Assembly: GCA_028693565.1 (NCBI GenBank)
Contig: JAQUVE010000004.1
Coordinates: 1 to 46,004 of the forward strand
Direction of reading: 5' to 3'
Source: Sulfurospirillaceae bacterium
GTDB taxonomy: Bacteria > Campylobacterota > Campylobacteria > Campylobacterales > Sulfurospirillaceae
DNA: 46,004 bases
This document shows positions 1-46,004 of the stretch, one piece after another. The notes below the pieces were generated by a model. That model did no database searches. It saw nothing but the letters and a program-made list of their open reading frames with translations, and was not told where the DNA came from. The translations under genes were made by a program, and so were the position numbers. The number at the start of each line of letters is the position of its first letter. Positions within the stretch are counted from its first letter, which is position 1.

Positions 1-117
1 GGTACTCTTACCAACACCACCTTTACCACTTGTGATGGCGACAAATTTGGTACGGCTATTTTTTTTCGTAGCATTATTACCTACTAACTCGTGAAGCTTA
101 TTTGCTTGATTTTCCAT
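1..117 (-). CDS. flhG: FlhG (YlxH/MinD-like flagellar number ATPase), N-terminal part only
   Basis: Only the first 39 codons lie in the window; the gene continues beyond base 1. They end in the deviant Walker A motif GKGGVGKST (residues 31-39), diagnostic of the MinD/ParA ATPases. Position directly downstream of flhF, with its ATG inside the end of flhF (20-base overlap), identifies it as FlhG rather than MinD. FlhG-type ATPases act with FlhF to set flagellar number, and in Campylobacter also cell-division placement (family knowledge). The N-terminal residues MENQANKLHEL resemble the short amphipathic leader that precedes the ATPase core in this family. Confidence 0.9.
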   Translation of the reverse strand, partial: MENQANKLHELVGNNATKKNSRTKFVAITSGKGGVGKST

Positions 118-1378
118 GTTCGCCTCTCTTTTTTTCAAACCCGTCTAGAATGCACTCTACTAAAAAATCACTGGAAGCTGCGACAATATCATCGGGTACT
201 TCTTGCCCAATGGAAAAATAACTCACTGGCTTATCAATATCGTATATCAAAGAAAATATCGTTCCAAAAACCTTCGTTTCATCAAATTTTGTAAAAATAA
301 GCGTATCAATATCTAAAAAAGAGAAATTTTTGTAAATTTCTTTAAGATCTTCAAGTTTTGTACCTGCTGAGAGTACTAAGTTAACATCTATTTGGTAATT
401 ACTGCTTTGGATAAATTTATTAAGTTTGAGTAATTTATCTTTATCATATTGCGAACTACCCACCGTATCAATCAATACCACATCACAATGCCCAAGAGAG
501 GTCAATGCCTTGTTGAAATCATCCGTGTCAACAACATCTTCTATCGGTAAACGCATCATTTTAGCATACTGAAATAACTGTTCAACTGCTCCTATACGAT
601 ACGTATCAAGTGTGATGATGCCTACTTTGGAACGTTTTTCTTGAATATACGAATACCGTGCGGCTAATTTTGCAATTGTCGTTGTCTTCCCAACACCTGT
701 AGGCCCAACGAACATCATAATGCGTTTACTACCTTTAGGCATCTCTGTTTCCATACGCACTGGTATAAGTTTGCGTAGTAATACTTGAAAGTATCGCTTG
801 ATGGTTTCACTGCTATTTTTCATACGGCTTGGCATATGCTCAAGCGTTAAATTCATAATATTTTCAAGATGGTCTTCACCCATACCACTAAATTTAGCTA
901 ATTTATAAATTTCTGAAAATTCTGAAGGAATAGCTAGATTATTACGGTGATGCGCTTTTTCCTCCCAGAACATCTCTTGAATCAATTTGATTTTATCAGC
1001 AAGCTTAGTAATCTCATTTTTAATATCGCCCAATCCTTCATTATTAGCTACTTTTTGTGCATTGGGAACACTCATGCGATCACTGTTTTCACTCGTAGCT
1101 TGTGCTATTTGCGTTATCTGTTTAGCAGCTTCTGAAAGGCTAAAGAGCACATCATCGCTACTTTGATGGCGATTTTGTTGTGGTTGAACAGGTTTTGTAG
1201 ATTTAGGCTTTTGATTTTCATCAATGGCCACAACTACCTCATAAAGTGACGCTGAATTAATCGTCTTTTTTTTAATTTGTTTGGTGCTAATTACCAAAGC
1301 ATTCTCACCACACTCAAGTTGCGCAATCTTCAGTGCTTCTGCTGGAGTTTCACCACTAAACGTATGAAATTTCACCAT
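98..1378 (-). CDS. flhF: FlhF, SRP-type GTPase for flagellar placement
   Basis: A 426-residue protein with the FlhF build: a short N-terminal domain (about 1-50), a low-complexity linker, then an NG domain of the SRP54/FtsY GTPase class. The P-loop GPTGVGKT is at residues 225-232, followed by the IITLDTYRIGAVEQL motif and the DTVGSS and TKFDET motifs. FlhF marks the site of flagellum assembly at the pole and is activated by FlhG, whose start codon lies within the end of this gene. The ATG start is 8 bases downstream of folK, so the genes are probably co-transcribed with aroQ-pepQ-folK. The same order occurs in Campylobacter jejuni (from memory). Confidence 0.95.
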   Translation of the reverse strand: MVKFHTFSGETPAEALKIAQLECGENALVISTKQIKKKTINSASLYEVVVAIDENQKPKSTKPVQPQQNRHQSSDDVLFSLSEAAKQITQIAQATSENSDRMSVPNAQKVANNEGLGDIKNEITKLADKIKLIQEMFWEEKAHHRNNLAIPSEFSEIYKLAKFSGMGEDHLENIMNLTLEHMPSRMKNSSETIKRYFQVLLRKLIPVRMETEMPKGSKRIMMFVGPTGVGKTTTIAKLAARYSYIQEKRSKVGIITLDTYRIGAVEQLFQYAKMMRLPIEDVVDTDDFNKALTSLGHCDVVLIDTVGSSQYDKDKLLKLNKFIQSSNYQIDVNLVLSAGTKLEDLKEIYKNFSFLDIDTLIFTKFDETKVFGTIFSLIYDIDKPVSYFSIGQEVPDDIVAASSDFLVECILDGFEKKRGEHGKSSK

Positions 1379-1386
1379 CTCTTCCT

Positions 1387-1848
1387 TTACAAATTATGTA
1401 ACATACTTAACGGAACACAGACCGATAAACGCTCAAACCATTTTGGATGAGGGAGTATCAAACCCTTTTGATTGATGCGCTTATGACTAAAAAATATTAT
1501 ATCCAAATCCAATGTCCTTGGACCATTTTGAAAAAGCCTCACTCGTCCAAAAATTGCCTCGATATGTAGAAGAATTTTTAGTAATGCTTTAGGTCCAAGC
1601 GATGTTTGCATCACAAGAACAGCATTGTAAAAATCATTTTGCTCCAGATACCCAAACGGTGGATTTCTAAAGACCAATGAACTCTCCACTACACGTAAAC
1701 GTCTATCATGTTGAAGGTAACGCATTAGCTTTACAAAGCGCTTTTTAACATTCCCTTCATTACCGCCCACACCAACAACAACATTGTATTTAAAGCCCAT
1801 GTGTAGTGCTTTACGCATGGGGAAAAAAGGAATTTTCTCTAATTTCAA
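1387..1848 (-). CDS. folK: 2-amino-4-hydroxy-6-hydroxymethyldihydropteridine pyrophosphokinase (HPPK)
   Basis: Transfers pyrophosphate from ATP to hydroxymethyl-dihydropterin in folate synthesis. The HPPK signature is clear: VGVGGNEGN near the N-terminus, FRNPPFGYLEQNDFYNAV in the middle, and the catalytic GPRTLDLDI motif. The 153-residue frame opens with TTG, overlapping the TGA of the upstream peptidase gene, with GAGG about six bases before it. ATG codons at 1818 and 1800 are alternatives, but I see no good ribosome-binding site before them, so TTG is preferred with moderate confidence. FolB, an earlier folate enzyme, is encoded at 38 kb. Confidence 0.92.
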   Translation of the reverse strand: MKLEKIPFFPMRKALHMGFKYNVVVGVGGNEGNVKKRFVKLMRYLQHDRRLRVVESSLVFRNPPFGYLEQNDFYNAVLVMQTSLGPKALLKILLHIEAIFGRVRLFQNGPRTLDLDIIFFSHKRINQKGLILPHPKWFERLSVCVPLSMLHNL

Positions 1849-2873
1849 CCGATTACCTCAGCACCTTTACGTGTCATAACCACAGTATCTTCAATACGCA
1901 CACCAAACTCATCAGGCAAATAAATCCCTGGCTCTATTGTAAAAACCATATTTTCTTCAATTATCGTTTCAGAGCGAGCGCTAATGACGGGTAACTCATG
2001 AATATCTAACCCCACGCCATGCCCTGTGGAGTGCACAAAAAACTTTCCAAATCCCGCACGTTCAATCACCTCACGGGCGGCTTTATCAATCTCTTTTGCC
2101 AAAACACCCACTTTTGCGGCATTAATTGCAGCTTCTTGGGCGAATAGCACTGTATCATATACTTTTTGTCTATGTCCATCACTAAAGAGTTGTTCCTTAT
2201 TAAAGCTAAAGTTTTCACCGAAATGACTCGTTCGTGTTCGATCTGAACAATAGCGTTGATACATCACTCCTGCATCCACCAAAACTAACTCATTCTGTGT
2301 AAGCTGCTTATGGGAAGGAAGGGCATGAGGCTTGGCAGCATTGGCTCCAAAGGCTACAATCGGAGAAAAACTTAACCCTAATTGCCCATGATATTTATAA
2401 ATGGCTTCGGCTTCAAAGTGCGCTAGTTTCTCATCTAGACCTAACCCATCTTTTTTGAGAAACTCTCCAAAGCGATGAAAAGCATCTCTGCCATAAATGG
2501 CGGCTTGTCGTAAAACATCAAGCTCAATGTCGCTTTTTACCATACGTTTTTGCTGTGAAAAATTAGGCTTTTTTTGAAACGTGATGGAGAGTTTATCGCT
2601 TAATCGCCCAAACTCATCCACACTCCATTCGCTAGGATTATAAGCAATTGCTTTAATGCCACTTTTACGAATCAGTAGACGTACCGTTTTGAGTAAATCG
2701 CGTCTATCGCCTTCTAGCACCACAGCATTTCGGACCAACTCACTAGCTTCTGTTGTATATCGAGCATCTGTGATAAAAAATGCTTCACTTCCTAATTTTA
2801 AGAAAACCTCATTATCACATGAAAAGCCACACTCATAGTAGACAGCATTTTCATTTTTGAGGATGTAATTCAT
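1845..2873 (-). CDS. pepQ: M24-family Xaa-Pro peptidase (aminopeptidase P/prolidase type)
   Basis: A 342-residue metallopeptidase of the pita-bread fold. Metal-ligand motifs are visible in order: VDAGVMYQRYCSDRTRT (two Asp ligands), HSTGHGVGLDIHELP (His), FTIEPGIY (Glu) and GVRIEDTV (Glu). The first 110 residues are the non-catalytic creatinase-like N-domain. It should remove or hydrolyse Xaa-Pro bonds during peptide turnover in the cytoplasm. Its ATG overlaps the aroQ stop (TAATG) and its TGA overlaps the folK start, so the three are translationally coupled. Whether it is an aminopeptidase or a dipeptidase cannot be decided from sequence, so the symbol is provisional. Confidence 0.88.
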   Translation of the reverse strand: MNYILKNENAVYYECGFSCDNEVFLKLGSEAFFITDARYTTEASELVRNAVVLEGDRRDLLKTVRLLIRKSGIKAIAYNPSEWSVDEFGRLSDKLSITFQKKPNFSQQKRMVKSDIELDVLRQAAIYGRDAFHRFGEFLKKDGLGLDEKLAHFEAEAIYKYHGQLGLSFSPIVAFGANAAKPHALPSHKQLTQNELVLVDAGVMYQRYCSDRTRTSHFGENFSFNKEQLFSDGHRQKVYDTVLFAQEAAINAAKVGVLAKEIDKAAREVIERAGFGKFFVHSTGHGVGLDIHELPVISARSETIIEENMVFTIEPGIYLPDEFGVRIEDTVVMTRKGAEVIG

Positions 2874-3349
2874 TAGGCTTTAGCTTGTTGTTCTTGTGCT
2901 TTTTTAATCGCTTCAATTTCACCTAGCATTTGCATCATTGAAATCATTGCCAAGTGGTAACCAAAAGGACCAAAACCACTAATTTGACCTGTACAAACTG
3001 CCGCTGTTAAACTTTTTTGACGAAACTCTTCACGTCTGTAAATATTACTAATATGTACTTCAATTGCAGGTAAACTGACTGCACTAATGGCATCACGAAT
3101 CGCTATGGAAGTATGTGTGTAAGCAGCTGGATTGATGATGATACCATCAGCATCGCCTAAACACTCTTGGATTTTATCAACTAATTCGCCCTCAAGATTG
3201 GATTGAAAAAATTCGATTTCAAAATTGTTTTGTTTCGCTACTGCTTCCATTTGAGCATGAATCTCTTCAAGTTTCATGCCACCATAGATATTTTGCTCTC
3301 TATGCCCAAGCATGTTTAAATTTGGCCCTTGAATTACAACAATCTTCAT
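2873..3349 (-). CDS. aroQ: 3-dehydroquinate dehydratase, type II
   Basis: Shikimate-pathway enzyme converting 3-dehydroquinate to 3-dehydroshikimate. Length (158 aa) and motifs fit the type II dodecameric class: [16 protein letters not shown] at the N-terminus, which includes the active-site Tyr and Arg/His environment, [16 protein letters not shown] in the middle, and [13 protein letters not shown] with the catalytic His. The last dozen residues ([10 protein letters not shown]) are a loose polar tail. It is the first gene of a minus-strand run into pepQ, folK, flhF and flhG, with a TATAAT element about 30 bases before its ATG. Confidence 0.96.
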
Positions 3350-3379
3350 TGATTACCTTTTTATTTAAAATTTTGTTCT

Positions 3380-3385
3380 ATTATA
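3380..3385 (-). promoter_or_regulatory. -10 element of the aroQ-pepQ-folK-flhFG run
   Basis: A perfect TATAAT on the minus strand, followed by an A/T-rich leader and AAAGGT shortly before the aroQ ATG. It lies in the 84-base divergent gap with mqnF. Campylobacterota promoters often lack a clear -35 box, and I see none here. Confidence 0.6.
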
Positions 3386-3403
3386 GCAAGGCTTAGTTTA
3401 GGA

Positions 3404-3409
3404 TACAAT
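3404..3409 (+). promoter_or_regulatory. -10 element for mqnF-sppA
   Basis: TACAAT in the context GGATACAATT, 25 bases before the GTG start and ahead of the ribosome-binding site AAGAAGGA. The same GATACAAT form occurs before the adenine deaminase gene at 7.79 kb. Confidence 0.55.
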
Positions 3410-3433
3410 TACGTCAAAAGAAGAAGGATAAAA

Positions 3434-4663
3434 GTGAAGATTTTAGAAGCAGATTTTGTGCTGACATGTAATGAAGAGTTTGAGATAATCCGAAAAGGCG
3501 CCGTGGCCTTTGAAGCGACAATTGTTGAAGTGGGAGAAAGTGAGCATCTCAAAGCTAAATACCCCGATGCAACGCATATTTTTACACCGCCTCATAGTAT
3601 CATTATGCCCGGTCTCATTAATGCGCACGTTCACCTAGAATTTAGCGCCAATGCCACGATGCTACACTATGGTGATTTTATCCCATGGCTACAATCGGTC
3701 ATTAAGCATCGTGAATACCTAAGCCAAATGGCAACAACAGAGTTGATAGCCGAAAAATTACAGCTTATGTTGCGCTCAGGCACGACCTCTTTAGGGGCTA
3801 TTAGCAGTTTTGGTGCCGATTTAGAGGCATGCGCTCAAACAGCACAACGGGTGGTCTTTTTCAATGAAGTTTTAGGCTCAAATCCTGGCACAGTAGATGC
3901 GATGTATGGGGATTTTTTAGGGCGCTATCACCAAAGTAAAGACGAAGCATCATCGACGTTTTTCCCTGCCATTGCGATTCATTCACCCTATTCAACGCAC
4001 CCTATTTTGGCGAAAAAAGCGATTGAGCTCTCTTTTGCTGACCAAACACCGCTTTCAACGCACTTCATGGAGAGTTTGGCGGAGCGTGAATGGATTGATG
4101 AGGGAAAGGGCGATTTTACGCAGTTTTTAACCGCATTTAACCCTTATGCCAAACCGATGTGTTCGGCATCCGAATTTCTTGAGCTCTTCAACTCAACACC
4201 TGCCTTGTTTACGCATGGTGTTCATGCGAGTGATAAGGAGTACGCACACATGGCTTCGTGTCATGGAACACTGACACATTGCCCGATGTCCAACCGCCTT
4301 TTGGGTGTAGGTGCCCTTGATTTAGAAGCAGCCAGCAAACACGCTATTAACCTTACCGTAGGCACCGATGGCTTAAGTTCGAATATCTCTTTAAGCCTTT
4401 GGGACGAACTGCGTGCGGCGTTAATGATGCACACGAATAGTCCTCTTGAAGCCTTGTCAAAAACGCTTATTAAAGCCGTTACATGTAACGCTTCCAAAGC
4501 TTTAAATCTGCCTGTTGGAAAGCTTGAAAAAAGCCTATTGGCAGACATCATCGTCGCAACCTTGCCACAAGAAGTCGATAGTCTTGAACAACTCCCAGTT
4601 CAGCTTATTTTACATACCCACCAAACACACTTAACTTTTATAAACGGAGAACTTGTATGCTAA
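3434..4663 (+). CDS. mqnF: Aminofutalosine deaminase (amidohydrolase superfamily)
   Basis: A 409-residue metal-dependent hydrolase of the cytosine deaminase-like amidohydrolases. Metal and catalytic motifs: NAHVHLEF (HxH), AIHSPYSTHP, STHFMES, THCPMSNRLLG and VGTDGLSSN (final Asp). In Helicobacter and Campylobacter the orthologous gene product deaminates 6-amino-6-deoxyfutalosine in the futalosine pathway to menaquinone (family knowledge). The start is GTG, with AAGAAGGA six bases upstream. It overlaps sppA by 7 bases. MenG/UbiE, the last step of the same pathway, is encoded at 14.2 kb. General chlorohydrolase/S-adenosylhomocysteine deaminase activity is the alternative, but the neighbourhood favours MqnF. 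Confidence 0.82.
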   Translation: MKILEADFVLTCNEEFEIIRKGAVAFEATIVEVGESEHLKAKYPDATHIFTPPHSIIMPGLINAHVHLEFSANATMLHYGDFIPWLQSVIKHREYLSQMATTELIAEKLQLMLRSGTTSLGAISSFGADLEACAQTAQRVVFFNEVLGSNPGTVDAMYGDFLGRYHQSKDEASSTFFPAIAIHSPYSTHPILAKKAIELSFADQTPLSTHFMESLAEREWIDEGKGDFTQFLTAFNPYAKPMCSASEFLELFNSTPALFTHGVHASDKEYAHMASCHGTLTHCPMSNRLLGVGALDLEAASKHAINLTVGTDGLSSNISLSLWDELRAALMMHTNSPLEALSKTLIKAVTCNASKALNLPVGKLEKSLLADIIVATLPQEVDSLEQLPVQLILHTHQTHLTFINGELVC

Positions 4664-5523
4664 ATGTGATTAAAAAACCTTTTATCTGGATAGGTGCTAT
4701 TTTAAGTTATATCCAAAACCATTTTAAAGCGATGCTTTTTGTCTTGCTTGTGATTCTAATTTTTGGTTCTATCGGTGAAGATAAACTGGATACTCCCAAT
4801 TTGAGCGTCATCAAAATTGAGGGCGAAATTACCAAGGTCGATGACATTTTAGAAAATATTGACAAAGCCATCAAAGATGAACGCATCAAAGGTGTGCTTT
4901 TGCATGTAGACTCTCCAGGTGGCGCACTTGCCCCTTCCATCGAACTTTCTATGGCGGTTAAACGTTTAGCACTGAAAAAACCTGTGGTTGCTTATGCCGC
5001 AGGTAGTATGACCAGTGGAAGTTATTACGCTTCGATTTGGTCAAACTATATCATCGCCAATCCTGGTGCTTTCATCGGCTCTATCGGTGTACTGTTTCAA
5101 GCACCCAATGTCTCAGAATTGGCTAAAAAACTGGGTATTTCAGAGCAAATTATCACTGCAGGTGAATACAAACAGATGGGTACCTTCACCCGTGAATGGA
5201 CACCTAAAGAACGTGGGGCACTCAAAGAACTTATCGATGATGCGTATGGTTTGTTTATCAAAGATGTTGCTTTAGCACGTGGGTTGGATGCGACTAAGCC
5301 CGAAAGTTTCGCCAACGCGCGTGTTTTTATCGCTGAAAAAGCTTTACATGTAAAGCTCATTGATGAAGTAGGTTCTATCGCTGAGGCCAAAGCAAAACTG
5401 ATTGAGCTTTCAGGTGTTCAAACGGCAATATGGGAAAAACCTGATGCTGTGGATAAATGGATGAAAAAATTAGAGAGTAGCAGTAAATTACCCATTTTTA
5501 ATTTGATGGGCTATTTAAAATAA
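4657..5523 (+). CDS. sppA: Signal peptide peptidase SppA, short (36K) type
   Basis: A 288-residue S49-family inner-membrane protease. One N-terminal membrane segment (about residues 22-40, AMLFVLLVILIF) anchors a periplasmic serine protease domain. VDSPGG marks the family, GSMTSGSYYAS holds the nucleophilic Ser, and the Lys in EYKQMGTFTREWT fits the general base of the Ser/Lys dyad. Expected job: degrading cleaved signal peptides in the membrane. It is the second gene after mqnF, overlapping it by 7 bases, and ends at a strong terminator. The short type has one protease domain, unlike the duplicated 67K form of E. coli. Confidence 0.93.
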   Translation: MLNVIKKPFIWIGAILSYIQNHFKAMLFVLLVILIFGSIGEDKLDTPNLSVIKIEGEITKVDDILENIDKAIKDERIKGVLLHVDSPGGALAPSIELSMAVKRLALKKPVVAYAAGSMTSGSYYASIWSNYIIANPGAFIGSIGVLFQAPNVSELAKKLGISEQIITAGEYKQMGTFTREWTPKERGALKELIDDAYGLFIKDVALARGLDATKPESFANARVFIAEKALHVKLIDEVGSIAEAKAKLIELSGVQTAIWEKPDAVDKWMKKLESSSKLPIFNLMGYLK

Positions 5524-5524
5524 T

Positions 5525-5560
5525 AAAGAGACAACCTCTCTTATGAGGGGTTGTCTCTTT
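5525..5560. terminator. Bidirectional rho-independent terminator between sppA and pheA
   Basis: A 16-bp stem (5525-5540 with 5545-5560, one G-T pair) with a TTAT loop, flanked by A-tracts on the left and T-rich sequence on the right. It sits exactly between two converging genes, starting one base after the sppA stop. Confidence 0.9.
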
Positions 5561-5563
5561 AGG

Positions 5564-6421
5564 TTAAAAAACCTCAGCCATAGAACTGCGGTATGGATGT
5601 TTTTCATAAATTCCTAAAATTTTTATCTCTTTAGCAAAATAGCGTAACTCTTCTAAGGCTAAGTGTAAAGCTTTTTCATCAGGATGACCATTAATATCAA
5701 GATAAAAATGGCTCACATGTAAGGTTCCCATTTGATTATAGCTCTCCAGTTTTATCAGGTTTACTCCATTGGTAGCAAAGCCACCAAGTGCTTTATAAAG
5801 GGCGGCAGGAATGTCTCTAACTTGAAAAACCAAAGAGGTAATATAGTGTTTTCCCACATCATAGGTCGGAATATGTTCATTCTTGTCCAACACAATAAAA
5901 CGTGTGACATTGCCACGATAATCGCCAAAATCATCGTTTAAAATTTCTAAACCATAAAGTTCTGCAGCTATTTGTGAAGCAATGGCCGCGCGCGTAGGAT
6001 CATTTAATGTTTTAAGTTCCCTAGCAGAACCTGCGGTATCAAACTTTGCTTCAGCCTTGAGACCTAATTTGGTGATATTCATATGGCACTGAGCTAAGGC
6101 TTGAGGATGTGATGCAACCGATACAATACCCTCTATTGAGCTTCCTTTAATACCTAGCAAACAGTGACGTACGGGTTGAAAATGTTCTTCCACGATATGA
6201 AGTTCCATGCGAGGAATCAGCCGATAAATCTCTTCTACACGTCCTGCTGTTGAATTTTCAAACGGTATCATTGCCAATTGTGCTGTTCCAGATTCTACCA
6301 TTTTCATAGCATTTTCAAACGTATCACAAGCAATGGTTATGGATTGTGGAAAAGCATTTTTACATGCAAGATAAGAGTACGCACCTTCAACACCTTGATA
6401 GGCAATAACAACATCATTCAT
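5564..6421 (-). CDS. pheA: Prephenate dehydratase with ACT domain, no chorismate mutase domain
   Basis: Converts prephenate to phenylpyruvate for phenylalanine synthesis. The 285 residues hold the catalytic domain (about 1-185, with IPFENSTAGRV and the NVTRFIVL motif containing the essential TRF) and a C-terminal ACT domain (about 190-285). Two oddities. There is no N-terminal chorismate mutase, which the bifunctional P-protein has. The ACT domain reads GGFATNGVNLIKLESYN, where the usual ESRP Phe-binding motif is ESYN. That wording, and AALYKALGGF and HPDEKALHLALEEL, closely recall alphaproteobacterial enzymes (from memory). The ATG overlaps the stop of an upstream reading frame (ATGA). TyrA is encoded at 44.6 kb. 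Confidence 0.92.
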   Translation of the reverse strand: MNDVVIAYQGVEGAYSYLACKNAFPQSITIACDTFENAMKMVESGTAQLAMIPFENSTAGRVEEIYRLIPRMELHIVEEHFQPVRHCLLGIKGSSIEGIVSVASHPQALAQCHMNITKLGLKAEAKFDTAGSARELKTLNDPTRAAIASQIAAELYGLEILNDDFGDYRGNVTRFIVLDKNEHIPTYDVGKHYITSLVFQVRDIPAALYKALGGFATNGVNLIKLESYNQMGTLHVSHFYLDINGHPDEKALHLALEELRYFAKEIKILGIYEKHPYRSSMAEVF

Positions 6422-6639
6422 TGATAAACCTTTACGTTATAATAAGCGATATTGTACTGTGACTCGCGTAAAGACGGGATAAATTCACCATCGAGAAGCT
6501 TTCTTATAGCATAATAGCCAGAATAAAAATGCTTATATTTGCTAAAGAAGCCCTTACTGTAAAACTTTTACTTCTACTAACTCGTTAGTATTAGTATCCC
6601 TTGAGAACTCGTTTTGTAATGTGACTTTTTATAAACCAT
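6418..6639 (-). pseudogene. Decayed or startless coding region coupled to pheA
   Basis: Three overlapping minus-strand frames read like protein but none is a normal gene. (1) 6418-6567: 49 open codons, very rich in Phe/Tyr (14 of 49), ending IAYYNVKVYQ; its TGA overlaps the pheA ATG; it has no ATG, GTG or TTG. (2) 6553-6627: 24 codons including NTNELVEVKVLQ, also startless. (3) 6577-6639: a 20-codon ORF starting ATG after GGTGAG. Joining (2) to (1) by one frameshift gives a plausible C-terminus. I do not recognise the protein. A frameshifted remnant is the simplest reading; a pheA leader with regulatory translation is the alternative. Confidence 0.4.
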
Positions 6640-6834
6640 CACTCACCTAAACTAGCGAATATAATGTACCTTTATTCTTTTTAAATGATACAAAGCTGTG
6701 TCGTACACAAGGCAAATATGGCAAACTAACATTAAACTGTTAGCAAAAAAGAACACTTATATTCACTACCTTAAACCCAAAATGATTGTACGTCTTTATC
6801 AGTATGTGTTACCCAAAAGGTAACACATTAAAAT
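6640..6834. other. Non-coding gap with a hairpin after ribB
   Basis: No gene seen. A perfect 10-bp stem (6804-6813 with 6819-6828, loop CAAAA) lies just past the ribB stop and could end its transcript, although no U-run follows on the minus strand. A smaller inverted repeat (CTAACA/TGTTAG) lies at 6726-6743. A TATATT element near 6650 could start a transcript into the decayed frames and pheA. Confidence 0.4.
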
Positions 6835-7470
6835 TTAGAGCATATGCTCTTTTCGATACGCAATAATTTCATCTATACTGACAATAGGAAAGTTGTGCTT
6901 TTGCGCAAAGCTTATAACTTGCTCACCCACACTCATCGTGCCATCAGGATTGGTGAGTTCACACAAAACACCATAAGGGGAAAGGCCCGCTAAACGCATC
7001 AAATCCACTGTCGCTTCCGTATGTCCCTCACGCTCTAACACACCATTAGCTCGTGCACGAAGAGGAAACACATGGCCAGGAGAGACAATCTTAGTTTTGC
7101 CCTCAGGATGAATCGCCGATTGAATGGTGGTGAGTCTGTCTTTAGCACTCACACCTGTGGTGACATTATCTTTAGATTCAATGGTTACGGTAAAGCCTGT
7201 TTGGAATTTGGATTCGTTATGTGTTACCATCATGGGAAGCTCAAGAGCATCGGCTTTCTCAGGCGTTAGGCACAAACAGACAATACCACTGCATTCACGT
7301 ATGAGTAGCGCCATTTGTTCGGCAGTGAGCGATTCGGCGTGGAAGATGATATCGGCTTCGTTTTCACGATCACGGCTATCCATCACGATAACGCCGCTTT
7401 GATTTTGTAAGGCATGCACGGCTTGCATGACAGGAGGGGTAAGCGAAAAATTCGCACAAATTTGATTCAT
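6835..7470 (-). CDS. ribB: 3,4-dihydroxy-2-butanone 4-phosphate synthase
   Basis: Makes the four-carbon unit of riboflavin from ribulose 5-phosphate. The 211-residue protein is the stand-alone RibB type with no GTP cyclohydrolase II domain. Motifs: [11 protein letters not shown] (substrate/Mg loop), [17 protein letters not shown], and [18 protein letters not shown] with the metal-binding Glu/His. It is a single-gene unit controlled by the FMN riboswitch upstream. AGGAGT at 7476-7481 is the ribosome-binding site. RibD is encoded at 24.5 kb. Confidence 0.95.
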
Positions 7471-7475
7471 GGCAT

Positions 7476-7501
7476 ACTCCTAAAAGGTGAGTAAACTTAC
7501 C
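7476..7501 (-). promoter_or_regulatory. Alternative hairpins over the ribB ribosome-binding site
   Basis: On the minus-strand transcript, ACTCACC (7486-7492) can pair either upstream with GGTAAGT (7495-7501, one mismatch) or downstream with the Shine-Dalgarno AGGAGT (7476-7481). The two pairings exclude each other, which is how an FMN riboswitch would switch translation on and off. Based on hand pairing only. Confidence 0.4.
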
Positions 7502-7565
7502 AGAATCAGGGCATCTTTCAATATAGACACACGATTTTGTCATCAACAATGGCAACAATGTACTA

Positions 7566-7712
7566 CATTCTCGCTCATCCGGACTTTAACCGTTGGTTTT
7601 GGAATCACACCAAATCTGCTTGACCTTTTACACTTACATGTAAAAGCGCTCGCGGACTCTCTTGCGCACAAGATTACCGCCAGTAGGGAGTTACACCCTG
7701 CCCTGAGAAATA
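7566..7712 (-). ncRNA. FMN riboswitch (RFN element)
   Basis: Read on the minus strand, the conserved RFN blocks appear in order: TTCTCAGGGC, GTGTAACTCCCTACTGGCGG, GTCCGCGAGCGC, AGCAGATTTGGTGTGATTCC, CCAACGGTTAAAGTCCGGAT and GAGCGAGAA, the last closing helix P1 with the first. The element binds FMN and controls riboflavin genes. It lies about 95 bases upstream of ribB. The variable stem carries the palindrome TTACATGTAA (7634-7643). Boundaries are good to a few bases. Confidence 0.96.
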
Positions 7713-7745
7713 AGTTTCGGGAAAATTATACTGCAATGTCCTTAA

Positions 7746-9984
<2,239 letters not shown>

Positions 9985-9985
<1 letters not shown>

Positions 9986-10524
9986 TACATACCTTTTTGA
10001 AGGCGTTCAAAAAGTTGCCAACCTTCATCCCAAAAGCCAAGCCCACTATCAGCATTGATATGCCCTTTCTCGCCAATATTAACAAAGTCGCTACCCCACA
10101 CTTTTGCCCTTTCTTGAGCATATTCAATAGAAGCATACATATCGTTGGAGCTCGCAATAACCACGCTGGGAAAATCAAAAGGTATAGAAGGTGTATTTTC
10201 AAACCCTAAAGCACTGGGTGGGAAAGTTGGGGCATTTACATCAGGAACACCTACAAGTAATGCTCCTTTAATAGTCCGATGTTTTTGACTCGCCCAATGT
10301 GCGACAACCAAACATGCCATACTATGCGCCACTAAAAAAACCTCAGAGCTTGCTTCACTCAGTGCTTTTTCTAATGAAGTAACCCACTCATCACAAATAG
10401 GATTAAGCCAATCTCTTTGCTCAACTCGTTTAAAATAAGTATGTTTTGCTTCCCATAAACTTTGCCAATGCAATGGCCCAGAATTTCCAAATCCTGGCAA
10501 TATTAGAACGGTCGGTTCCATCAA
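9985..10524 (-). CDS. RBBP9/YdeN-type alpha/beta hydrolase
   Basis: A 179-residue serine hydrolase. It opens with ILPGFGNSGPLHWQSLWE, typical of the family, and the nucleophile elbow is VAHSMACLVVAHW (Ser in A-H-S-M-A instead of G-x-S-x-G). The catalytic Asp and His probably lie in ASSNDMYAS and EKGHINADSGLG. The natural substrate is unknown for this family. It is the upstream partner of sdaA, coupled by a TAATG overlap, so the two are likely made together, but I see no biochemical reason for the pairing. Confidence 0.85.
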
Positions 10525-10592
10525 AAAATGCCTCTCTTCTCAAAATATAAAAATATTGTAGTCAATCAGAACTTAGAAACAGACTTTTTTCG

Positions 10593-12542
10593 TCATTGAG
10601 AAGTATCAGACTCGTAAAACGCTATCGTATTTTTACCCACTTCTTTAGCTTTATACATAGCTTTATCCGCTTTTTTTAATAACTCATCTTTAGAGTCACT
10701 ATCACTTTTGAACAATACAATTCCAATGCTTGCGGTACAATAATGCTCAATAATAAGACTCGTAGTATCTGCTGTTGAGATACTTAAATGATAGGGTTTT
10801 GATAAAGAAATACGAATTTTTTCAGCAACCTTCTTGGCAAGCTCTTTTGAAAGTCCATTTTCTACATGAAGATCTTGAAGAATTATGACAAACTCATCAC
10901 CACCAAAACGGGATACGGTGTCTACTTCTCTCACACACCCTTTGAGTCTGTGAGAGACTTCAATCAACAACGTGTCTCCTATGCTATGGCCATGAGTATC
11001 ATTGAGAGATTTAAAATTATCGAGATCAAGGAATAGTAAAGCGTTATATTTATTGTTACGCTTACTGCTTACAACAGAAAGCATGAGCCTTTCAGACAAT
11101 AAAAGACGATTTGGTAATGTTGTTAAAGCGTCATAAAAAGCCAATTGCTCTACTTTAGCTTGCATCATTTTTCGCTCAGTTACCTCGCGTGTAATTCCAT
11201 GATATCCAATAACTTCTCTTTGTTCATTAAACTCTGCTTTTGAGAGAATCTCACCCCATATCAACCTTCCATCTTTACAACGATGTTGAATTTCGTACGT
11301 TGCAAAATCTGTCTTAATACCTTCTTTTTCAGCCTCTTCTCTTTTGCGGATAGCGCCCATGATAATTTCAATACCTTCTTGTGTAAACATCTCAAAGACA
11401 TGGTGACCAACAACTTCTTCCATCTTATAGCCACGTAAACGCTCATCTGAAGGGCTAATATACGTAATGATCAAATTCTGATCTGTTTTCCAAATAACAT
11501 CACTCACATCTTCCGTGAGATGACGATAATACGCTTCACGCTCTTTGAGTTTAGCTTCAGCATGGTTTTTTTCAATAATAATACTTTGAAGCTCCTCACT
11601 TTGCTCTTTGTACGCTATTTCAGAAGCTTTTCGTAATTTTATTTCACGTTGTAAGCGTAATGTCCAAAAACCCAAAAAAAATAAAAATAGTACAAGTATC
11701 ACGCTATAACCTATCACTGTTTTAAGTGCAATACCTGATTCAATACGAACACTCATCCAACGGTTAAAAATAGTATCCATCTCTTCTGGCGAAATCATCA
11801 ACATCGCTTTTGAGAGAATAGTTGCTAATTCTCGATTCGATTTAGCAACGCCAAAGCGATGTTGATTGATGAAATCTGTTTGTCCAGAAAAACGTAAATT
11901 TTTAAGACCATAACGCATAATCGTATAATTTGTACTACTAATATCTCCCACATAAGCGTCCACTTTACCATCACGGACCATTGTTAAAGCTTCTAAAGTA
12001 TTCTTCGCTAACACGAGTATAATATCTGAATAATTTTGCTCAATAAGCTCTTGGGTAAAATAGCCTTTTTCGACAACAACACGCTTACCATGAAGCCGTT
12101 TTAACGTTCCAATAAAATCACCCTCTGCATTATCCACAATCACTGTTTGAATATCTCGGTAGGGTTCACTAAATATAAAGTCTTTTAAACGTTCTGGGGT
12201 TTCGACGATACTACTTAGCATATCTATCTTACCTTGTTTTGTCATCTCTATGGCTTGAGCCCATGTGATATTTTTAACAATTTCAAAATGAATGCCCAAT
12301 TTTTTTTCGATGAGAGCAAGATAATCAACTGCCATACCTACGTACTCTCCCTTTTCATTCATCCACTCAAAAGGAGCATAATCAGGGTCCATTCCTACAC
12401 GAATTACGGGGTGTTTTGCAAGCCAGCCTTTTTCACTTGCACTTAATGAGAGATTGGTATCATACAGAGTTGTTATAGGGTTTGAATAAAGAGATGTTAT
12501 AAGTAGTGCCGTGATAAAAAAATACCATTTTATGAACTTCAT
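10593..12542 (-). CDS. Periplasmic-sensing diguanylate cyclase (SBP3-TM-PAS-GGDEF)
   Basis: A 649-residue membrane protein. A signal sequence (about 1-20) is followed by an SBP_bac_3 amino-acid-binding-like domain (about 40-265, starting WLAKHPVIRVGMDPDYAPFEW), one membrane helix (about 275-296), a coiled coil, a PAS domain (about 340-460) and a GGDEF domain (about 470-645). The active-site motif GGDEF is intact at 547-551, and an RxxD product-inhibition site lies five residues before it (538-541). It should make cyclic di-GMP in response to a periplasmic ligand. No EAL domain. It stands alone, with 69 bases to the esterase gene. Confidence 0.93.
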   Translation of the reverse strand: MKFIKWYFFITALLITSLYSNPITTLYDTNLSLSASEKGWLAKHPVIRVGMDPDYAPFEWMNEKGEYVGMAVDYLALIEKKLGIHFEIVKNITWAQAIEMTKQGKIDMLSSIVETPERLKDFIFSEPYRDIQTVIVDNAEGDFIGTLKRLHGKRVVVEKGYFTQELIEQNYSDIILVLAKNTLEALTMVRDGKVDAYVGDISSTNYTIMRYGLKNLRFSGQTDFINQHRFGVAKSNRELATILSKAMLMISPEEMDTIFNRWMSVRIESGIALKTVIGYSVILVLFLFFLGFWTLRLQREIKLRKASEIAYKEQSEELQSIIIEKNHAEAKLKEREAYYRHLTEDVSDVIWKTDQNLIITYISPSDERLRGYKMEEVVGHHVFEMFTQEGIEIIMGAIRKREEAEKEGIKTDFATYEIQHRCKDGRLIWGEILSKAEFNEQREVIGYHGITREVTERKMMQAKVEQLAFYDALTTLPNRLLLSERLMLSVVSSKRNNKYNALLFLDLDNFKSLNDTHGHSIGDTLLIEVSHRLKGCVREVDTVSRFGGDEFVIILQDLHVENGLSKELAKKVAEKIRISLSKPYHLSISTADTTSLIIEHYCTASIGIVLFKSDSDSKDELLKKADKAMYKAKEVGKNTIAFYESDTSQ

Positions 12543-12661
12543 TCAAACTACCTATCTTTACTCAAAATACAAACGCAATCTTTTGAATATTACACTTAAC
12601 ATTATTTAAGAAGACTTAATAACTGCAATGGAGCCAAAGTATTGATAGCTTAAGTGACATA

Positions 12662-12677
12662 TGGAACATAACTTGCA
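12662..12677 (+). promoter_or_regulatory. Sigma-54 (RpoN) promoter
   Basis: TGGAAC-N5-TTGCA matches the -24/-12 consensus TGGCACG-N4-TTGCW with the exact GG-N10-GC spacing. It would start transcription near 12688, just ahead of the ribosome-binding site AAGAAGGG and the ATG at 12711. No TGT-N10-ACA NifA site was found in the 120 bases upstream. Confidence 0.7.
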
Positions 12678-12710
12678 ACCGTTATGAAATAAATACAAGA
12701 AGGGTACTTT

Positions 12711-12899
12711 ATGGATGAAAAAGAGCTCAAAAAAGAGTTAGCAAGACTTAGACGGTTGGCTGTCGAAATCGCAGGAGAGATTCATGATATCGTCGAAGAT
12801 ACACTCTGGGTCAGATACAACGACCTTCCTATTCTCTCGGCCAAAATTGTTGAAGCAGTTAAAGAAGCGGAAGCTTTTAAAGTTGAACACAACCTTTAA
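12711..12899 (+). CDS. Small Rop-like helical protein, DUF683/CCE_0567 type
   Basis: A 62-residue charged protein predicted as two helices. The first (about 3-28, heptad-like) ends in EIHDIVEDT; the second runs from about 38 to 58. The wording ELKKEL..RL, HDIVED and LPILSAKIVEAVKEA recalls the DUF683/CCE_0567 metalloproteins that usually sit next to nifX/nifE genes, where His and Glu bind metal (H25, D26, E29, D30 here). No nif gene lies in the window. The ribosome-binding site AAGAAGGG is excellent and the gene has its own sigma-54 promoter, consistent with a nitrogen-fixation or nitrogen-stress role. Family assignment is from memory. Confidence 0.72.
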   Translation: MDEKELKKELARLRRLAVEIAGEIHDIVEDTLWVRYNDLPILSAKIVEAVKEAEAFKVEHNL

Positions 12900-12928
12900 T
12901 AGATTATGCAAAAAGTCTATTGTTATGT

Positions 12929-14185
12929 TTATTCACTACTTCGTTTACTAATTGCTTTAGCTTTTAAAATAGTATGAGGCGTTTGGAGTTCAAAAATATC
13001 TTCAATATCTATTTTTTCTAAAGCAATCTTTTTACCCTCTTTAACCACTTGCGCATAACACTCTTTAAGCTCATGTGTTGGCTCTTTGGAGCGTAACGCT
13101 ATCAGGTAAGAAGCGAGATTTTGCTCTTTTTGAGCAAGATTTTGTTTGGCTTGAAAACTAATTTGCTCTTGCAAGTGAAGGAGCTTTTGGATTTTTTCAC
13201 GTAATAAAATGCCTATTCGTTCATCGTATTGAGACGTAAGCATATTGATTTCACTCCGCCATAAGGAGAGTTTTTCATCCATAGAGCGTTTGGTAAATTG
13301 TATTTTTAAGTGAGCCAATGATTCCATTTTAGTGTGCAGTACTCTTGAAAAAAGGCTATTCATTTGCTCCATTAAGCCATCAATACGCATCAGCATTTCA
13401 CTTTGATCGGGCAGTATCATCTCCATGGCGGCAGAAGGTGTAGGAGCTCTAAGGTCTGCCACAAAATCACTAATCACATAGTCTATCTCATGACCAACTG
13501 CAGAGACGATAGGTGTTTTACACCCGAACAAGGCATCGGCTACTATTTCTTCATTAAATGCCCACAAATCTTCAATACTACCTCCCCCTCGTCCCACAAT
13601 AATCACATCGGCATCTAAGGTGTCAGCCAAAGCGATATTGTGAGCAATTGCACCTTTTGCGCCCTCTCCTTGTACCAGCGTATCCAGCAATGTTATCTTT
13701 ACAAGTGGCCATCGTTTTGTTGCTACACGAAGCATATCTTGCAATGCTGCCCCCGTACCTGATGTCACAAGGGCTATATGATGGATACTTTTAGGGATAG
13801 CTTTTTTATGCGTTGCATCAAAATAACCTTTAGCGCTCAATTTTACTTTAAGTTGTTCATACGCTTTAGCTAAAGCGCCACTACCGGCTGGCTCTAAACT
13901 TAGGCAATTTATCTGATAACTTCCCCGTGGTGCAAAAACTGAGATAGAGCCGTGAATGACCACTGCCATCCCTTCTTCGACTTGAAATTTAAGTGATTTG
14001 GTATTGCCCTTAAACATCACACATGAAATTGAGGAGTCGGCATCTTTCAGCGTAAAATAGAGATGGCCAGAGCTATGGTAGGTTGGCCTAGAAATTTCAC
14101 CTTCCACACTGACATGTAAAAAGGTACTCTCAAGTAATGATTTAATTTGGTTGTTTAGACTCGAAACACTTTGGGGTTCATTCAT
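12929..14185 (-). CDS. xseA: Exodeoxyribonuclease VII large subunit
   Basis: Catalytic subunit of the single-strand DNA exonuclease ExoVII. The 418-residue protein has the N-terminal OB-fold (about 1-100, with VSVEGEISRPTYHSSGHLYF), then the catalytic domain with HHIALVTSGTGAALQDML, IVGRGGGSIEDLWAFN and SAVGHEIDYVISDFVADLRAPTPSAA, and a long coiled coil (about 260-370). The small subunit XseB is not nearby. It overlaps the upstream menG/ubiE gene by 4 bases (ATGA). Confidence 0.95.
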   Translation of the reverse strand: MNEPQSVSSLNNQIKSLLESTFLHVSVEGEISRPTYHSSGHLYFTLKDADSSISCVMFKGNTKSLKFQVEEGMAVVIHGSISVFAPRGSYQINCLSLEPAGSGALAKAYEQLKVKLSAKGYFDATHKKAIPKSIHHIALVTSGTGAALQDMLRVATKRWPLVKITLLDTLVQGEGAKGAIAHNIALADTLDADVIIVGRGGGSIEDLWAFNEEIVADALFGCKTPIVSAVGHEIDYVISDFVADLRAPTPSAAMEMILPDQSEMLMRIDGLMEQMNSLFSRVLHTKMESLAHLKIQFTKRSMDEKLSLWRSEINMLTSQYDERIGILLREKIQKLLHLQEQISFQAKQNLAQKEQNLASYLIALRSKEPTHELKECYAQVVKEGKKIALEKIDIEDIFELQTPHTILKAKAISKRSSE

Positions 14186-14898
14186 CGTTTTTTAGCAATA
14201 ACCAAAGTAGAGATATCCATCGAAAAACTTTTAACAAATTCCGTCTCAAAACCAGCGGTATCAAGCTCTTTTTGAAGCATAGATGCGGTTAAAAAACCTT
14301 CTATGGAGTTCGGTAAATACTCATAAGCTTCTTTATTTTTAGAAATAAATCCACCCAAAATCGGTAACACTTTATTAAGATAAAAATCTTTAAGTGCGAA
14401 GAAAAAACCTTTTTTATCATCTTTGGTAAATTCTAAAATAACAACATAACCACCCGTTTTAAGCACGCGGGCAAATTCAGAAAAAGCTTCTTGGCGTTTG
14501 ACAACATTGCGAATACCATAGCTAATGCTCAAAATATCTGCACTCTCATTTGCCAATGGAAGCTCCGTTGCCTCAGAGATGACAAATTCAAATTCAGGGA
14601 ACTTTTGTTTACCTACATCGGTCATGCCAACGGAGGGATCAACCCCTAAAATTTTACCGATACTACGCCCTGCTTTTTTGGCTTGCTTCGCCCAATAGCC
14701 CATCATATCACCCGTTCCACAAGCAACATCGACAATAAGTTCTATCGGTTTTGTATAGCGTGAAAACGTTTCATCACATGCTTTTTTGCGCCATTGGATA
14801 TCGATCCCCATACTTAAAACACGGTTTGCTGTATCATAAGTTCCTGCGATGTCATCAAACATCTGAACAATTTTTTGCTGCTTGTTTTGTTCTTCCAA
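14182..14898 (-). CDS. ubiE: Demethylmenaquinone methyltransferase
   Basis: A class I SAM methyltransferase of 238 residues. Visible motifs are DVACGTGDMMGYW (SAM site), GVDPSVGM and the family mark ISYGIRNVVKRQ. It performs the final C-methylation of demethylmenaquinone. Because the organism carries mqnF, the product is menaquinone, so menG is an equally good name. The menaquinone pool serves anaerobic respiration. It is coupled to xseA by a 4-base overlap. Confidence 0.93.
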   Translation of the reverse strand: MEEQNKQQKIVQMFDDIAGTYDTANRVLSMGIDIQWRKKACDETFSRYTKPIELIVDVACGTGDMMGYWAKQAKKAGRSIGKILGVDPSVGMTDVGKQKFPEFEFVISEATELPLANESADILSISYGIRNVVKRQEAFSEFARVLKTGGYVVILEFTKDDKKGFFFALKDFYLNKVLPILGGFISKNKEAYEYLPNSIEGFLTASMLQKELDTAGFETEFVKSFSMDISTLVIAKKR

Positions 14899-14963
14899 AA
14901 TTCTTCCTAATTCTAAAATAGTTTGCCAAAGAATTGGCTATCTTTACTTAAAAGCGTGTAAAA

Positions 14964-15731
14964 TCAAAATAATCCAGCAATTTGCTGCGCTATTTTTTGC
15001 TCTAAAATCGGCGTTGCTTCCTGAAGTGTCAACTCCATCTTTGTTGCTTCTGCAAACATCATTGTACGATGTTCTATAAAGTCACTTTCATACGATTGGC
15101 TACTGTTGCTATACGTGTTAGAATTAATTCTGCCACTGGTATTATCACGAAGTGGTCCAGCATAGCTGTTTTGAAAACCACTTTTTTGTCCATCACGAAC
15201 ATAAGCTTGTCCACCAACATTACCCGTAGATGCCATCACTTTGCCTTTGGCTTTCTCACGAATCACGATATCCACTTGCATCTGAAAAATGGTATCTTCG
15301 GTTGCTTTTCCGATAAGTCCACCCACAACTGCACCTGCTACACCTGCTGCTAACATACTTTTGCCATTACTTCCAGAATTTCCAATAGCTCCTGCCATAC
15401 CACCCATCATCGCACCGCTGGCCGCATTATTTTCACTTTTTTTATTACAATAAAGAATGTTGGTCATCAATACATACGTCGCCATTTCAGGATCATCTAC
15501 GACAGTATAGCCCTTAGCATAAAGAGATTGGACGATACGCTGTTCTAAATTAATATCAGCGCCACTGGTATTTTTAGTCGAAATAAAAATCGTTCGTTTA
15601 TCTTTTGCAACGGGATTGATAAAAACACTCTGTGTCATACGAGCGCTGGTTTGTAATTGTGATGTTGCACAGCCACTCATCAATAAAAGTGCGGCACTCA
15701 GTGCCAAGCCTACGTGTAAAGTCTTTTTCAT
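14964..15731 (-). CDS. traT: TraT-like outer-membrane lipoprotein
   Basis: A 255-residue lipoprotein: signal peptide with lipobox LLMSGC (Cys at about 21), then a domain with VFINPVAKDKRTIFISTKNTSG and two glycine-rich membrane-interacting stretches (GAMMGGMAGAIGN and AAGVAGAVVGGLIG). This is the TraT complement-resistance/surface-exclusion family. On plasmids TraT blocks mating; chromosomal homologues like this one have no known role. No conjugation genes are nearby. It is monocistronic, with 65 bases to ubiE. Confidence 0.88.
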   Translation of the reverse strand: MKKTLHVGLALSAALLLMSGCATSQLQTSARMTQSVFINPVAKDKRTIFISTKNTSGADINLEQRIVQSLYAKGYTVVDDPEMATYVLMTNILYCNKKSENNAASGAMMGGMAGAIGNSGSNGKSMLAAGVAGAVVGGLIGKATEDTIFQMQVDIVIREKAKGKVMASTGNVGGQAYVRDGQKSGFQNSYAGPLRDNTSGRINSNTYSNSSQSYESDFIEHRTMMFAEATKMELTLQEATPILEQKIAQQIAGLF

Positions 15732-15845
15732 TATATATCCTTTATTCTGTTAGAAACAAGTTTGTTATTGTACCGCATTATCCAAAATAAATGTTAACGT
15801 AGAAAAACAAAAAGAATCAAGATAAAAATGGTATTGTACATAAAA

Positions 15846-16622
15846 TTAGATGAGTGCTTTTTTGAGCTTTTTAGCAATACGAAATTCCTCTTTTTTGAGG
15901 TATTTATTCACAAAAACAAGTAGTGGCATTTCACTTTTTTTGAGGAGATAAAAACCACTTTGCTCGTGTAAGAAAAAACGTATATCTAACAACAATGTTT
16001 GATAATGAATACTTTGTACAAACACTAAAAGTGTTGCTCTGCTTTCACTTAAAAGTACTTCTAACGTTTTACGTAGACAAACAATCATCGTGTTATCAAA
16101 GACTACTCTACCAATACTAAAAAGATAGCAGATATTTTCAGCAACTTTATGGATATTTTTTAACGCTTTAGCATCATCATCTAATAAAAGCTCTACTTCA
16201 TGCTCCAAAAATTGCATTTCTCGATACAGCAATACTTTGAGTACCTTTTGCGTACTCATTCCAGCAGAAAAAGAAAAATCAAGCGTTGTTAGGGCTATTT
16301 TATCACATTTTTTAAATACTTCTTGAAGTGAAAAATCATAACTCTCTGGCAACCCAAACAAAGACAAATAACGATTTTTATAGCGCTTATCAGAACTTAC
16401 GTCTTTGACAAGATGTCTTTTTATGCCCGATTCAAAAATATTGATTTGCTCAACGCTCTGAAAATGGATGCTCAAAACGCCAAATGTATCCGTATCATTA
16501 GAATAATTTTCAATATAAAGTTGATGTATCATTTTTGTGTCTAAAGAGGTGGTGACAAGAGAGTGCACCACTTCTTTAGGATTTTGAATCAAATAACGTC
16601 GTTTAAGCGTATACTTTTTCAC
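15846..16622 (-). CDS. Unknown protein, possibly a degenerate CYTH-CHAD-like protein
   Basis: 258 residues, not recognised. The first part opens KKYTLKRRYLIQ, followed by strands such as HQLYIENYS and FGVLSIHFQ, which recalls the start of CYTH domains; the second (about 140-258) is helical, Leu/His/Arg-rich, with IHKVAENICYLFSIGRVV resembling a worn CHAD signature. CHAD domains bind polyphosphate. The gene starts 10 bases after the stop of ppaC (pyrophosphatase) in the same direction, so a phosphate link would make sense. This is a suggestion only. It has no signal peptide and no convincing membrane segment. Confidence 0.5.
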   Translation of the reverse strand: MKKYTLKRRYLIQNPKEVVHSLVTTSLDTKMIHQLYIENYSNDTDTFGVLSIHFQSVEQINIFESGIKRHLVKDVSSDKRYKNRYLSLFGLPESYDFSLQEVFKKCDKIALTTLDFSFSAGMSTQKVLKVLLYREMQFLEHEVELLLDDDAKALKNIHKVAENICYLFSIGRVVFDNTMIVCLRKTLEVLLSESRATLLVFVQSIHYQTLLLDIRFFLHEQSGFYLLKKSEMPLLVFVNKYLKKEEFRIAKKLKKALI

Positions 16623-16632
16623 ACGAAAGCTT

Positions 16633-17550
16633 TTAGAACTGCTTTTCCATGACAGGAATAACCTGTTTTTTACGGCTCAATACACCATCAACCCACATTT
16701 CATGGTTAGTTAATGTTGCATTAAACGCTTTTTCAATTTTACTCTCATCATCACTGACTACTAAAAATTGTGAACCTTCAATCATAATATCAGTCAAAAG
16801 CAACATAACGGTATGACGTCCACCTTCTTCTTTATATGCCTTCATATCGGCAAAAAGAGCTTCTTTCATCTCATCAAAAATTTTTAGATCCACCACTTCA
16901 AGCTGACCAATTCCGATTTTATGACCGCCCATTTCAAAATCTTTATAATCTCGAAGTAAAAGCGTACGTGGGCTTGCACCTTTAACCGCGGACTTTACCA
17001 AAAACATTTCCATCCCAAGTGCTTTAAAATCCTCTATCTCCGCAATCTTTGCCAACTCTTTCACTGCCTTGGTATCGGCTTTTGTGCACGTAGGTGATTT
17101 AAATAAAACCGTGTCACTAAGAATTGCCAACATCATAGCACCTGCGATATTTTTAGGAATATCAATTTTATAGTGATCAAACATCTCTTTGACAATGGTA
17201 TTGGTACATCCTACTGGGCGAATCCAACATTCAAGGGGTGTTGTCGTCGTAATATCACCAAGTTTATGATGATCAACGATACCTAAGATATTTGTCTCTT
17301 TGAGGTTGTGAGGAGCTTGCGCCAGATCAGAATAGTCTGTAATGTAAAGATTTTCACCGGAAAAATCATTTTTTAGCATTGGTTTTTCCAAGCCAAATGT
17401 TTTTAAGATAAATTCTGTCTCAGGGCTTAGTTCGCCTTGTCGTGCAGGGATGCACAGCTCGCCCAATTGTGTTTTGAGATAAGAGAGTGAAATCGCTGAA
17501 CAAATAGAATCAGAATCCGGATTGATATGTCCGCATGCATAGGTTACCAT
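16633..17550 (-). CDS. ppaC: Manganese-dependent inorganic pyrophosphatase (DHH family)
   Basis: Hydrolyses pyrophosphate to phosphate in the cytoplasm. The 305 residues carry the family II motifs: CGHINPDSDSICSA at the N-terminus, LYITDYSDLAQ, LGIVDHHKLGD (the DHH motif), and the C-terminal DHHA2-type domain ending SRKKQVIPVME. The frame is open for 20 more codons upstream, but I start at the ATG at 17550: it is preceded by GAAGGAA, and family members begin right at the MxxxxGHxNPDxDS motif. No CBS or DRTGG regulatory insert. It is followed at 10 bases by the unknown gene. Confidence 0.94.
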   Translation of the reverse strand: MVTYACGHINPDSDSICSAISLSYLKTQLGELCIPARQGELSPETEFILKTFGLEKPMLKNDFSGENLYITDYSDLAQAPHNLKETNILGIVDHHKLGDITTTTPLECWIRPVGCTNTIVKEMFDHYKIDIPKNIAGAMMLAILSDTVLFKSPTCTKADTKAVKELAKIAEIEDFKALGMEMFLVKSAVKGASPRTLLLRDYKDFEMGGHKIGIGQLEVVDLKIFDEMKEALFADMKAYKEEGGRHTVMLLLTDIMIEGSQFLVVSDDESKIEKAFNATLTNHEMWVDGVLSRKKQVIPVMEKQF

Positions 17551-17624
17551 AATAATTCCTTCGTAGTTTTTAGTGATATTATAACCAAAATAGGTTTTCT
17601 TTGTGGGCACTTTTACTGCTTTTC

Positions 17625-18503
17625 TTATGTAAGTGCAAAATTTTTGACGAAGTTTTTAAACTCTAAAAAAAGTTTACTTTGGTATTTATTTTTATTGTAA
17701 ATCAAATAAAACTTTCGCTCAATCGGTAAATTATGAAGCTTAATTTCATAAAGTTCACCTCTTTTGAGCTCCTTTTCAACCACTACTTTTGAAAGGCAAG
17801 TAATGGTTTGGGAATTTTTCAAAAGGATTGTTTTAGCCTCCTCAAATTCTGAAAATTCCATACAAATATTGAGCTCTTTAGAAAGTTTTCCAATAGATTC
17901 TAAAAAAACCTCTCTGGTTCCAGAGCCCTTTTCTCGTACGATCCATTTTTTTTCTAAAAGCTCGTCAATATAAAATGTTTTACCTTCTAAGCTTTTGTCA
18001 CTCGTAACAAGAATCAACTCATCATTGCCCATCTCTTCTTTAATAATATCCTCATCCGAACACACTGACTCAATAAAGCCAATATCAATAATGCCATTTT
18101 TAACAAGGTTAATAATTTGAGATGAGTTTTGAATATCTTTTTGAATTGACACATTCGTATGGCTATCTAAAAAGTGAAAAACAATTTGTGAGGTGATAAA
18201 GTCTCCTATCGTTTTACTCGAAGCTACGGTTAAAATACCCGAAATTTGATTATCTTTAAAAAAATTCTCTGCATCCACGAGGGCAAGATAATGTGGATAT
18301 GTTTTTTCTTTAAAAAGCCTTCCTATCTCATTGATAACTAATTTTTTGCCAATTCGATCAAAAAGCTGCTCCCCTATTTTTGCTTCCAGTGATTTAATGG
18401 CAAGTGATACTGCAGATTGAGTAATGCCTCGTTTCTGTGCTAAATTTGATAAATGAGAATCCTCACAAAGGTGATAAAATATACTTAACTCTTTTAACGT
18501 CAT
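17625..18503 (-). CDS. LysR-family transcriptional regulator
   Basis: A 292-residue LysR protein: winged helix-turn-helix (about 1-60, with SNLAQKRGITQSAVSLAIKS) and a LysR substrate-binding domain (about 88-292). It is transcribed away from the YeiH-type exporter with a 103-base gap that contains an inverted repeat of LysR type, so it probably regulates that gene and itself. In E. coli the neighbour of yeiH is the LysR gene yeiE, a similar pairing (family knowledge). Confidence 0.92.
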   Translation of the reverse strand: MTLKELSIFYHLCEDSHLSNLAQKRGITQSAVSLAIKSLEAKIGEQLFDRIGKKLVINEIGRLFKEKTYPHYLALVDAENFFKDNQISGILTVASSKTIGDFITSQIVFHFLDSHTNVSIQKDIQNSSQIINLVKNGIIDIGFIESVCSDEDIIKEEMGNDELILVTSDKSLEGKTFYIDELLEKKWIVREKGSGTREVFLESIGKLSKELNICMEFSEFEEAKTILLKNSQTITCLSKVVVEKELKRGELYEIKLHNLPIERKFYLIYNKNKYQSKLFLEFKNFVKNFALT

Positions 18504-18532
18504 GCTCTCTTCTTTAATTAAAAATATTTATG

Positions 18533-18549
18533 ATTATATCAAATATAAT
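18533..18549. promoter_or_regulatory. Putative LysR operator
   Basis: Perfect inverted repeat ATTATA-N5-TATAAT, which contains the T-N11-A LysR pattern, centred between the divergent LysR and yeiH starts. The surrounding DNA is very A/T-rich, so chance is possible. A likely -10 for yeiH (TATACT) is at 18577-18582. Confidence 0.45.
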
Positions 18550-18606
18550 TTATTTTACTTATTAATTAAATTGGTCTATACTTTTCCATATCATTAAAGG
18601 AATAGT

Positions 18607-19635
18607 ATGTTTCAAAAAGAACACCGCCAAAATACTCTCAATGGCATCTTATTCGTGGCCTTATTCGCCATGAGCGCAACTTACCTCTCAGACTTTCCAC
18701 TCTTTAAACATTTAGGCATTAGCCCTTTGATTATTGGGATAGTATTAGGAATGGTATATGCCAATACGCTTCGTAATAAGCTCCCTAAAGAATGGGTAGC
18801 AGGGATTATTTTTTCGACAAAAACAGTGCTTCGTACAGGTATCATATTATATGGATTTCGCTTGACTTTTCAAAATATAGAAACTGTTGGCTTAGCGGGT
18901 ATTTTTACCAGCATTATGGTTGTTAGCTCAACATTTGTCATCGGTTATTTTGTTGGCACGAAAATACTGAAACTGGATAAAGAAACAACCATTCTTACAA
19001 GTGCGGGAAGTTCCATCTGTGGGGCTGCCGCTGTTTTAGCGACAGAACCTGTGATCAATGCTGAAGCTTATAAAAGTGCCATTGCCGTTTCAACGGTTGT
19101 CGTTTTTGGTAGTATCGCCATGTTTTTATACCCTTTTGTTTACCATTTGGGAATTGTTCCTCTAAGCCCTGAAGCGATGGGGATGTATATTGGTGGAACG
19201 ATTCATGAAGTTGCCCATGTCGTAGCCGCTGGCAATGCTATCGGAAGCGAAACGGCTGAACCTGCTGTCATCGTCAAAATGATTCGTGTCATGCTAATCG
19301 CACCTTTTTTACTTGTTTTGGGCTTTTGGTTATCTAAAGCAGCACTGAAAGGTACGACAAAGCACAAAACAAAGATTAATATTCCATGGTTTGCTGTCTT
19401 TTTTATTCTCGTAGCAGGATTTAATTCATTTCACCTTTTACCAGACGTTGCTATTACCAAGATTAATGCACTTGACACTTTTTTACTGACAATGGCAATG
19501 AGTGCATTAGGGATGGAAACAAGTGTCAATAAATTTCAAAATGTCGGAATGAAACCTTTGTATCTTGCTGGAATTCTTTTCTTGTGGCTTATATTTGGAG
19601 GCTTTTATATCGTTAAATTGTCCCTTAATTTTTAA
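18607..19635 (+). CDS. yeiH: YeiH/UPF0324 family putative sulfate exporter
   Basis: A 342-residue polytopic membrane protein with about ten hydrophobic segments. Family motifs: PLIIGIVLGMVYAN, TGIILYGFRLTFQ, TSAGSSICGAAAVLATEP and GGTIHEVAHVVAAGNAIG. The family is annotated as sulfate exporter on weak grounds, so substrate is uncertain. It is divergent from a LysR regulator. Its last 11 bases overlap the end of the convergent radical SAM fusion gene. No other sulfur gene adjoins it, although a TauE/SafE-type permease lies at 23.7 kb. Confidence 0.88.
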   Translation: MFQKEHRQNTLNGILFVALFAMSATYLSDFPLFKHLGISPLIIGIVLGMVYANTLRNKLPKEWVAGIIFSTKTVLRTGIILYGFRLTFQNIETVGLAGIFTSIMVVSSTFVIGYFVGTKILKLDKETTILTSAGSSICGAAAVLATEPVINAEAYKSAIAVSTVVVFGSIAMFLYPFVYHLGIVPLSPEAMGMYIGGTIHEVAHVVAAGNAIGSETAEPAVIVKMIRVMLIAPFLLVLGFWLSKAALKGTTKHKTKINIPWFAVFFILVAGFNSFHLLPDVAITKINALDTFLLTMAMSALGMETSVNKFQNVGMKPLYLAGILFLWLIFGGFYIVKLSLNF

Positions 19636-21304
19636 CTAATCTCTCTCGATGGCGGGCTATCTCTTTATCGCTCCATACACCATAAGGATCACGATAGGCT
19701 ACACCTTCCATCTTTTCTTCTTTCTTCATTGAATGTTTTGCGACCAACCCGACAATATCCGTTTTTTCAATGATAACCTCTTCCACACAAAAACCTGCTT
19801 CAAGAAATGCTACATATACTGAGCGAAAAGAAGTTGAACAAATCAACACACCTTCTGGTTTGAGTAAGCAATAAAGCTTTTTTAAAAAATCCACGCTGAT
19901 TAAGGATGGATTATTACTCTCTAAAAAAGGATCTAGAAAAATGATATCAAACTGCTCATCTAAAAAAGTAATCGCGTAACGCGCATCAGCATTTAAAAGC
20001 TCTATTTTGACTTTAGCTTCATGAAAAATTCCTTTTTCATATAAATTTTTAAGCATTTTTACATGTAAAGGATCAGAAATGACTTGTGCGCTTTGTGCAA
20101 GTAGCATAAGATCATGTTCTATTGCACTAATATGTAAGGTGTAATGCTCCAACGTGCGTGCCTCATGAGATGCAGCAAAGCTATTATACCCCATGCCAAA
20201 ACCAATATCTAAAAGCCTTATATTTGACTTCTCAAGGCGCTTAATAAGAGACGATTTTAAGATAAATAATTGCCTTGCTTGTACTAAAGCTCCTGATTTA
20301 GGATGATAATAATCACTGTATTCTGAATTAAAAAAAGTCGTACTACCATCTTTTAATAGTATTTTTTGTCGCATTTCATTATTTTTTAGTTTTTTCAGTT
20401 CATATAAATCGCCTTGTGCTACTCCTCGTAAACGCATCGTTTTTACGAGGTAAGCACTGAAACTATTTTTATCCATATGCCAGTGTGGTGCTATTAAATC
20501 TTTACGTGGAGTGTCAGTTGCTAAACGTAAAATCGGTATTGTCGCAGGAATACGCCGCAATAAGTGTATCAATACCTCAGCATACTCATACTCACTTAAA
20601 GTATGAAAAGGTGTGGTAGCATAATGTTGCGCTAGAACAGTTTGTTGGATAATATGCAAATTATGAAACTTCAAACCATCAATGCCAAGTTGCACTAAGG
20701 CATCTACACTCTCTTGCCAGTGCGTCAATGTCTCATTCGGAAAGCCTACTATCAAATGAGCATAAACTTTAAAATTACGTGCATGTAATCTTTTAATCGC
20801 CTCTTGAGACGCGTGAGCATTATGCCCGCGATGAATCCATTCAAGTGTTGCATCATGCATACTTTGAATACCTAATTCGATACAAACATCTACTGTTTTA
20901 TTGAGCTCTTGCAAATAATCTAAGGTCTCTTCACTTAAACAATCAGGCCTTGTACCAATATGTATTGCTTTAAATGGATATATTGTTAGTAATTTTTCAT
21001 AGACTTTTTGTTGTTTTTTTAATGAAGAAAATGTCCCAGTATATGCTTGAATATAAAGAGCAAATGCTTTTGCATGGTAGCGTTTTCGCGCGAAAGCAAT
21101 AGCGTATTCTATCTGCTCTTCTAGACTTTTAGCATCTTTAGTCTGAGCTGCTCGCGCACCATCTTCGGGGCAAAAGGTACACCCACCCCTACCGTTAACA
21201 TCTCTATTGGGACATCCAAAGTTTAAATCCACGGGAATACTATACAGCGCTTCACCATAGTGTTTGAGCATATAATTTTTATACGTTGAAAAAGGGAGAT
21301 GCAT
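19625..21304 (-). CDS. Fusion of TIGR01212 radical SAM protein and MnmC-type methyltransferase
   Basis: 559 residues with two enzymes in one chain. Residues 1 to about 310 are a YhcC/YtqA-type (TIGR01212) radical SAM protein: cluster cysteines C31, C42 and C45 (NFGCPNR, GGCTFC), then IQAYTGTFS, IGTRPDCLS, ELGIQSMHD and IVGFPNET. Residues about 318-559 are a DUF752/MnmC-type methyltransferase: KDGSTTFFNSEYSDYYHPKSG, SAM motif LLDIGFGMGYNSF (364-376), FLDPF near 457-461, and the terminal YRDPYGVWSDKEI. MnmC's methyltransferase completes mnm5(s2)U at the tRNA wobble position, so the radical SAM half may supply the preceding step (inference). It overlaps the ygbA-like stop by TAATG. Confidence 0.9.
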   Translation of the reverse strand: MHLPFSTYKNYMLKHYGEALYSIPVDLNFGCPNRDVNGRGGCTFCPEDGARAAQTKDAKSLEEQIEYAIAFARKRYHAKAFALYIQAYTGTFSSLKKQQKVYEKLLTIYPFKAIHIGTRPDCLSEETLDYLQELNKTVDVCIELGIQSMHDATLEWIHRGHNAHASQEAIKRLHARNFKVYAHLIVGFPNETLTHWQESVDALVQLGIDGLKFHNLHIIQQTVLAQHYATTPFHTLSEYEYAEVLIHLLRRIPATIPILRLATDTPRKDLIAPHWHMDKNSFSAYLVKTMRLRGVAQGDLYELKKLKNNEMRQKILLKDGSTTFFNSEYSDYYHPKSGALVQARQLFILKSSLIKRLEKSNIRLLDIGFGMGYNSFAASHEARTLEHYTLHISAIEHDLMLLAQSAQVISDPLHVKMLKNLYEKGIFHEAKVKIELLNADARYAITFLDEQFDIIFLDPFLESNNPSLISVDFLKKLYCLLKPEGVLICSTSFRSVYVAFLEAGFCVEEVIIEKTDIVGLVAKHSMKKEEKMEGVAYRDPYGVWSDKEIARHRERLVKN

Positions 21305-21621
21305 TATTTCGAAAAAAACTTCCGCATCTTAGTAAGTCCCAATTGCATGCCGCTATACATCATAATTTTAGCCATTTTTTTCCACATACTTCGTTCATAG
21401 CAAGGTTTTGGGCATTTGCGACAACTAGGCTTTGGCTCATGAGGACAAGCGATTAAACGTTCATGTGCATAATGCAATAAGGCTTTGCACTCTTCACATA
21501 AATGATACTCTTCTACAAGAGAGCCTATTTCTTTGGTTTTATCGTGATGCTTTCGCTCACAATAAAGTCCTATAAAACGGTGTAAAATATGCATATTTTC
21601 ATGGAGTTTTTCTGTCGTCAT
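21304..21621 (-). CDS. ygbA: YgbA-like nitrous oxide-stimulated promoter family protein
   Basis: A 105-residue cysteine-rich protein of the family named for its N-oxide-induced promoter (PF11756, from memory). Conserved cysteines: YCERKH, CEECKALLHYAHERL, CPHEPKPSCRKCPKPCYE, then a basic C-terminus with MMYSGMQLG. The cysteines suggest a metal or Fe-S site. In E. coli ygbA belongs to the NsrR nitric-oxide regulon and aids growth under nitrosative stress. Here its stop overlaps the start of the tRNA-modification-like fusion, so the two are co-translated. NnrS is encoded 1 kb away. Confidence 0.83.
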   Translation of the reverse strand: MTTEKLHENMHILHRFIGLYCERKHHDKTKEIGSLVEEYHLCEECKALLHYAHERLIACPHEPKPSCRKCPKPCYERSMWKKMAKIMMYSGMQLGLTKMRKFFSK

Positions 21622-21698
21622 ACGATTTCTTTTTAATTAAGTTTAGTAAATTTTACTCTTTTTGATGTTTAGAAAGAATGAAGTGGGAAAAAAAGAAG

Positions 21699-21723
21699 CA
21701 GAAGAAGAGAAACTCTTCTTCTG
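21699..21723 (-). terminator. Rho-independent terminator of the cold-shock gene
   Basis: Perfect 11-bp stem (21699-21709 with 21713-21723) with a three-base loop, followed on the minus strand by CTTCTTTTTTT. It begins just after the cold-shock stop codon. Confidence 0.9.
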
Positions 21724-21729
21724 TAGAAA

Positions 21730-21945
21730 TTATAGCGCTGTTACGTTCTCAGCTTGTGGACCTTTTTGTCCTTCGCCTAGTTCATAAGTAACTTTTTGGC
21801 CTTCGTTCAAAGAAACACGACCATAACCTGTTTTGTTGATTTGACGAAAGTGTACGAATACATCTTTACTACCATCATTTGGTTGAATAAATCCAAAACC
21901 TTTTTCGCTGTTGAACCATTTAACGGTTCCTTCCAATAGTGCCAT
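21730..21945 (-). CDS. cspA: Cold-shock protein (CspA family)
   Basis: A 71-residue single-domain OB-fold RNA/ssDNA-binding protein. RNP1 (KGFGFIQP) and RNP2 (DVFVHFRQI) are intact, and the frame opens [13 protein letters not shown]. It should melt RNA structure at low temperature or in general growth. Monocistronic, with ribosome-binding site AGGAGC six bases before the ATG and a terminator directly downstream. The 5' leader can form two competing hairpins (separate entry). Confidence 0.96.
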
Positions 21946-21950
21946 AAAAT

Positions 21951-21986
21951 GCTCCTGTGTAAAATTACACTTTATTGCTAAAGTGT
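21951..21986 (-). promoter_or_regulatory. Cold-shock leader with two mutually exclusive hairpins next to the ribosome-binding site
   Basis: Minus-strand RNA: ACACTTTA (21979-21986) can pair with TAAAGTGT (21967-21974), or GTGTA from that same arm (21966-21970) can pair with TACAC (21957-21961), directly against AGGAGC (21951-21956). Both use bases 21967-21970, so only one can form. Hand pairing only. Confidence 0.45.
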
Positions 21987-22142
21987 GGTCGAAAATATAA
22001 AATTGAGTATTTTGGAGTATTTTAGACAGCTAACTTGAAGGTTGACGTATAAAAAAACTACCAAAGATGAACTCTAACCTCATCTTTCTGAATAGGCAGT
22101 TTACCTTAATTTTTTAAATAAAGCAACTCTTTTAAACTTTGC

Positions 22143-22148
22143 TATAAT
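22143..22148 (+). promoter_or_regulatory. -10 element of the DUF309 gene
   Basis: Perfect TATAAT in GCTATAATATTTTTTG, 28 bases before the ATG, with AAGGATAT as ribosome-binding site. The rest of the 231-base gap to the cold-shock gene shows only an 8-bp inverted repeat at 22063-22087. Confidence 0.6.
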
Positions 22149-22176
22149 ATTTTTTGATAAAAGCCAAGGATATGTT

Positions 22177-22491
22177 ATGAAAGCCATTGAAAAATTTCTA
22201 AAAGTTGTTGCAAATAACGAATTTGTAGAGGGACATGAAGTCTTAGAAGAGCAATGGCATCTTTATAAAAAATGCCATGATAAAGAGAATGAAAGCAAAA
22301 TTCTTAAAGGTCTTATCAATGCTTCAACCGCATTAGCATTAGCAACAAAGGGAAAATCTGAAGGGGCAGCAAAAGTTTGGCTCACTTTTGAAAAATATCG
22401 TCCGCTTCTTCAAACAACAGCATGCGAAAACTTACCACTTTACAAAGAGGCAGAAACACTTTTAGATGCTAAAAAACATCTTTTTATGTAA
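22177..22491 (+). CDS. DUF309 domain protein
   Basis: A 104-residue all-helical protein with the DUF309 signature near its N-terminus (NEFVEGHEVLEEQW, the HE-x-x-E motif) and the ILKGLINASTALALATKG helix. His and Glu of this motif suggest a metal site; function is unknown in the family. It has its own promoter and ends two bases from the convergent nnrS stop. Confidence 0.87.
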   Translation: MKAIEKFLKVVANNEFVEGHEVLEEQWHLYKKCHDKENESKILKGLINASTALALATKGKSEGAAKVWLTFEKYRPLLQTTACENLPLYKEAETLLDAKKHLFM

Positions 22492-22493
22492 GC

Positions 22494-23711
22494 TTATACA
22501 ATTTTCTTTCCCCACATCAAAACGGGCCCATAATAAATACCCCAAGCGATAAATAAGATAAGCCACGCACTAATAGAAAGATCAAATGTCCATGCAGCAT
22601 TAATACTTAATCCGCTTGTAATAGAATACAAAACTCGAATAGCTAAAACAATTTGCGTTAAAACAAAAAGACCTACTGTGAAGCGATTGGCACGTGGAGG
22701 TTGACTTGAATGGCCTAGTGTCACACGTGTTCCAAATCCAATAAAAATAGTATTTAAAAACCCTAAGGCTAAAAGATGCGTATCAAGAGAAATAAAAGAA
22801 ACATCAAAATAAAGTTCACAACTTTTACCTATGGCCCCAAAAATAAGCCCCAAAGGTAACCAAAATAAGGCAAGATGCAAAATACTTAAAATCGCAGGTG
22901 AATTTTTCAATGGCAATTCCCATCGTAATAACTCTTTAAGAATGAAAAGACCCAATACGATATCAATCATAATTTCAAGCCATTCGAGTATCATAATAAT
23001 GGCTAATGCTTTCATCATAAACAAAGTAAAAACGATAGGAATTAATTTTGGTATTTTGTGAATTTGCACGTGTGAGAAGAAAGGAACCATGCGAAGTGCT
23101 ATCACTGTCGTTAAAAATATGGCATAGAGATAAAATCCAGTAGCATAAGCAATATCGTACCAATAAAATGGCTCTGTATAAGCATCAATAACAAATCCAA
23201 GCGCAAAAACACTATGTGCTAAAAGTCCAAATCCATAGGCTACTAAAATCCAAAAAGGATCTTTTTTAATATGGGACTTACCATGTTTATACATTTGGTA
23301 AAGCTGATAAAATGCACTTCCATGCAGGAGCAACAAAACACCAACGGAACAAAATAAAAGATCTTCGGATAAAAATAGACCTAGGACTACACCCAATGCG
23401 CCAAGTTCATATAAGAAAAATGTACGTAAGTAAAACTTTTTTGAAACCCCTAAACTCGCACAAAATCGAGGAAATGTTGTCAATAAAAAACCTAAAAAGA
23501 ACTGGCTAAAGACAATAAATACCAGCGAATATATATGAAAATAGATTGGACTAATCATTAAAGAAATCGTACCCTTAAAACCTAACATAAAAATAACCAT
23601 AGTGACAATGGCCCATATCACACCTAAAACAAAAAAAGGCTGGTGAGGTTGTGAAAGAAAATAGTTCTCTTGAGGTTTTTTTAATGGAGGTTGTGTGGTA
23701 AATTGCTGCAT
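22494..23711 (-). CDS. nnrS: NnrS family membrane protein
   Basis: A 405-residue protein with about 12 transmembrane segments. Family wording: HQPFFVLGVIWAIVTMVIF, LVFIVFSQFFLGFLLTTFPRFC, IALRMVPFFSH and GTRVTLGHSSQ. NnrS is a haem- and copper-containing inner-membrane protein that protects against nitric oxide and metal-nitrosyl stress in denitrifiers (family knowledge). It is the last gene of the nrnA-ribD operon, 12 bases after the TauE/SafE-type gene. The nearby YgbA-like protein supports a nitrosative-stress theme. Confidence 0.9.
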   Translation of the reverse strand: MQQFTTQPPLKKPQENYFLSQPHQPFFVLGVIWAIVTMVIFMLGFKGTISLMISPIYFHIYSLVFIVFSQFFLGFLLTTFPRFCASLGVSKKFYLRTFFLYELGALGVVLGLFLSEDLLFCSVGVLLLLHGSAFYQLYQMYKHGKSHIKKDPFWILVAYGFGLLAHSVFALGFVIDAYTEPFYWYDIAYATGFYLYAIFLTTVIALRMVPFFSHVQIHKIPKLIPIVFTLFMMKALAIIMILEWLEIMIDIVLGLFILKELLRWELPLKNSPAILSILHLALFWLPLGLIFGAIGKSCELYFDVSFISLDTHLLALGFLNTIFIGFGTRVTLGHSSQPPRANRFTVGLFVLTQIVLAIRVLYSITSGLSINAAWTFDLSISAWLILFIAWGIYYGPVLMWGKKIV

Positions 23712-23723
23712 TACAATTCCTTC

Positions 23724-24470
23724 TTAATGGCTGTAAAATGTTGTATATATTAAATAGATAGATAAAAACCAAAGCGAGATATTTAAAAGTTTTTTGTAGA
23801 GTTCTTCATCAATTTTATCCTGAATTCTACTACCAATATTAAATCCTATGACAGCGATGAGTGTGAGTGGTAAAATAGCTAATAAACTGTCTGCTGTAAA
23901 ACTACCATGATAGCCGAAAATAAAAATTTGAAGTGATTTATTGGTAATGAAACAAAGATTCATAACCCCAATAGCACGCTTTTTTTCCAATTTTAGCTCA
24001 ATGATTAAAATCAGCAACACCGGTATCATAATATTGACGATTCCACCTACAATACCACTTGCAAATCCCAATATAAGTGTCACAGCAAAGGTATGATGTT
24101 CCATATAGGGCGTTAAAGAGATTTTAAAACGCTCCTTATTAAGGTACATCAAAATAACAAATGCTAAAATCAACTTATAGTAATTATTGTAATAGGCCAC
24201 TAAAATATGTGTTCCAATTAAGCTTCCAACCATAACCGATATAATCAGTACTTTATACGCTTTGAATATCTGGATAAATGAGTTATTACGATTAATGCTC
24301 GTACTATTAACAACTAACGTAGGAATAAGTGTGTATAAAACAGCGCGTTTAAGATCCATAAAAGTTGCTAGTAGCGGTGTTGCTATCATTGGAAAGCCGA
24401 AACCTACAACGCCATGAACTATGCCAGAACAAAGGACGATTATTACTTCCCATAAAAAATAGTTATCCAT
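23724..24470 (-). CDS. TauE/SafE family permease
   Basis: A 248-residue membrane protein with about eight hydrophobic segments and the repeated half-motifs GIVHGVVGFGFPMIATPLLA (first half) and GFASGIVGGIVNIMIPVLL (second half) that define the TauE/SafE (DUF81) family. Members export sulfite, sulfoacetate or similar organic anions; substrate here is unknown. It overlaps the end of ribD by 8 bases and precedes nnrS. TauE permeases and NnrS occur together in several bacteria, but no mechanism is known to me. Confidence 0.87.
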   Translation of the reverse strand: MDNYFLWEVIIVLCSGIVHGVVGFGFPMIATPLLATFMDLKRAVLYTLIPTLVVNSTSINRNNSFIQIFKAYKVLIISVMVGSLIGTHILVAYYNNYYKLILAFVILMYLNKERFKISLTPYMEHHTFAVTLILGFASGIVGGIVNIMIPVLLILIIELKLEKKRAIGVMNLCFITNKSLQIFIFGYHGSFTADSLLAILPLTLIAVIGFNIGSRIQDKIDEELYKKLLNISLWFLSIYLIYTTFYSH

Positions 24471-25479
24471 GTATTACTTTTCGGTACCAACTCATTGTAT
24501 CTTGCCCCATAGGCATTGAAAAGACTTTTTCCATTTTTGGTAAAGTAAGCGCTACACCCTCTTTCTCATGAGGTGATTGAAAGATAAGATACCACTCTAT
24601 CATTGGGCTTAATGCATCTAACATGCCTTGCCCTCCTTCTACCATAACATTACGATATTGTTGAACCTTATTCAATGAATTTTCAACCCATACAGTTCTA
24701 TTACAAACACTAAATAGAGGAATTGTAGTATCAAAATTTTTTTGATTTGAATAAATTAAAATATCGGGCGCTTTTCCATCACATAAGCGAGCATCTAAAG
24801 TTGGCCTATCTATACGTACTGTATTTCCCCCAATGACTAATAAATCACATACATTACGCAAAGCGTGTACCCTTATATGTGAAGCTTCACAGCTGATACG
24901 TCCACCGGTAACTACTCCGTTACGGCTCATAGCGAGTTTGAAAAAAATAAAAGGTTGATGTGCTTGCCATGTTAAAAAAGGTTTTAAGAGCATATCACAC
25001 TCTTCTTTCAAACAACCCCACTCAACATTCACGCCATTTTGTTGTAAGAATACCCCTCCACCACTTGCTTTAAGACTTTCATCTTTTGAACCAATCACCA
25101 CTCGTTTTAACCCAAGTGTATGAATCAATTGAGAACAAGGTGGTGTTTTACCATAATGATGACAAGGTTCAAGCGTGACGTGTAAAGAAAGGTTATGAAA
25201 AAGATTGTTGTGATGTATCTGTAAAAAGTGATGTATCTGCTCTGAAGTTTGACATGCTAAGATACTTTTATCATTACTTAAGGCAATATAAGCAATTTTT
25301 AACGCTTCCACCTCTGCATGCGGTTGCCCTGAAGCATGGTGAGCACCCAACCCCACTATTTTACCACATGGATCACTCACAACCGCACCAACAGCTGGAT
25401 TTGGATAGCATAAGCCTTGATACTCCCACGCACTTTGAAGTGCAAGGTGCATCAAAGCTTCATCGGCTGGAACTACCAT
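24463..25479 (-). CDS. ribD: Bifunctional riboflavin biosynthesis protein RibD
   Basis: 338 residues with the deaminase (about 1-150) and reductase (about 155-338) domains of riboflavin synthesis. Deaminase zinc site: HAEVEAL plus TLEPCHHYGKTPPC. Reductase marks: RISCEASHIRVHALRNVCDLLVIGGNTV and MVEGGQGMLDA. The deaminase is split by an unusual insert of about 25 residues between HAEVEAL and HVTLEPC (SEQIHHFLQIHHNNLFHNL). No FMN riboswitch precedes this copy; it is embedded in the infB operon, overlapping rimP by 7 bases. RibB at 7 kb does have the riboswitch. Confidence 0.93.
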   Translation of the reverse strand: MVVPADEALMHLALQSAWEYQGLCYPNPAVGAVVSDPCGKIVGLGAHHASGQPHAEVEALKIAYIALSNDKSILACQTSEQIHHFLQIHHNNLFHNLSLHVTLEPCHHYGKTPPCSQLIHTLGLKRVVIGSKDESLKASGGGVFLQQNGVNVEWGCLKEECDMLLKPFLTWQAHQPFIFFKLAMSRNGVVTGGRISCEASHIRVHALRNVCDLLVIGGNTVRIDRPTLDARLCDGKAPDILIYSNQKNFDTTIPLFSVCNRTVWVENSLNKVQQYRNVMVEGGQGMLDALSPMIEWYLIFQSPHEKEGVALTLPKMEKVFSMPMGQDTMSWYRKVIHG

Positions 25480-25904
25480 TCAAAATAAGTTCTTGCTTTA
25501 TCAATATCGCTAAGAGAAATCGTTACTTTTTCTTGATTATCAAGGATAAGGCTTAGTGTATTATTGCTAAAAGCATCTAATATACCTATCATTTTTTCTT
25601 TATTATTAAGTTTGATTTTGACTTTTTCACCCACAGAAAAAAGATAGTGTTCCGGTTTCGTAAGCTTTCGTTCAATGCCTGGAGAGCTGACTTCAAAAAA
25701 ATACTCTCCATCAAGAGGAGGCTCAAGATCAAAAATAGGTGATAATATTTTACTGACTTCTTGACATTTATCAAGAGTTATACCCTCTTTTGACATTATG
25801 TAAAGTCTAAAAATTTTTTTATCAAATTCTGTTGCAATCTCTGTATCATAAAGGCTTACACCACACTCTTCTAAAATTTTTATTAATGTTTCATGATTCA
25901 TCAT
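25473..25904 (-). CDS. rimP: Ribosome maturation factor RimP
   Basis: 143 residues, two-domain RimP (DUF150). Typical segments: LYDTEIATEFDKKIFRLYI, GITLDKCQEVSKILSPIFDLE, YFFEVSSPGIERKLTKPEHY and the C-terminal SH3-like strands IGILDAFSNNTLSLIL. It assists 30S subunit assembly. Order infB-rbfA-rimP, with overlaps at both ends, is conserved in Campylobacterota. Confidence 0.94.
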   Translation of the reverse strand: MMNHETLIKILEECGVSLYDTEIATEFDKKIFRLYIMSKEGITLDKCQEVSKILSPIFDLEPPLDGEYFFEVSSPGIERKLTKPEHYLFSVGEKVKIKLNNKEKMIGILDAFSNNTLSLILDNQEKVTISLSDIDKARTYFEW

Positions 25905-26274
25905 GGACTTTTTTACCTCTTTTTAACTCTTCTTCTACTTTGGCGAAAAGAGTATCAATTTTATTTTGTTTTTCCAAAGTATCATCAAATTCAAACTTAA
26001 AATTTGGACATCGAAACCATCCTTCTGTTTGCATACAATGGTTTTGAATATGCCTTTTCACTTTATCAAGGTGAGAGAGTATATAAGCTCTCTCTTTCTC
26101 ATCAAACATCATTTTATCAAGATAAACTGTTGCGTCATATTTTCCACGACTACAAACAACTTCAGTCACACATAAACCTCTTAGCATTTCATCACTTAAT
26201 GTGGAAAGTGCTTCAGGGATTAACTCCCTTAACACACTTTGTGTGCGTTGTATCTTTATACTTTTATCTATCAT
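25891..26274 (-). CDS. rbfA: 30S ribosome-binding factor RbfA
   Basis: 127 residues with the KH-fold RbfA core: [39 protein letters not shown] and [26 protein letters not shown]. The usual AxG-type turn is replaced by SRGKYD. It binds the 16S rRNA 5' end during 30S maturation, especially in the cold. Overlaps infB by 4 bases and rimP by 14. Confidence 0.92.
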
Positions 26275-28892
26275 AGTTTTGCTTTTTCTTGAACCTCTTT
26301 AAAGCTTTCGATATAATCGCCCTCTTTCATTTCGCTAAAGCCTTCTATCCCGACACCACATTCATATCCCTTCGTAACCTCTTTAACATCATCTTTAAAA
26401 CGTTTCAAAGAAGATACAACACCTTCATAAACAATGATACCATCACGTATAACTCTGATTTTTACACCACGGTTAATCGTACCATCGGTTACAATACACC
26501 CTGCGATATGACCCAATTTTGGAACAGAGAATACTTCACGAACCAATGCTTGACCGATATTTTCTTCTCTCATCACTGGAGCCATCATACCTGTTACTAA
26601 TCCTGTCACATCATCAATTAAATCATAAATAATATTATAGGTTTTAATCTCTACACCCATACTTCTTGCTTTTTCTTTCACAATTCCTGTTGGGCGTACA
26701 TGAAATCCGAGAATAACGCAGTTTGAACTAGCACCTGCAAGAGCCACATCACTTTCTGTAATACCGCCAATACCTGCACTGATAATATTGACTTTCGTCT
26801 CTGAATTTCTAATTTTCTCTAAGCTACCTTTGATCGCTTCAAGACTCCCTTGAACGTCTGCTTTAATAATGACAGGCAATGTTTTCAATGCACCTTCTGC
26901 AATCATCTCACTTAAATCATCTAAACTTACTTTTGTTGTTTTTGAAAGCTCTTTTTGGCGGAGGTATTCAGCTTTTTTCTTAGCATATTCGCGTGCTATT
27001 TTATCTGTTTTTACGCTGACTAAAGTCTCACCAGCGCCTGGTACTTCACTCAGTCCTAAAACAACAACAGGCTCGCCTGGTTTTGCTTCTTTAATAATTT
27101 TTCCCATATCATCTAAAAGTGCTTTTACTTTACCAAAAGCAACCCCTGCAACAACAATATCACCTACTTTAATAGTACCATCTTGAACAACAATAGTGGC
27201 TACTGGACCTCTTCCTTTTTCAAGAGAGCTTTCAATAACCGTTGCTTTAACATCCCGACTAGGATCAGCTTTAAGTTCCAACAAATCCGCTTGTATTAAA
27301 ATTGTTTCCAATAAATCTTCAATTCCCATACCTGTTTTTGCCGATACATGAACAAATTCATGTTCACCACCCCATTCGACAGGCGTCAATCCCATTTCAG
27401 CAAGTTGTGCTTTCACTAAATCTGGATTTGCAGCTTCTTTGTCCATTTTATTTACCGCAATCACAATAGGAACACCTGCTGCTTTAGCATGCTCTACCGC
27501 TTCTTTAGTTTGTGGCTTAACACCATCATCTGCTGCTACAACAACAATGACGATGTCTGTGACTTTGGCACCACGAGAACGCATCTCAGTAAAAGCTTCA
27601 TGGCCTGGGGTATCGATAAAAGTAATATTTCTACCATTTTTTTCGACCATATAAGCACCAACATGCTGAGTGATTCCACCCGCTTCACCTGCGGCTACTT
27701 TAGCACTACGTATATAATCAAGCAATGATGTTTTACCATGATCAACGTGTCCCATAATGGTAATTACAGGTGCTCGTTCAACTAATGTTGTGCTTTCTAA
27801 ATCTTCTTCTTCATCATATGCTTTTACATAATCAAACGCATCTTGGTCATTGACTGTTGTCACAGCTACGCCAAATGTTTCAGCTAAAATCTCAATTGAA
27901 TCTTTATCTAAAAAATCATTTTTGGTAAACATAACACCAAGTGCAAAAAGCTCTTTGATGATTTCACTGGCTGGTTTATTGATTTTTTCGGCAAATTCAT
28001 AAACTCTGATTTCTTCAGGAATTTCAATTGCATCAATCGCTACATTTTCAATCGCTGCGGTTGGGCGTCTTCGTTTACGTCTACCTTGTCGCTGAATTCC
28101 TTGCATTACAAAATTTGTTTTTTTAGTCGTGCGAATTTGACTTGGGTCTATTTGCTTTTTCTTTCTATCTTCCGCAATCGCTAATCCCATATTCAAATCC
28201 GGGAGTACAATAACATCTTCATCATCCGAATCAATACTAATATCAGCCATTTCAATGTTAATACCAAGATCAAGCTTTTCAGCTGAATGTTTCTTTTCAG
28301 CAGGAGCTTTTTTAATTTTTTTCTTTTTCTTAGCCATTTCAGCTTGCGAAGTAAATACAGATTCTATTGGTTTTGATTTATCATTTGAGCTAAAGAGAGA
28401 ACTTACACTTGGTGCAACAGCTTCAACTTCTCGCTCTTTTATTTCTGGTCTTTTTTTCTTAACGATCACCAAACCTCTACGTTTTTGAACGTTTGTGGAA
28501 TCAGCTTTATCCAATATTTCATCTTCAGTTTCCGAATCAATGACTGCTAACTTTTCTTTTACTGACCCTATAGGTTGCTCTTGTTCTTTCTCTTTTTCTT
28601 TCAAAGTCTTTGTTTTAGGAACAATAACACTAGCCTCTTTAACTGCTTCAATTTTTACAGTTTCAATAACTTGAACTTTTGGAACTTCAGGTGTTTTAAC
28701 GCTTGGAGTTGGTTTTACGTTTTGAATTGTCTCGCCTGTGAGAACATAGTTCATCAATTTTTCAGCATCTTCGGTATTCAGAGAACTTGACGCCGCTTTG
28801 ACATCTATTCCCATTTCTACTGCTCTTTCAATGACATCTTTACTTTTCATGCCAAGTTCTTTTGCTATCTCATTTATACGGACTTTATCCAT
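26271..28892 (-). CDS. infB: Translation initiation factor IF-2
   Basis: 873 residues from the chosen ATG. Order: IF2_N domain (1-50, [17 protein letters not shown]), a Lys/Glu-rich linker (about 60-340) with a second IF2_N-like segment ([17 protein letters not shown]), then the G domain with [26 protein letters not shown] and NKMDK, domains II-IV, ending in the fMet-tRNA-binding C2 domain. The frame is open 10 codons further upstream, but MDKVRINEI with AAGGAG ten bases ahead is the family start. It overlaps ylxR by 8 bases and rbfA by 4. Confidence 0.96.
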
Positions 28893-29136
28893 TCGTACCA
28901 GTCTCCTTAAAAAGTTTCCCAAATTCCATCAAGTTTTTGTGATTTGTTTTGCATTTGTTATTTAATATTTTTATTAGCTTTTTTTCATTTTTCATAACGC
29001 ATGGTGTGCAGAGGTAAAAGCTTCTACCTATTTTCGTAAACGCAATAAGTTCTCCATTATTTACTTGTACTCTTTGCAACTTTTTTTGTAAAAATCGTTC
29101 TTTGCAAATAATGCACATGCGTATTGGATTGCTCAT
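28885..29136 (-). CDS. ylxR: YlxR (DUF448) RNA-binding family protein
   Basis: An 83-residue protein with MCIICKERF and LCTPCV cysteine pairs and the conserved GRSFYLC turn of DUF448. The family usually sits before infB, as here (8-base overlap), and is thought to bind RNA. Its middle is the usual short basic sheet ([12 protein letters not shown]). Confidence 0.85.
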
Positions 29137-29170
29137 TTTATTCCTGATTGTACCAAAATTTAACTGTCTT

Positions 29171-30055
29171 TCAGCTTTTTAAAATTTGAAATCCACTATT
29201 GTCAAATTCAAACTCTTCTACCCTAAACATTTCAAACGTATTTTTAAGTGCATTGGTTACTTTCGCTGCCTCATTAGCACGCACTAAATTAAAAAAAGAT
29301 GATCCACTGCCGGAAAGCGTGCTCATCAATGCTCCATTGTTTAAAGCAATCTCTCGTACATCAAACAGCTCTTTAAGTTGACGCATCCGTTTGTGCTCAT
29401 GCATACAGTCTTTGGACGCAACACGTAAAAAATCCCAATTTTCACTAAAAAAAGCAGCACTTAATAACGATGCACGAGAAAGATTATAAACGACATTTGT
29501 CATAATATAAGATTTAGGTAATTGAGTGCGTGATTGAGCTGTTGACATAGAGCGATCAGGAATTACCATCACGACTTTAATATCAGAGCTTAACTCTTTT
29601 TTGAGTGTTTTAACTTTCCCCATCTCAACAATTGACGTTGTGAAACCCCCGTAAACTGCAGGAGCAATATTATCTGGGTGTGTTTCATAAACAAGAGCTT
29701 TATTTAAAATACACTCTCTACTGGCTTTAACACCCGCCATCTCATAAGCACTTGCTATTGCTCCAACGATAACAGCGGAACTACTGCCTAAGCCTCTTGA
29801 AAAGGGTATTTTATTGTCAAACTCGAAGCGAAAAGGGTCTTTTTGACCGGTAAGTTCTTGATAAATTTCATAAAAGATAGAGACAAAAATATTATTTTTT
29901 TTAAGTTTTGCATTTTGTTCTCCTTCCCCTTTAATAGAAATACTATAATAGCTCGAAGGTTTAATACACACACTATTATAAAGGGCAATTGCCAATCCTA
30001 AACAATCAAACCCTGGACCTAAATTGGCACTCGTTGCGGGTATTTTTATCTGCAC
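29171..30055 (-). CDS. thrB: Homoserine kinase
   Basis: 294 residues of the GHMP kinase family. Motifs: IPATSANLGPGFDCLGLA (motif 1), PFSRGLGSSSAVIVGAI (ATP-binding motif 2) and LSGSGSSFFNLV (motif 3). It phosphorylates homoserine on the way to threonine. It lies 9 bases after the tsaB-like gene in the operon and 34 bases before ylxR. The same neighbourhood occurs in Campylobacter. Confidence 0.95.
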   Translation of the reverse strand: MQIKIPATSANLGPGFDCLGLAIALYNSVCIKPSSYYSISIKGEGEQNAKLKKNNIFVSIFYEIYQELTGQKDPFRFEFDNKIPFSRGLGSSSAVIVGAIASAYEMAGVKASRECILNKALVYETHPDNIAPAVYGGFTTSIVEMGKVKTLKKELSSDIKVVMVIPDRSMSTAQSRTQLPKSYIMTNVVYNLSRASLLSAAFFSENWDFLRVASKDCMHEHKRMRQLKELFDVREIALNNGALMSTLSGSGSSFFNLVRANEAAKVTNALKNTFEMFRVEEFEFDNSGFQILKS

Positions 30056-30064
30056 CTATTTCTC

Positions 30065-30502
30065 CTATACGGCTGGTAATATATAAAGGGGAGCTGTATC
30101 ATCACTAAAAAGCATTTCATCTAAAATATTTGGTAATGTAAAATTTTGTTCAACTTCATGCGAAAAATGTTCTGTACTAATTGCCCCTAATGCGTCTTTA
30201 ACAAAATATAAGCTGCGCATTGCGCGAATAGGTCTATTATCATTAAAAACAAACCCCTCACACGCATACAATGGTACATTCAATGCAATACTCAATGTTC
30301 GTAAGAAAACATAACTTATTTTAATAGACATAAAGCTTCCTGGACCTTTTGCAAAAAAAAGTTTTCGGCAGAGATATTGTGAAAGTATTTTTTGGAATAA
30401 TAAGGGCAATACTTCACTGGTTTGTTCTTTACTCTCAAAAGAATTAATTAAGCGATTGTTATCATAAATGCCTACAAGTAGAGGCGAAGAGAATGAAATC
30501 AC
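30065..30502 (-). CDS. tsaB: Short TsaB-like protein (tRNA t6A synthesis)
   Basis: A 145-residue divergent relative of TsaB, which partners TsaD in making t6A37 on tRNAs. Support is the N-terminal ISFSSPLLVGIYDNN (ASKHA phosphate-1-like strand) and KGPGSFMSIKISYVFLRTLSIAL, the worn form of the GPGSFTGIR signature. It is about 85 residues shorter than E. coli TsaB and lacks the C-terminal half of the second lobe. The frame opens with GTG at 30502, without a clear ribosome-binding site; coupling to lpxC (20 bases upstream) is likely. Confidence 0.75.
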   Translation of the reverse strand: MISFSSPLLVGIYDNNRLINSFESKEQTSEVLPLLFQKILSQYLCRKLFFAKGPGSFMSIKISYVFLRTLSIALNVPLYACEGFVFNDNRPIRAMRSLYFVKDALGAISTEHFSHEVEQNFTLPNILDEMLFSDDTAPLYILPAV

Positions 30503-30522
30503 TACAATATCAACAAGTTGTT

Positions 30523-31407
30523 TTATGCGTAAACCTTTTCAAATTCTTGAGCATTTTCAATGCAAAGCGTTTTAATTTCATAGTTACTAGGATCTCTTAA
30601 AATTGCTTTAGTAAGTTCATGATTGAGATTATGGCTACCTGCAAATGACTCATAATTACCAATAAAAGCAGACCCAAGAAGTGCTAAATCACCAATGGCA
30701 TCTAAAATTTTATGACGCACAAATTCATTTGAAAAACGCAATCCTTCAGGATTAAGAATTTTTTTATCATCCAATATAACAGCATTATCAAGAGAACCAC
30801 CTAGCCCTAATCCACGGCTTCTTAACATTTGCGCATCTTTTAAAAAGCCAAAAGTACGTGCCCGTGAAATTTCTTCAATAAAACCTTTTTTACTAAATTC
30901 AAAAAGATACTCCTGACATCCAATAATAGGATGGGCAAAATCAATCGTAAAATGATACGAGGGTGCCAAACTAGGGCTAACACGTGCAAATTTTCTACCA
31001 TCTACGACTTCGACTTCTTTTTTAATAATCATTATATGCTTTGTAGCATCTAATTCTCTTTTGCCTGCTTCATCAAGCATCATACAAAAACTGGCACTAC
31101 TCCCATCCATGACAGGCACTTCTGCACCATCTAAAACAACACGAATATTGTCAATTCCGTAAGCATAAATGGCAGAAAGTAGATGCTCAATCGTAGAAAT
31201 ATAATGACTTGAATTTCCAATAACAGTCGCCATTTGTGTATTAACAACATTTTCAGGCAATGCTTGTACTAAAAGTCCTACATCACGTCTATAAAAAAGA
31301 ATTCCACTATTGGCCTCTAAAGGTTCAAGTGAAATCTGAATAGGTTCACCCTTATGCAACCCTATCCCAACTCCACTAACAGCCTTAGCTAAGGTGGTTT
31401 GCTTCAC
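30523..31407 (-). CDS. lpxC: UDP-3-O-acyl-N-acetylglucosamine deacetylase
   Basis: Zinc deacetylase, the committed step of lipid A synthesis. 294 residues; LAKAVSGVGIGLHKGEP at the start, TIEHLLSAIYAYGIDNI (first zinc His), DGSSASFCMML, RARTFGFLKD, and HKILDAIGDLALLGS plus the late GSHNLNHEL (zinc His/Asp and catalytic His). Overlaps minC by 4 bases. Confidence 0.96.
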   Translation of the reverse strand: MKQTTLAKAVSGVGIGLHKGEPIQISLEPLEANSGILFYRRDVGLLVQALPENVVNTQMATVIGNSSHYISTIEHLLSAIYAYGIDNIRVVLDGAEVPVMDGSSASFCMMLDEAGKRELDATKHIMIIKKEVEVVDGRKFARVSPSLAPSYHFTIDFAHPIIGCQEYLFEFSKKGFIEEISRARTFGFLKDAQMLRSRGLGLGGSLDNAVILDDKKILNPEGLRFSNEFVRHKILDAIGDLALLGSAFIGNYESFAGSHNLNHELTKAILRDPSNYEIKTLCIENAQEFEKVYA

Positions 31408-32009
31408 ACCATTTCCTTTATTTCAATCACTGAGTTACGCATGGTAATTTTCTGTAAAACATTCTGTTTTACGCTCTCTTTATCAATAATTTCACCCTTA
31501 AAAATCACATTGCCTCTTGGGCTAATGCCATTAATTATAAGGTATTCACCATCACACTCTACCAAACCATCAACAATACCATAAATACTCATACAATCTT
31601 CGCAAAACACTTTGGCGCCACTGTTGACTCTTCCAAAAATTGTAACTGCAAAAATTTCGTGAATTTCTTCACCTGAGCGTATTGTTCTATCAAAAATTTT
31701 TAATTTTTTGTTTTCTTGTGCTAAAGGTTGTGCATCTTCTTGCTTTGCTTCTTGTGTACCATATGACTGTTGCGTATCTGCTGTTGTTTCTTTTTTTATA
31801 GCACCAAAACGCAACGAACATGAAGTAATATCTTTATAACATACACCACTTTGTTCAAGCACAAAAGCAATACTTTTAGTAATGTTGCCTTCAACAAGCA
31901 AAAAGAATTCCTTCAGAAGTATACTATTTTTTCTAAAATATTCTAAAAAAAGAGCTTCTTCATCAATAACAATGTGAAAAACTCTTATGTTTTTTTGTGT
32001 TACTTTCAT
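31404..32009 (-). CDS. minC: Septum site-determining protein MinC
   Basis: 201 residues. The C-terminal half is the MinC beta-helix domain: RSGEEIHEIFAVTIFGRVNSG, CMSIYGIVDGLVEC and YLIINGISPRG. The N-terminal half (about 1-70) is a divergent MinC_N; a short Gln-rich linker joins them. It inhibits FtsZ assembly with MinD at the poles. Neither minD nor minE is nearby; MinC is coupled instead to lpxC and an M23 peptidase. Cysteines in the beta-helix (CEDCMS) are unusual for MinC. Confidence 0.83.
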   Translation of the reverse strand: MKVTQKNIRVFHIVIDEEALFLEYFRKNSILLKEFFLLVEGNITKSIAFVLEQSGVCYKDITSCSLRFGAIKKETTADTQQSYGTQEAKQEDAQPLAQENKKLKIFDRTIRSGEEIHEIFAVTIFGRVNSGAKVFCEDCMSIYGIVDGLVECDGEYLIINGISPRGNVIFKGEIIDKESVKQNVLQKITMRNSVIEIKEMV

Positions 32010-33373
32010 CTATCTATAATTTTCTTTGCTGCATTAATAATGGAAAAAATATTATCTTTAAGCCAACTTTCATCCATCCACTCCTCAGGTCGTACATCCA
32101 CTCCTTGGACATACATTCCAAAATGAAGATGATCTCCTAACGCTAATCCTGTCATACCTGTTTTGGCAATCACATCGCCCGCTTTAACACTGTCACCTTC
32201 TTTGACAAGGTAGCTAGAACAGTGGCCATATAACGAATAGACTCCTAACCCATGAGAAATAATGATATTATTACCATAAATTCCATTTTCTTTTGCAAAA
32301 ACCACAACACCATCATTAGATGTCTGCATTCCCGCTTGTGCATTGCTTGCCAAATCTAAACCTAAATGATACGACTCACTCACAGGAACTTTTTCATATT
32401 CATAATAACGATGGTCCCCAAAACTTGCTACTACTTTACCATTGCGCAATGGGTAAAATGTCTTGACAATGAAATCACTCATCATCTGCGTAGGTACATT
32501 AGATGTTACCTTTAAAATCTTATCTTCATTACTGATTCGCAAATCTTCATTAATATATTTAAACTTCTTTAGACGCTCTAGCCCATTATTTTCTGGTGAA
32601 ACTTCAGCCGTTAAATCGGCAATTTTGCCATCTAAAAATTTATCCTGTAATGCAATCGTAGATGTCTTGTATTTTTTATCCTGTAAAAAATATGAGATGT
32701 GAGACTTTGAAATATTACCTGCTTTGTCAATAGCGACAATAGAAGCGCTAAAATTTTCTACACGAGACGGCCAAGCTACTAACGAAATATAATATCCATC
32801 TTTATAAAACGGTGTCGGATAAAATTTCTTACCAAAGTTCGTTTCGATATAAAGAGCTTTCATTGAATCATCTTGTGCTCTAAAAATAACACTAGCAGCT
32901 CCACCCTTCATGATCTTATATGAATTCCCAATAATTGATAACTCTGGACGCTTTGTATCCACTTTAATAATAGACTTTGCTTCAGCACGATTGCCTTCAA
33001 AAAAATTCCATTTACTCGCATCAACAGCTTCAACACGAAGTTCAAAAACTTTTTTATTAGCTCCAAATCCTGTTTTAGGAAAGGTGATATTTAAATCAAG
33101 ACTCTCTTCAGGCACTTTAATTTCTCGGCTTTCTAAAACAGCCTCTTTTTCACCATCACTCAATATTGCTCTTACAAAACGAATGCCTCTGTTATCTTTG
33201 ATATGGACAGTTATTGGCTCTTTTAAATTCCAATCAACCTCTTTTTCAACGGTAATAGTTGGCGGAATACGTTCAAATAAACTTGAATTATAAAGATAGA
33301 CAATACCTCCTACTGTAAAAAGTAAGAGTATCCCCAGTATTAATGAAGCGGGTGATTTTCTCTGGTGTCGCAT
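32006..33373 (-). CDS. Membrane-anchored M23 peptidoglycan endopeptidase
   Basis: 455 residues. N-terminal anchor (about 12-29, SLILGILLLFTVGGIVYL), a long beta-rich periplasmic region, and a C-terminal LytM/M23 domain with the zinc motifs SYHLGLDLAS (HxxxD) and GDHLHFGMYV (HxH) intact. It should cut peptide crosslinks in the wall. Helical Campylobacterota use several M23 enzymes for cell shape; I cannot assign this one to Csd1-3 or Pgp3 from sequence alone. Its ATG has AAGGATTG in front and overlaps nrnA by 34 bases. Confidence 0.9.
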   Translation of the reverse strand: MRHQRKSPASLILGILLLFTVGGIVYLYNSSLFERIPPTITVEKEVDWNLKEPITVHIKDNRGIRFVRAILSDGEKEAVLESREIKVPEESLDLNITFPKTGFGANKKVFELRVEAVDASKWNFFEGNRAEAKSIIKVDTKRPELSIIGNSYKIMKGGAASVIFRAQDDSMKALYIETNFGKKFYPTPFYKDGYYISLVAWPSRVENFSASIVAIDKAGNISKSHISYFLQDKKYKTSTIALQDKFLDGKIADLTAEVSPENNGLERLKKFKYINEDLRISNEDKILKVTSNVPTQMMSDFIVKTFYPLRNGKVVASFGDHRYYEYEKVPVSESYHLGLDLASNAQAGMQTSNDGVVVFAKENGIYGNNIIISHGLGVYSLYGHCSSYLVKEGDSVKAGDVIAKTGMTGLALGDHLHFGMYVQGVDVRPEEWMDESWLKDNIFSIINAAKKIIDR

Positions 33374-34314
33374 AATATATCAATCCTTTTTATTTTTTCT
33401 ACAATTTCATCTCTCAAAACTTTTGGATCACAAGGGGGAACTTCAAACCCTGCTGCAGTTTTATGTCCTCCTCCATTGTACGCTAAAGCTATCTTAGAAA
33501 TATTAATATCTTTACTTCGAAGTGAGATCTTATATCCCCCCTCTTTCTCCTCTAAAATCATCATTGCAATTGTCACATTAACCATGGTACGCAAAATATT
33601 AATGATATTTTTAGTATCATTTCGACTTGCCCCTGTTGCTAGCAAGGCCTCTTGATCAATAATTACGGTTGCAATTGTACCATTTTCATGCAGCTCAAAA
33701 TGATTAAGAATGTAAGCGTATAATCGAATCTTAGAAAGTGACTCCCTTCGTTTCACTTTTGAAGCAATCTCTTTAGGATTTGCTCCTTGTTTAACAAGTT
33801 GTGACACAATACTAAATGTTAACTCATCAATGTCACCGTAAAGAAAAAAACCTGTATCATCAGCAATAGCCGTATACAAGCAAGTAGCACACGCTTTGTT
33901 AATTTCGATTTGATTTGCTTTTAAAAGCTCATACACTACCATACCAGCACTTGTAAAACGATCTACCACAAGATTATACTCACCAAAATACGTATTGGTA
34001 ATATGATGGTCAATATTGATAAGTGTATATTCTCCTTTTGGTATTTTAAGTCTATCAAACGTAGAACAATCACAACTTACAACCATATCAAAATGTTTTG
34101 GCAAACTATTTTTTATCTTCGAAAACCCTGGAAGAAAATCATATGTTTGTGGTAATGCAAGTGTATAATTATAGTGCGTTACTTTTTTCCCTGCTTGAAC
34201 CAATACCGCATACAAAGCTAATGTACTTCCTAGTGTATCTCCATCAGGATAGACATGGGAGACTAAAACAATATGTTCAGCCTTAAGCATTGCTTGCCAA
34301 GCTTCTTGGTACAT
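33340..34314 (-). CDS. nrnA: NrnA-type DHH phosphoesterase (nanoRNase/pAp phosphatase)
   Basis: 324 residues of the DHH/DHHA1 superfamily. Motifs: VSHVYPDGDTLGSTLAL, VVSCDCSTFDRL, INIDHHITNTYFGEY (DHH), AIADDTGFF, and the C-terminal AYNGGGHKTAAGFEVP (GGGH of DHHA1). NrnA degrades two- to five-base RNAs and dephosphorylates pAp. It is the first gene of a long operon reaching nnrS and has a TATAAT element 47 bases before its start. Confidence 0.88.
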   Translation of the reverse strand: MYQEAWQAMLKAEHIVLVSHVYPDGDTLGSTLALYAVLVQAGKKVTHYNYTLALPQTYDFLPGFSKIKNSLPKHFDMVVSCDCSTFDRLKIPKGEYTLINIDHHITNTYFGEYNLVVDRFTSAGMVVYELLKANQIEINKACATCLYTAIADDTGFFLYGDIDELTFSIVSQLVKQGANPKEIASKVKRRESLSKIRLYAYILNHFELHENGTIATVIIDQEALLATGASRNDTKNIINILRTMVNVTIAMMILEEKEGGYKISLRSKDINISKIALAYNGGGHKTAAGFEVPPCDPKVLRDEIVEKIKRIDILCDTRENHPLH

Positions 34315-34360
34315 GTGAACTCCATTTCTTTATCCTATACACATAGTGCATAAAAAATGA

Positions 34361-34366
34361 ATTATA
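34361..34366 (-). promoter_or_regulatory. -10 element of the nrnA-to-nnrS operon
   Basis: TATAAT on the minus strand in AAGTATAATTC, within the 87-base gap after flhB. All 13 genes from nrnA down to nnrS are separated by at most 34 bases or overlap, so this may drive the whole set. Confidence 0.6.
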
Positions 34367-34401
34367 CTTAATTTTTTCTGAAAAGTTATTGAGAAGCTTC
34401 T

Positions 34402-35460
34402 TTATCGTGCTTTTTTTGAACTGCGATAGACAAAAGCCAGCACTTCCGCTACCGCTTTATAAAGATTTTCAGGAATTGTATCACCTAGATTACACTTTTT
34501 ATAAAGTTCTCGTGCAAGAGGAGGATTTTCAACAATTTGAATATCATAGTTCATCGCAATTTCTTTAATTTTGAGCGCTAAAAAATCAGTACCTTTTGCC
34601 AAAACTTTGGGAGCTGCTTCTTTTTCTTGGTCATAGCGTATCGCTATAGCATAATGCGTAGGATTAGTAATTACAACATCCGCTTGAGGTATCTCTTGCA
34701 TCATTCTTTTTTTAGTCATCTGCATCTGAATTTGTCGAATTTTTGCCTTAATTTTAGGATCACCTTCCATTTGTTTATATTCATCTTTAATTTCTTGTTT
34801 ACTCATACGAAGATCTTTAAAGTAGTTATACCGTACATAGAAAAGATCAAATAAAGCCAACACTAAAAAAATAATAAGCATAACAGAAGCTAAAAGGATA
34901 ACCTTCTCTTTAAGCCAAGCTAGTTGGTCAAAAATAGGGAAATAGATAACGGTTGGAAGTTCTTTTGTAAAAGCTATTAAATAAAAATAACATACCCACA
35001 ATACAACTGACACTTTTAAAAGCACTTTAATGGTTTCAACAAGCTTTTTTATGGATAAAAGATTTTTCAATCCTTTAATAGGATCAAGTTTCGAAAGATC
35101 TGGAATTAATGGTTTGGTTGTGAAAATAAAACCTATTTGCATAAATCCTGCAAGTAAACCAGCAATAGCAACCGATATTGCTAATGGAATCACCATAAAA
35201 ATAACTTCACGAAACGTTACAATGGAAAGTTGTAAAACAACTTCTTTGGTAATTTCCACCCCAAAAAGTGACTGGTAATAATAATACAAATAAACTATTC
35301 TACTCTCAATCCATGACAGTAGCGACATAAAAGCGATAAACGCAACCAGTAAAGTTACAAAACCGCTTGTCTCTTGACTTTTAGGAACATTGCCTTCTTT
35401 ATAGGCATCTTCTATTTTTTTGGAGGTGGCTTCTTCTGTCTTTTCTTGATCATCAGCCAT
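34402..35460 (-). CDS. flhB: Flagellar export switch protein FlhB
   Basis: 352 residues. Four membrane segments (within about 28-215) are followed by a cytoplasmic domain with the autocleavage motif NPTH at 266-269, in VVITNPTHYAIAI. FlhB switches the flagellar type III export gate from rod/hook to filament substrates after cleavage. It starts ADDQEKTEEATSKKIEDA, typical of the family. Lies 18 bases after nadC in the same direction. Confidence 0.95.
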   Translation of the reverse strand: MADDQEKTEEATSKKIEDAYKEGNVPKSQETSGFVTLLVAFIAFMSLLSWIESRIVYLYYYYQSLFGVEITKEVVLQLSIVTFREVIFMVIPLAISVAIAGLLAGFMQIGFIFTTKPLIPDLSKLDPIKGLKNLLSIKKLVETIKVLLKVSVVLWVCYFYLIAFTKELPTVIYFPIFDQLAWLKEKVILLASVMLIIFLVLALFDLFYVRYNYFKDLRMSKQEIKDEYKQMEGDPKIKAKIRQIQMQMTKKRMMQEIPQADVVITNPTHYAIAIRYDQEKEAAPKVLAKGTDFLALKIKEIAMNYDIQIVENPPLARELYKKCNLGDTIPENLYKAVAEVLAFVYRSSKKAR

Positions 35461-35478
35461 TACATTATAGCCTCACAA

Positions 35479-36309
35479 TTATAATGTTGTTTTATGGGTG
35501 ATTTTCATCGAAAAATCAAGCCAAGTTGCTTGATGGATCAAGCTTCCACTGCTAATGGCATCGACTCCTATTTGAGCATATTCAACAATATTTTCTTTAG
35601 TAATATTGCCACTTGCCTCAAGTAGAACATGCGGAAAATAAGTATTTTTATAAGCCACTACCTCTTGGATCATTGCAATACTCATATTATCACACATTAC
35701 GATATCTGCACCACACTTCATTGCAAATTGTGCAAAAGTAACATCCTCACATTCAACCTCTATTTTACACGTAAAAGGAAGTTTTACTCTTGCTTCTTGC
35801 ATAAAAAGGTTTAGATCATCAATGGTTTGCAAATGCGTATCTTTAATCATCAAACAATCATCCAATCCCATGCGATGATTTGTTCCACCGCCACACCGAA
35901 TAGCATATTTTTCAAAAACACGTAAAAGAGGTCGTGTTTTTCGTGTATCAAGAAGTCTCACACTTTGCCCATCTAAAACTGCTTTGTATGAAGCCACATT
36001 GGTAGCAATCCCACTAGCGTGTTGCATAATGTTTAAAAGTACGCGCTCACATTGCAATATTGTTTTTGATATACCCTCAATTGTTGCAACAATATCACCT
36101 TTTTGAAGACTATCACCGTCTTGCTTATAAAATTTTACTTCCAATTCTTGCATTTCACACAAGGCCTCAGCATAACTACGCCCTGCGAAAATACCGTTAT
36201 CTTTACAAACAATATTTGCGCTAGCAAAACTTTTTGGTGCCACTAAAGAAAATAAATCACCTCTACCAATATCCTCTTTCAAAGCTTTTTTAACAAATTT
36301 TTTAATCAT
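35479..36309 (-). CDS. nadC: Quinolinate phosphoribosyltransferase
   Basis: Makes nicotinate mononucleotide from quinolinate in NAD synthesis. 276 residues: LKEDIGRGDLFS near the start, VRLLDTRKTRPLLRVFEKYA, RCGGGTNHRMGL and DDCLMIKDTHL, then LLEASGNITKENIVEYAQIG. All conserved Arg/Lys/His of the site are visible. Overlaps nadA by 4 bases (ATGA). Confidence 0.96.
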   Translation of the reverse strand: MIKKFVKKALKEDIGRGDLFSLVAPKSFASANIVCKDNGIFAGRSYAEALCEMQELEVKFYKQDGDSLQKGDIVATIEGISKTILQCERVLLNIMQHASGIATNVASYKAVLDGQSVRLLDTRKTRPLLRVFEKYAIRCGGGTNHRMGLDDCLMIKDTHLQTIDDLNLFMQEARVKLPFTCKIEVECEDVTFAQFAMKCGADIVMCDNMSIAMIQEVVAYKNTYFPHVLLEASGNITKENIVEYAQIGVDAISSGSLIHQATWLDFSMKITHKTTL

Positions 36310-37319
36310 AGTTCAAACATCCGATTCAATGCTTTAAATGCCCATTCTTGCGTTTGTTCAGAAATACTAATCTCATTTTCAAATCGTTTTTCTTGGATAC
36401 TTAAAAGAGTGTTGTAAACATCTTGTAAGGTTGTTTCATTCATTGTGGGGCATTCTGGTTTACTGGAAGAAAGCACATAGGTATTTTCTTGACGTAAGCG
36501 TTTAACCATATTGTATTCTGTACCAACGGCTACTTTTTGTGAAAGCGGCAAGCTTTTTACATAGTCTATAATCTGACTGGTTGAACCCACAAAATCCGAA
36601 AGTGCACACACTTCAGGCTTACATTCAGGATGGGTTACAATTAAAATATCAGGATACTTTTCACGGAAAAAAGCAATATCTTCAACATCAAAAAGCTGAT
36701 GAACCGAGCAAAACCCATTGTAACAAAGAATATCAAACTCTTTAGGGTCACTTCCATCACCAACTACACACGATTTGAGTCCCATCTCATGAGCAATATT
36801 TTGTCCCAAACAGCGATCGGGGACAAAAAGAATTTTTTTGTTACTCTCAAGTGCTTTAGCAATAATCTTTTTGGCATTAGAACTGGTACAAACATAACCG
36901 TCCATCATTCCTACACGGGCTTTAACTTCTGCTGAAGAGTTAATGTATGTTACAGGTAAAATATCTGTACGTGCAATTCCTGCATCATTGAGTAGTTTTA
37001 CATTGGCATCAAAATAATCTACATCAATCATACGAGCCATCGCACAGCAAGCAATTTTCGGCATAAATACACGTTTATTAGGTGCCAAAATTTTAACACT
37101 TTGCCCCATAAAACCAACCCCACAAAAAACCAAATAAGGATTTTTATCGTGGGCTGCCCATTGAGCTAATTGTAGGGAATCCCCTACATAATCAGCTAAT
37201 TCAAAAACTTCATCTTTCTGATAAAAGTGAGCCACAATACTAACATCTAATTTATTTTTCAAAGTGATTATACGTTCTTTTAATTCTGTATCATTCAATG
37301 TATATTCCTTAAGAGCCAT
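36306..37319 (-). CDS. nadA: Quinolinate synthase
   Basis: 4Fe-4S enzyme condensing iminoaspartate with dihydroxyacetone phosphate. 337 residues; motifs ILAPNKRVFMPK, VVGDGSDPKEF, and cluster Cys in FCGVGFMGQSVK, YVCTSSNAK and SKPECPTMNE. The aspartate oxidase partner NadB is not in the window. Divergent from plsY with a short gap. Confidence 0.96.
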   Translation of the reverse strand: MALKEYTLNDTELKERIITLKNKLDVSIVAHFYQKDEVFELADYVGDSLQLAQWAAHDKNPYLVFCGVGFMGQSVKILAPNKRVFMPKIACCAMARMIDVDYFDANVKLLNDAGIARTDILPVTYINSSAEVKARVGMMDGYVCTSSNAKKIIAKALESNKKILFVPDRCLGQNIAHEMGLKSCVVGDGSDPKEFDILCYNGFCSVHQLFDVEDIAFFREKYPDILIVTHPECKPEVCALSDFVGSTSQIIDYVKSLPLSQKVAVGTEYNMVKRLRQENTYVLSSSKPECPTMNETTLQDVYNTLLSIQEKRFENEISISEQTQEWAFKALNRMFEL

Positions 37320-37397
37320 TAAAAAGTTGATTATAACGTTAAAGGAATAATAACAAAATTATTGCTATACTTTTCTTACTTTAACAAAGGATACTAT

Positions 37398-38024
37398 GTG
37401 GATTTTTTATTTAATATCAATATTCAATTTTATATGATTGCCTATCTTGTTGGGGGTATTCCTTTCGGGCTCTTACTCGCAAAATATTTTTCAGGAAATG
37501 ACATTCGTCAAAGTGGAAGTGGTAGTATTGGCGCGACAAATGTCTTACGCGTTCTTAAAGAAAGCAATCCAGCACTCGCCAAAAAACTTGCTATTATCAC
37601 ACTTTTTCTAGACGCTTTTAAGGGGATTGCTGTTCTTTTAGTTGGAAAATATCTTAATCTTAGTATCGAAACTTTATGGGCTATTGCAATTTTTGCAGTT
37701 ATTGGACACTGCTTTAGTCCCTACCTAAAATTTGAAGGGGGCAAAGGTGTTGCGACAGGTGCAGGCGTGTTGTTAGTGATGTTACCTATTGAATTACTAA
37801 TCGCATTTGCTGCATGGTTTATCACAGGAAAACTCCTCAAAATTTCATCTTTATCGTCTTTAATTGCTTTGATCTCACTTTTGGTTGCCTCATTAATTAT
37901 TCATCCTGAAATTACAGGCATTAAAACACACGCACCTATTTTTATCATTGCTTTCATTATTGTCTATAAGCACATACCCAATATAATGAGACTCTTTCAA
38001 GGTAAAGAATCACAAGTTATCTAA
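37398..38024 (+). CDS. plsY: Glycerol-3-phosphate acyltransferase PlsY
   Basis: 208-residue membrane protein with about five to six segments that acylates glycerol 3-phosphate using acyl-phosphate. Motifs: GGIPFGLLLAKYFSGNDIRQ, SGSGSIGATNVLR (active site), GHCFSPYLKFEGGKGVATGAG. The frame is open from 37362, but GTG at 37398 with AAAGGA six bases ahead gives the family-typical N-terminus MDFLFNINIQFYMIAYL. Followed at one base by folB. Confidence 0.93.
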   Translation: MDFLFNINIQFYMIAYLVGGIPFGLLLAKYFSGNDIRQSGSGSIGATNVLRVLKESNPALAKKLAIITLFLDAFKGIAVLLVGKYLNLSIETLWAIAIFAVIGHCFSPYLKFEGGKGVATGAGVLLVMLPIELLIAFAAWFITGKLLKISSLSSLIALISLLVASLIIHPEITGIKTHAPIFIIAFIIVYKHIPNIMRLFQGKESQVI

Positions 38025-38025
38025 T

Positions 38026-38352
38026 ATGCGTATTCTTATCAAGAACCTTACGTTTGAAACTATTATTGGTATATTGGAAGTGGAGCGAACAACGCTCCAA
38101 AAAGTTTGTGTAACACTTCATTTGGATTATAACTATGACGGTGAAAATTTTATTAATTATGCAGATATTTGCACATTGATTGAAGAAGACATGATTGCAT
38201 CTCAATACAAACTTTTAGAAAATGCACTTGAATCCTTAAGCCAAAAAATAAAAAATACCTATCCACATACCACCAAAATCAAGTTAAAAATTCTCAAACC
38301 TAACATCTTACCAAATGCGACAGTTGGCTTAATCTTACACAAAACTTTCTAA
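38026..38352 (+). CDS. folB: Dihydroneopterin aldolase
   Basis: 108-residue FolB. Features: LIKNLTFETIIGILEVER (N-terminal pterin-binding segment with the conserved Gly-Ile/Glu), INYADICTLIEEDM and KLLENALESLSQKI (the Leu-Glu-x-Leu pterin site). It makes hydroxymethyl-dihydropterin, the substrate of FolK (1.4 kb). One base after plsY, so co-expressed. Confidence 0.9.
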   Translation: MRILIKNLTFETIIGILEVERTTLQKVCVTLHLDYNYDGENFINYADICTLIEEDMIASQYKLLENALESLSQKIKNTYPHTTKIKLKILKPNILPNATVGLILHKTF

Positions 38353-38400
38353 AAAATTAAAAATTTATTAAAAAAACTTTAAATCTAGCTAAAATTATGC

Positions 38401-38406
38401 TATAAT
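38401..38406 (+). promoter_or_regulatory. -10 element of the HsrA/CosR-like regulator gene
   Basis: TATAAT in ATGCTATAATCCCG, 34 bases before the ATG, with AAGGAA as ribosome-binding site. The 87-base gap is extremely A/T-rich and contains several TTTAA/TTAAG words that could be autoregulatory sites. Confidence 0.6.
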
Positions 38407-38439
38407 CCCGTTTAAATTTTAGCACTTAAGGAATCTATA

Positions 38440-39111
38440 ATGCGAATTTTAATCGTAGAAGATGAAATTACTCTCAATAAAACCATAGCAGAAGGCTTAC
38501 AAGAGTTTGGATATCAAACTGACAGCTCAGAAAATTATAAAGATGCAGAATATTACATTGGCATCCGAAATTATGACCTTGTTTTGACAGACTGGATGCT
38601 TCCAGATGGTGATGGCGTTGATCTAATCAACCTTATTAAACAAAAATCTCCTCGCACAGCTGCTGTAATCATTTCAGCAAAAGACGATAAAGAGAGTGAA
38701 ATTAAAGCACTTAAAGCAGGTGCTGATGACTATATCAAAAAGCCATTTGATTTTGATATCTTAGTTGCACGTATTGAAGCTCGCCTTCGTTTTGGTGGTA
38801 CTAATGTTATCAAAATTGATGATTTAACCATTGATCCAGATGAAGAAAAAATTACGTATAAGGGCCAAGAAATTGAGCTTAAGGGTAAACCGTTTGAAGT
38901 TTTAACACATCTTGCGCGACATAGTGATCAAATCGTCTCTAAAGAACAACTTTTAGATGCAATTTGGGAAGAGCCTGAGCTTGTAACACCAAATGTTATT
39001 GAAGTTGCTATTAACCAAATTCGTCAAAAAATGGATAAACCATTAGAAATCTCAACGATTGAGACAGTAAGACGAAGAGGTTATAGATTTTGTTTTCCAA
39101 AAAAAGTATAA
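38440..39111 (+). CDS. OmpR-family response regulator, HsrA/CosR-like, with a complete receiver site
   Basis: 223 residues: receiver (1-118) and winged-helix DNA-binding domain (about 125-223). The C-terminal half (VLTHLARHSDQIVSKEQLLD, EVAINQIRQKMDKP, ETVRRRGYRFCFP) is nearly word for word that of H. pylori HsrA (HP1043) and C. jejuni CosR (from memory). Unlike those orphan regulators, the receiver is complete: acidic pair E7/D8, phospho-acceptor D51 (LTDWMLPDGDG), S79, and K101 (IKKPF). A histidine kinase gene overlaps its end by 22 bases. HsrA/CosR are essential and control redox and oxidative-stress genes; here phosphorylation probably matters. Confidence 0.93.
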   Translation: MRILIVEDEITLNKTIAEGLQEFGYQTDSSENYKDAEYYIGIRNYDLVLTDWMLPDGDGVDLINLIKQKSPRTAAVIISAKDDKESEIKALKAGADDYIKKPFDFDILVARIEARLRFGGTNVIKIDDLTIDPDEEKITYKGQEIELKGKPFEVLTHLARHSDQIVSKEQLLDAIWEEPELVTPNVIEVAINQIRQKMDKPLEISTIETVRRRGYRFCFPKKV

Positions 39112-40400
39112 GGGACAATTTTATACTCCAATTAGTGTCTGCCTCGGCGACACTAATTGTCATTTTCTCTGTTATTCTTTACAATTACATTAAAATTTCA
39201 ATCTTTGAAGACATCACCCAAGAGCTGACAAAACAGGCATCTGTTATAGCAACCTCGCGTATGAATTCCATAGAACGTATGGGTATTAATATCTTTGACC
39301 CTTCCTTTAGTTCTATTAATAATCCTGCCGATACTCATGTTACTGTAGCTATTCGTGTTAATCAAGGTAATATTGTTTCCTTCGAACACAGTGAAAAAGA
39401 TGGTGAAAAATTTTTAACGATTTTTTATCCCCTTGAAAAACGTAAACATCATTTTATTTCTATCACCAAAAATATTTCTAATACCGATATCTTGCTGGAT
39501 AAAATTTTTACTAATATTTTAATTATTAATTTTACGGCAATCTTTTTAATTCTTTTCTATGCACTTTTCCTTTCACGTATGCTTATTTTACCGGTTCGTT
39601 CGCTCACGACAAAGCTCGCTAAAATGAACGAAAATTTTTTACAAATCATTGATACAAAAACACTCCCTAGTGAATTTCAACCTCTTGGAAATAGCATTAA
39701 TAAGTTAGTTGATCGAATCCAAATTTTTGTCAATTCACAAAAAGAGCTTTTTATTGGAGCCGCTCATGAACTCAAAACTCCTTTAGCAGTTATGAAAACA
39801 AAAAATGAAGTTACACTGCTTAAGCCTAGAGAGTCTGAAAAATATATAGAAACCATTAAAAGTAATAATCAAACCATTAATGATATGAATAAAATGATTA
39901 GCAATATCCTTGAAATTGGCCGCCAAGAAGGGGCACAATTTGAAAAACCTATTGAAATTGACCTAATTGCTTTCTTAAAAGAACAAGTCAATAACTATAC
40001 TATTTTGTCAAAGATGGAAGAAAAGCATATTGAGACTAATATCTTGCCAAAATCTTATACTCTTATGATTCAGCCAACTCTTTTAGTCCATATTTTGCAG
40101 AACTTTGTTCAAAATGCTATTAAATTTACACCTAAAGAGGGTAAAATATTCATTCAATCTTATTCTGACAAAGAAGGATTTCATATCATTGTGATGGATG
40201 AAGGCATTGGAATTGATGAGAGCAAAGATCTTTTTGCCCCTTTCAAACGCTATGGTAACCAAACAGGAGCGGGTCTAGGGCTCTTTTTAGCCAAAAATGC
40301 AGCCGATGCAATTGGTGCAAAAATCACACTCAAAAATAGAATTGACAGACAAGGAACGATAGCGTCTCTTATAATTCCTTCTAAAAAAACTGCTGTTTAA
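39090..40400 (+). CDS. Sensor histidine kinase partnered with the HsrA/CosR-like regulator
   Basis: 436 residues: TM1 (about 11-33), a periplasmic domain (about 34-141) without a recognised fold, TM2 (about 142-164), HAMP-like linker, dimerisation domain with the phospho-His at H226 (AAHELKTPLAVMK), and ATPase domain with N box NFVQNAIKF, DEGIGIDE, and GAGLGLFLAKNA. The start is TTG within the regulator gene; AAGAGG lies 11 bases before. Later non-ATG starts are possible. The 22-base overlap shows tight coupling with the regulator. Confidence 0.93.
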   Translation: MFSKKSIRDNFILQLVSASATLIVIFSVILYNYIKISIFEDITQELTKQASVIATSRMNSIERMGINIFDPSFSSINNPADTHVTVAIRVNQGNIVSFEHSEKDGEKFLTIFYPLEKRKHHFISITKNISNTDILLDKIFTNILIINFTAIFLILFYALFLSRMLILPVRSLTTKLAKMNENFLQIIDTKTLPSEFQPLGNSINKLVDRIQIFVNSQKELFIGAAHELKTPLAVMKTKNEVTLLKPRESEKYIETIKSNNQTINDMNKMISNILEIGRQEGAQFEKPIEIDLIAFLKEQVNNYTILSKMEEKHIETNILPKSYTLMIQPTLLVHILQNFVQNAIKFTPKEGKIFIQSYSDKEGFHIIVMDEGIGIDESKDLFAPFKRYGNQTGAGLGLFLAKNAADAIGAKITLKNRIDRQGTIASLIIPSKKTAV

Positions 40401-40465
40401 ATTTTCTTAAAGTATATTTAGTGTATAAACTTTCCAAATTTAGACTTTAATGAAGGAAAAACTGT

Positions 40466-40717
40466 ATGTCGTTGATGATAACTGAAGAATGTATTGCCTG
40501 TGATGCTTGTCGAGATGAATGCCCCAATGGTGCCATCGAAGAGTCAGATCCAATCTATATTATCGACCCCGATATTTGTACAGAGTGCGTTGGTCATTAT
40601 GATGAGCCTTCATGCATTGCTGTGTGCCCTGTAGAGTGCATTATCCCTGATCCAGACAACATAGAGAGTGTTGAAGAGCTAAAGTTAAAATACGAACAAC
40701 TTAATAGCGAAGAATAA
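40466..40717 (+). CDS. YfhL-type 2[4Fe-4S] ferredoxin
   Basis: 83-residue ferredoxin with CIACDACRDECPNGAI and CTECVGHYDEPSCIAVCP. The second cluster motif has the extended C-x2-C-x8-C-x3-C spacing of the YfhL/Allochromatium type, which gives very low redox potentials. C. jejuni has a ferredoxin (fdxB) next to cosR (from memory). Stop and start with ppx overlap by a single base (TAATG). Confidence 0.93.
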   Translation: MSLMITEECIACDACRDECPNGAIEESDPIYIIDPDICTECVGHYDEPSCIAVCPVECIIPDPDNIESVEELKLKYEQLNSEE

Positions 40718-42183
40718 TGGCTAAACGTACGGCCATTATCGACATAGGTTCTAACTCTGCGAGAATGGCAATCTTTGAAAAAAGTAGTCGTTTTGCTTTT
40801 CATTTGATTAACGAAACCAAAAGTCGAGTACGTATTGGCGAAGGAGCCTATAATGATGGCGGAGTCCTTCAAGAGCCAGCTTTAAAAAGAGCTTTTAGTG
40901 CACTGGAAGAATTTAGCCACATTATTCATGGCCTCAAATGTCAAAAGACAATGTGTATTGCAACATCTGCACTCCGAGATGCCCCTAATGCTTCTTTATT
41001 TATTGCAAAAGTTAAGCGAGAGCTTAACATTCAAATTAAGATTATTGAGGGTACTGAAGAGGCTTATTTTGGAGCAGTTGGCTCGCTCAATTATCTTAAA
41101 CCCATAGACAATGCTGTCACAATTGATATTGGGGGTGGTTCAACAGAACTTGCTCGCATTGAACATGGAAAAATTGTTGATACAATCTCTTTAAATATCG
41201 GTACGGTAAGACTCAAAGAACTCTTCTTTGATAAACGCAAATCTTTAGAAGAAATACGCGCTTTTCTAGATAAAGAGATTCAAATGATTCCCGAGCAATT
41301 TGCATCGCCTACTATCATTGGCATCGGTGGAACACTCAGATCTCTCTCTAAGATGATTATGGAGAAGTGTAGTTATCCTATCAAGACCGTACATGGATTT
41401 GAATATGCGATAGAAGAGTATCATAACCTAATCAACACCATTGTAACATCAGATGTTTTGGATTTGAAAAATTTAGGCGTACGAAAAGATCGATATGATA
41501 CGATGCGTGAAGGCTGTTTAATCTTTCAAGAATTGTACCAAAGGTTTAATGCGAAACGACTGATTACAAGTGGTGCAGGTATTCGAGAAGGGGCTTATCT
41601 ATGTGATGTTTTACGTTCATGTCACCATCGCTTTAGTCCAAATTTCAAACTTAGTCTTAGAAGCCTTAAGGATCGTTTTTCAATATACGAAAAAGATGAT
41701 CACTATATTAAAAAAACGGCACTCCAACTCTTCGATGTTTTAATGCCAATACATAATATAGATCCATCGTATAAGTTCGAACTAGCAGTCGCTTCTGAAT
41801 TAATCAATATTGGACTTAAACTAGGCTATTATCAAAACAACCTTCATAGTTTTTACTTTGTTATCAATAATCTTAACTATGGGTTCTCCCATGAACAAAA
41901 GATACTCGTTGCTATGCTTATTAAATATCACGCAAAAAAGATGATTAGCCCAGATGAAATCACTGCCTACAAATCACTATTGCCAGATATGACAACTATT
42001 AATTGGCTTGGATTCTTATTGGCTCTTGCAAAAGCTATCAATCGGGATTTAAGTCGAGGGAAGATTGCGTTAAACTATGAAAACCATACGCTTTGCATTA
42101 CGGCAGAAACCAATCTTTTTTTGGCAAAAGAGATGATTAAACAACTCTTAAAGCCTGCCTCATTTGCCATTATTATTAAATAA
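40717..42183 (+). CDS. ppx: Ppx/GppA phosphatase (exopolyphosphatase/pppGpp phosphohydrolase)
   Basis: 488 residues of the ASKHA fold. AIIDIGSNSARMAIFE (phosphate-1 loop), CIATSALRDAPNA, EGTEEAYFGAVGS, TIDIGGGSTELARIE and GIGGTLRSLSKM are the family marks. The C-terminal 180 residues form the HD-like domain that distinguishes the long Ppx/GppA class. It may hydrolyse polyphosphate or pppGpp; sequence does not decide. Last gene of the hsrA-like cluster, ending at a hairpin. Confidence 0.92.
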   Translation: MAKRTAIIDIGSNSARMAIFEKSSRFAFHLINETKSRVRIGEGAYNDGGVLQEPALKRAFSALEEFSHIIHGLKCQKTMCIATSALRDAPNASLFIAKVKRELNIQIKIIEGTEEAYFGAVGSLNYLKPIDNAVTIDIGGGSTELARIEHGKIVDTISLNIGTVRLKELFFDKRKSLEEIRAFLDKEIQMIPEQFASPTIIGIGGTLRSLSKMIMEKCSYPIKTVHGFEYAIEEYHNLINTIVTSDVLDLKNLGVRKDRYDTMREGCLIFQELYQRFNAKRLITSGAGIREGAYLCDVLRSCHHRFSPNFKLSLRSLKDRFSIYEKDDHYIKKTALQLFDVLMPIHNIDPSYKFELAVASELINIGLKLGYYQNNLHSFYFVINNLNYGFSHEQKILVAMLIKYHAKKMISPDEITAYKSLLPDMTTINWLGFLLALAKAINRDLSRGKIALNYENHTLCITAETNLFLAKEMIKQLLKPASFAIIIK

Positions 42184-42195
42184 AAAGTAGGTTAT

Positions 42196-42220
42196 GTCAT
42201 GAGGCTTAAAGCCTCATGAC
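42196..42220. terminator. Hairpin between ppx and bamA
   Basis: Perfect 10-bp stem GTCATGAGGC/GCCTCATGAC with a five-base loop, between converging genes. On the minus strand it is followed at about 10 bases by CTTTTTATTT, and on the plus strand at about 10 bases by AAATTTTT, so termination is plausible both ways. Confidence 0.75.
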
Positions 42221-42227
42221 TTGCAGA

Positions 42228-44471
42228 TTAAAATTTTTGTCCAATCGTAAATTCAAATGATGCGGTACGGTCACCCGCTTCTTCCATTAAGGCTTTTGAG
42301 AAAACCAATCCGATAGGTCCTAATGGTGATATCCATTCTAAAGCAACACCTGTACCTGCACGCTTAATATCAAGATTATCTTCACCAATCATACCATAAT
42401 CAAGAAAAATGGCTCCACGCATTTTCATACGCTCAATTAATGGAAAACTTGCTTCTATAGAGTTAGCAAACATTATATTACCACCAAGTAGTGGACCATA
42501 AGGCTCGGCAACAGAAGCAGCCCCCCTAGGAGAAATCGAGTTTGATTCATAACCACGAATCGTTCGGATACCACCCATATAGTATTTCTCACCATAGGAG
42601 TATTTCTCGTCTGCCGCATCCATAGCGAGATATTTAAATTGTGCTTTGTAGCGTAAAATCAAGTCATAATCTATGAGGTCTTGCAAGCCATAATAAGTTG
42701 CAAACTTTGAAACACTGCTGATAAATTTCTCATCACCACCCAATCCAGCGACTTCTAAACTTGTACTTGCTGCTATACCTGTTCTTGGTAGGTAAAAATC
42801 ATCGGTATTATTAAATGTAAGAGAAGGGATTATGGCACTTTTCAATACTTGTTCTGTTGTATAAAGACTTGGATCTATCGTTGCTGAAACATTAGAAAGC
42901 TTTGACTGTTGTAATACATACCCTAAAGATGCTCCCCAATTTCGACCTAGCTTTCGCCCAGCCACAATGCTCATTCCCATCTTGTCTTGATCATAATAGA
43001 GATAATCATTTTGTGAAGCGTATAAACTACCACTTAAGCTATAAATAGAGTCAAATACTCTAGGATTGGATAATGAAATAGCACCATTAAGCTCACTATC
43101 AGAACGTTCAACCTCAATGCTTGCTTTCATCCCTGAACCAAAAATATTACCATCTGAAAGACTAGCACTCAACAACAATCCATCAGAAGAGCCATATCCG
43201 ATACCACCACCGATAGAGCCTGTTGCTGCTTCCTTGACATTGACAACTAAGTCTATGCTATTTTTACTAATTTTTTCCTCTTTAATCTCAACATCTTCAA
43301 AATAACCAGTCCTTTTTAAGGCGCTTTTTGAATCTGTTACATCGGTACGTTTATATTGATCTCCATTGGCTAAGTAAATTTCACGACGAATGACTCTATC
43401 GATCGTACGGCTATTACCTGCAATCCTCACATTATTAATATAAACTTTTTCTCCAGGAAGAACTCTATAGGTAATATTGGCGAGATGCTTCTCTTTATCG
43501 TTTTTAATATCAGGGATAACTTTAACAAAAGCATATCCAAGGTCCGCTACTTTTGTTTCGATGAGTGTCATATCTTTACGTAGCTTTGATACATTAAAGA
43601 CCTTACCATTTTGCAAAAACATCTCTTCAATGATCGCTACTGTATCTATCATATCAGAAGGTACGTCAATAGCGATAGAACCAACTGTATACTGTTCACC
43701 TTCATCAATTGAGTAAACTAAATGAGCAGTATAACTATCCAAATAGGTTTTTAAAAAAGGTGCACTAACTTTTGCATCCAAATAACCTTTTTGCAAATAC
43801 GTATCTTTAATGCGGGCAGAATCATGTTCGAGATCATTCATACGAAGCTTCCCATCATTAAAGCCCCACATCCATGGAATGAACTCAGCTGATTTATTAG
43901 CGATATTAGGCTCAACATCTTTGTAACGCAACTCTTTAGCACCACACAAATCAACCGTTTTAATAATGATATTTTCACCTCTATTAATAACAAAATCTAA
44001 AGAAAGTGAAAGTTTTTCATTTAAAGGAGTTTTTTGTATTTCTACAACGGTATCAAAGTACCCTTTTTCTTCAAAAAATTTGATGATTTTCAACTTTGAA
44101 AGTTCTGCTTTTTGTTCATCAAAAACTTCACCTTTTTTAATGCCAGCAAGTTTTGCAATATCATCTTTATCGTTCTCGCCAATACCAAGGTATTCGATTT
44201 TAGCAACAACTGGTTTTTCTTTAACATGAATGACTAATGCACCTTCACTCACCTCTTCAATCCACACATCTTCAAAATAGTTTTGTTTGTAAAGTGTTTT
44301 AATGGCTTTATCTAGCTTTTCCATATCTACCACATCACCCGCATGGATATCAATCATCTCAGAAGCACTTTCAGGAGAGAGATGAATCATCCCTTCATAA
44401 CTAAGGCTTTTAAGTGTGGCTGAATACAAAGAGGTGGCAACGATTAACGACATAACAGCTGTTTTTTTCAT
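42228..44471 (-). CDS. bamA: Outer membrane protein assembly factor BamA
   Basis: 747 residues: signal peptide (about 1-18), five POTRA repeats (about 20-350), then a 16-strand Omp85 barrel. Marks: ITYRVLPGEKVYINNVRIAGN (POTRA5), ATGSIGGGIGYGSSDGL, the lid-lock segment YYMGGIRTIRGYESNSISPRG with the VRGF-like motif, and a C-terminal aromatic strand ending EFTIGQKF. It inserts beta-barrel proteins into the outer membrane. Divergent from tyrA, as in C. jejuni (from memory). Confidence 0.96.
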   Translation of the reverse strand: MKKTAVMSLIVATSLYSATLKSLSYEGMIHLSPESASEMIDIHAGDVVDMEKLDKAIKTLYKQNYFEDVWIEEVSEGALVIHVKEKPVVAKIEYLGIGENDKDDIAKLAGIKKGEVFDEQKAELSKLKIIKFFEEKGYFDTVVEIQKTPLNEKLSLSLDFVINRGENIIIKTVDLCGAKELRYKDVEPNIANKSAEFIPWMWGFNDGKLRMNDLEHDSARIKDTYLQKGYLDAKVSAPFLKTYLDSYTAHLVYSIDEGEQYTVGSIAIDVPSDMIDTVAIIEEMFLQNGKVFNVSKLRKDMTLIETKVADLGYAFVKVIPDIKNDKEKHLANITYRVLPGEKVYINNVRIAGNSRTIDRVIRREIYLANGDQYKRTDVTDSKSALKRTGYFEDVEIKEEKISKNSIDLVVNVKEAATGSIGGGIGYGSSDGLLLSASLSDGNIFGSGMKASIEVERSDSELNGAISLSNPRVFDSIYSLSGSLYASQNDYLYYDQDKMGMSIVAGRKLGRNWGASLGYVLQQSKLSNVSATIDPSLYTTEQVLKSAIIPSLTFNNTDDFYLPRTGIAASTSLEVAGLGGDEKFISSVSKFATYYGLQDLIDYDLILRYKAQFKYLAMDAADEKYSYGEKYYMGGIRTIRGYESNSISPRGAASVAEPYGPLLGGNIMFANSIEASFPLIERMKMRGAIFLDYGMIGEDNLDIKRAGTGVALEWISPLGPIGLVFSKALMEEAGDRTASFEFTIGQKF

Positions 44472-44512
44472 TCTAGTGTGCCCTAAATAGAGTATTTTTA
44501 GATATTTTAAAA

Positions 44513-44518
44513 TATAAT
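44513..44518 (+). promoter_or_regulatory. -10 element of tyrA
   Basis: TATAAT in AAATATAATACC, 56 bases before the tyrA ATG, in the 102-base divergent gap with bamA. The ribosome-binding site is GGAACGGGA. Confidence 0.5.
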
Positions 44519-44573
44519 ACCATCTCTAGAATTAAGTGCCTATTAAATCTTTGGCATTGAAAAAGGAACGGGA

Positions 44574-45401
44574 ATGATTATTGGAATTATAGGGCTAGGA
44601 TTAATGGGGGGCTCTTTAGGGTTAGCACTTCAAAACACTAAATTTGTAACAAAAATCGTAGGCTTTGACCACAACCTTAGCCACTGTGAAGAAGCTCTCA
44701 AACTTGGACTTGTTCATGAGATTGTTTCTTTTTCAGATATCAAAACGTGTGATGTGATTTTTTTAGCTATCCCTGTTGAAGGTATCATTAAAGTACTCAA
44801 AGAGATGAAAGATGTCTCGAGTGAAACAACCATTATCGACCTTGGTAGTACAAAAGCCCTAATCGTTGAGTCCGTTCCTGAAGCGATTCGACAAAATTTT
44901 ATTGCGGCACATCCGATGACTGGAACGGAAAAGTTCGGACCAAGCGCAGCAATTCCTAATCTCTACCACGATAAAATCATCGTCTTATGTGACACCTATC
45001 ATAACAGTGAAAAACACAAAAACAGAGCCATTCAGATCTTCTCGCATGTTGGTATGAAAATCGTCTTTATGGACCCAACAGAACATGATGCACACGCCTC
45101 GTTTATCTCTCATATGCCACACGTTATCAGCTACGCTCTCGCCAATACTGTTATGGGGCAAGAAGATCCTAAAAGCATTTTATCGCTCGCTGGGGGTGGT
45201 TTTAGGGATATGAGCCGTATCGCTAAGAGTTCGCCTCAAATGTGGTCAGATATTTTTAAGCAAAACAAGAAAAACTTATTGCACTCTATCGATGTTTTTG
45301 AACAAGAGCTCGCCAAATCAAAAAAGATGATCGAAGAGGACAATTGGCCTTTATTAGAAGAATGGATGAGCAAAGCTACCACTTTACATAAGATTCTTTA
45401 G
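44574..45401 (+). CDS. tyrA: Prephenate dehydrogenase
   Basis: 275-residue NAD(P)-dependent enzyme of tyrosine synthesis. Rossmann motif GIIGLGLMGGSLGLALQ, then AIPVEGIIKVL, DLGSTK and AAHPMTGTEKFGPSAA with the catalytic His, and SHMPHVISYALAN in the helical dimerisation domain. Monofunctional, no ACT or chorismate mutase domain. Its last 18 bases overlap the convergent batD. Confidence 0.95.
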   Translation: MIIGIIGLGLMGGSLGLALQNTKFVTKIVGFDHNLSHCEEALKLGLVHEIVSFSDIKTCDVIFLAIPVEGIIKVLKEMKDVSSETTIIDLGSTKALIVESVPEAIRQNFIAAHPMTGTEKFGPSAAIPNLYHDKIIVLCDTYHNSEKHKNRAIQIFSHVGMKIVFMDPTEHDAHASFISHMPHVISYALANTVMGQEDPKSILSLAGGGFRDMSRIAKSSPQMWSDIFKQNKKNLLHSIDVFEQELAKSKKMIEEDNWPLLEEWMSKATTLHKIL

Positions 45402-46004
45402 CAACTTTTTAATTGTTCGTTTTGAAAGCACATGATTGGCTTTTCCGTAGATATTTTCTTCTAAAAGCGTAATCATGTGCGTTGCTTCTTCATCTTTACC
45501 TTTGTATTTGAGTAATTTTTGAAGCAATTCACGCTCACTTAACACTAAAGCTTTTCTTTTCCACGTATGACGCAGTGCCCCTTGCAATAGGATTAAAAAC
45601 ACGACCCCTAAACAAAATCCAATGCTCAAATTGAGACCATCAAAGGTGTAGAACTTAGGCTCTTTTGGCGCGGCAGAAAGTTCAGAAACCCCACGGCTTG
45701 ATTTCTCAACGGTATTGGCATGCAGGACTTTAATCTCAATAGGTTTAGACTTAAAATACGTTATGCTCTTCGTATCTGGATTATAAAAATGTAGCGTGAT
45801 GGGCTCAATTTGAAAATCTTTTTGAGCACTCAGGGAAAATTTTTGCACAAATTCACCCTTTAGGGTATCGCCTGCTAAAAATGTTTTGATTTTGGGCTCA
45901 TCCGCAAAAATCGTTGCGCCTTTAGCCTGAAGGACAAAAGGCGCAATATCTTCAAAATTGCCATCACCACTGATGTTAATCGTCACATTGACGGCACCAT
46001 TAGG
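45384..46004 (-). CDS. batD: BatD-like protein, C-terminal part
   Basis: At least 207 residues; the gene runs off the right end of the window. The frame continues upstream through PNGAVNVTINISGDGNFEDI, matching the beta-sandwich repeats of the BatD/oxygen-tolerance family, then a membrane helix (about 125-143 of the visible part, LSIGFCLGVVFLILLQG) and a basic cytoplasmic tail. Bat proteins act in the envelope, often with MoxR ATPases and VWA proteins (none visible here). No start codon is in the window. Confidence 0.78.
   Translation of the reverse strand, partial: PNGAVNVTINISGDGNFEDIAPFVLQAKGATIFADEPKIKTFLAGDTLKGEFVQKFSLSAQKDFQIEPITLHFYNPDTKSITYFKSKPIEIKVLHANTVEKSSRGVSELSAAPKEPKFYTFDGLNLSIGFCLGVVFLILLQGALRHTWKRKALVLSERELLQKLLKYKGKDEEATHMITLLEENIYGKANHVLSKRTIKKLLKNLM

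Follow-up and report, generated by a model that had tools for sequence, protein, structure and literature searches.

A radical-SAM (MnmL-type) protein fused to an MnmC2-type methyltransferase in Sulfurospirillaceae, a probable single-chain analogue of MnmC

A gene of a Sulfurospirillaceae bacterium joins, in one chain, an MnmL-type radical-SAM domain and an MnmC2-type methyltransferase. It lies on contig JAQUVE010000004.1, in the 46,004-nucleotide stretch that was analysed as a whole (the window), and its existence as a single fused gene is confirmed. What would such a protein do? It is probably a self-contained analogue of MnmC, in which a radical-SAM enzyme takes the place of the FAD oxidase and cmnm5U is converted into mnm5U; its substrate, product, reaction order and chemistry are all predicted. 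Each half is of a known kind and the MnmL role was already reported in 2024; joined in one chain, the two are met again across several phyla. The abstract of the 2024 report is said to mention fusion proteins and, reportedly, leaves the chemistry of the MnmL step unresolved. The radical-SAM/MnmC2 fusion itself may already be noted in Jaroch et al. 2024. Its presence across phyla is evidence in favour of the MnmL step as recently proposed, and with both activities on one chain the two steps could be assayed in a single protein.

The reading frame comprises 559 codons, starts with ATG and has no internal stops, while the plus strand of the same interval is interrupted by many stops and is non-coding (Table 1). 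A preliminary description, made from the sequence of the window, had read a single 559-residue chain without giving its strand, and the frame bears this out on the minus strand. The same description had raised the worry of a frameshift that really separates two genes. Could assembly or frameshift errors have joined them? Nothing was found that speaks for an artefact, though the source genome is a draft assembly split into 232 contigs. The closed chromosomes of the isolates S. diekertiae JPD-1 and S. cavolei UCH003 carry the identical one-frame architecture, as do many independent assemblies, which rules out an artefact and leaves it a vanishingly small probability. A phage origin was rejected as well, as no phage record reaches 80% coverage of the fusion protein. 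Across sixteen orthologues aligned over their full length, identity to the window protein is 45-58% and the C31/C42/C45 motif is kept. In close Sulfurospirillum pairs dN/dS stays well below 1, at ~0.05-0.13 in the radical-SAM half and ~0.13-0.25 in the faster-evolving methyltransferase half, and thus indicates constraint on the two.

Table 1. Coordinates of the fused gene, its parts and its upstream neighbour in the window
Feature	Position	Strand	Basis
Fused gene, radical-SAM (MnmL-type) + MnmC2-type methyltransferase, 559 aa	19625..21304	-	ORF, Pfam, NCBIfam, AlphaFold model
TIGR01212 radical-SAM half, residues 5-302 (Radical_SAM 40-202, Radical_SAM_C 208-290)	20399..21292	-	Profiles; Elp3-like fold, Z 25.0 to 8asw_C
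[4Fe-4S] cysteine motif C31-x10-C42-x2-C45	21170..21214	-	Kept in at least 97% of 86 TIGR01212 sequences
D264	20513..20515	-	Common to MnmM-linked MnmL; aligns with Elp3 Asp; Gly/Ser in YhcC and stand-alone Campylobacterota paralogue
Interdomain linker, residues ~294-313	20366..20425	-	Lowest pLDDT block, 63
MnmC2/DUF752 methyltransferase half, profile residues 325-509	19778..20332	-	Profile; Z 28.8 to Aquifex MnmC2 3vyw
SAM-binding loop, residues 366-374 (DIGFGMGYN)	20183..20209	-	Gly66-Gly70 loop of E. coli MnmC is conserved here
D458, corresponding to Asp178 of E. coli MnmC (SAM amino group)	19931..19933	-	Alignment; role from PMC3648344
YgbA_NO family gene (ygbA), Cys-rich, directly upstream of the fusion	21304..21621	-	PF11756

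The domain content agrees with the preliminary description, which had proposed a YhcC/YtqA-type radical-SAM domain joined to a DUF752 methyltransferase and had placed the three cluster cysteines at their correct positions. Pfam recognises Radical_SAM (E-value 2.8e-15), Radical_SAM_C (5.9e-21) and, at residues 427-509, Methyltransf_30 or DUF752 (4.3e-13); PF05430 scores 49.7 bits, with a cut-off of 22. The NCBIfam model TIGR01212, named 'MnmL/YtqA' by NCBI, scores 252.5 bits, above its cut-off of 180. The MnmC2 model NF033855 gives the fusion 83.4 bits against a cut-off of 136, which does not exclude an MnmC2 because a fragment of the biochemically proven Aquifex MnmC2 scores only 106.8 bits. 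Neither the FAD oxidase domain MnmC1 (TIGR03197; Pfam and NCBIfam) nor the MnmM domain PF06962 (Pfam) was matched in the fusion protein. A structure prediction of the two-domain chain, proposed as a check in the preliminary description, was obtained with AlphaFold2 from an alignment of 38 fused sequences; the model (mean pLDDT 92.4, pTM 0.91) consists of an Elp3-like and an MnmC2-like half. Structural re-alignment of Foldseek matches placed residues 278-559 on Aquifex MnmC2 3vyw (Z 28.8, 4.3 Å over 253 residues) and residues 17-302 on Elp3 of the yeast Elp123-tRNA complex (Z 25.0, 3.0 Å over 277 residues), Elp3 being the closest fold of the radical-SAM half. Elp3 acts on C5 of the wobble U34. 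The fused protein was rejected as an Elp3 itself, with 58.7 bits against the ELP3 cut-off of 350 and no GNAT domain.

But which kind of TIGR01212 protein is the radical-SAM half? Membership in this family turned out to be insufficient for an assignment to YtqA/MnmL: the TIGR01212 model gives YhcC of E. coli 473 bits, although this species has a full MnmC. The database name MnmL, given to the whole of TIGR01212, spans at least two subfamilies. Because the model also takes in YhcC, it is subfamily residues and genomic associations that the MnmL assignment draws on. In the sequence alignment, fused and MnmM-linked proteins have G49 and D264, whereas YhcC and the stand-alone Campylobacterota proteins have Ser49 and Gly/Ser264. 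The fused half thus appears to be MnmL-like, as it has both residues in common with MnmM-linked proteins and not with YhcC. Asp at position 264 is probably ancestral, since D264 pairs with an Asp in the Elp3 alignment. In the radical-SAM tree (support values here and below are SH-aLRT from a short search) the fused Campylobacterota proteins form one clade (99) within a mostly non-Campylobacterota clade (98), apart from the MnmM-linked Bacilli MnmL, whose sequences were taken from plasmid-labelled records, and from the clade of YhcC and stand-alone Campylobacterota proteins (98). The fused clade is therefore a branch of its own, not nested with Bacilli MnmL, although its residues at positions 49 and 264 are those of MnmL. 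The source genome encodes a second TIGR01212 protein (G000:C230:42045-42974, also L087:5034-5993; 319-320 aa), which has Gly at the D264 position and is YhcC-like and not obviously redundant with the fusion.

The source genome has both MnmE (385 bits) and MnmG (845 bits), and the fusion is its only MnmC2 match. A full MnmC elsewhere, which the preliminary description had named as an observation that would speak against its proposal, was looked for in the genome and no MnmC1 was found over the TIGR03197 cut-off, the best match having 44.8 of 174.2 bits. This best match is an L-2-hydroxyglutarate oxidase and was rejected as a hidden MnmC1. A scan of 73 Campylobacterota genomes, the source included, gave no MnmM, with Bacillus and Lactococcus controls positive, and MnmM was rejected as the partner methyltransferase.

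How widespread is the fusion? All 19 genomes examined (the source genome included) from the window's genus, which named loci put at Sulfurospirillum, have a TIGR01212 match in an open frame of 550-600 aa, and those frames that were read through are the fusion. It is also present in Arcobacter/Malaciobacter, Sulfurovum and Helicobacteraceae MAGs and, outside Campylobacterota, in Kiritimatiellota, Lentisphaerota, Verrucomicrobiota, Cloacimonadota, Margulisbacteria and Planctomycetota; both halves occur in one frame in 46 of the 80 loci examined. The methyltransferase tree unites the fused Campylobacterota proteins in one clade (100), grouped with other fused sequences (99). The trees of both halves fit joint inheritance of the two domains and transfer of the fusion among phyla, with any direction and number of transfers to be read tentatively.

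The preliminary description had expected the fusion and the MnmC oxidase domain to be anti-correlated, with the oxidase replaced by radical SAM. The anti-correlation is clean in Sulfurospirillaceae, with no MnmC1 match above 60 bits in 13 of 13 tested genomes with the fusion, and in carriers outside Campylobacterota, with none above 70 bits in 16 of 16 (MAGs of uncertain completeness). It is broken, however, in six of the eight other Campylobacterota carriers (G234, G264, G289-G292), where a stand-alone MnmC1-like oxidase occurs in addition to the fusion, so that the oxidase is not replaced in every carrier. Where the two coexist, as in genomes of the Arcobacter and Sulfurovum types, the fusion might serve as a second route that is independent of oxygen. 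Among the 73 Campylobacterota genomes, 61 have MnmC2 and all 61 have MnmC1 or a TIGR01212 protein; the five with neither are all without MnmC2 (Fisher p 5e-5, ignoring kinship; n=73). In L202 and L203, genomes of genus g2 in the same family, an MnmC1-like oxidase stands alone, with neither MnmC2 nor a TIGR01212 match over the cut-off.

How might the two halves work together? Fusion of the radical SAM to MnmC2 itself suggests that they share a substrate. MnmE and MnmG would place cmnm5 on the tRNA wobble U34, and the radical-SAM half would reduce SAM to a 5'-deoxyadenosyl radical, which would abstract hydrogen from the carboxymethylamino group. The carboxymethyl part would then be released, most simply via an imine and its hydrolysis, giving nm5U34, whose free amine the C-terminal MnmC2 half would methylate to mnm5U34. 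Assigning the cmnm5U-to-nm5U step to the radical-SAM half, as already proposed from the fusion, is the best-supported reading given the published MnmL role and the lack of MnmC1 in the source genome, even if TIGR01212 membership is insufficient by itself and the oxidase is sometimes kept.

The methyl acceptor is the least secure part of the proposed role, because three otherwise conserved positions are changed while the SAM site is kept. The claim of a DUF752 methyltransferase stands in its fold and its SAM site: G368-G372, E396 and D458 correspond to the Gly66-Gly70 loop, Glu101 and Asp178 of E. coli MnmC (residue roles, including Asp178 with the SAM amino group, from PMC3648344), residue 396 being Asp in most fused relatives. 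The pocket, however, has diverged. E. coli positions E37, W189 and F/Y210, conserved in stand-alone and full-length MnmC2, are Q342, I469 and S490 in the window protein, and each of the 14 fused Campylobacterota proteins in the alignment has Gln, Ile/Val/Leu and Ser/Thr there; E. coli P182 is E462 in the window protein. Is the radical-SAM half then an MnmL whose partner no longer methylates nm5U34, either drifting or having gained a new acceptor? The altered positions, the faster evolution of this half and the separate MnmC2 found besides the fusion in Arcobacter-type genomes, G035 and G036 would all agree with that, but we consider it unlikely, as the SAM loop, the acidic residue 396 and D458 are retained, the dN/dS values of this half in Sulfurospirillum pairs, given above, indicate constraint and it is the only MnmC2-like domain found in Sulfurospirillum. 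Some relatives have a shortened methyltransferase half, and G035 has Asn at the D458 position. In the Lentisphaerota fusions L153, L156 and L162 this half is without the Asp-x-Phe motif, scores poorly and is possibly degenerate.

The doubt may also be directed at the other half, which could be YhcC-like in function, with the step from cmnm5U to nm5U falling to the stand-alone TIGR01212 paralogue, or skipped because MnmE/G use ammonium, an MnmC1-independent shortcut. E. coli keeps YhcC beside a full MnmC, a stand-alone YhcC-like gene directly precedes MnmC2 in several MnmC1-less genomes of family f2, and with a second TIGR01212 protein in the source genome the fused half need not be the only candidate. 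Yet the fused half has the MnmL-type D264/G49 signature absent from YhcC, its fusion to MnmC2 speaks for a common substrate, and two genomes of the same genus, G013 (a single contig) and G024, keep the fusion as their sole TIGR01212 protein over the cut-off, all of which makes this explanation quite improbable.

The predicted MnmC analogue resembles several known systems. MnmL (YtqA) of Bacillus and Streptococcus, with MnmM (YtqB), has the TIGR01212 domain, D264 and G49 and a proposed cmnm5U-to-nm5U step with a methyltransferase partner; MnmL and MnmM (PF06962) are separate genes, whereas the fusion is one chain with an MnmC2-type partner and lies on a separate TIGR01212 branch. MnmM methylates nm5s2U, which accumulates in its mutant, the oxidase-like enzyme being left unidentified in that work (PMC9976899). 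In its passage on the nm5s2U step, a 2025 review puts MnmL beside MnmC, citing its reference 33 (PMC12548931); Jaroch et al. 2024, J Bacteriol (10.1128/jb.00452-23), cited there and in PMC10965804, is taken as the source for MnmL. The link of YtqA to this modification, which the preliminary description had mentioned, fits the published role as given in those passages. Like MnmC of E. coli and Campylobacter, which is bifunctional with the order MnmC2-MnmC1, the fusion is predicted to take cmnm5U to mnm5U in one chain, and the MnmC2 halves are homologous (Z 20-22 to E. coli MnmC); unlike it, it has a radical SAM instead of a flavin oxidase and the reverse order, with the methyltransferase C-terminal. 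Stand-alone MnmC2 (DUF752) of Aquifex aeolicus, the best fold match (3vyw, Z 28.8), has the same SAM-site residues but is unfused and differs from the fused Campylobacterota form at the E. coli E37, W189 and F210 positions. E. coli YhcC, although a TIGR01212 member, has Ser at the D264 position and shares its branch with the stand-alone Campylobacterota paralogue, not with the fusion.

The gene neighbourhood adds a possible clue to regulation. ygbA overlaps the start of the fusion by one base and is directly upstream of it in most related Sulfurospirillum-group loci, but not beside fusions of other genera; NnrS is encoded at 22494-23711. NsrR targets ygbA in E. coli, where NO induces the gene (PMC5320621). 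The conserved upstream ygbA may point to a nitric-oxide link, and its co-regulation with the fusion is hypothesised. It is a long shot to go further and propose an oxygen-independent MnmC replacement spread among anaerobic phyla, which shares its regulation with ygbA during nitric-oxide or anaerobic stress and whose altered methyltransferase pocket takes a product different from plain nm5U; radical decarboxylation, for instance, as a direct reaction on cmnm5U, could already give mnm5U, and the methyltransferase half a different end product.

Elsewhere, the MnmL-type gene adjoins a YtqB-type class I methyltransferase gene in Listeria, Enterococcus and Anoxybacillus, lies directly before MnmA in the Spirochaete locus L167 and is next to QueH, another wobble-base enzyme, in L152. 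A YhcC-like gene immediately followed by a stand-alone MnmC2 was seen in one MnmC1-less Campylobacterota family, at L104:3397-5108, L105:3734-5408, L106:3735-5455, L027, L029, L036 and L046; this adjacency suggests that proteins of the YhcC branch, too, may have cmnm5U as a substrate. In a Kiritimatiellia locus (L151:2790-4400), QueH, a queuosine enzyme, is fused to the N-terminus of the MnmL-type domain.
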